Positions 1 through 30,665 of a DNA stretch of 30,665 nucleotides are shown here, piece by piece (position 1 is the first letter of the stretch; the number at the start of each line of letters is the position of its first letter). Below the pieces are notes generated by a model, which was not told the DNA's origin, did no database searches, and was given only the letters and a program-made list of their open reading frames with translations. Both the position numbers and the translations under genes were made by a program. The DNA comes from a virus, in the IMG/VR virus record IMGVR_UViG_3300025646_000211, positions 1 through 30,665 of that record. One strand, given 5' to 3'.

Positions 1-888
1 TTTAGTGTAGATAATGGTATTTACTTTGAACAAAGTGGTATTAGTGGCGTATCAATTGTTAAGCGCGATTCAGTTACAGGTGATGTAAGAAATACAATTG
101 TTAATCAAGAAGATTGGAATATTGATCGTCTTGATGGAACAGGTCGTTCTTCTATTACTTTGGATCCCACCAAGGCTCAGATCTTTTGGTCTGATATGGA
201 ATGGCTAGGCGTTGGTACCGTTAGAGCTGGTTTTATTATTAATGGTAAAAAAATTCATTGTCATTCTTTTCAGCATGCAAATCAAATTGAATCAACCTAC
301 ATGACTACGGCATCATTGCCTATTCGTTATGAGATTGAAAACTTAGATACTACAACTGTAACTGGACAGATGAAACAAATCTGTTCTACTGTAATTTCAG
401 AAGGTGGATATCAATTACAAGGTCAATCAAAAGCAATTGGTTTACATCCATCTCAACCAAAAGATTTGCCAACGACGGGTGATCTTCATTCTATTATCTC
501 ATTGCGTCTTAAGTCTGCTAGACCAGATGCTGTTGTAGTACTTAATCATTTATCTCTTGCTGGTATTACCAACAACGTAAACTATCGTTATCATATTGAA
601 AGAGCTGGTACTTCTCTTGGTGGTACTTGGGTATCTGCTGGTGATGATTCTTCTGTTGAATACAACATCACTGCAACTGGATACACAGAAGGTGAAAATT
701 TATTAGAAGGCTATGCAGCTGGTTCCAACCAGGGAAATGTTGTAGTTGATATTCCACAAAGTGAAGTCTTTAAATATCAGTTATGCAGAGATTCAGAAGC
801 TGGTACAATGTATGAATTAACTCTTGCAGCAGAATCAAATACTGCTGGTGCTGATATACTAGCTACAATTACCTGGGAAGAAGTTTGA
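1..888 (+). CDS. Virion structural protein, 3' part (5' end outside window)
   Basis: The frame is open from the first base to a TGA at 886-888, giving 295 residues. The true start lies upstream; the TTG at 160 is only an internal codon. The product is rich in beta-prone Gly/Thr/Ser stretches and contains an Ile-Asp-Arg-Leu-Asp-Gly segment, then a Trp-Ser-Asp-Met-Glu-Trp-Leu segment. It resembles large cyanophage virion proteins that end in a receptor-side or fibre-like beta domain; that resemblance is from memory of the family and not a search. It sits just upstream of terminase, at the edge of the packaging block. No signal peptide or membrane segment is visible. The exact role in the particle is unknown. 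Confidence 0.8.
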   Translation, partial: FSVDNGIYFEQSGISGVSIVKRDSVTGDVRNTIVNQEDWNIDRLDGTGRSSITLDPTKAQIFWSDMEWLGVGTVRAGFIINGKKIHCHSFQHANQIESTYMTTASLPIRYEIENLDTTTVTGQMKQICSTVISEGGYQLQGQSKAIGLHPSQPKDLPTTGDLHSIISLRLKSARPDAVVVLNHLSLAGITNNVNYRYHIERAGTSLGGTWVSAGDDSSVEYNITATGYTEGENLLEGYAAGSNQGNVVVDIPQSEVFKYQLCRDSEAGTMYELTLAAESNTAGADILATITWEEV

Positions 889-947
889 TGTACATACCTT
901 ATTTGGAAAAAGCTCGTAAATATAAAAAGCAAAAGTCAAAAGACTAA
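888..947 (+). CDS. Tiny Lys-rich peptide (19 aa), tentative
   Basis: The ATG overlaps the TGA of the upstream gene (ATGA arrangement), which is typical of translational coupling in this genome. The product is 19 residues, with Lys/Arg making up about half of residues 8-18. No known family is recognised. It fits a pattern of short basic proteins in this phage, but at this length chance cannot be excluded. Confidence 0.3.
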   Translation: MYIPYLEKARKYKKQKSKD

Positions 948-976
948 GTTATATTTAACGTAGTTTTTTAAATAAA

Positions 977-2503
977 GTGCCTTCATATCTTCATCTTGCT
1001 TATCGACGCAATGCACGGGCAGCAGCAAAAAACTTTGCTGTTACTAAAGCTAGCGATACAAAAGCAGTTGAAAAAGCACGATCTGATTTTGGTTTTTTCT
1101 GTGAATATGTAGCTAATAAACCTCCAGCAGCACACCATAAAGAATGGCATCGGCATTTTGTTACAAATGAAGACAGTACATGTCTTAAAGCAATAGCTGG
1201 ACCAAACATTGACTTGTTAGGCCCCAGGGGCTCTGCAAAATCAACTGTACTTGGCTTGTTTACTGCTTGGGCTATAGGAATTCATACGACTGCAAAGATG
1301 CCATTGCAGATTCTATATCTTTCTTATACGGTCGAAATTGCGCGGCCAAAATCAGCTGCTATCAAAAGAATTATTGAAAGCCGTAAATATCAAGAAGTTT
1401 TTCCAAAAGTTCGTTTACTAAAAAATGTAACCAGTAATGAATACTGGTCAATCGATCACAAATTCGCAGGTATTGATACGGTTGGTGATGAAATGTTTAC
1501 TCTTTGTGCAGCTGGCCTTAAAGGTTCAGTGACTTCAAAGCGTTCTCATCTTGTTATTATTGATGACTGCATTAAAAGTGCTTCTGATATTGCTAATCCA
1601 GATATTAGAAAATCAATGGACGATAACTGGAATGCAGTTATTGCGCCAACTATGTTTGAAGGCGGTAGAGCAATTTGTTTAGGAACTAGATTTAGGCATG
1701 ATGATATTCATGCAACTACATTTAACGAACAAAACAATTGGAGGCAAATTGTTTTATCTGCCATTGGAACAGATCCCAAAACGGGAGAAGAGATTTCTTA
1801 TTGGCCTGAAATGTGGTCATTGGATTATTTAAAAGAAAAAAAACGACAAGCTCCTGTTGCTTTTTCTTTTCAATACATGAATCAAATTGTCAGAGTTGGA
1901 GAATTATCTCTTGCTCCTGAGCTAATTGTAAAAGCTGAAATTGCAACAGAATTTGATACATTAGGCGTGGGCATTGACTTGTCAGCCGGTATGAAAGAAA
2001 AAAATGATTACACAGTAATGGTTTTAGGTGGAAGAATTGATGATCGTATTCATATTATTGATTATCGAAGACTAAGGGTGATGGGTAATATTGATAAATT
2101 AAATGCTTTAAAAGAACTATTAAATGATTGGTCAATTATTGGTTTAGATGAAAATCAAAATTATTATCCAACTTATTCTAATTGTGATATTTGGTCAGAA
2201 GCTGTGCAGTATCAAGCTTCCTTAGAAGCTGATTTTAAAAGAATCTGTTTAAATGATGAAGGACTTTATAATCTTATTTGGCATCCAGTTAAAGGTTTCC
2301 GCGCTGATAAACTAGCAAGATTTAGAGGAATTATAGGAATGTTTGAAGAAAGAAAAATTATTTTCAATAGATTTAGAAATTTTACACATCTTTTTGAAGA
2401 GCTTACTAATTTTGGTGTTAGCAGCCATGACGATTGCGTGGATGCTTTGGTTTGGTTAGTTAATGGCTTGTCTAGAAAAGGAAAATTGCATTTGGATTAT
2501 TGA
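977..2503 (+). CDS. terL: Terminase large subunit (DNA-packaging ATPase/nuclease)
   Basis: This 508-residue protein is the motor that pumps DNA into the prohead through the portal and cuts the concatemer. The N-terminal ATPase has a Walker A loop at residues 82-90 (GPRGSAKST) and a Walker B strand at 192-197 (LVIIDD), followed by an arginine-rich GTRFRHDD segment at 236-243. The C-terminal RNase-H-like nuclease shows Asp334 in GIDLS, an acidic pair Asp391-Glu392 and Asp486-Asp487 in SHDDCVDAL, matching the usual three-acid pattern. The start is GTG with little Shine-Dalgarno signal; the length is normal for the family. No small terminase subunit is recognisable beside it in this window. Confidence 0.95.
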   Translation: MPSYLHLAYRRNARAAAKNFAVTKASDTKAVEKARSDFGFFCEYVANKPPAAHHKEWHRHFVTNEDSTCLKAIAGPNIDLLGPRGSAKSTVLGLFTAWAIGIHTTAKMPLQILYLSYTVEIARPKSAAIKRIIESRKYQEVFPKVRLLKNVTSNEYWSIDHKFAGIDTVGDEMFTLCAAGLKGSVTSKRSHLVIIDDCIKSASDIANPDIRKSMDDNWNAVIAPTMFEGGRAICLGTRFRHDDIHATTFNEQNNWRQIVLSAIGTDPKTGEEISYWPEMWSLDYLKEKKRQAPVAFSFQYMNQIVRVGELSLAPELIVKAEIATEFDTLGVGIDLSAGMKEKNDYTVMVLGGRIDDRIHIIDYRRLRVMGNIDKLNALKELLNDWSIIGLDENQNYYPTYSNCDIWSEAVQYQASLEADFKRICLNDEGLYNLIWHPVKGFRADKLARFRGIIGMFEERKIIFNRFRNFTHLFEELTNFGVSSHDDCVDALVWLVNGLSRKGKLHLDY

Positions 2504-2540
2504 GTATAAAATAAAAAAAGAAAACACGTTAAAAATCCTC

Positions 2541-2816
2541 GTGGGACCAGATATTTTATTTTTGATTGTAGGTATAGCAGTACCTGTAATCACAGGAAGT
2601 GGCTGGGGCGCTAGTAAATTATTAAATAATTTTTATTTACGTATCGAAAGACTAAGAAAACGAATAGATGATTTAGATGATCATATTAATTCCATGTACC
2701 ATAAAATGCCAATAGAGTATGTTTTAAAAGTAGATTTCATAAGAGAAATACAACAAATGCAAGATAATTTTAAACAAGTTAACATGAAACTTGATAAACT
2801 AATTGAAAAACTGTAG
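2541..2816 (+). CDS. One-TM coiled-coil membrane protein (holin-like candidate)
   Basis: The protein is 91 residues from a GTG start. Residues about 4-22 form a hydrophobic segment (DILFLIVGIAVPVITGSGWG), and residues 30-91 are heptad-like and charged, predicting a coiled coil. A longer reading from ATG 2463 overlaps terminase by 41 nt and adds a Lys-rich leader. I prefer GTG 2541 because it begins directly before the membrane segment and avoids the overlap, although neither start has a clear ribosome site. Topology and size would suit a holin, spanin-like or membrane-anchored protein, but no lysis gene is adjacent. The function is inferred only. Confidence 0.65.
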   Translation: MGPDILFLIVGIAVPVITGSGWGASKLLNNFYLRIERLRKRIDDLDDHINSMYHKMPIEYVLKVDFIREIQQMQDNFKQVNMKLDKLIEKL

Positions 2817-2820
2817 AAAA

Positions 2821-3000
2821 ATGCATGTCTTAGAAGTTCTTGAAGATGAAAACGGGATGTGTTATTTACAATTTCCCGACGATTTACTTGAGTATTTAAA
2901 TTGGTTAGAAGGAGATGTATTAGATTGCAAAATCAAAGAAGGAGGATTTTATATAACAAAAGTAAATGATCCCTGTGGCTACGAAGTGATTGATGAATAG
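2821..3000 (+). CDS. AbrB/MazE-like swapped-hairpin DNA-binding protein
   Basis: This small protein has 59 residues. The pattern 'GMCYLQFPDDLLEYLNWLEG' followed by D-x-L and then a beta strand GGFYITKV matches the AbrB/SpoVT/MazE fold, in which two such chains interlock to bind DNA. ATG 2821 is taken as the start because it begins the domain; a TTG at 2803 would add six residues and overlap the upstream gene. No toxin partner gene of MazF type is beside it, so a toxin-antitoxin role is not supported. A phage transcription factor is the simplest reading. It is followed by a hairpin region, so it may end a transcription unit. Confidence 0.65.
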   Translation: MHVLEVLEDENGMCYLQFPDDLLEYLNWLEGDVLDCKIKEGGFYITKVNDPCGYEVIDE

Positions 3001-3024
3001 ATAATAATTTCCCTGCGGGGCTTA

Positions 3025-3057
3025 CTAGCTGCGCTAGTGGCACCAGCTTCCTGGTGC
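3025..3057 (+). terminator. Two adjacent hairpins after the AbrB-like gene
   Basis: CTAGC-TGC-GCTAG (3025-3037) is a perfect 5-bp stem with a 3-nt loop. Three bases later GCACCAG-CTTC-CTGGTGC (3040-3057) is a perfect 7-bp stem with a tetraloop. No long U-tract follows, so it is not a textbook intrinsic terminator; RNA processing or mRNA 3'-end protection is equally possible. Confidence 0.45.
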
Positions 3058-3063
3058 ATAAGT

Positions 3064-3069
3064 TATAAT
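3064..3069 (+). promoter_or_regulatory. Perfect TATAAT box (possible -10) before 3102 gene
   Basis: A consensus TATAAT lies 33 nt upstream of the ATG at 3102, immediately after the double hairpin. No good -35 hexamer is seen at 16-18 nt upstream, because the hairpin occupies that place. In this AT-rich DNA a chance match is possible. Confidence 0.3.
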
Positions 3070-3101
3070 AAATTATCATGTAAAATAATAAAAAAGAAAA
3101 A

Positions 3102-3551
3102 ATGGCTAACTACTTTGCAGGAATGCTTAATGTTCCCGGTGCTCCTGGGGGGAGTGAAGTAGCGCAAGCTCAAAACCCATTATTAGATCCTAGATTTATA
3201 ATTCCAGGTGGTCAGACTCCATATAATCAACCCTTTTTACCATTTGATAAAACTCCTCAAGAGTTAGACAAACAAATGTATATGATTGTTCCGCCTGCAA
3301 CAGCAAGTTTTGGTTTACCAGGAGGTGTAGGCAATATGGCTGGCATGATGGCCAGTGTTTCAAATCCATTTGATGGTCCAGATGACAAGTCACCTGAACC
3401 GTCACAAAACAAAACAAAAAATGCTCCTGTTCGATTTAATCCTAACGATTTAAAATTACCTATTTTTTGGGATGAAAGTATAGATCCGTTTACCAGAGAG
3501 AAAATGCGTGATCAATTGATTTTATTCAGTCCCAAGTCGGGTGTAAGTTAA
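3102..3551 (+). CDS. Pro-rich putative virion protein of unknown function
   Basis: This 149-residue protein starts at ATG after an A-rich leader. It is rich in Pro, Gly, Asn and Met, with a central Gly/Met stretch (residues about 70-85) and a more ordered C-terminus ending in Leu-Phe-Ser-Pro-Lys-Ser. No transmembrane segment or known domain is recognised. It opens a run of tightly packed genes (stop at 3551, next ATG at 3552) leading to the portal, so a minor head or portal-vertex component is plausible but not shown. Confidence 0.75.
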   Translation: MANYFAGMLNVPGAPGGSEVAQAQNPLLDPRFIIPGGQTPYNQPFLPFDKTPQELDKQMYMIVPPATASFGLPGGVGNMAGMMASVSNPFDGPDDKSPEPSQNKTKNAPVRFNPNDLKLPIFWDESIDPFTREKMRDQLILFSPKSGVS

Positions 3552-3707
3552 ATGAAGAAAAAAAAATTAGTTAAGCAAGCACTTAAACATCCAGAACTTT
3601 TTAGTGATGCTGAACTTATTTACTTTGATAAGTGGTTACAAGTTAAAAAACAATTGAAAAAAAATGGCACAAGACGACTCCAAATACACAAAGCCAGCGC
3701 TTCGTGA
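3552..3707 (+). CDS. Small basic protein (51 aa)
   Basis: ATG follows directly on the TAA of the upstream gene, and the end overlaps the next gene by 44 nt in another frame. The product begins with a Met-Lys(4) run, then an amphipathic helix with HPELFSDAELIYFDKWL, and ends Lys/Arg rich. The helical core looks like real coding, but the family is unknown. It may be a DNA-binding or virion-packaged peptide. Confidence 0.5.
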   Translation: MKKKKLVKQALKHPELFSDAELIYFDKWLQVKKQLKKNGTRRLQIHKASAS

Positions 3708-3948
3708 ACGAATTAAAAAACGAATTACAGAAGGATCCAAAGGTGGTAAGCCTGGCCAGTGGTCTGCACGTAAAGCGCAGCTAGTCGCGTCAGAATATAA
3801 AAAAGCCGGTGGCGGTTACAAAGGGGGAGAAGGGAAAAAACAAAAGTCATTAAAAAAATGGGGCAAAGAAGATTGGCAGACTAGAGAAGAATATGAGAAA
3901 GGAAAGAAAGCAGCTACAGCAGCTAAAAAGTACAAGGAAAAAAACTAA
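3664..3948 (+). CDS. DUF5872-family basic protein
   Basis: The protein has 94 residues and is strongly basic. Residues 6-45 carry the family signature: KYTKPALRERIKKRI, then GSKGGKPGQWSARKAQL, then a YKKAGGGYKG segment, followed by QKSLKKWGKEDWQT. This is the DUF5872 pattern as I recall it from phages and giant viruses, where it often continues into a second basic block; here that block is apparently a separate gene at 4691. The biochemical role is unknown. The charge suggests nucleic-acid binding or DNA condensation. The stop overlaps the ATG of the next gene (TAATG), suggesting coupled translation. Confidence 0.75.
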   Translation: MAQDDSKYTKPALRERIKKRITEGSKGGKPGQWSARKAQLVASEYKKAGGGYKGGEGKKQKSLKKWGKEDWQTREEYEKGKKAATAAKKYKEKN

Positions 3949-4691
3949 TGCCTATTTTTAATATTTTAAAACCAGCTCAAACATTTCAAGGGCTTGCAGG
4001 AAAATTTCAAAACGCTCTTACAGGAGTGGCTGCGCAAGGTATGAACCAATTGCCAGACCGTTTTAATTTATTTATGCGTTACATTACAGGAGTTGGAAAT
4101 AGAGATTTACAATTAGATCGCAGTACAGAACGTTCTCTTATAAGGGCTACTGAAAAACCTCCAACATACGAAAAACAAGTACCGGTTTGGGAGGACGAAA
4201 GAGCAGCATTAAGAGGAGATCCATTTAAACTGGAAAATGTAAAATCCCCCGCTCAAGGTCCTGGCATACCTACTTCTGGGCCAGTAAATCCTTATAACCA
4301 ATTTGCAGATAAAGATGTAACTAACACTTTAGGCAGGTTTAATGCAGAAGTTACTCCTACAACTGTTAGGGTAACAGATACGTACGATATGGTTAATGAA
4401 GCAGAAGACCCTGATTTAGTAAGTGGAAAATTTCAACCTGATAAAGCTTTTAATTTATTAAAATCAACTTTTATACCGGGCTATAGTTTTAATCGTGAAA
4501 CAGGAGCAATAAGAGATAATCGTGAGTTTTTACCGCCTGATAAACAAGGACTAAAAGGCATAATAGATCAACTTCAATATAAAGGTCAAAGTGGAACTTT
4601 TAATCCTATGTCGGATGTTGCAAGATCTTTAATGTATGCACTGCCTATGAAATTTAGTCCTTATCAAATTGATCTCACATTTAAAAGATAA
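3948..4691 (+). CDS. Unknown protein between two basic genes, probably virion
   Basis: This 247-residue protein is linked to both neighbours by TAATG overlaps. The N-terminal 40 residues are a moderately hydrophobic helix (PIFNILKPAQTFQGLAGKFQ), the middle is Pro/Asn/Thr rich and probably extended, and the C-terminus has an amphipathic block ending in Thr-Phe-Lys-Arg. No catalytic motif or TM segment is convincing. The style is similar to the 264-residue protein at 11269. Its position before the portal suggests a capsid or portal-vertex minor protein; this is inference from context only. Confidence 0.75.
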   Translation: MPIFNILKPAQTFQGLAGKFQNALTGVAAQGMNQLPDRFNLFMRYITGVGNRDLQLDRSTERSLIRATEKPPTYEKQVPVWEDERAALRGDPFKLENVKSPAQGPGIPTSGPVNPYNQFADKDVTNTLGRFNAEVTPTTVRVTDTYDMVNEAEDPDLVSGKFQPDKAFNLLKSTFIPGYSFNRETGAIRDNREFLPPDKQGLKGIIDQLQYKGQSGTFNPMSDVARSLMYALPMKFSPYQIDLTFKR

Positions 4692-4888
4692 TGGCAGACA
4701 AAGCAATTGAAAAAGGAAGAACAGAACGTTACTTGCCCAAAGCAGCTTGGGCAAAACTTTCACCAGAAGAACGCAAAGAAACTGACGACAAGAAAAAAAA
4801 AGCTAGTCGCAAAGGGAAACAATTTGTTGCTAATACAGAAAAAGCAAAAAAAGCAAGCAAAGCTGCTAGAATGTATAAAACAAAATAG
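4691..4888 (+). CDS. Basic 65-aa protein resembling the C-terminal block of DUF5872 fusions
   Basis: The sequence contains RYLPKAAWAKLSPEERKETD, then KKKKASRKGKQFVANTEKAKKA and an Ala/Lys-rich tail. This 'YLPKxAW...LSPEE...GKQFVANT' pattern is one I know from small phage proteins and from the C-terminal half of DUF5872-containing proteins. It starts in TAATG overlap with the preceding gene. An overlapping frame at 4707-4895 is rejected as a shadow because it lacks the motif. A likely role is binding nucleic acid; nothing more is visible. Confidence 0.7.
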   Translation: MADKAIEKGRTERYLPKAAWAKLSPEERKETDDKKKKASRKGKQFVANTEKAKKASKAARMYKTK

Positions 4889-4896
4889 ACAATAAA

Positions 4897-7239
4897 GTGG
4901 ACGCAAAAAACAGATTACAAGAAATTGTTAACGCTTATCTTGAAAAAGATGGTGGCGACAATATAGATACAGGTATTGTTGCGTCTCATATCGCTCAAAT
5001 GAAATTATTTGGCATCCGTCAGGGTGTTGAATTTTTTCCAAGTCAAGATAATTTTGGAAACCAAAGAAAAGACTTTTTAGATCGTGTTGCAAAATACAAC
5101 AAGCTAGACACAAGGCTAGATTCTATTTGGGAATATTTTTTATGTGACGGACAAGGCATCTTTTATATTAGGCCAACAGAAAAAAATTATCGTTTATATT
5201 ATTTTAGAAAACATGAGTACCGTTCTTACTACGGAACGGACGGAGAGCTTGATGAAGTTGTAATCATTTATAGCTATAAAGTAAAAGAAGGCACTGGTTT
5301 TAATCAAAATGTAAATATATCTGAAATATCAGGTGCAAATTATTTAAATGCACAAGGAGCTAAAAAATATATTCGTTTGACTATTAAAGCTAATGAAATA
5401 GAAGAATTGCATAGTGATGGAGAATTGTCTTTTGATATGCCAGTTACTGCTGCGCCAGGGCAAACCAAAGTTTTTAAAAACACATTAGGTTTTATTCCTT
5501 GTGTTGAAATTTTAAACAATCCTAAAGGTTTTTCTAATGAAGGTGTAGGAGAGTTTGATGCATTAGCTAACCACATCATTATTCATGATGAAATGGTTAA
5601 GACGATGCGAAAAAATGTTCAGTTTTTTGGTAATCCTACTTTACTTTCTTCTAGGCCAAAAACAGATTTAATAGAATCTGGTTCTGATGGTGGTGCAGTT
5701 CAAAGACCATCTATTGCAGCTAATTCAGGTTTTAGTGGTCTAGGTCCTTTAAGCCAATCTAAATTTAAAGCTGATCCTATTTATAGAGGTGGTGTAGATG
5801 GACAAATTCGTGTTCCTAGAGTTATTGCTAATTTAGAACCCAATGATCGAGTTGGCTATATTGTTCCTGATGCAATTACAGGTGATCAAAATGTATTTGC
5901 TAGACAATATCGAGAAGAAATTAGAACATCTTTAGGCGGCGTAGACGAGTTATCAATTTCTGCAAGTGTAACAGCAACTGAATATAAATCTATATTTGGT
6001 CGAGTTGCTGCAACCGCTAAGAAAAAATCAAATGCTATTTATGAGCATGGTCTTTGCCGTTGTTTAGAATTAATTATTTTTCAAGAAGAAAAATTATTTA
6101 GAGACACCCTTGCTGCTGCTGTCGGAATTGAAAAACCAATTGATTTGCCGCCCGATTCAAGTGAAGAAGCAAAAAGATTATATGCAGAAGCAATGCAAAT
6201 GTTTAACGATAGAGTTGAACAAATTATGATTGCTTGTGTCAAGACACAACTGATTCCACCAGGAGTTAAAGGTTTAGTTCCTGATGGAGATGTTACAGTT
6301 TTATGGAGATGGCTTGGACCTGTCTACGAAGACACAACTCAAGATATTCTTAATAATTCAATCGTTGTTCGTAACTTACAAGAATTAGGTGTTGATAGTA
6401 TTGAAGCACTGAAATACCTCTTTCCTGCTAAAACGGATGAGGAGCGGGCCGCGATGTTATCGGGGTTCCCATTCAGAATGGTGAACGAATTGCAGGGTGC
6501 TTACTCTGCATTTGCTCGCTTAGTAGGGGGAATGATGCAGACTCCCCACCCGCAGTCACCAGATCTTCCAATGGCTGCGGACCCCAGATTGGATTTAACA
6601 CCATATCTGTATCGAACTCTAGAAGCGTTACAAAAGGAGATGAGTTATGCAGGACGCTACCGTCCAATCGATCCCACAGACGAGCCCGAGCGTGGCACCC
6701 AGCCAGTACGCCGCACCCGCCCCGCAGCAGGCTCCTCAGGGACCGATCAATTATCAAGTCGGAACGCAATATCCGCAGGCAGTACCCGCCCCAGCTCAGG
6801 CGGTTACCAGTTACCAATCCAGCCCTACTCAGTACGCCCCCCAATCCCAACCGGGCAGCAACAACCCCTGGGAATCGGCGTTCAACCGGGTGGTGGGGCT
6901 CCTGAGCAGTCCAGTCCAATCCCCATTCCAGGCAGCACCCTCAGCGCCGACAACGTACAGTCCGGCCAATTACGGAACCAGCAACCCAGGTACGCCGAGT
7001 TGGGCGACGCAGACCTCGCAAGCCAACCCGACATTCTCGCCCAGCTCTTCCCAAACCTCCTCGCCGGAGCACTTGGCGCAGGTCGCGGACTCGCTGAATC
7101 TGAGTCCAGAAAGCCGCCAGGTGGTAGAAGCGTACGGGGTCGAGGCCCCAGCGGTACTAAACCAGTACGCCCTCCAACTGGAAGAGATGGTAGACAGCGC
7201 CCTGGCATGGGGCCAAAAGGCAAACGAGGTACTAACTAA
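4897..7239 (+). CDS. Portal protein with a 197-residue dual-coded C-terminal tail
   Basis: This protein of 780 residues starts at GTG. The portal is the dodecameric ring at one capsid vertex through which terminase pumps DNA and to which the tail attaches. Residues 1-560 have the portal pattern: an N-terminal helical part, a beta-rich wing (DGQGIFYIRP, then FRKHEYRSYYGTDGELDEVV), a long central helix region (VTATEYKSIFGRVAATAKKK) and a clip/stem. From residue 584 the chain becomes Pro/Gly/Ser/Arg rich and probably disordered. This part is encoded by DNA that also encodes the N-terminus of the scaffolding protein in the +1 frame. Base composition jumps in this part. Confidence 0.9.
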   Translation: MDAKNRLQEIVNAYLEKDGGDNIDTGIVASHIAQMKLFGIRQGVEFFPSQDNFGNQRKDFLDRVAKYNKLDTRLDSIWEYFLCDGQGIFYIRPTEKNYRLYYFRKHEYRSYYGTDGELDEVVIIYSYKVKEGTGFNQNVNISEISGANYLNAQGAKKYIRLTIKANEIEELHSDGELSFDMPVTAAPGQTKVFKNTLGFIPCVEILNNPKGFSNEGVGEFDALANHIIIHDEMVKTMRKNVQFFGNPTLLSSRPKTDLIESGSDGGAVQRPSIAANSGFSGLGPLSQSKFKADPIYRGGVDGQIRVPRVIANLEPNDRVGYIVPDAITGDQNVFARQYREEIRTSLGGVDELSISASVTATEYKSIFGRVAATAKKKSNAIYEHGLCRCLELIIFQEEKLFRDTLAAAVGIEKPIDLPPDSSEEAKRLYAEAMQMFNDRVEQIMIACVKTQLIPPGVKGLVPDGDVTVLWRWLGPVYEDTTQDILNNSIVVRNLQELGVDSIEALKYLFPAKTDEERAAMLSGFPFRMVNELQGAYSAFARLVGGMMQTPHPQSPDLPMAADPRLDLTPYLYRTLEALQKEMSYAGRYRPIDPTDEPERGTQPVRRTRPAAGSSGTDQLSSRNAISAGSTRPSSGGYQLPIQPYSVRPPIPTGQQQPLGIGVQPGGGAPEQSSPIPIPGSTLSADNVQSGQLRNQQPRYAELGDADLASQPDILAQLFPNLLAGALGAGRGLAESESRKPPGGRSVRGRGPSGTKPVRPPTGRDGRQRPGMGPKGKRGTN
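6634..6639 (+). promoter_or_regulatory. Strong Shine-Dalgarno for the internal scaffold start
   Basis: AAGGAG at 6634-6639 lies 7 nt before ATG 6647, inside the portal frame. It is one of the best ribosome sites in the window and decides the scaffold start. Confidence 0.8.
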
Positions 7240-7660
7240 TTGGGCTGCGTTTGGTGTTAACGAGCACGTTGAAAGTACTGCAAAAAGCATGCTTTTAAAT
7301 CGTTACGCTCAGTTTGCAGTTAACGAGCACAGTGAAAATCTTGCTTATAACGAGATTTTAACCAATCCTGATACCCTCAGCGATTACACTTTAAAATTCT
7401 TCGGGCCTGAAGGTCCTTGCCCTGTGTATGAAAACGAGGGTGAATTAGAAACCCCCGGTTATCGTACCGCTCCTGTAAATACTGGAGAAATGGCGCAGTT
7501 CCCTGCTCCTCCCGCAGTTGCACAAAATGCTCCTCAACATCCCCAGAATTTCTGGAATACCTTTAGTGAGCAAATGACCAAAGATCCTCAGCAAGCCTGG
7601 AGAATTCTTAATCAAGCTCAGCCTAATACTGTTGCTAACAAATTGTTTGTAATGGAGTGA
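6647..7660 (+). CDS. Scaffolding protein, start nested in portal gene
   Basis: The protein has 337 residues. Scaffold proteins nucleate capsid assembly and leave before DNA enters. Position between portal and capsid genes, size and composition fit. Residues 1-145 are Pro/Gln/Ser/Ala rich and low complexity; residues about 145-250 are strongly helical (VVEAYGVEAPAVLNQYALQL and on); the C-terminus is amphipathic and ends VANKLFVME. A 21-residue internal repeat begins with GVNEH (about 204) and AVNEH (about 225). The first 593 nt overlap the portal frame. Codons are GC-rich there and revert to the AT-rich phage style exactly after the portal stop at 7239, as expected if the shared segment is doubly constrained. 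Confidence 0.85.
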   Translation: MQDATVQSIPQTSPSVAPSQYAAPAPQQAPQGPINYQVGTQYPQAVPAPAQAVTSYQSSPTQYAPQSQPGSNNPWESAFNRVVGLLSSPVQSPFQAAPSAPTTYSPANYGTSNPGTPSWATQTSQANPTFSPSSSQTSSPEHLAQVADSLNLSPESRQVVEAYGVEAPAVLNQYALQLEEMVDSALAWGQKANEVLTNWAAFGVNEHVESTAKSMLLNRYAQFAVNEHSENLAYNEILTNPDTLSDYTLKFFGPEGPCPVYENEGELETPGYRTAPVNTGEMAQFPAPPAVAQNAPQHPQNFWNTFSEQMTKDPQQAWRILNQAQPNTVANKLFVME

Positions 7661-7664
7661 GGTT

Positions 7665-8219
7665 ATGCGCGGCCTACTTAAATATGGTATTCCAGCTGCT
7701 GCAGGTATAGGTACAACGGGCTACGCTTTAATGCAAGGCGAAGATCTTGGTTCTGCACTTTTAGCGGGCGCAGCTGGCACATTAGGTGGCGCAGCCGGTT
7801 TACTTGGAGCCAGAAAACTTGCTGGTAAATACGCTCCTGCTCTACAAGATGCAAGAGAAAATGCAACTGAAAAAATTCTTCAAGGCGGAATAAGACTTGA
7901 AGATATGGTTGGAAATTTACCAGCAACTAGAGAAAAAGGCATTAGAGCAACAACTGGCAGGGCATTAGCTAATCAAGCAGTTAATGTTGCTAATCAAATT
8001 GCTCAAATGAATTTAGGTGAAAGAGCAGTTGGCAAAGGTATTGCAGGCATGGCAGTTCCGGCATCAGCACTTGTTGCTGGTTTAGGAGGTGTCGCTGCAG
8101 GTGCTATTCCAGGTTCATTAGGTGTACCTGGATTCCAACAGTCTATTGATCCTGAAAATTACGGTTCAAGTAACACTATGGGTGCAAGAGCTGCCCAAAC
8201 AACGCTAGGCTATTACTAA
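7665..8219 (+). CDS. Glycine-zipper hydrophobic protein, putative head/ejection component
   Basis: This 184-residue protein has ATG 7665 preceded by GGAGTGAGG four bases before. Three Gly/Ala-rich hydrophobic stretches (residues about 8-22, 28-48 and 128-155, the last GIAGMAVPASALVAGLGGVA) have glycine-zipper spacing. They flank a polar helical middle with LPATREKGIRATTGRALANQ. Such segments often insert into membranes or pack in oligomers. The gene lies between scaffold and major capsid genes, so an inner-capsid or DNA-ejection pore protein is a reasonable idea. No family is recognised. Confidence 0.75.
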   Translation: MRGLLKYGIPAAAGIGTTGYALMQGEDLGSALLAGAAGTLGGAAGLLGARKLAGKYAPALQDARENATEKILQGGIRLEDMVGNLPATREKGIRATTGRALANQAVNVANQIAQMNLGERAVGKGIAGMAVPASALVAGLGGVAAGAIPGSLGVPGFQQSIDPENYGSSNTMGARAAQTTLGYY

Positions 8220-8313
8220 AATTAATGCCTGGTAAAATTTCAATAGATATAGACACAACGGTCTTAATCTTTTGATCAATTACACACACTGAGACACTGG
8301 AGGATAAACTAAA

Positions 8314-9480
8314 GTGTTCATTGATAACGATTTCCCCAAAATTCTAGGTGCGGAGCTATATCGTCCCCACCCGGCTTATATCTGTGAAATGGCCGTTGAG
8401 CCGGTTGTGGTTCACGACTTCTCACGTCAACCCGGTCAAACCGTTCAATTAGATCGCTACAAGTTCTGGGGTGCTCCCGGCACTAAAGATAGCCGTGAAC
8501 GTATTGCTGACCAAACTATCGGTACTGCTAATAGCCGTAACATTACTAAAGAAAAAGTCCTGGTTGTGCTGAAAGAGTACACCGGTCCTGCAGATCCGGG
8601 TGATCCCACTCAACCTTCGACTTTTAAAATTGCTCGTGAAACTCTGATTACCGCTCAGCGTCTGCTGCTGGACACCGGTAATCTGAATATGTTCCACCAG
8701 TCCATCGGTTCTCTGACACTGTTGGATGACTATCGTCGTTGGCGTGATCGCGTCTTCATTGACGAACTGGCCAAAGCCGAAGCCAATGGTGCTGCTTCAA
8801 CCAGCCAAGGCGGTTACTATTTTGCTGGCGGCAAAACCAAAGATTCTTCCGGTCGTGTTTCTTACACTGCCACTGAATATGCTGCTCAAACCCAGCAGTT
8901 CTCTGTGCGCACTGACCTGCTGAATGTTGTTAAGGATCTGCGTAAGCGCAACGTTCCTACCTTCTCTGATGGTATGTATCGTTGCATCTGCGATCCCGTC
9001 TTTATGCTGCACCTGCGTCGCGATCCCGACTTCCGTGAGATTGCTCGTTATGCAGGCAATCCCGGCCAAGGCATGTACATGGGCGGCAACCCCATGATGC
9101 CTAACAACTCCAGCTTCTACATGGGTCCTCAGGCTGGCCAAGGTTATTTCCTGGCTGGCGAACCTGTGATGCCTACTGGTGTCCAATTTGAAGGTGTTAA
9201 ATTCTTCGAATCTACCAACTTCCCGACCAAGAATATCACTGCTTCCTTCGATGAGGGCAGCACATATTCTTCCCAAGAAGTCGCCCAAGGTTTCTTCTTT
9301 GGTCCTCAATCGGTTGGCGTTGGCGTTGGCGGTCCTAATGCTCAGGTTCTCATCAACAATAACGATGACTTTAGCCGTTTCATCATCCTGATCTGGCAAC
9401 TTTACGCTGGTTTTGAAATTCTAAATAAGGATTTCGTTACCACTGGTTTCAGCTTTGTGGCTGATGACGGCATACTTTGA
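8314..9480 (+). CDS. Major capsid protein, HK97-fold, N4 gp56-like
   Basis: This protein of 388 residues starts at GTG 8314, with GGAGG about ten bases upstream. It forms the icosahedral shell. Features that fit the N4-gp56-type capsid family are the N-terminal FSRQPGQTVQLDRYKFWG segment, a spine-helix region with TLITAQRLLLDTGNL, and a C-terminal domain with CICDPVFMLHLRRDPDFREI and a Gly/Met/Asn-rich loop (MGGNPMMPNNSSFYMG). The codon choice is clearly more GC-rich (for example Ctg, Cgt, ggC) than in its neighbours; a hand count for 8641-8700 gives 31 of 60 G+C. This is the usual sign of very high expression. It lies directly downstream of the scaffold and glycine-zipper genes. Confidence 0.88.
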   Translation: MFIDNDFPKILGAELYRPHPAYICEMAVEPVVVHDFSRQPGQTVQLDRYKFWGAPGTKDSRERIADQTIGTANSRNITKEKVLVVLKEYTGPADPGDPTQPSTFKIARETLITAQRLLLDTGNLNMFHQSIGSLTLLDDYRRWRDRVFIDELAKAEANGAASTSQGGYYFAGGKTKDSSGRVSYTATEYAAQTQQFSVRTDLLNVVKDLRKRNVPTFSDGMYRCICDPVFMLHLRRDPDFREIARYAGNPGQGMYMGGNPMMPNNSSFYMGPQAGQGYFLAGEPVMPTGVQFEGVKFFESTNFPTKNITASFDEGSTYSSQEVAQGFFFGPQSVGVGVGGPNAQVLINNNDDFSRFIILIWQLYAGFEILNKDFVTTGFSFVADDGIL

Positions 9481-9511
9481 TTTTTAGTAAACCTTATATA
9501 GGAGACCATAA

Positions 9512-10309
9512 ATGAGCTACCTGTCCACTAAAAGAATTTACCCTGGTAACTGGGTAGAAGCACTCAATGGTTGGTATAAAAACATTGATACCAACGATGA
9601 CGGCACAAACAACGCTTCCAAGGGCGGCCCTACTTCCGTTTTAGCTACCCCTGGTTATCGTTACTATCAACAAAGAGGCTATGTTGAAGTAGCTGTTGCT
9701 TCAGGCAACGCTATTACAACTGGCGATGTAATCGTTCCTTCTCCTTATAGAAACGACGATACCCGTCCTGATATCACCGGTATGGTGATCTCTGGCAGCA
9801 GCACTCAACCTGCTTACGTTTACCGCACCGCAATCTCCGTAGCCCAAGGCTGGAATGATGGCCGTGTTTCTTCAGGTGTGTACGCAGCTACTGGTAACGT
9901 TATTTCTTTTGGTCGTGATTCCAGTGGCCCTACTGCTGCCTCTGGGGTTGGCGAGGGTGTGATTCAGGCTAACCTGACCTCTACTGTTTCTGGCGATGCT
10001 GCCACGAAGATTTTCTTCTCAGGTACTTCCCAAGCTTTCGGCACTCATCCTTTCCTGACCGCAACCGGTGCAACTGGTGTGGCCCCTGGCAAGGTTCATT
10101 ACGAAGCAACTAATGCGACCACGATGAAAGTGTTTGCAAAAGGCACTGCCAATGCAACTACTACCTCCGGTGGTTTCTACATCTCTGATGCTGATTACAA
10201 TGCAGGCTTAAAAGGTTATCTGCTTGTAGAAATCTGCTACATTGTTCCTGACAATGCACCGGATTACTCAGATCTTGAAGAATATTTAGCTAATCGAGTT
10301 GTATCCTGA
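9512..10309 (+). CDS. Abundant virion protein, candidate capsid decoration protein
   Basis: The protein has 265 residues, with ATG 9512 preceded by AGGAGA at 9501-9506. It is rich in Gly/Thr/Ser/Ala and beta-prone, with no catalytic motif. Codon use is GC-rich like that of the capsid gene and unlike the rest of the window, which suggests it is also made in large amounts. It follows the capsid gene with only a 31-nt gap. Capsid cement/decoration protein or a second shell protein is my first choice; a tail-tube subunit is the alternative. The family is not recognised with certainty. Confidence 0.8.
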   Translation: MSYLSTKRIYPGNWVEALNGWYKNIDTNDDGTNNASKGGPTSVLATPGYRYYQQRGYVEVAVASGNAITTGDVIVPSPYRNDDTRPDITGMVISGSSTQPAYVYRTAISVAQGWNDGRVSSGVYAATGNVISFGRDSSGPTAASGVGEGVIQANLTSTVSGDAATKIFFSGTSQAFGTHPFLTATGATGVAPGKVHYEATNATTMKVFAKGTANATTTSGGFYISDADYNAGLKGYLLVEICYIVPDNAPDYSDLEEYLANRVVS

Positions 10310-10336
10310 AGTTAATTTGTTAGGTTAGAATATGGA

Positions 10337-10355
10337 CCAGAACAAATCATTCTGG
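10337..10355. terminator. Short hairpin after the capsid-protein pair (weak)
   Basis: CCAGAA and TTCTGG form a 6-bp stem with a 7-nt loop just before the next gene. There is no U-tract. It could partially terminate the highly expressed capsid transcript, or be chance. Confidence 0.25.
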
Positions 10356-10359
10356 GTTC

Positions 10360-10770
10360 ATGCTCTATCAACATATTAAAACAGGCGCTCGGGTTAGAGT
10401 TATTAGTGAGTTAGATGAAGGCGATTGGTTTCTGGTCGAAGACCAGGACGGTCGCCTTTCTCACGTTTATAAAACAGAATTAAAAGCAGATGAATCTGCA
10501 ACAAAAAAAGTTAAAACGTTGCAAGTAAAAGATAAAGCTTCAAAAGAAGAACCAAGGAATTTTCCACCTGATGTACGTTTAAACATTAACGGCGCAACCG
10601 CTCAAATGATTGCAGATCATATTAAAGGGATTGGTCTTAAAACAGCAAAAGAAATTAAAGACTTACAAATGAGTTTGCAAGGAGAAAAATTTACAACTCT
10701 TGAACAATTAAAGCAAGTAAAACGAGTGGATTGGGAAGCTGTTTTTGCTGCTGATTTAGTAAGAGTATAA
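10360..10770 (+). CDS. Helix-hairpin-helix protein with SH3-like N-terminus
   Basis: This 136-residue protein has two parts. Residues 1-42 look like a small beta barrel (GARVRVISELDEGDWFLVED, then HVYKTEL) of SH3/KOW style. A Lys/Asp-rich linker (45-68) leads to residues 70-125, with NINGATAQMIADHIKGIG, then LKTAKEIKDL and TLEQLKQVKRVDW. That part matches the ComEA-type double helix-hairpin-helix, which binds DNA backbone without sequence specificity through the GIG turn. A DNA-contacting head-completion or connector component would fit the position after capsid genes; that role is inference. The ATG is inside a short hairpin-containing leader. Confidence 0.7.
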   Translation: MLYQHIKTGARVRVISELDEGDWFLVEDQDGRLSHVYKTELKADESATKKVKTLQVKDKASKEEPRNFPPDVRLNINGATAQMIADHIKGIGLKTAKEIKDLQMSLQGEKFTTLEQLKQVKRVDWEAVFAADLVRV

Positions 10771-10794
10771 TAATAAAACGGATGTCAGGAACTA

Positions 10795-11256
10795 GTGGAG
10801 TTATCAGAATTCGATAAAAGTAGAGTAAGGTATCACTTAGGATACTTTACTGTTTCTGTTCCAGCGGGCGATTATGCTCGTCTGGAAGAAGCAATGAACA
10901 CTGTTCCTGATTCATTCTTTTACGATAAAATCACAATACAAATTAGTCGTTGTGATACAGCGGAGAAAAAAACAGAAGTTGCAACATCGCCATCAACAAG
11001 AATCGAAAGCATTCTAGGTGATGTTGACAGAACGATTAGATCTAGCAACGCTAAGGAAGCTTTAAAAGTTTGGGATGAAATTTATTTATACGAAACGAAT
11101 CGTTTAGCACAAATTCTTTATGTACCAAACTATAAAGATCCTTTTCAGGCACGGTACAGATTTGATCGCTCTGGTGCTGAATTTATTCAAGCGTTACCCG
11201 GACCAGCTGATACTGCTGTTGGTTCTCGTTTGTACTTAAGAGACAATTTACGTTGA
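10795..11256 (+). CDS. Putative head-tail connector/neck protein
   Basis: This protein of 153 residues starts at GTG; GGA at 10789-10791 is a weak ribosome site. It has an N-terminal SRVRYHLGYF segment, a middle helical region with an Asp-Val-Asp-Arg-Thr-Ile run, and a C-terminal region with QARYRFDRSGAEFIQALPGP. All-helical proteins of this size located a few genes after the capsid gene are often adaptor or neck proteins, and the N-terminal pattern reminds me of those. This is context-based; no diagnostic motif is present. Confidence 0.6.
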   Translation: MELSEFDKSRVRYHLGYFTVSVPAGDYARLEEAMNTVPDSFFYDKITIQISRCDTAEKKTEVATSPSTRIESILGDVDRTIRSSNAKEALKVWDEIYLYETNRLAQILYVPNYKDPFQARYRFDRSGAEFIQALPGPADTAVGSRLYLRDNLR

Positions 11257-11268
11257 GGTTACCAGCTC

Positions 11269-12063
11269 ATGCCTATTCCAATAACATTCTTAAGCAACCT
11301 TGCATCAAAAGGAATTACCAAGCTTGCACCTTACGGACTAGGTTTAGGAATCACTGATTTAGTGCCAAATAATATTGCTGCTTCTCAACAACGCAATCAA
11401 TTACGTCAGCAAAATCCTGGTTTTCTTGGTCAAGCAAACGCTAATTTATATGGCTTAATACAAACATTAACTGGTGGTCCTTTTTCTCCTATTCCTTCAA
11501 CGGTAAAAGCAGCTCAAGAAATTTACAGAACAAATCCTGTTCTTCCTGATCCTACCTCTGTTCCGCCCCAACTTCAATTGATGTCCGATGGTCGCTGGTT
11601 AGCTCCCAGTCACATGGTAGACACAGAGTTTCCTGGTCCTGGACGCCAACGTGCTCTGCAAAAAGCTCAAAAATCTGCACCACGACAAACTAATGAACCT
11701 GCTGATGGGATTCTGAAGACCATCGACCCTGTTTTATCTCCAGAAATTCCTGACTTTTTACAAAGTCAAACACCAGTAGTTGTTACTACTCCTGAAATTC
11801 CTGGTCAAGCCATAGGTAATATGGCAGGCACAGACCTATACAATGTAGCAAAACAAGCAGCTGTACAACTAGGAACACAACAAGATTTAGATGCAGTAAC
11901 TAATTTAGGTTTAGCCCAGTGGAGAGCTAATTTCCCTGGACTTGCAGGTTCTCCATTATCTCCAGAAGCATTACAGAGAGATGTTCAACAAGAAGAATTA
12001 GCAATTAAAAGTCAAGATTTTATGAAAAAATATAAAAAACTTATGGAGGCAAATAAAAAATGA
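11269..12063 (+). CDS. Unknown protein, probably virion
   Basis: This 264-residue protein has ATG 11269 with GAGG at 11255-11258 upstream. The N-terminus is hydrophobic and Gly-containing (PITFLSNLASKGITKLAPYG). The rest is Pro/Gln rich, with an Asp-Gly-Arg-Trp-Leu-Ala-Pro motif near residue 107 and a Lys-rich amphipathic C-terminal helix. It overlaps the lytic transglycosylase gene by ATGA, so the two are likely co-translated and possibly packaged together. Overall style resembles the 247-residue protein at 3948. No known domain is recognised. Confidence 0.75.
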   Translation: MPIPITFLSNLASKGITKLAPYGLGLGITDLVPNNIAASQQRNQLRQQNPGFLGQANANLYGLIQTLTGGPFSPIPSTVKAAQEIYRTNPVLPDPTSVPPQLQLMSDGRWLAPSHMVDTEFPGPGRQRALQKAQKSAPRQTNEPADGILKTIDPVLSPEIPDFLQSQTPVVVTTPEIPGQAIGNMAGTDLYNVAKQAAVQLGTQQDLDAVTNLGLAQWRANFPGLAGSPLSPEALQRDVQQEELAIKSQDFMKKYKKLMEANKK

Positions 12064-12743
12064 GTCAAGATAAATACATTACTTTTATTCAATCCCCAAG
12101 AGGACGAGCCCTTTTAAATACAATTCGTCACGCAGAAGGCACAAAAGGTGACAAAGGCTATCAAACTATATTTGGATATGATTATTTTAATGACTTTAGT
12201 AAACACCCTAATATTGTAAATCGTTCAAGTGGTTATGCTAGTGCAGCTGCAGGAGCATATCAATTTATGCCTAATACCTGGGGTATGGCACAAAAAGCAT
12301 TGAATTTAAGTGACTTTGGTCCAAGAAATCAAGATATTGCAGCAAGTTATTTGATTGATAGAAGATATCCTATTAGCAAAATAATGGAAGGAGCATCTTT
12401 ACAAGATGTTCTTCATGATCTTGCTCCTGAATGGGCTTCTTTGCCAACCAGAGAAGGCAAAAGTTTTTATGATCAACCTGTTAAATCCTTTGAAGAATTA
12501 CAAAAAGTATATGATACCGAATTGGGAAATCCTCAAACAACTGTTTCCCCAAGTAATTATCAAACAAAACCTCAAGCAAAACCTACAGCTAAAAAAACAT
12601 CTTTATCCCCTAATAAATTTTTACGTAACTTTTTAATGAATGCAATAAATGAAAATAATTTAATGAGACCTGTTATGCCTATAACACCTATGATCCCAAA
12701 CTTTTTGCAAGACTTTAACCCATTAAGGTTTTTATCAAGATAA
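12060..12743 (+). CDS. Lambda-R-type lytic transglycosylase (GH104 family)
   Basis: The protein has 227 residues. It cleaves peptidoglycan between MurNAc and GlcNAc, forming 1,6-anhydro ends. Residues 20-150 line up with lambda endolysin R: IRHAEGT with Glu26 as the likely catalytic acid, GYQTIFGYDYFNDFSKHP, SAAAGAYQFMPNTW, LSDFGPRNQDIAA and WASLP. An extra C-terminal part (150-227) is Lys/Pro then hydrophobic (LMRPVMPITPMIPNFLQ), absent from lambda R. No signal peptide is present and no clear holin is adjacent. It sits among virion genes, so it may be a particle-borne entry enzyme as well as, or instead of, the endolysin. Confidence 0.82.
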   Translation: MSQDKYITFIQSPRGRALLNTIRHAEGTKGDKGYQTIFGYDYFNDFSKHPNIVNRSSGYASAAAGAYQFMPNTWGMAQKALNLSDFGPRNQDIAASYLIDRRYPISKIMEGASLQDVLHDLAPEWASLPTREGKSFYDQPVKSFEELQKVYDTELGNPQTTVSPSNYQTKPQAKPTAKKTSLSPNKFLRNFLMNAINENNLMRPVMPITPMIPNFLQDFNPLRFLSR

Positions 12744-12778
12744 ATAAGTTAAAATTGTTTTACTAAGGAAAATCAAAA

Positions 12779-13561
12779 GTGTCTTCTACATCTTCAAACA
12801 AACAGCCAGTATTTGTAGATCGTCCGTTGTTTGACTCTGTAAGAGTCACAACTCAGACAGTAGGATCTAAAGCTGGCGCAACTCTTTTTGTTCAAGGCGG
12901 ACAAGCTCCATCTATCTTAGTTGATATGGACGCCAACTTAGAAGATGATAATAACAATGGTGGTGTTATAGATTCTATTTCAATTGTTAGAAACGAATTT
13001 TACAGTAAACCTGATTACACTGTAAATGCAACTACATCAGGAAATGTTTTATATTTAACCAGTGGGCAAAGCGTGTTTATTGAAGACGCAACTGTTATTA
13101 CAGGCACAGCTGCAGCCAGTGGTTATGGTTATTATTTTTATACAGGTGCATCAGCTTTGACTGGTGTTAATACAGCAATTCACTATACAGGTGGTACGGC
13201 TGATGGTTTTGCTTACAGCGGTGTAGCTCATGGCTATATGCCTGCTGTTACATTTGTGTTCTATCAAACAAGAGGAACAACAACACCAGTTCCTGCAAGT
13301 GGTGATTATAAAGTTTTATTTGCAAAAACTGTTCCAGCAAATACAGATAAAGTTGATTGCTCAGATATTATGCCTCCGTTAGCCTCACCAATTCCTGCAG
13401 TTGGAAATACTACAGGATTAGGTGAAACTGCTCCTATGAGAAATAAAGGCATTTATTTAGAAAGAGGAGATCGTCTTTATGTGGGAGTTTTTGCAGATAC
13501 TGTAAATATTTCAGGTTATACACAAGGAGCACACGTTTACGCCCAGGGCGGCCTATTTTAA
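12779..13561 (+). CDS. Beta-rich virion structural protein
   Basis: This protein of 260 residues starts at GTG, with AAGGA nine bases upstream. It is dominated by Gly, Thr, Ser, Val and Tyr with alternating patterns typical of beta sandwiches, for example an FVQGGQAPSILVDMDAN segment and later YLERGDRLYVGVFADTV. The second reads like a jelly-roll strand pair of the kind seen in phage and cyanobacterial-virus surface proteins. No enzyme motif is found. It lies between the transglycosylase and the 556-residue Cys/His protein. A tail or baseplate-like component is plausible; there is no firm family assignment. Confidence 0.75.
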   Translation: MSSTSSNKQPVFVDRPLFDSVRVTTQTVGSKAGATLFVQGGQAPSILVDMDANLEDDNNNGGVIDSISIVRNEFYSKPDYTVNATTSGNVLYLTSGQSVFIEDATVITGTAAASGYGYYFYTGASALTGVNTAIHYTGGTADGFAYSGVAHGYMPAVTFVFYQTRGTTTPVPASGDYKVLFAKTVPANTDKVDCSDIMPPLASPIPAVGNTTGLGETAPMRNKGIYLERGDRLYVGVFADTVNISGYTQGAHVYAQGGLF

Positions 13562-13563
13562 AA

Positions 13564-15234
13564 ATGCCTAAAAAGAGTGGAAGTTCTTTTGGTTCTTTTG
13601 ACTCTTTTTCAAAAGCCGAAAAATTTAAACCACAAGAATTGAATGCTATAACGACTGAGTTTTCCAGGGGCTCAGTTCCAAACTCTATTGCAACAACAAA
13701 TAGAGAATCTGCCTGGGCGCGTTGGCGTAGAGGTTATGAAATTGCAACAGCAGAAGTTTATAATTACGATATTACATATCCTTTTAGATATCAAATTCCT
13801 GATCCTTTAGCGCCTATACCAGTTAGTGGTATTTTTATGGCGCTTGAAAATAATAATGACGTTTTATTGTATGAAGATTTAGAATTCTTTGCTTTAGAAG
13901 ATTCAGTAGGCCCTGGTACAGTAACAAATCCTGTTCCAATTATTTCAGGAGCTTTTGTTGGATTTCCAACAAAAAATAAAGAATTTGGAATACATTGGGC
14001 ATTATGGCGTTATGCAGGATCTATTAGATGTGATCAATTTACAGATCCAAATACAGGAAAAAATTTATACGTTGAAAGTGTAACTGAAGATCAAAAATAT
14101 TGGTATGTAAAATTAGCTGGCAATTGGGGACCAGATAATAAACTTCCAGCACCTTTCTTTATTGAAGTTGAAGGTCAACCTTCAGGTACTAAACCTGCAA
14201 ATACTGAAATTTTTGAAGATCGGATTGTAGAAAAAAATGGAAAAATTATTGATAAAAATACCATTAATCCAGCAAATCAAAAAAGGTATGGTTATGTTCA
14301 AGCTATTGTTATTGACATAGCAGAAGAAACAGGCATTTTAACTTTTAAAAAAGCAGGCTCAATATATGTAACTCCTGATGCTGTTTTTGTAACACCTTCT
14401 CCTGTGCCATTTGAAACAGGTAGATTTTTAATAACAGGACCTAGATATAGTTGTACTTGTCAAGACTTTACTAGAAGAGATTATGCATTTTTAGAAACAA
14501 CTGTTAGACAGAGTAATAAAAAATTATTTCCTAGAAATAAAATAGCAAGCGTTAAACCTGGCCGTGTTGATGTTGTTCAAAACAATGGCAATACAGATAA
14601 CAGAGCAATGACAAAAGCAGATGTTAATAGAGGTTTAAAAATTACATATCCAGGAGGATTTAGTATTGATTATGAAGTTACAAACTTAACTCAAGAAAAT
14701 AGATTAACACCTAGAGATAATCCCGGTGTATATGTAGACTTTGGTGCTACTTATCTGCGAAGTACAACAGACATATCAATTGCTGGTTCAAGGCCAGAAG
14801 GTTATCCAAAATTTGAAGATTATAAAACATCAGTAACAAAAACTGATTCCAGTGTTGTACGTCAAGATGAACTTATAGAATTAACTGATGTTTGGACACC
14901 GTTACTAGATGAAATGCGTTATTGCAAACATATTTATGCATTAAAATTTAAAGACTCTTTGTTCCCACCAGAGCCTTCTGATTTTCCAGTAGGTGTAATG
15001 AGTATGGTTGAATGGGAACAAAATTTAGTTTTAAAAACTGAAAAAGATGAAATGTCAGCATATAACATGTTGTTAAATCGAAGAGGTTTATCAAAAATGG
15101 ATGTACCTCCATATAATTGTCAGTCTCCTATGCTATTTCCGATGATGCAAAAAATATTTAATATCGCTACAAATGATATTAAAATTGAAAATTTTACAAT
15201 GTTTGATAAGAATAACCAAGAATATAGCCCTTAA
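13564..15234 (+). CDS. Virion protein with split SWIM-like C-x-C ... C-x-H set
   Basis: This 556-residue protein has ATG two bases after the upstream stop. The N-terminal 60 residues are Ser/Phe/Lys rich, with an ESAWARWRRGYEIA segment. The body is beta-rich. Residues 295-304 read YSCTCQDFTR (Cys297, Cys299) and residues 452-460 read RYCKHIYAL (Cys454, His456). This is the C-x-C-x(n)-C-x-H signature of SWIM zinc fingers, but with about 154 residues between the halves instead of the usual short loop. A zinc-stapled structural fold is likely; SWIM domains usually bind nucleic acid or protein. Position suggests a tail or baseplate protein. I recall similar cyanophage virion proteins but cannot prove the link here. 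Confidence 0.75.
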   Translation: MPKKSGSSFGSFDSFSKAEKFKPQELNAITTEFSRGSVPNSIATTNRESAWARWRRGYEIATAEVYNYDITYPFRYQIPDPLAPIPVSGIFMALENNNDVLLYEDLEFFALEDSVGPGTVTNPVPIISGAFVGFPTKNKEFGIHWALWRYAGSIRCDQFTDPNTGKNLYVESVTEDQKYWYVKLAGNWGPDNKLPAPFFIEVEGQPSGTKPANTEIFEDRIVEKNGKIIDKNTINPANQKRYGYVQAIVIDIAEETGILTFKKAGSIYVTPDAVFVTPSPVPFETGRFLITGPRYSCTCQDFTRRDYAFLETTVRQSNKKLFPRNKIASVKPGRVDVVQNNGNTDNRAMTKADVNRGLKITYPGGFSIDYEVTNLTQENRLTPRDNPGVYVDFGATYLRSTTDISIAGSRPEGYPKFEDYKTSVTKTDSSVVRQDELIELTDVWTPLLDEMRYCKHIYALKFKDSLFPPEPSDFPVGVMSMVEWEQNLVLKTEKDEMSAYNMLLNRRGLSKMDVPPYNCQSPMLFPMMQKIFNIATNDIKIENFTMFDKNNQEYSP

Positions 15235-15257
15235 CACATAGTATATACTTATAAGTG

Positions 15258-15288
15258 AACGCATGACTGTGCTACTGGTGTCTGCGTT
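15258..15288. repeat. Inverted repeat in the 92-nt gap before the integrase-like gene
   Basis: AACGCA (15258-15263) and TGCGTT (15283-15288) are a perfect 6-nt inverted repeat with a 19-nt loop, followed by GTTGC/GCAAC around 15286-15304. It could be a terminator for the virion operon, a recombination site or chance. No tRNA fragment is seen in this gap. Confidence 0.25.
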
Positions 15289-15326
15289 GCTAGTCTTTAT
15301 GCAACTGAAGTTCGCTTTATGGTTTT

Positions 15327-15767
15327 ATGACTCATCACGTTTCTCCTCCTGTTGATCAACGTATTGTTGATGATTATTTTAAACTTTGTAAAAGCAAAAA
15401 AAATAATAAATTAGCATGGTTCTACGGCATGTTAGCAACTTTTGGAGTAAAGCCTGATCAATTAAAACAATTCAAATGGAATGAAGACGGAACAATTAAT
15501 ATACCGTCTAGAAAAAAACCTGTTCGTCCTATGCATCCTCAATGGGTTTTCCTGTTTGGTTTAAAAGAAAAACAGCCTTCTAATATAGAAGACTGTTGGA
15601 ATAATGCATGGCTTTTAATTTATCAAGCTATGGCATGCAAAGAAATTGAATGTAATATTATTGAATTATTAATTGCTTACAAAATACGTAAAGCATTTTA
15701 TTCACCTAAGCGGCTGATGGAAAAGAAATTTGTTCGTTCGCCTGAGTTTTCTTCCAGTCATTCTTGA
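15327..15767 (+). CDS. Degenerate tyrosine-recombinase-like protein
   Basis: The protein has 146 residues. Residues 26-80 (KLAWFYGMLATFGVKPDQL, then DGTINIPSRKKPVRPMHPQW and VFLFGL) resemble the front half of the catalytic domain of cyanobacterial phage-type integrases, where the pattern is a helix ending in GLRPHEL, a short beta hairpin and a conserved Lys. In this copy the first catalytic Arg position is Lys (GVKP). The C-terminal H-x-x-R and nucleophilic Tyr boxes cannot be found before the stop, so it is unlikely to be an active recombinase. Its 3' end overlaps the opposite-strand excisionase-like gene by 62 nt. Alternatives are a DNA-binding remnant or a repurposed regulator. Confidence 0.55.
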   Translation: MTHHVSPPVDQRIVDDYFKLCKSKKNNKLAWFYGMLATFGVKPDQLKQFKWNEDGTINIPSRKKPVRPMHPQWVFLFGLKEKQPSNIEDCWNNAWLLIYQAMACKEIECNIIELLIAYKIRKAFYSPKRLMEKKFVRSPEFSSSHS

Positions 15768-15942
15768 CAGCATTTTTATTCCAAAGATAACTATCCCTAG
15801 AAAAAGTAATTTTATCGAAAGCAGCGTAGTGTGAACCAAGATTAAAAGTACCGTTATCTCTTAGTTTAAAAAGTTCTTTCTTGTCAATTTCAAGTTCTTT
15901 TGACATTTGATTGGCAGTGACCCAACCATGTGTTCTTGACAT
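15706..15942 (-). CDS. Excisionase-like winged-helix protein
   Basis: This 78-residue protein is on the minus strand and convergent with the integrase-like gene. Residues 7-45 (WVTANQMSKELEIDKKELF, then KLRDNGTFNLGSHYAAFD) have the form of an excisionase/MerR-type winged helix: a helix-turn-helix followed by a wing with the conserved 'G-x-HY' seen in cyanobacterial Xis-like proteins. It then shows RDSYLWNKNAVKND, which resembles the last helix of that group. Excisionases bend att DNA and often repress promoters. Divergent from the HNH gene, with a 116-nt intergenic region holding inverted repeats, so control of that region is plausible. No strong ribosome site is seen. Confidence 0.6.
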   Translation of the reverse strand: MSRTHGWVTANQMSKELEIDKKELFKLRDNGTFNLGSHYAAFDKITFSRDSYLWNKNAVKNDWKKTQANEQISFPSAA

Positions 15943-15951
15943 TGGAAAAAC

Positions 15952-16030
15952 TTAGCGCATATATAAACTAAACGTATCAAAATAAAAGTCAACAGTACGT
16001 CTAGTTTCTTTTGTTAGATTTAGCACATAT
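15952..16030. promoter_or_regulatory. Nested direct and inverted repeats: candidate operator or att site
   Basis: An inverted pair AAACTAAACGT (15965-15975) and ACGTCTAGTTT (15997-16007) matches at 10 of 11 positions. Outside it lie direct repeats TTAGCGCATAT (15952-15962) and TTAGCACATAT (16020-16030), with one mismatch. The region separates the divergent excisionase-like and HNH genes. It is a natural place for protein binding and divergent promoters; the function is not shown. Confidence 0.4.
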
Positions 16031-16058
16031 TAAAATAAGATAATGGCAGTTAAATACT

Positions 16059-16427
16059 ATGTTCGCAACGGAGCATGATCCCCTTGCACTATTAGTTGAG
16101 ATAACTCCAAAACTTGCGAAAAAACGATTCAGAGAAGAAATATACAAGTCCTGGAATCATTGTTGTGGATATTGCGGAGAACCAGCAACGTCATTGGACC
16201 ACATAGTCCCACGTTTTAAATCTGGTTCTAGCAATCGTAACAATTTATTGCCCTCTTGCCAACGCTGTAACTCAAATAAAGGATCTCTTAGCATGATCGA
16301 GTGGTATAGCAAACAAAAATTCTTTAGTCAAGAAAAATTAAATAAAATTCAAGAATGGATAGAAAAAGAAGTAATTGATCTTTTTCAGTATACTAGTAAT
16401 TATATAAATAAAAAAATAGGCGCATAA
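16059..16427 (+). CDS. HNH homing-type endonuclease
   Basis: This 122-residue protein is a small site-specific or nicking DNA endonuclease. Residues 35-75 contain the beta-beta-alpha-metal motif with two zinc knuckles: CGYCG (Cys36, Cys39), SLDHIVPRFKSG with the catalytic Asp47-His48, NRNNLLPSCQRCN with Cys67 and Cys70, then NKG. The family includes stand-alone homing enzymes common in phage virion regions and packaging-associated HNH proteins. The start is ATG 16059; there is no clear ribosome site. It overlaps the 1778-residue gene by one base (TAATG). Its presence beside integrase- and excisionase-like genes suggests this whole interval arrived as mobile DNA. Confidence 0.85.
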   Translation: MFATEHDPLALLVEITPKLAKKRFREEIYKSWNHCCGYCGEPATSLDHIVPRFKSGSSNRNNLLPSCQRCNSNKGSLSMIEWYSKQKFFSQEKLNKIQEWIEKEVIDLFQYTSNYINKKIGA

Positions 16428-19400
16428 TGGCACAAACACCTTCTATACCTTCTATTTATCGTGAAATTTTAAATTGGTTAAGTGATAACAATAAAATGGG
16501 ATTAGTTGATCCCTATATGAGTGTAGGTAGTTTTAAATTATTTAATGAAGGTCCGTATACTCAAGAATGGATTAATCAATTACAAGATTTAGCAGAAGAA
16601 GCATTAGGTAGGCAATTAAATTCTAATGAAACAATTCAAATACAAGATTATTTTAAACAAAAATATGAGCCTTCAAATTGGAATCAATCTGTACCTTCAG
16701 GAGATGAAATAGGTGATGTGTCACCAGAAAATAAAATAGGACAAATTCCAACAGGAGATGAAATAGGTGATGCACCACAAACTGAACCTGGATTTGTGCC
16801 TGAACCCGAGCCTGAAACAGATTTAAATACAGAAGGAGATTTACCCCTGGATGAAACTACAATTGAATCAGATAGTACTACTACATTTAATAACATTCCT
16901 GCTGAGCTTTCTGCTCAAATGGAAAGATTATATGGCACAGATCCAACGGCTACAGTTACAAGTGAAGGAAAATTAGATCGCTGGGGTAACCCAGCAATGA
17001 ATGATACAGAGTTAGAAGCCTGGATACAACAATATGTACCTAATTTTACAATGCCAGAAAATTTAAAAATAAGTTATGCAGGACCGCTTATAGAAAATAT
17101 TAGAAAAAATAAATGGATGATTGACGAAACAAAGTATCCTTATGGAGCAAGTAACGATCTTTATTGGTTAAAAACACACAGAGCAAACGATAAAATTTGG
17201 GAAGAAGCAAATAAAAATCTACCTTCTTGGGGTTCAGAATTACCAGTTGATCAAAGAAATACTACAAATGTATTAGCTCCAGATGGACAAGTTTACCGTG
17301 GAACACAAGATAATAATGATAAATATTTAATATACAAAGATAAAAATGATGAAAAAATTAAAGCAGTAAAGATGTTTACAAAAAGTAATGATAACGGCCA
17401 TTACGATTTAGCACAAGCGATTAAAAATGGCCTTGTAACACCAAGAGAAGATATAGAAAATATATATGAAGGGGATCGTCTTTATAGTGCCAAAGATTTT
17501 CCTAGATTAAATTCTATGGTAAGAACAAATGATAATCCAAATATTTTAAAGTTTGATGAATCTTTTGTTATTGATCCTGAACGTTTAGCAAGATCAATTG
17601 GAAGCAAAGTATCACAAGCTCCAGGATATGAACCTCCAACCGCTATATTAACGCCATATGATATTCAGTTTGCAGAGCATAAGAAAAATATGCAAACTGC
17701 AATTGATAATATGCGCAAAGAACAAGACAAAATATTTGGAACAGGAGGGTCAACATATAAAGAAAATCCAGATCATCCTTATTGGGATTTCATAGAACAG
17801 TTCCCTGGAGGAGAAATACCTGATGAATTTAAACCTGAATCTGATCCAGATGTTGTTGGAATTTTTTATGGTTATGATAAAGATACTAAAGAAGGATATT
17901 TAAAAACTAGAAGTCATAATACTACAACAGTAATTCCTAACACAAGTAGCTTGGCATTCCAGCAAAACGCCGCAATTAAAGAAGTAGAAAGAAGATTATT
18001 AAAATTAAAAGAAAAAGCAAAACAAGGTTACGATGTTCAATGGAAAGATATTGATTTTTGGATTTTTGATTTAGACAATCTTGTTTCATCAGCAGGTAAC
18101 AATTATGTAAATAGTAGTATATTTGACAACTCAGCAAATTATTTTTCAGATCGACAAAAACGAGATATTTTACAAGCAGCACAATTATTTTGGGCTAATG
18201 AAATTATTCAACCTAATCAATGGCGAGATGATTTAGAAATTGATCCAATAAAATTTAAAACAGGAGAAGCAGTCGATACAGAATTTGATCCTGTTTTTTA
18301 TAAAGCTGAATTGGCTTTATATGAACCAGATCAAATTTTTGCTGAATCAGGAAATGATTTATGGGAAGAAGCTTTAGAAACAGGTGATTGGGATACTGTA
18401 TTTAGATTTACTCCATTACCTGCAACTCAAATGATTGCACTAATGGGAAGTGAAAATCCAGAAAGTCAACAATTAGCAGCAGAAATGTTAGCAGAAGGTC
18501 AAACTAATTATTGGAAAGCACATTATAGAAAATATGGATATTTAAATGGCATAAGAGGATATAAAGGCGACACTCCGGCAAATGTAGATAATTACAATCG
18601 AAATATTGCTCCAACAGATTATGAATATCAAATGCTTAGAAATTTATCTTTAGGTGCAGATACTTCAAGTTTATTAGAATCTGACCCTGACTTTGCAAAC
18701 TCAGTAATTTCAGAATCTTTAATTAATAAAATAATAAGTAATCCCGACAGTTTAACCCAAATTTTAGAAGATTTGAATTTACCTCAAATTCCAGAAGATG
18801 AAGAAATTGATTTTGATCAATTAAAAACAATGCTATCTGAAGCTGTTGTTAATTTAGAAGAAAATGAAAAAAATATATATTTACTGGAAGCAGGTGATGA
18901 TTACAGAGAAATAGAAGCATTAAAATATTTATCTCCAAATGAAATAAAAGAAAACAAAAAATTTGATCTTTTATTTAAAGATGCAAGAAATGAAACAATA
19001 AAACAATTAGAAACAATAAGAAGACGAGAACTAGAATTTGACACATTAAAAAATCTTGGCGGATTAAAAGAAGTATTTAATTTAGGTGAGATATTAGCAG
19101 ATAATTTATTGGGAGATGGACTTGGAATGGTCATGGCTTTTGGAGGAGATACAAGTATTAATGATTTAAAAAGTAATTGGGCAGATAAATTTCAAGATTT
19201 ATCGGGTATTTCAAATAATGTTACATACAATTGGCAAAAATGGTTTGATGAAACTTTAACAACTAAATATGCAGAAGTAGAAGCAGATAGATTTATTGAA
19301 TCAATTAGATCTCAAGCTTTTGCAAATACACTACAAGAAGAACAAGAGTTAGCAAAGCAACGCTTACAAGGTTCGACTTTTATTAATGAATACACAGGAA

Positions 19401-21763
19401 ACATATCAGACGAAATGTTAAACAAAGTAAATGAAAAAATATTAGAAACTATTGAAACAATAGAACAAGAAAGAGGTGACAGGGAAGGTTTATTGGATGA
19501 AGAAGATGATGTTTTATTTTCTCAAGAATTTATTGATCGTTTAAAAGAAAATGCAATTTTAAATACTGAAGAAAATTTATCTACTTATTTTAGTTCAACA
19601 GAAGGAAGTGTAATTAAAGATTATATAGATAAACAAAAAACACCATTTCAATCAGTTAATATTGAAATTTTAAGTAAACTTAAAAACATAGGAAATTCAT
19701 TGATTGATTACAATAAAGAATATCCTTATTACACTTATGGAACAACAAAAAGGTACTGGAAAGAACCAAATGCTATATGGCGTTATAACCAAGATGGTGT
19801 AACAAAACGACCACATCAAGCAATAGTTGATGTTAGTGGATTTGAAAGTGCAAATGAACTTATTAATTTTTTACAACAAATTATTGATCAACCATACGAA
19901 ATAAAATTAAACACTAGAAAAGATATTTTAGGTATCGATAGTAAAGATGATTGGGCAAAACATTTATACAAAAGAAATTATCGTAACTTAACCAGTGATC
20001 AAAAAAAAGAAGTAGATAAAAGTTGGAATAGTGAACTACAAATTTCAAATACAGATGAAACATTACAACAAACAGCACAAACTTTATTAGATGTCATAAC
20101 AGGAGAAAAAACATTGCCGTCTAATGTGCAAGACTTTGACAGTATGTTTGGTAGTTTAAAATTAAATAAAATTAATAGTGCTAATACCGCATTAATAGAT
20201 TATAGAAATAATCCATCACTAAGAACAGAAGAAGATTTAAATAATTCAAATTTATTACCATTAAATTTTTATAAAAATATTAATCAAGAAATAGAAGACG
20301 AAGAAGGAAATACTTATGTTTTAAATAAATCAGGATATACAGATGAAGAAGAACAAGAATTATTTGATATTAAATCAACATTTGATGGTTTATACAATAC
20401 TTTGTACTCACAAGCAAAAAAAGGATTAAAGCTTAAAGACAGTGAAGGAGAAGAAATAAAAATAGAATATGATTTTGCAAATGAATTTATTAATACATAT
20501 TTAAAACCCAGATTTGATTATTCAAAATCAATGGAAGAGTTTGTTAGTTATATGGACGTTGAAGAAGGAGAAGAAAATATATTTCAAACGATTAACCGTT
20601 TAGAAGAAGTTAAAATTGCTGCTTTTGAGTCGGCAAAAGAACAATTTCAAAATATAATAGAAGGTAAATATGATAAAGATTTTAATTCAAATTATTATTT
20701 GAATCCATATGATCATTTATACGCGCCTGTAAATTTAAATACTGAAGAAGAAATAAAAGCATGGCAAGAAAACAGACAAATAGAAAATATAAATCAAAAG
20801 AATTTAATTCAAGAAGATTTAGAACGAGCAATTAATGATCCAACTGGTTTAGTTGATCCTGATAACCCTTCTTTGGGAACATGGGTAGAAAATCTTTATT
20901 ATTATGGTTATATTAATAAACTAGATGATACGACAATTGAAAATGCTATTAACGATTTAGATACTTTTGCAAGATTGCATTATCAATTAATTGGATCAAA
21001 AGGAATTAATGTAACTGACGAAGATGGTAACACAAGATTAGTAATGCTTTCAGCTTCTGAAAATCCACAAAACATATCAGCTACAATTTTACGAAACACT
21101 ATTGCAGATAAAGCAGCATCAATTCCAACTGTTTTTAGTGAGTTTGTTTCACCTGATGATGCAATTAAATACTTATTAGGAGGAGTAAATCCAGAAGATA
21201 ATCCTGAAGTTTGGAAAGATTTATTACAAAGTTTTGGTCTAGGAAATGATACAACTTTTGAAGAATTATCAGACTATGCAGCAGAAGTATTGAGAACAGC
21301 AGAAGCTGCTGAAATTAGAGAAACGATTGAATTATTAAATAAAAAAGAATTAAAACCAACGCAAGCTCGCCTTGGTGCTACTTATATTGAAAGAGATGAA
21401 GATAACACAGTTAACGAAGAAGACTTTACTGCAATTTATAAACTATTCCAAGACACAGGCTACCAGGGGACACAAAAAGAATTTTTTGATACTTTCTTAG
21501 AAGGTGAAAGTTTGGAAGACATGCAAGTTTTAGATAAAATTATTCAAGGAAAAATACCTGAATTTGAAATTGATTTGTCTGATCCATTTACATCATTGAC
21601 ATCTTTAGAAAATATATTTGATGATCCAATCGAAGAACAAGAAGATATCACAACAGACGAAGATAATTTGTTCGATTTTAAACTTGACGAAGACGAAGAA
21701 GACCAAGAAAACGATATCGAAAGTACTTTAGGAAACCTAGGGAACTTGTTTACCTGGAAATAG
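16427..21763 (+). CDS. Giant acidic protein (1778 aa), unknown, probably virion
   Basis: This is the largest complete gene in the window. It is strongly acidic, with Glu/Asp/Asn/Lys dominating, long helical stretches and few hydrophobic segments. It begins with an ordered part (residues 1-85), then an acidic Pro-rich linker (90-155) holding an 18-residue tandem repeat with GDEIGD twice. Helical blocks follow, including EEQELAKQRLQ near residue 980 and several Trp/Tyr-rich WDFIEQFP-like patches, and it ends in an extremely acidic tail (about 1725-1770) before NLFTWK. No polymerase, protease, lysozyme or tape-measure hydrophobic pattern is found. The DNA is very AT-rich (13 of 60 G+C in 20161-20220). 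An ejected inner-virion protein is the best guess. Confidence 0.85.
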   Translation: MAQTPSIPSIYREILNWLSDNNKMGLVDPYMSVGSFKLFNEGPYTQEWINQLQDLAEEALGRQLNSNETIQIQDYFKQKYEPSNWNQSVPSGDEIGDVSPENKIGQIPTGDEIGDAPQTEPGFVPEPEPETDLNTEGDLPLDETTIESDSTTTFNNIPAELSAQMERLYGTDPTATVTSEGKLDRWGNPAMNDTELEAWIQQYVPNFTMPENLKISYAGPLIENIRKNKWMIDETKYPYGASNDLYWLKTHRANDKIWEEANKNLPSWGSELPVDQRNTTNVLAPDGQVYRGTQDNNDKYLIYKDKNDEKIKAVKMFTKSNDNGHYDLAQAIKNGLVTPREDIENIYEGDRLYSAKDFPRLNSMVRTNDNPNILKFDESFVIDPERLARSIGSKVSQAPGYEPPTAILTPYDIQFAEHKKNMQTAIDNMRKEQDKIFGTGGSTYKENPDHPYWDFIEQFPGGEIPDEFKPESDPDVVGIFYGYDKDTKEGYLKTRSHNTTTVIPNTSSLAFQQNAAIKEVERRLLKLKEKAKQGYDVQWKDIDFWIFDLDNLVSSAGNNYVNSSIFDNSANYFSDRQKRDILQAAQLFWANEIIQPNQWRDDLEIDPIKFKTGEAVDTEFDPVFYKAELALYEPDQIFAESGNDLWEEALETGDWDTVFRFTPLPATQMIALMGSENPESQQLAAEMLAEGQTNYWKAHYRKYGYLNGIRGYKGDTPANVDNYNRNIAPTDYEYQMLRNLSLGADTSSLLESDPDFANSVISESLINKIISNPDSLTQILEDLNLPQIPEDEEIDFDQLKTMLSEAVVNLEENEKNIYLLEAGDDYREIEALKYLSPNEIKENKKFDLLFKDARNETIKQLETIRRRELEFDTLKNLGGLKEVFNLGEILADNLLGDGLGMVMAFGGDTSINDLKSNWADKFQDLSGISNNVTYNWQKWFDETLTTKYAEVEADRFIESIRSQAFANTLQEEQELAKQRLQGSTFINEYTGNISDEMLNKVNEKILETIETIEQERGDREGLLDEEDDVLFSQEFIDRLKENAILNTEENLSTYFSSTEGSVIKDYIDKQKTPFQSVNIEILSKLKNIGNSLIDYNKEYPYYTYGTTKRYWKEPNAIWRYNQDGVTKRPHQAIVDVSGFESANELINFLQQIIDQPYEIKLNTRKDILGIDSKDDWAKHLYKRNYRNLTSDQKKEVDKSWNSELQISNTDETLQQTAQTLLDVITGEKTLPSNVQDFDSMFGSLKLNKINSANTALIDYRNNPSLRTEEDLNNSNLLPLNFYKNINQEIEDEEGNTYVLNKSGYTDEEEQELFDIKSTFDGLYNTLYSQAKKGLKLKDSEGEEIKIEYDFANEFINTYLKPRFDYSKSMEEFVSYMDVEEGEENIFQTINRLEEVKIAAFESAKEQFQNIIEGKYDKDFNSNYYLNPYDHLYAPVNLNTEEEIKAWQENRQIENINQKNLIQEDLERAINDPTGLVDPDNPSLGTWVENLYYYGYINKLDDTTIENAINDLDTFARLHYQLIGSKGINVTDEDGNTRLVMLSASENPQNISATILRNTIADKAASIPTVFSEFVSPDDAIKYLLGGVNPEDNPEVWKDLLQSFGLGNDTTFEELSDYAAEVLRTAEAAEIRETIELLNKKELKPTQARLGATYIERDEDNTVNEEDFTAIYKLFQDTGYQGTQKEFFDTFLEGESLEDMQVLDKIIQGKIPEFEIDLSDPFTSLTSLENIFDDPIEEQEDITTDEDNLFDFKLDEDEEDQENDIESTLGNLGNLFTWK
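16698..16772 (+). repeat. 21-bp direct repeat in the giant gene (18-residue unit)
   Basis: A 21-nt sequence starting CAGGAGATGAAATAGG occurs at 16698-16718 and again, identical, at 16752-16772, offset 54 nt. It encodes GDEIGD twice and marks an 18-residue tandem repeat in the acidic linker. Confidence 0.8.
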
Positions 21764-21773
21764 TAGGTATAAT
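21746..21773 (+). promoter_or_regulatory. Sigma70-like promoter candidate at end of giant gene
   Basis: TTGTTT (21746-21751), a 16-nt spacer and TATAAT (21768-21773) lie just ahead of the small basic gene at 21794. The -10 is perfect, and the -35 keeps TTG. It would drive the basic-protein and NblA-like genes independently of the virion operon. Confidence 0.4.
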
Positions 21774-21793
21774 GAAAAGAGTTTTTTGATCCC

Positions 21794-21904
21794 ATGAAAA
21801 AAGGCGGTGGTTACGTTGTAGGTTCTCCTAAAAAAACAAAACAAGGAAATGGTCAACATTCAAAACCAAAACACAATAAAAAATTAAAAAGAGGACAAGG
21901 ATAG
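21794..21904 (+). CDS. Conserved-looking 36-aa basic cyanophage protein
   Basis: The product is 36 residues: a Met-Lys-Lys-Gly-Gly-Gly start, then YVVGSPKKTKQGNGQHS and a Lys-rich end closing KRGQG. The 'VVGSPKKTKQG ... RGQG' pattern is one I associate with tiny proteins found in many cyanophages, which supports real coding despite its length. The high charge suggests binding to nucleic acid. It lies 20 nt after a TATAAT box and before the NblA-like gene. Confidence 0.6.
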   Translation: MKKGGGYVVGSPKKTKQGNGQHSKPKHNKKLKRGQG

Positions 21905-21961
21905 TAAGATGTAATTTTTAAAATAAACGATAAAATAGTTATAGAAAAAATGTAGTATTTC

Positions 21962-22249
21962 ATGGATCATATCGAACCTACTGAACTAGAACTGCCATTG
22001 GAATTCAAATTTGCAATGCGCAAAGCTGAATTACATGCAGTAGATATGACGTGGGATCAGTTATACCATACTTTATTAAATCTTTATCATCAAAGATTAG
22101 TAGAAATTACAGCAATAAAAGATATTATGGCCAGTGAGGGTGTCAATATTGAATTTGACATCCCCACTGAGCTTGAATTAGAAGAACTTACTCATATGAC
22201 ACAAGAAAATGAAACAGAAGATGATGAAGATGATACACAACTCATCTAA
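21962..22249 (+). CDS. nblA: NblA-like phycobilisome degradation protein
   Basis: The protein has 95 residues. Residues 8-62 follow the NblA pattern: ELELPLEFKFAMRKAEL for the first helix (NblA 'LSLEQEFxLR'), DMTWDQLYHTLLNLYHQRLV for the second (NblA 'MSREQAQEFLVxLYxQMMVRE'), then an acidic-terminated helix. NblA proteins bind phycobilisome rods and hand them to the Clp protease. Phage copies, known from several freshwater cyanophages, would dismantle the host antenna during infection. The phage copy differs by about two extra residues between helices and by an added acidic C-terminus (residues 63-95). The assignment rests on pattern matching by eye; a short all-helical protein could mimic it. 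Confidence 0.6.
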   Translation: MDHIEPTELELPLEFKFAMRKAELHAVDMTWDQLYHTLLNLYHQRLVEITAIKDIMASEGVNIEFDIPTELELEELTHMTQENETEDDEDDTQLI

Positions 22250-22724
22250 TTTGAATCAGCTTATCTAAATACCATTTAGCTTTTCTTAGAGACTCAGCAC
22301 CACCTTTTGTTTTTTCACGCCACATATATTTAGCAATATTACCTTTTAAAAATCCCATAAATTCTTCGGGAGTTAACTGCGCTTCAATAGCGTCAATACA
22401 TTCCATTTTTTCAGATTGATAATGAAGCGGATTGTTTACATTAATATCTGCATCTAATTTAATAGCAATAGGTGTTTCCCAGGGGTGTTCCCAGCTCTTT
22501 TTAATATCGTTTATTGATACCGTTTCAAAGCTAACAGGTGGATAAGTTTGAGAAATTACATTTTCCCCTGGCGCTGCATCGCAAGCATTTGTTCCCGAAC
22601 AGGCATAGCCACTAAAGGTATAGTAGTTAGCGTTCTGGGCATTGGCATTGCACCCATTAAAACGCCCTGTTCCATACTCGGAATTGTTCCAGTTACACCC
22701 GGACGGCTGTCTTTCATTGGACAT
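22242..22724 (-). CDS. DUF3310 protein (T7 gp1.7-like domain), long overlapped N-terminus
   Basis: This protein is 160 residues from ATG 22724. The C-terminal 65 residues hold the DUF3310 pattern: NPLHYQSEKMECIDAIEAQL, TPEEFMGFLKGNIAKYMWR, then KGGAESLRKAKWYLDKLI. T7 gp1.7, with this domain, is a nucleotide kinase, so a role in phage nucleotide metabolism is likely. The first 56 residues are Asn/Gly/Cys rich and overlap the upstream gene in another frame. No other ATG, GTG or TTG exists in this frame between 22724 and the domain until the Met inside it. GAGGG sits about seven bases before ATG 22724. Either the overlap is real or a rare start is used. Confidence 0.75.
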   Translation of the reverse strand: MSNERQPSGCNWNNSEYGTGRFNGCNANAQNANYYTFSGYACSGTNACDAAPGENVISQTYPPVSFETVSINDIKKSWEHPWETPIAIKLDADINVNNPLHYQSEKMECIDAIEAQLTPEEFMGFLKGNIAKYMWREKTKGGAESLRKAKWYLDKLIQIR

Positions 22725-22924
22725 TGGTTTCCCTCTAAAGTTAAATTAATACGTTCCCGCCCTTGTTCAGTAAGAGCTAAACCCGTATTGTATTGATCAT
22801 AGAGCGGAACATCATTTTCTTCATTATCTAAAGGTTGTCCAAAGTCACGCATAGTTAAAGCTCTACGTGTTAACTCATTACCATTTGCATTTAAATATCC
22901 ATCTAAAAATAAATCAGCTTTCAT
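22556..22924 (-). CDS. Unknown Met-rich protein upstream of DUF3310 gene
   Basis: The protein is 122 residues from ATG 22924; a longer reading from 23008 would enter the divergent gene and is disfavoured. It has an N-terminal LFLDGYLNANGNELTRRALT segment and a Pro/Met-rich C-terminal half with MEQGVLMGAMPMPRTL and EQMLAMQRQGKM. Codon use in the last 56 codons looks normal for this phage, so this frame is real coding there. Its last 169 nt are shared with the DUF3310 frame. No domain is recognised. It diverges from the 22958 gene with a 33-nt gap. Confidence 0.65.
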   Translation of the reverse strand: MKADLFLDGYLNANGNELTRRALTMRDFGQPLDNEENDVPLYDQYNTGLALTEQGRERINLTLEGNQCPMKDSRPGVTGTIPSMEQGVLMGAMPMPRTLTTIPLVAMPVREQMLAMQRQGKM

Positions 22925-22957
22925 TTTACTAAGATGTCTGTCGTTTACAATATTAAC

Positions 22958-23332
22958 ATGGCAAAAACATATCAACCAAAACAAGCTTTTTCGGGTAGAG
23001 TAAGACAAACTTACGACCCTAGAATTGATTCAGGAACATCAGGGGCTGAATCATCAGATTTAAATCCTGAACAAGCATATGATGTTGACTTAAGAAGAGT
23101 TGGCGGAGAAGAAGAAGGCGTTGCAGCTAAATTTGGAAATTTAAGAGGAGAAAGAAAACAAAATAGTGTAGCTAAGTTTTTAAGGGCAGCAAGAGCAGCT
23201 GGAAGAAGATTAAAAAGTCAAGCTATAAAAGAACCTACAAGTGCAAATGAAGGAACATCATTTGGACCTGTAGGATCAACAGCGTATGCGCAAAAACCAG
23301 AAAGATCTAGTTTTGGTAATTTTTTCTTTTAA
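22958..23332 (+). CDS. Basic protein of unknown function embedded in minus-strand block
   Basis: This 124-residue protein takes ATG 22958 as its start because it begins MAKTYQPKQAF; ATG 22934 would add eight residues. It is rich in Arg, Gly, Ser and Gln with few hydrophobics. A basic helix (AKFLRAARAAGRRLKSQAIK, residues about 75-95) could bind nucleic acid, and the chain ends with aromatic FGNFFF. It is the only plus-strand gene between 22250 and 25812. Its stop overlaps the dCTP deaminase stop by four bases in convergent orientation. A virion-associated or regulatory protein is possible; there is no family. Confidence 0.65.
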   Translation: MAKTYQPKQAFSGRVRQTYDPRIDSGTSGAESSDLNPEQAYDVDLRRVGGEEEGVAAKFGNLRGERKQNSVAKFLRAARAAGRRLKSQAIKEPTSANEGTSFGPVGSTAYAQKPERSSFGNFFF

Positions 23333-23916
23333 ACTTTACAAGTAACTACTTCTTTTGCCTGGTCTTGGTATTTGCCTTGGCGATTGTGATAAGTAGTATC
23401 ACATGGGTTACCTTTATAAAACAACAATTGAATTATGCCTTCATTTGCATAAATTCTATTAAACAAAGGAGTAGCATTACTAATTTCTAAAGTAAGATGG
23501 CCACACCAACCTGCCTCTGCTGGTGTGATATTAGCAATGATACCTGTTCGTGCATAAGAACTTTTGCCCATTGCAACAACAGTGACATTATCTGGCAATT
23601 CTAAACGTTCTTCTGCTACACCTAAACAATAACCATAAGGTGGAATTAAAAAATATTCTCCACGTTCATCCTTTAAAAGTTCTACAGGACGCAAAATATC
23701 TTGATTGAAATTTTTAGGATCTGTCTCACCAACATCAATGCGTCCAAAAACAAGGCATTGAGAAGGAGAAAGCCTAATATCATAACCATAAGAACCTAAA
23801 CCATAACTTAAAATTTTTCTGCCACCTTCTTCTCTAACGATTTTAGGAGTAAAAGGATTAATCATATTTTGATTAATAGCTAAATCAGAAATTTCTTTAT
23901 CGCACAAAAGAGTCAT
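23329..23916 (-). CDS. dcd: dCTP deaminase
   Basis: This 195-residue enzyme deaminates dCTP to dUTP, feeding dTTP synthesis for phage DNA replication. Family signatures are clear: SYGLGSYGYDIRLSP at 37-51, GKSSYARTGI at 117-126 with the catalytic-pocket Ser and Arg, PAEAGWCGHLTLEISN at 132-147 with catalytic Glu144, and GKYQDQ at 181-186, matching the C-terminal nucleotide-closing motif. The length is normal. A bifunctional dCTP deaminase/dUTPase cannot be excluded by eye. It precedes the DUF3310 and Met-rich genes on the same strand and follows the methyltransferase-like gene, forming a nucleotide-metabolism cluster. Confidence 0.93.
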   Translation of the reverse strand: MTLLCDKEISDLAINQNMINPFTPKIVREEGGRKILSYGLGSYGYDIRLSPSQCLVFGRIDVGETDPKNFNQDILRPVELLKDERGEYFLIPPYGYCLGVAEERLELPDNVTVVAMGKSSYARTGIIANITPAEAGWCGHLTLEISNATPLFNRIYANEGIIQLLFYKGNPCDTTYHNRQGKYQDQAKEVVTCKV

Positions 23917-23949
23917 TGATCTGTTCTCGGTTTAATTACTTTAACCGGT

Positions 23950-24534
23950 TTAATATAAAATGCGACCTTTTTCAGAATAAATATCTAAAAAATTTTGAGT
24001 GGCTTCTCCAGAATTATGTTTAGGCTGTAAATAAACAACTAATGAAGTAGACGTTCTGTGTTTTGTAATTCCTTTACTGGAATTTTTAATTAATTCAGGA
24101 GCTGTTCTTAAAATACAAACAGGAAAATCAAAAATTTTTTGTTCATATCTGATAATATCTGTACAATTTGTAAAAAAAATTGCCTGCTCTACTTTACCTT
24201 TTAACCATGAGCGATATAATTTTTGAAACCAAACTGAGTGAGAAGAATTAATAACAGTTGCATTGCAACGAGTCATACGCCATTTGTCTTTCTTTTTATC
24301 AAAAAAATATGTACCACTTGGAGGAAATAAATAACATTTGCCATACCATTCTTGTTCATTTAAACCATCATCCTGAGGACTAAAAAATTCTTTAGCCTGA
24401 ACGTATTCATTAGCAACAGCTGAACTGGCAACATCTAAATCAATATCACCCATTAAAGCATGAGCTGATTGAACCAGGTCAGGACTGGTAATCAGCTCTT
24501 GATCTTCACGACGATAGTCTTTAGTTATTCCCAT
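23950..24534 (-). CDS. Phage Dam-type N6-adenine methyltransferase homologue, altered catalytic motif
   Basis: The protein has 194 residues. The layout follows the phage DNA N-6-adenine methyltransferase (Dam) family: an N-terminal TSPDLVQSAHALMGDIDLDV segment with the Asp-x-Asp that contacts S-adenosylmethionine, an Asn-containing 'ANEY' block, DDGLNEQEWYGKCYLFPPS, then WFQKL and QAIFFTNCTDIIR. The catalytic D/N-P-P-Y of the family is replaced by FPPS (residues 70-73), so methylation of adenine is doubtful. It may have changed target, lost catalysis or kept only DNA binding. Its 5' neighbour overlaps it by 14 nt, suggesting a co-transcribed minus-strand unit. Confidence 0.65.
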   Translation of the reverse strand: MGITKDYRREDQELITSPDLVQSAHALMGDIDLDVASSAVANEYVQAKEFFSPQDDGLNEQEWYGKCYLFPPSGTYFFDKKKDKWRMTRCNATVINSSHSVWFQKLYRSWLKGKVEQAIFFTNCTDIIRYEQKIFDFPVCILRTAPELIKNSSKGITKHRTSTSLVVYLQPKHNSGEATQNFLDIYSEKGRILY

Positions 24535-24913
24535 CCTCGGCTTTGTTATAATCTATTTCAAAATATCTTATACCTTCATTATCATTTATCAAGTAACCTG
24601 CTTTTTCATCTGGTTTAATTTTTGCAGCAGCTTCTAAAATACGTCTAAAACTTTCAGCTAAATCTCCATTATTTTCTCGTTCACAACTTTCTTTGGCGTC
24701 ATGAAGTTCTTTTAAGGTCCAATAAAACATACTTCGTTCAGAGCTTTGTGGTTGAAATACCATTACCCCTGGGCCTTCGTTTTTCCAAAATTTTATATAA
24801 ATATGACCCATATCATTTAAGATAAAACGCACAGTTGTATCGATCATCTGTGCTTCAGTTGGATCGTGTTTATTTTTCAAAAGAGTTGATAATAACTTTT
24901 CTTGTCTGTTCAT
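24521..24913 (-). CDS. Unknown 130-aa protein
   Basis: This 130-residue protein overlaps the gene on each side (14 and 44 nt), as expected in a compact operon. It shows alternating helices and strands, with FILNDMGHIYIKFWKNEGPG in the first half, then a Trp-Thr-Leu-Lys-Glu-Leu-His segment and a Lys/Glu-rich C-terminal part. No motif or TM segment is recognised. It lies between the HTH-region genes and the methyltransferase-like gene, so it may take part in DNA metabolism or regulation. No function can be assigned. Confidence 0.65.
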   Translation of the reverse strand: MNRQEKLLSTLLKNKHDPTEAQMIDTTVRFILNDMGHIYIKFWKNEGPGVMVFQPQSSERSMFYWTLKELHDAKESCERENNGDLAESFRRILEAAAKIKPDEKAGYLINDNEGIRYFEIDYNKAEDGNN

Positions 24914-25367
24914 TGTTTAAAAGACCTTGTTTTTTTAATGATTCTAAAAGCTTTGGCAGCGGTTTGTAAACACACACTAGTTTACCTATAACTCCTCGTT
25001 TTTTTATTAATTGACCTTTTTCATTTTTTAATTTGTCAAATTCTTTAGATCTAATTAAATATTCAGCAACACAACGCAATCTTCTTTTTAAAGCCAATTC
25101 AGCTTGTGGAAATTTACCACAAATTGTATCCGGGGTCATATCAGAAAAAGCTAGTCTTAATTGATTCGTCAAAGACATAGAAGAACTGCAGTCTTCTTCT
25201 TCGTATTCAACTAGATTTTTTAAATATCTTTGAAGACACAAACTATCAAACGAACCTGAAGGCGGGAAAAAAACTGAAACTTGCTCAAATAAACTTGGAG
25301 GAAGCATCTCAAAACTATTCTCAATTGTTACTTTTGAGATATCGATATTTTTTAATAAATTAGACAT
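24870..25367 (-). CDS. Unknown 165-aa protein
   Basis: The protein has 165 residues. The N-terminal half is mixed with an FFPPSG turn. Residues about 65-115 are helical and Leu/Arg rich (LALKRRLRCVAEYLIRSKEF), and the C-terminus is Lys rich with KKQGLLNNEQTRKVI. The start overlaps the stop of the upstream HTH gene by one base. The helical basic part could bind DNA, for example as a replication-accessory or regulatory protein, but no known family is visible. Confidence 0.65.
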   Translation of the reverse strand: MSNLLKNIDISKVTIENSFEMLPPSLFEQVSVFFPPSGSFDSLCLQRYLKNLVEYEEEDCSSSMSLTNQLRLAFSDMTPDTICGKFPQAELALKRRLRCVAEYLIRSKEFDKLKNEKGQLIKKRGVIGKLVCVYKPLPKLLESLKKQGLLNNEQTRKVIINSFEK

Positions 25368-25765
25368 TACAGGCGAACCGTATTTTGAGGTTGGTACATA
25401 CGTTTTTCTCTTAAATCAACAATTTCAGTTGATTTATTTTTAGCAAAACTTCTAATTAATTCGTTCCAAGGAATACGAATAACTGGTTTTGAATTGAAAT
25501 TAGGGCAAACATTAACGTAATGAATGCCTTCTACCCATCCTTTGTCTTTGTGTGTTTTAGCTTTGGCGATCCAGTTTCGGATTGTTTGGTCTGATATATT
25601 TAATCTTTTTGCACATTCTTCTGTAGAAATATATTCATCTGCATAAGCTTCTGGATTCATTCGATCTGTTTCATCCGTTTTATACCTAGAATGCCACATT
25701 GATCCAAGAATTGTTTTTATTCCTTTTAATTCGTAAACCATATCTTCTAAAAATTTGTCTGTCAT
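25367..25765 (-). CDS. Excisionase/MerR-type helix-turn-helix DNA-binding protein
   Basis: This 132-residue protein is the first gene of the minus-strand unit. Residues 47-70 (STEECAKRLNISDQTIRNWI) form a typical helix-turn-helix of the excisionase/MerR class, followed by a wing-like region with GIHYVNV and VIRIPWNELIRSF. It probably binds a promoter region and may control its own unit; the divergent intergenic region beside it is only 47 nt and holds a palindromic GCTAGC. The N-terminal 45 residues are helical, possibly for dimerisation. Confidence 0.75.
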   Translation of the reverse strand: MTDKFLEDMVYELKGIKTILGSMWHSRYKTDETDRMNPEAYADEYISTEECAKRLNISDQTIRNWIAKAKTHKDKGWVEGIHYVNVCPNFNSKPVIRIPWNELIRSFAKNKSTEIVDLREKRMYQPQNTVRL

Positions 25766-25782
25766 GTTTTTTGTTTTCTTTT

Positions 25783-25810
25783 ATGCTAGCCTTAAAAAAA
25801 TTAATTTCAA
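25783..25810 (-). promoter_or_regulatory. Sigma70-like promoter candidate for the minus-strand unit
   Basis: Read on the minus strand, TTGAAA (25810-25805), a 16-nt spacer and TAGCAT (25788-25783) lie 17 nt ahead of ATG 25765. The match is 5/6 and 4/6. GCTAGC at 25785-25790 is palindromic and could be an operator half. Confidence 0.35.
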
Positions 25811-25812
25811 AC

Positions 25813-26169
25813 ATGGACTCTCAAATTCCGCCTAGTAACACAACTAATAATTTAACAGCAGAACAAATGAATGAAATAAATGCGCAATTTTCTTTTGAGC
25901 TGGAAAAATTAAAAGAAGCAAGAGCAAGGTTGCAACAAAAACCATTGATGCAACAACCTTTACCATTACAGCAACCGTTTCAACAACCTTTGCAACAAGC
26001 GCCTGTTGCAAGTCAAGAACCCAGAATTCAATATGTAAGAAGAAATTTAACAGTAGCAGAAATAATTGTTGTATTTGCATTGTCTTGTGGGCTTGTAATT
26101 GGCATACAAAATTTTTGGAATTTTGCAACTAATTTACCAAAAATAGAGATAAAATGGGAAGCTAGGTAG
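25813..26169 (+). CDS. One-TM Gln-rich protein upstream of the tail fibre
   Basis: The protein is 118 residues from ATG 25813; a longer reading from 25699 would run through the divergent gene and promoter and is rejected. Residues 1-40 are polar and helical (AEQMNEINAQFSFELEKLKE), 41-75 are Gln/Pro rich, and residues about 82-105 form a transmembrane helix (LTVAEIIVVFALSCGLVIGI) followed by a short tail with basic and acidic residues. It looks like a C-tail-anchored membrane protein. It may be linked to entry, lysis or particle assembly at the membrane; a spanin-type role lacks a lipobox. It precedes the fibre gene by 46 nt. Confidence 0.7.
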   Translation: MDSQIPPSNTTNNLTAEQMNEINAQFSFELEKLKEARARLQQKPLMQQPLPLQQPFQQPLQQAPVASQEPRIQYVRRNLTVAEIIVVFALSCGLVIGIQNFWNFATNLPKIEIKWEAR

Positions 26170-26182
26170 ATTTAGGTGGGAT

Positions 26183-26188
26183 TATAAT
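26183..26188 (+). promoter_or_regulatory. Perfect TATAAT box before the tail fibre gene
   Basis: TATAAT lies 27 nt ahead of GTG 26216. No -35 match is found at the right distance. It is similar in placement to the boxes at 3064 and 21768. Confidence 0.3.
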
Positions 26189-26215
26189 TGATATACAAAA
26201 AGTTGATTTAAAATA

Positions 26216-29200
26216 GTGGCCAACCGTAAAATTTCAGATTTACCTTTAATTCTTGGTACTGATTTAAACGGTAATGATTTATTTACCGTTGTCCGAACCG
26301 ACGAAGTAGATCCTACTATTAAAAATAAAAAATTAGAAGTATCAGGATTTATAAGTTATTTAAACACATTATATTTTCCTGCAACTGGCGGTACTATTAA
26401 TGGTAATTTAACTGTTACTGGTACGATTAGTGGTAATACTGTTACAGGTAAAACAGCTGAATTTACAACAGGTATTTTTAGTACTTTAGTTACCAGTGGT
26501 ACAACACATAGTGGAAATTTAAATGTTAGCGGAACATTAACAGTAAGAGAAAGTGGTTATTTTCTGTCAGGCGTAGAAATAAAAGGTACTCTGTCTGGTG
26601 CAACAGTTACTGGTACAAACGCTCAATTTACCAATATTACGGGAGCAACAATTGTCGGTACAACAACTGTATCTGGAGCAACGGTAACTGGTACGAATGC
26701 ACAGTTTACTAATATTACAGGTGAAAATGTAATCGGAACAACTAGTGTATCTGGTGCAATTGTAACAGGTGATACAGGTAAATTTACAACTATAACTGGC
26801 ACTACTATAATTGGAACTACTACAGTATCTGGCGCAACAGTTACTGGTAATACGGGTAATTTTGATATTTTAAATGCAAATACTGCTTATTTTGTTACAG
26901 GGATCATAAAAGAAAGATTAACTGTAACTGGTGATGCTTATTTTGTTGAAGATATTTGGGTTACAGGATCAGGAATTTTTAATTCAGGGCTATATGTTAC
27001 AGGTGAGTCATCTGTTATTTCAGGCATAACAATAACAGGTCAAACAGGTAATTTTGGCACACTTAATGTTACTGGTTTTAACGTACCTAATCTTACAGTC
27101 ACAGGAACAATCAGCGGTGCAATTATTACCGGTGATGTTGGGCGATTCACAACTTTAACAGGAAGCACAATTGTTGGCACAACTAGTGTGTCGGGTGCAA
27201 CGATAACTGGTACTGATGCACAGTTTACAAATATTACAGGTAGTACGATTGTTGGCACAACTAGTATATCCGGTGCAACTGTTACAGGTACTGATGCTCA
27301 GTTTACAAATATTACAGGTAGTACGATTGTTGGAACCACTACGGTATCCGGTGCAACTGTTACAGGCACAAATGCTCAATTTACCAATATTACAGGTGGC
27401 ACAATAGTCGGCACAACTAGTGTATCGGGTGCAACCGTAACCGGTACTGATGCTCAGTTTACTAATATTACAGGTGGCACAATAGTTGGCACAACTAGTA
27501 TTTCAGGTGCAACAGTTACTGGTACTAATGCTCAATTTACTAATATTACAGGTGGCACAATAGTTGGCACAACTAGTATTTCAGGTGCAACAGTTACTGG
27601 TACTAATGCTCAATTTACTAATATTACAGGCAGTACGATTGTTGGCACGACTACTGTGTCAGGAGCAACCGTAACCGGTACTGATGCTCAGTTTACTAAT
27701 ATTACAGGCAGTACGATTGTTGGCACGACTACTGTATCTGGAGCAACTGTAACTGGTACAAATGCACAGTTTACAAATATCACAGGAACAACAATTGTTG
27801 GCACGACTACTGTATCAGGTGCAACCGTAACTGGTAATACAGGTAATTTTGGCACACTTACTGTTACTGGTTTTAATGTACCTAATTTAACTGTTACTGG
27901 AACGATTAGCGGTGCAATTATTACAGGTGATTCGGGTAGATTTACAACATTAACAGGAAGCACAATAGTTGGTACAACTACTGTGTCAGGAGCAACCGTA
28001 ACCGGTACAAATGCTCAGTTTACAAATATTACTGGTGGCACAGTAGTTGGTACAACTAGTATTTCAGGTGCGACTGTAACTGGTACAAATGCACAGTTTA
28101 CTAATATTACCGGCAGTACAATTGTCGGTACCACTACTGTATCTGGAGCAACTGTAACTGGTACAAATGCACAGTTTACAAATATTACAGGTGGCACGGT
28201 AGTTGGTACAACCACTGTGTCGGGTACAACTGTTACAGGTGCTACTGGTAATTTTACTGCATTGAATAGTGCAGGCAGTACTTTAAAAGGTACTACGACT
28301 ATTACAGGATTAAATGGTTTACAAGAATTTAAAGATAATTCAGATAGTGATACTACTGAAGTTAGATTCTATCAAGGAAATAGTGCAAACTATGTTGGCT
28401 TTAGAGCACCAGTAACATTAGATGGTAGTAACACCACATTTAGATTGCCTAGTGGTGACGGTTCATCTGGTAATTTATTAACTACTGATGGTGCTGGCAG
28501 GTTAACTTGGTCAGTTGCAAGTGCTGAACAAGTTTACTCAACAGGTATTAATTCAACAGCACTTCCAGGAGAAGGAACTGTTTATGTTGTTTTAAAAGCA
28601 AATTCAACAGGAAGCGGTCTTGCTTATTCAACTGGTTCTTTATATTATACTGCTGCATCAAATTATTTAAACGCAGTTGGTTTAAGTGGAACAACTATTA
28701 CTGGTAATACAAGTAACTTCGGAACAGGTAATTTTGTATTAGCTAAAAGCACTACTGTTTCAGGTACAACTGTAACTGGTACATATGCACAGTTTACTAA
28801 TATTACAGGTGGCACGGTAGTTGGTACAACCACTGTGTCTGGGACAACCGTAACTGGCGGTAGTGGTAATTTTAATAATGCAACTATTGGAACTAATTTA
28901 ACTTCAAATGGAGGCAGCACCCTTAAAAAAACTACGACTATTACAGGATTGTTTGGTTTACTACAATTTAAAGATAATGCAGATGGTGATAGTACTGAAG
29001 TTAGATTTTACCAAGGAAACAGTGCAAACTATGTTGCATTTAGAGCACCAACAACATTAGATGGTAGTAATACTACATTTAGATTACCTAGTGGTGATAG
29101 CACATCTGGTGATGTGTTAACGACTGACGGTGCAGGTAAATTAAGTTTTACTACTATTTCTGCAGGAGGTTCTAGTTTAAGTGGTATTACTGAAACAGGA

Positions 29201-30665
29201 AGAACACAATATGGTGCAAATCAAAACACTGTTTCAGAAACTGGTACTGTTATTATTGGCACAGCAGCTGGTAAAATATCTAATTTTTTTGGTCGAACTG
29301 TAATTTCATCTGGTGTATTAATTGGCCAAAATGTATGTTCAGGCACAACTGGATTTGCCAGCAATGAAGGAAAAAATGTCATTATAGGTTGCGAAGCAGC
29401 AACAGAATTATATGAACCAGAGCGTACTGTTATTATTGGTTTTGAAGGTGGCAAAGGCGGTGCTAATACTTATAGAACATCAGATGATTGCGTTCTTATT
29501 GGTTATCAAGCAGGTAAAGATGCAAACATATTTGGTTATACCACAAGCACTGACAAAGCTATTGTTATTGGATCTAAAGCTTGTAACTTGCATGCAGGTA
29601 TTGCAAATGGTATTTATATAGGATCAGAGGCATGTTCTGGATTTATAACAAGTCATACTAACAATACAGTTATAGGATGGAGGGGTTTACGCAAAGCAGG
29701 AACTGCTGCTTATAATGTTTTCATTGGTAGCAATGTTGCTGAATCTGGTGAATACTATACAAATACTGTTGCTATAGGTTATCAAGCTGCTGCATACAAT
29801 GCATCTGGTACATCCGAAAATTCTGGTAATGTTTGGATAGGTTATCAATGTGGTAAGTATTTACTGAACGAAAATCAAAATAGTGTTGTTATTGGTGAAA
29901 AAGCAGCTACTACTGGATATGGTGTTAAAGATTCTGTTATTATAGGTAAAGATGCTATTGGCTTTGCAAATAATGTTTCTGGCATAATTGTTATTGGCTA
30001 TAAAGCTGGCGGCAAACCTAACAATAGCGGCAAGCAAAATATATTTATAGGAAATCAAACAGCTTCAGGTCATCAAACTGGTGAATTTAATACTTATGTT
30101 GGACATGGTATTGCATCAGGTATGTTTGTTGGTAATAATCACAAGAATACTATACTGGGTTATGGAGCTGTTCCATTTTTAAATACGGCAACAGGCAATG
30201 TAATTATTGGTTATCAAGCATGCCTAACTAGTCGTCCTACCACTGGTTGTGTATATATTGGTGCTGACATTGCTCCTCTTAGTTATACTGGAATTGGTAA
30301 TACTGTAGTAGGTCACCTAGCAGCTGCTGTGTTAGATGATGGAGCACATAATACAATTCTTGGAAAAGAAGCCGGTGGAGTAGCAACAGGTAATAATAAT
30401 ACAGTAATAGGATACCAAGCAGCGGCATCGACAACTAGTGTTAGTAATCAAATTACATTAGGTAATTCATCTATTACATCATTAAGATGTAATGTGACAA
30501 GCATTTCTTCTCTTTCTGATGAAAGAGATAAAACAAATATTACAGATCTTGAGCATGGTGTTAATTTTATTAAACGATTAAGACCTGTTAAGTTTGACTG
30601 GGCGCGTAGAGATGGTAGCTTTGAAGGCAAAAAAGATTATGGTTTTATTGCTCAAGAGTTACAAA
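26216..30665 (+). CDS. Long repeat-built tail fibre/spike with S74 chaperone domain (3' end outside window)
   Basis: The frame is open from GTG 26216 to the window edge, 1483 codons, with no stop. This is a host-recognition fibre, probably trimeric. Residues 1-60 (ANRKISDLPLILGTDLNGND) resemble the virion-attachment end of cyanophage fibres. Residues about 124-676 are about 16 copies of a 26-residue beta unit of the form TIVGTTTVSGATVTG-T-N/D-AQFTNITG, with two more further on. Two copies of a TEVRFYQGNSANYV-FRAP module follow. Residues about 998-1410 hold 'VIIGYQAA'-like turns typical of trimeric beta-prism/beta-roll shafts. From residue 1434 (SDERDK ... LRPVKFDW ... DYGFIAQEL) begins a peptidase S74 intramolecular chaperone, which trims itself after folding; the catalytic Ser region is mostly beyond the edge. 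Confidence 0.9.
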   Translation, partial: MANRKISDLPLILGTDLNGNDLFTVVRTDEVDPTIKNKKLEVSGFISYLNTLYFPATGGTINGNLTVTGTISGNTVTGKTAEFTTGIFSTLVTSGTTHSGNLNVSGTLTVRESGYFLSGVEIKGTLSGATVTGTNAQFTNITGATIVGTTTVSGATVTGTNAQFTNITGENVIGTTSVSGAIVTGDTGKFTTITGTTIIGTTTVSGATVTGNTGNFDILNANTAYFVTGIIKERLTVTGDAYFVEDIWVTGSGIFNSGLYVTGESSVISGITITGQTGNFGTLNVTGFNVPNLTVTGTISGAIITGDVGRFTTLTGSTIVGTTSVSGATITGTDAQFTNITGSTIVGTTSISGATVTGTDAQFTNITGSTIVGTTTVSGATVTGTNAQFTNITGGTIVGTTSVSGATVTGTDAQFTNITGGTIVGTTSISGATVTGTNAQFTNITGGTIVGTTSISGATVTGTNAQFTNITGSTIVGTTTVSGATVTGTDAQFTNITGSTIVGTTTVSGATVTGTNAQFTNITGTTIVGTTTVSGATVTGNTGNFGTLTVTGFNVPNLTVTGTISGAIITGDSGRFTTLTGSTIVGTTTVSGATVTGTNAQFTNITGGTVVGTTSISGATVTGTNAQFTNITGSTIVGTTTVSGATVTGTNAQFTNITGGTVVGTTTVSGTTVTGATGNFTALNSAGSTLKGTTTITGLNGLQEFKDNSDSDTTEVRFYQGNSANYVGFRAPVTLDGSNTTFRLPSGDGSSGNLLTTDGAGRLTWSVASAEQVYSTGINSTALPGEGTVYVVLKANSTGSGLAYSTGSLYYTAASNYLNAVGLSGTTITGNTSNFGTGNFVLAKSTTVSGTTVTGTYAQFTNITGGTVVGTTTVSGTTVTGGSGNFNNATIGTNLTSNGGSTLKKTTTITGLFGLLQFKDNADGDSTEVRFYQGNSANYVAFRAPTTLDGSNTTFRLPSGDSTSGDVLTTDGAGKLSFTTISAGGSSLSGITETGRTQYGANQNTVSETGTVIIGTAAGKISNFFGRTVISSGVLIGQNVCSGTTGFASNEGKNVIIGCEAATELYEPERTVIIGFEGGKGGANTYRTSDDCVLIGYQAGKDANIFGYTTSTDKAIVIGSKACNLHAGIANGIYIGSEACSGFITSHTNNTVIGWRGLRKAGTAAYNVFIGSNVAESGEYYTNTVAIGYQAAAYNASGTSENSGNVWIGYQCGKYLLNENQNSVVIGEKAATTGYGVKDSVIIGKDAIGFANNVSGIIVIGYKAGGKPNNSGKQNIFIGNQTASGHQTGEFNTYVGHGIASGMFVGNNHKNTILGYGAVPFLNTATGNVIIGYQACLTSRPTTGCVYIGADIAPLSYTGIGNTVVGHLAAAVLDDGAHNTILGKEAGGVATGNNNTVIGYQAAASTTSVSNQITLGNSSITSLRCNVTSISSLSDERDKTNITDLEHGVNFIKRLRPVKFDWARRDGSFEGKKDYGFIAQELQ
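26585..28245 (+). repeat. 78-bp coding repeat array in the tail fibre gene
   Basis: Units of 78 nt (26 codons) recur, in exact phase between 27176, 27254 and later starts. Units at 27476-27553 and 27554-27631 are identical over the full 78 nt, and identity extends to the left. Two non-unit segments (about 26880-27060 and 27835-27900) interrupt the array. Further units lie at about 28749-28870. Confidence 0.9.
28292..28508 (+). repeat. Duplicated fibre module, copy 1
   Basis: This 217-nt segment starts ACTACGACTATTACAGGAT. Its partner at 28931-29147 keeps a constant offset of 639 nt. Upstream flanks also match with a 21-nt shift, so the duplicated block is larger than the module. Confidence 0.85.
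28931..29147 (+). repeat. Duplicated fibre module, copy 2
   Basis: This is the second copy of the module at 28292-28508, in the same frame and of the same length. Substitutions are mostly silent or mild (for example Gly to Ala after NYV), suggesting an in-frame segmental duplication inside the fibre. Confidence 0.85.

Follow-up and report, generated by a model that had tools for sequence, protein, structure and literature searches.

The window, by which we mean the whole stretch of 30,665 nt analysed here, comprises positions 1–30,665 of the IMG/VR virus record IMGVR_UViG_3300025646_000211. By sequence it is related to Synechococcus phage S-EIV1, the sole cultured phage among 50,697 records that matched the portal, putative scaffold and capsid proteins over their length (72% identity for the portal, 56% over the full length of the putative scaffold and 83% for the capsid). 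Scans of IMG/VR yielded at least 343 confirmed stretches from relatives, and the S-EIV1-like lineage is therefore common. The genes and elements at the locus are as follows:

977–2503, plus strand: terminase large subunit (TerL; phrog_38, E 5e-76; PF17289)
4897–7239, plus strand: portal protein gene, 780 aa, GTG start; core at residues 1 to ~597, C-terminal extension at ~598–780
6394–6584, plus strand: conserved RNA structure of 53 pairs, within the portal gene (consensus fold, shuffles, held-out test)
6606–6680, plus strand: invariant possible stem, 6606–6614 with 6669–6680, enclosing the Shine-Dalgarno sequence (SD) and ATG of the putative scaffold
6634–6649, plus strand: AAGGAG (6634–6639), 7-nt spacer and ATG of the putative scaffold
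6647–7239, plus strand: portal/putative scaffold overlap, 593 nt, the scaffold in the +1 frame of the portal
6647–7660, plus strand: putative scaffold gene, 337 aa, ATG start; disordered N-terminus, helical middle, C-terminal helix-turn-helix
7665–8219, plus strand: Ala/Gly-rich ORF of 184 aa between the putative scaffold and capsid genes
8314–9480, plus strand: major capsid protein (MCP; phrog_1357 major head protein, E 5e-17)

The portal ORF matched phrog_20475 (head and packaging, E 1.3e-269), a family that carries only the name virion structural protein, and phrog_64 (portal, E 0.003). Its position between TerL and MCP and the gene order fit a portal; no PDB match was found, and its AF2 model was poor (pLDDT 38). 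The putative scaffold had no relative in PHROG, Pfam or PDB, and we have named it from its place between the portal and MCP genes. In its AF2 model (overall pLDDT 53), a short helix at residues 74–87 is followed by helices at 140–252 and 302–330, with the helix-turn-helix at 302–330 better supported (pLDDT 78–87) and the predicted helix 166–201 crossing the position of the portal stop. Residues 1–71 and 88–139 had a pLDDT below 50, which bears out the earlier note's suggestion that disorder makes double coding tolerable. A T7-like homology of the two proteins was rejected, as neither showed profile similarity to the P-SSP7 proteins (for the putative scaffold against gp9, hhalign gave a probability of 0.2%).

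Several observations concern the genes downstream. GC3 was 0.48 in the capsid gene (8314–9480), 0.13–0.25 in most genes of the window and intermediate (0.39) in the gene at 9512–10309; the raised value of the capsid gene perhaps reflects the codon adaptation of highly expressed genes. The 184-aa gene at 7665–8219 had no match in PHROG or Pfam. Its synonymous divergence is lowered at both ends, to 0.55 of the gene mean over the first 20 codons and 0.58 over the last 20 (12 pairs), and an additional regulatory site in this gene is possible. In the gene at 9512–10309, synonymous divergence also dips in the last codons (10249–10309; 0.62 times the mean of that gene, in a final partial window), shortly before the gene at 10360–10770.

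The overlap of 593 nt, described in the earlier note as open in both frames and preceded by AAGGAG exactly 7 nt before the putative scaffold ATG, was confirmed in both respects, the ORFs giving 197 codons in each frame. Upstream of the ATG, the putative scaffold frame is closed by an in-frame TGA (6641–6643). When the amino acids were fixed and codons were redrawn from genome usage, the other frame was open in none of 5000 sequences; shuffling the overlap's own codons left it open in 2.4% and 0.9%. The overlap therefore exceeds chance, and the codon choice within it is atypical in both frames.

All but one of the 197 distinct relatives retain both the start signal, ACAAAAGGAGATGAGTTATG, and the overlap. 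All 73 first-examined sequences with the portal stop inside the contig had the start signal ACAAAAGGAGATGAGYTATGC and an overlap of 524–641 nt, and the median overlap was 592 nt among the 172 distinct relatives with both stops inside the contig; the position of the portal stop differs between relatives. The one contig without the overlap (L092) was not accepted as a true exception, since both genes are broken repeatedly in what appears to be an error-rich, frameshift-ridden sequence. An early portal stop was sought in the 196 credible relatives, and none occurred over 500 nt except in L143, where it lies about 10 nt from the contig end. No outgroup lacking the overlap was found: the viral-contig matches listed were close relatives, the genome scan gave two close relatives, and the phage records held S-EIV1 alone. 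The minus-strand ORFs at 6473–6919, 6882–7223 and 6970–7290 were set aside as well; over the scanned interval 6227–6707, no minus-strand ORF is common to all relatives, and the three are regarded as by-products of GC-rich sequence.

The hand counts of the earlier note were exact (G+C 42/60 at 6661–6720 and 25/60 at 7261–7320), but the GC-rich style that it had assigned to the scaffold frame begins near 6400, in the non-overlapping portal gene, and not at the overlap. G+C was 16/60 at 6341–6400 and then 29, 31 and 35 per 60; the shift precedes the overlap by about 250 nt and coincides with the conserved RNA structure.

Portal synonymous divergence falls from about codon 491–495, some 265 nt before the putative scaffold ATG, with an observed-to-expected ratio of 0.27–0.66 across portal codons 491–580. 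A third gene beneath this stretch was rejected, because none of the other frames stays open across 240 nt in every relative (0 of 69 for the scaffold frame and for the portal +2 frame, 16 of 69 for the best minus-strand frame). The consensus structure at 6394–6584 had 99.0% of cells paired; variation within the pairs was mostly one-sided among G-U, G-C and A-U, and double-sided compensatory changes amounted to two pairs. All 41 aligned sequences folded more stably than synonymous shuffles that kept codon composition (mean z −2.5). Exchanging codons, column by column, between sequences that share the amino acid gave weaker support: the energy z was −1.6 over the full element, −2.5 in its 3′ half and +0.8 in its 5′ half. 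In a held-out set of 42 sequences, none of which reached 94% identity to a sequence used for the structure, 93.4% of the pairs were kept vs 73.0% in synonymous redraws, 430 of the 575 changed pairs still paired vs 206 expected, and the mean fold z was −3.4 in the 30 folded. These comparisons demonstrate an RNA structure conserved beyond the protein constraint. Searched with a covariance model built from its 3′ half, 10 lineage records each showed a single copy per genome and P-SSP7 and phiKX1 showed none, and no Rfam 15 family exceeded its gathering score in the window (the best was chrB-b, 24.2 bits vs 36.5).

The possible stem at 6606–6680, which encloses the start signal, has almost no variation to inform covariation, and 98.8% of its pairs were kept in the held-out sequences. 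The putative scaffold SD itself has moderate to good accessibility (0.59–0.71 unpaired), and simple sequestration of the start was rejected for that reason. The RNA element points to cis-regulation of putative scaffold expression. Since it leaves the SD unhidden, we favor the view that it would act on mRNA processing, mRNA stability or ribosome traffic, to the benefit of scaffold and capsid over portal.

One specific form of this role, to which we give slightly less than even odds, is that the element is a site of RNase processing or a 5′ stabilizer, so that the scaffold and capsid mRNA outlives the portal mRNA and initiation is not the point of control. The long and irregular shape of the helix, with an accessible SD downstream of it, would suit such a site. 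It would also fit that scaffold and capsid are generally required in far more copies than portal. Processing is, however, indistinguishable from translational control at the level of sequence analysis.

An origin of the synonymous constraint at 6379–6640 in codons preferred for high expression, or in recombination among the relatives, appears improbable. GC3 does rise over this interval, as it does in the capsid gene. Against this stand the third positions that vary freely next to invariant ones, the re-pairing of changed pairs in held-out relatives at twice the expectation, and folding that beats shuffles of the same codon composition; moreover, no comparable synonymous block was found in TerL, MCP or the other genes with enough pairs.

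Selection in the overlap was estimated with our own implementation of an OLGenie-type count (PMC7531306), in which sites and differences are classed by what they do in each of the two frames, and under two sampling schemes. With pairs 2–12% apart, dN/dS over the overlap was 0.34 (0.22–0.52) for the portal and 0.16 (0.10–0.24) for the putative scaffold; with 58 disjoint pairs, the values were 0.48 (0.37–0.62) and 0.26 (0.20–0.32), respectively. A phantom-frame control in the portal core gave 0.54–0.73 and not 1, so that by itself the figure of 0.48 for the portal over the whole overlap counts as modest evidence, and the weight of the case for double coding falls on the values for individual segments. 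Divergence that is synonymous in the portal but changes the scaffold was 0.384 in the portal core and dropped to 0.057 within the overlap. Sites silent in both frames stayed fast (0.64, few sites), and a low mutation rate is therefore not the cause. Segments of the overlap include:

6863–6934, plus strand: scaffold-dominated segment NPWESAFNRVVGLLSSPVQSPFQA, scaffold residues 73–96; scaffold dN/dS 0.02 (0.00–0.05)
7009–7062, plus strand: portal-dominated segment, motif ADLASQPDILAQLFPNLL, over scaffold residues 120–139; portal dN/dS 0.09 (0.03–0.20)
7064–7239, plus strand: end of the portal tail, last ~57 codons (723–780); portal dN/dS 1.28 (0.90–1.90), scaffold 0.33

Constraint in the overlap is thus segregated, with conserved motifs of one protein lying over variable linkers of the other, and the conserved motifs are probably helical. 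The sequence comparisons show that both frames of the overlap are under selection and that the start signal is conserved. The earlier note's claim of dual coding holds in that purifying selection acts on both frames across the relatives, but it does not extend to the last ~57 portal codons. Because no selection on the portal frame was detected over 7064–7239 with the 58 disjoint pairs, the part of the overlap in which both frames code usefully shrinks to about 420 nt; beyond it, the portal tail looks as if it were passively read on to the next stop.

The question then arises whether the portal extension as a whole amounts to no more than passive readthrough, ended by the next stop, with the scaffold frame alone functional in the overlap. 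The unconstrained last ~57 codons and the variable stop position are in line with this explanation, and the portal core already has 597 aa without the extension, vs 522 residues in the P-SSP7 portal. In the four segments before 7064, however, portal dN/dS was 0.40, 0.22, 0.41 and 0.09, with intervals that exclude 1 in three of them; the portal motif ADLVSQPGILAQLFPNLL is conserved where the putative scaffold frame varies, and none of the credible relatives stops early over 500 nt. We therefore regard wholly passive readthrough as quite improbable.

The portal and putative scaffold of S-EIV1 (KJ410740) are encoded in the same gene order as in the window, with the same start signal and RNA element and an overlap of 554 nt. 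The portal is deposited as AHV82224, whereas the scaffold (AHV82225) is annotated only past the portal stop, at 59863–60264, so that the overlap is absent from the record; scaffold homology begins upstream, at 59287. It is highly improbable that the scaffold does start downstream of the portal stop, as deposited for this sole isolate, and that its N-terminal 197 codons are untranslated: scaffold-frame dN/dS was 0.26 (0.20–0.32) over the overlap and 0.02 at residues 73–96, the strong SD and ATG are present in 196 of 197 relatives, and the predicted helix 166–201 spans the portal stop.

Two other points of the S-EIV1 record were noted. Its terminase (L082 2538–5078) has an insertion of ~330 aa, at about residues 201–531, that is absent from the terminase of the window (977–2503); the insertion matches Pfam Intein_splicing (E 1.4e-12) and is therefore interpreted as an unannotated intein. 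At 60784–62010 of KJ410740 (L082 9242–10468), the capsid gene is annotated as a minus-strand ORF and a truncated plus-strand ORF, and tblastn placed the capsid at 60859–62007 on the plus strand; the major capsid gene of S-EIV1 is probably misannotated.

Programmed frameshifting to a portal–scaffold fusion, in place of or beside two separate proteins, would fit the +1 frame and the nearby RNA structure but is scarcely credible, as that structure lies upstream of the overlap and not a few nt 3′ of a slip site inside it, and as the scaffold has a dedicated SD and ATG after the in-frame TGA at 6641–6643. The earlier note suggested that nesting could couple the amounts of the two proteins; of such conjectural coupling, the classical form by termination and reinitiation is unlikely, the portal stop lying 593 nt downstream of the putative scaffold ATG.

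The reading that we prefer, with a probability of roughly 0.8, is that these S-EIV1-like cyanophages combine dual coding, an internally initiated putative scaffold and a cis-acting RNA element. The portal gene would run ~590 nt into the putative head scaffold gene in a different frame, and both products are presumably translated; a strong ribosome-binding site inside the portal gene, just past a stop in the scaffold frame, would give the putative scaffold an independent start. The portal would carry a long flexible C-terminal tail, selected mainly at residues 584–722 and with a conserved short helix-like motif, and the putative scaffold a flexible N-terminus that includes a single short, conserved helix; as constraint alternates along the overlap, the two proteins would seldom need the same bases. 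The ~190-nt RNA structure at 6394–6584 most likely acts in cis, raising or stabilizing scaffold and capsid expression relative to that of the portal. Of the two layers, the portal extension is probably the younger and would have arisen through the loss of an earlier stop, since the portal end is unselected and variable and the helical domain of the scaffold extends beyond the portal stop. A contact between the portal tail and the putative scaffold is a possibility.

Overlapping partner genes are known from other phages. In lambda and its relatives, the genes for the two-component spanins Rz and Rz1 overlap out of frame and are often missed by gene callers (PMC6139136). As in the window, these are functional partners of a dsDNA phage with the second gene in the +1 frame of the first; however, Rz and Rz1 are membrane proteins of lysis and not head proteins, and lambda Rz1 lies wholly within Rz. 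In phiX174, gene B, which encodes the internal scaffold, lies inside gene A in another frame. This is likewise a scaffold-type assembly gene lying out of frame over another gene, but in a small ssDNA phage and with a replication protein, not a portal, as the partner.

Reportedly, the segregation of overlapping genes was described for HIV by Fernandes et al. in 2016. In PMC8227390, which cites that study, functional segregation denotes constraint that alternates between frames, each stretch serving mainly one protein. The overlap analysed here shows the same alternation, in this case between two head genes of a tailed phage. P-SSP7 and T7-like phages have the order portal gp8, scaffold gp9 and capsid gp10 as in the window, but in P-SSP7 the overlap of gp8 with gp9 is a single nt (18253), profile similarity is not detectable and the RNA element is absent. 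An open-access literature search found no portal–scaffold overlaps.

Overall, the portal end, the out-of-frame scaffold start and the upstream RNA represent three layers that existing annotation misses. The overlap, absent from the annotation of the sole isolate, is kept through a lineage of at least several hundred IMG/VR contigs, and genome compression poorly explains a long out-of-frame overlap of two structural genes in a tailed phage of ~80 kb. It provides a clean natural case of segregated constraint, with a portal extension that partly lacks selection. The RNA element embedded in coding sequence may set the ratios of head proteins, and scans of synonymous sites in phage head operons can uncover such hidden elements. 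A bolder proposal, which we consider doubtful, is that about 1 kb holds three selected layers in which a new class of coding-embedded RNA sets the portal-to-scaffold ratio and the overprinted portal tail contacts the co-encoded scaffold. If this were true, head stoichiometry in these phages would be under the control of a nested cis-element and a built-in overlap.

Follow-up and report, generated by a model that had tools for sequence, protein, structure and literature searches.

Layout and conservation of the locus

The window, by which we mean the whole stretch of viral DNA that was analysed (30,665 nt), comes from a phage of the S-EIV1 lineage, the nearest named phage being Synechococcus phage S-EIV1 with a portal-like protein that is 72% identical, and this agrees with the cyanophage origin proposed in the initial annotation. 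The three open reading frames described there were found between two plus-strand genes, namely the 556-aa gene p556 (13564-15234), a conserved anchor of the lineage with a relative in 206 viral loci, and a giant gene of 1778 aa (16427-21763). The integrase-like gene (int; 15327-15767, plus strand) encodes 146 aa and its 3' end overlaps the 3' end of the Xis-like winged-HTH gene (xis; 15706-15942, minus strand, 78 aa). The HNH endonuclease gene (16059-16427, plus strand, 122 aa) follows on the other side of xis and ends in a stop codon that overlaps the giant gene's start (TAATG).

As single sequences of the Xis-like and integrase-like proteins gave no convincing database match, relatives of both were collected; the int profile matched 211 loci and the xis profile 481, of which the best 80 each were used, and 80 of the 206 loci found with p556 were kept. 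The divergent arrangement of xis and HNH was observed in each of the 78 Xis loci whose flanks were long enough, eighteen of them lacking int, and in the int-centred set (best 80 of 211) a convergent xis lies beside all 80 int genes. The coding hits of xis and HNH are 117-141 nt apart in practically all contigs that are long enough, including S-EIV1. The xis/HNH pair is the core of the lineage, whereas int is optional and is the only variable member. None of the relatives examined has the giant gene directly after p556, an arrangement that the initial annotation had proposed to look for, and in one clade a homologue of the giant gene was not detected by tblastn. Identity to distant relatives is mostly 55-67% for HNH and ~47-56% for p556, HNH thus being no less conserved than this virion-region gene, with the giant gene being far less conserved, and the median dN/dS is 0.033 for p556, 0.045 for xis, 0.09 for HNH and 0.16 for int. 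In five loci (L048, L049, L051, L052 and L055), the int/xis/HNH block is separated from p556 by ~5.4-5.7 kb and its genes remain together despite this separation.

The int leader (15244-15326, plus strand) consists of a TATACTTAT box at 15244-15252 and a further ~75 nt. In the relatives, the leader is ~100 nt long with the conserved TATACTTAT box followed by a covarying 7-bp hairpin; of these the window has the box, while no such hairpin could be recognised in it (z of the leader fold -1.3, not significant). A consensus RNA fold of the whole leader was rejected as RNAalifold returned zero pairs, the first hairpin alone being supported, in relatives. Neither a tRNA nor an Rfam element was found within the leader.

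The alignment of 52 distinct xis-HNH intergenic regions contains two conserved elements. On the xis strand, TTGAC is conserved in at least 90% of the regions and is followed after ~16 nt by TA...T; the predicted Xis-like promoter of the window (15965-15992, minus strand) accordingly reads TTGACT (15992-15987), 16 nt and TAGTTT (15970-15965), of which the -10 part is weak. The other is the 19-nt element TTARAATAARDTAAYGGCA (16030-16048, plus strand) directly 5' of HNH, a predicted promoter or operator of the HNH operon. It matches once in the window, once in every scanned stretch of a relative, there at HNH, and nowhere in the other 50 kb of S-EIV1; confined to HNH in this way, it is not a general late promoter. 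A promoter scan of the region scored not far above shuffled sequences, with weak -10 hexamers. The inverted and direct repeats mentioned in the initial annotation do exist as short imperfect ones, but none is att-like; for the one close direct repeat (TTAGCRCATAT, 15952 and 16020), a scan with up to two mismatches showed no enrichment of the pattern within the window.

The three proteins and their relatives

No convincing Pfam or PHROG match was found for the integrase-like protein. Its structure as predicted by AlphaFold2 (pLDDT 80, pTM 0.74), a step which the initial annotation had suggested, has a recombinase fold: in a VIA-align search, with alignments over residues 9-129, the first 44 rows were all tyrosine recombinases, protelomerases or topoisomerase IB (Z 8.7-5.6) and the first unrelated row appeared at Z 3.6. 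Foldseek returned only weak recombinase matches for the model (best E 0.3); the identity was decided by VIA-align and by profile comparison. A tblastn search against plasmids gave one weak match, a Microcystis tyrosine recombinase, and hhalign of the integrase-like profile with this recombinase and two cyanobacterial homologues gave an E-value of 5e-7 and a score of 50.8, whereas none of the 60 controls with shuffled columns scored higher than 20.2. Tyrosine recombinases of cyanobacterial plasmids (Microcystis WP_103113473 and Picosynechococcus WP_065717415) are the closest detectable sequence relatives, with which the motifs W.YG..A.YG[LV] and P.W are shared. By hhalign against single sequences, no kinship to the P-SSP7-type cyanopodovirus integrase or to the integrase of the relative G002 was found.

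The plasmid recombinases have ~365 residues with the first catalytic arginine (Arg-I), an LRHxxA box and a C-terminal Tyr, whereas in the phage family the N-terminal domain, Arg-I and the Tyr region are all missing. Their Arg-I ('YGLRxHE') aligns with Lys43 in 'FGVKPDQ' of the integrase-like protein, which bears out the Arg to Lys change reported in the initial annotation; among 89 readable distinct members this position holds K in 64, H in 13, T in five, N in three, Q, E and S in one each, and R in one. The Arg of an HxxR-like box (R121) does not vary, and the His preceding it is either H or Y. All aligned members end ~15-25 residues past this box, and the C-terminal nucleophile Tyr with the second His/Trp box is absent. 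The N-terminal core-binding domain is absent as well, as the 146 aa run from the catalytic domain onward compared to 365 aa in the closest relatives. On these three features (Arg-I, Tyr region and core-binding domain) the protein falls outside the functional integrases. Its length is 137-146 aa in nearly all members, and this uniformity, together with the dN/dS of ~0.16, argues for a functional non-recombinase protein and not a pseudogene. To all appearances the integrase-like protein is a domesticated, catalytically dead piece of a cyanobacterial-type tyrosine recombinase that is not decaying.

Beyond the phage lineage, phage records gave no convincing match to this family, and genome contigs gave only two MAG contigs. 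These two integrase-like genes (L089 and L090) lie on contigs binned as 'bacterium' and 'Euryarchaeota archaeon', which are probably mis-binned phage contigs.

The Xis-like protein gave no convincing domain match as a single sequence; among its relatives, HTH_17 was found in 27 of 32 (best 7e-5) and PHROG 66, 'excisionase and transcriptional regulator', in 29 of 32 (best 3e-5), consistent with the convergent Xis-like gene of the initial annotation. The predicted model has moderate confidence (pLDDT 71), and in the fold search the putative excisionase 2kvv (Z 7.5) was tied with MerR regulators and with viral DNA-packaging winged-HTH domains (7lxs, 7lw0, 6hn7 and 1j9i). Both fold and profiles therefore match the excisionase/MerR-type winged-HTH proteins. 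Unlike known excisionases, the Xis-like protein is kept in phages with no detectable tyrosine integrase and is always divergent from HNH. The integrase domain PF00589 was absent from 11 of 12 relatives' records, the complete S-EIV1 included, and was detected in all 14 control genomes, in a scan that covered tyrosine integrases and in which most of the 12 records are not known to be complete. As only one record in twelve has the domain, the Xis-like protein is unlikely to be the partner of an integrase, and a role as directionality factor without an integrase seems unlikely too. We read it as a putative local regulator of the HNH/giant-gene operon, which is the simplest reading.

A normal tyrosine integrase of ~284 aa was observed among the relatives (L091 9153-10071, minus strand; G002 contig at ~61.2-62.1 kb, the IMG/VR contig of L016). 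The G002 integrase has Arg-I, a CRHTA box and the C-terminal Tyr, and sits between tail-fibre-like and lysin-like genes.

The HNH gene, also named as such in the initial annotation, matches PF01844 (7e-10, above the cut-off) and PHROG 2214 (2e-25). It carries the HNH motif with zinc Cys pairs and Asp-His, and the residues C36, C39, D47, H48, N62, C67, C70 and N71 are invariant in 23 relatives; its identity is certain. The HNH profile also matched toxin B chains in the PDB, and these hits were set aside as spurious.

A predicted antisense terminator within the integrase-like gene

An intrinsic terminator-like hairpin with a T-run occupies positions 15563-15597 on the minus strand, antisense to int codons ~82-91. 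It consists of a 12-bp hairpin (15597-15571) followed by TTTCTTTT, with a z of -5.3, and an antisense terminator was found at codons ~80-91 in all 36 distinct integrase-like ORFs scanned. Across 64 distinct sequences, 98.2% of the cells in the stem are paired and eight of the eleven pairs show changes on both sides. Cells with such both-side changes number 112 compared to 26 in shuffles, and none of 500 shuffles reached the covariation score; related sequences inflate these counts, and controls with a slid register were far lower. The stem also has more pairs than codon choice would give, with 10.8 observed against 8.6 under synonymous-codon randomisation (largest mean 9.0 in 500). A GC-rich hairpin with a T-run that is conserved by covariation, as is expected of an intrinsic terminator, is therefore present.

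A terminator lies downstream of xis in 113 of 114 distinct loci, compared to one of 80 shuffled regions. The distance from the xis stop codon to its start is 107-117 nt in loci with a recognised int and 8-33 nt in loci that truly have no int, while loci with a distance of 58-85 nt carry an int gene with a drifted DQRIV motif. Since it is present with or without int, the terminator belongs to xis, and the hairpin at 15563-15597 is positioned to end the xis transcript as its predicted intrinsic terminator.

The hairpin leaves a trace in the protein. In 76 distinct sequences, residues 82 and 90 are Gln/Cys in 59 and Arg/Arg in seventeen with no mixed combination, and they covary because the hairpin is antisense to their codons. 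We consider it probable that the same DNA is selected both as recombinase-derived coding sequence and as an opposite-strand xis terminator, such that RNA pairing would dictate Gln82-Cys90 versus Arg82-Arg90, and the integrase-like mRNA would face a built-in antisense RNA in the form of the xis 3' UTR. The abstracts found by a search of an open-access library for intrinsic terminators, convergent genes and antisense contained no report of protein covariation imposed by an antisense terminator. Amino-acid covariation, which is usually taken as a sign of protein contact, can stem from a hairpin in RNA that is read off the other strand, and this calls for caution in covariation-based prediction of structure and function in compact genomes.

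Proposed regulatory role and history of the locus

Starting from the gene identities, their conservation and layout, the conservation of the promoter elements, the covariation of the terminator and the purifying selection, we propose that the locus is a fixed regulatory island among the virion genes of S-EIV1-like cyanophages. In this model, xis would be transcribed from a sigma-70-like promoter of its own, located on the opposite strand, and encode a winged-HTH transcription regulator, which may bind the divergent intergenic region and set the expression of its own gene and of the HNH/giant-gene operon. The xis transcript would end at the terminator 8-33 nt past xis or, where int is present, inside the int coding sequence. 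The integrase-like protein would be made from its own promoter and leader and probably modulates the locus in an accessory role, by binding DNA or protein, while HNH would be an intact nuclease of the phage core program. The DNA that each protein binds, the direction and timing of the regulation, the target of HNH and the roles given to HNH and to the integrase-like protein are what we infer, and regulation by the last of these is suggested by analogy alone. Taken as a whole, we give the model an even chance of being correct.

The nearest precedent for a recombinase fold that acts as a phage regulator appears to be MrpR of SPbeta. MrpR (YopR) is the master repressor of this Bacillus prophage, has a tyrosine-recombinase fold that has lost Arg-I, and with its 320 residues retains the core-binding domain and binds repeated SPBRE sites (PMC10516654). 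Both proteins are phage-encoded tyrosine-recombinase folds with Arg-I lost and no recombination function to be expected. In contrast to MrpR, the integrase-like protein is a catalytic-domain fragment of ~140 residues, is optional and a candidate regulator, and occurs in a lineage without evidence of lysogeny. With MrpR as the first, it may be a second kind of regulator derived from a recombinase, of much smaller size, and it occurs in a cyanophage lineage that is widespread and whose regulation is little known.

A point against the proposed regulator is that small subunits of terminases use this winged-HTH fold as well. One rival reading is a packaging module, in which the Xis-like protein would be a small-terminase-type DNA-recognition protein (a winged HTH as in lambda gpNu1) that acts together with HNH on a packaging site located within the intergenic region or close to it. 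The tie of packaging domains with excisionases in the fold search would suit it, as would the universal xis/HNH pair, and HNH genes accompany packaging genes in other phages. The large-terminase gene, however, lies ~13 kb upstream of the locus, and xis, for which a promoter and a terminator of its own are predicted, is read in the direction opposite to the virion genes; we consider this module unlikely. Small HNH proteins are often homing enzymes, and a free-standing homing endonuclease driving the spread of the region might also account for the recombination breakpoint at the boundary of p556 and the leader in two loci (L012 and L036). Homing genes are sporadic, whereas HNH with its upstream element is present in all relatives checked, among which no HNH-less site was found, and this makes the homing reading quite improbable.

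The initial annotation also saw the locus as a trapped mobile or formerly lysogenic module. A related reading takes it as the remnant of temperate or mobile integration genes (int, xis and HNH) that decay in a lytic phage. Recombinase and excisionase ancestry, the normal integrase elsewhere in G002 and the presence or absence of int among relatives, with at least seven changes on the p556 tree, are all compatible with such a remnant. The xis/HNH pair is nevertheless found in all 78 testable loci and in S-EIV1 under strong purifying selection, the integrase-like protein is of uniform length with a dN/dS of 0.16, att-like repeats are lacking and only the int unit comes and goes, which renders such a remnant highly improbable and leaves the mobile module unsupported. 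Presence of all three genes in every relative, raised in the initial annotation as an argument against a mobile module, was thus seen for xis and HNH and not for int. The regulatory unit, its other suggestion, appears to be the best-supported reading of the locus.

Between pairs of loci, the identities of the four genes int, xis, HNH and p556 rise and fall together (r 0.69-0.79), which points to mostly vertical inheritance with losses and, now and then, recombination. An example of the latter is the breakpoint at the p556/int-leader boundary, where DNA identity between L012 (from 6028) and L036 rises from ~80% to ~100% at the p556 stop codon. Loci with no int were not accepted as ancestral empty sites, as three of them (L011, L013 and L030) retain a hairpin resembling the int-internal one; this fits a deletion of int, although the direction is not formally polarised.

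S-EIV1 (KJ410740) has the same order of divergent Xis-like (AHV82239) and HNH (AHV82240) genes and large gene as the source phage, but the integrase-like gene is absent with a 74-aa ORF in its place. An ORF of 73-77 aa (FGDVV...) often follows p556, as in S-EIV1 (AHV82238), L057, L059-L064 and L069-L080. In L062 (4853-5806), the FGDVV N-terminus heads an ORF of 317 aa, which suggests that the short ORF may be a truncated version of a longer protein.
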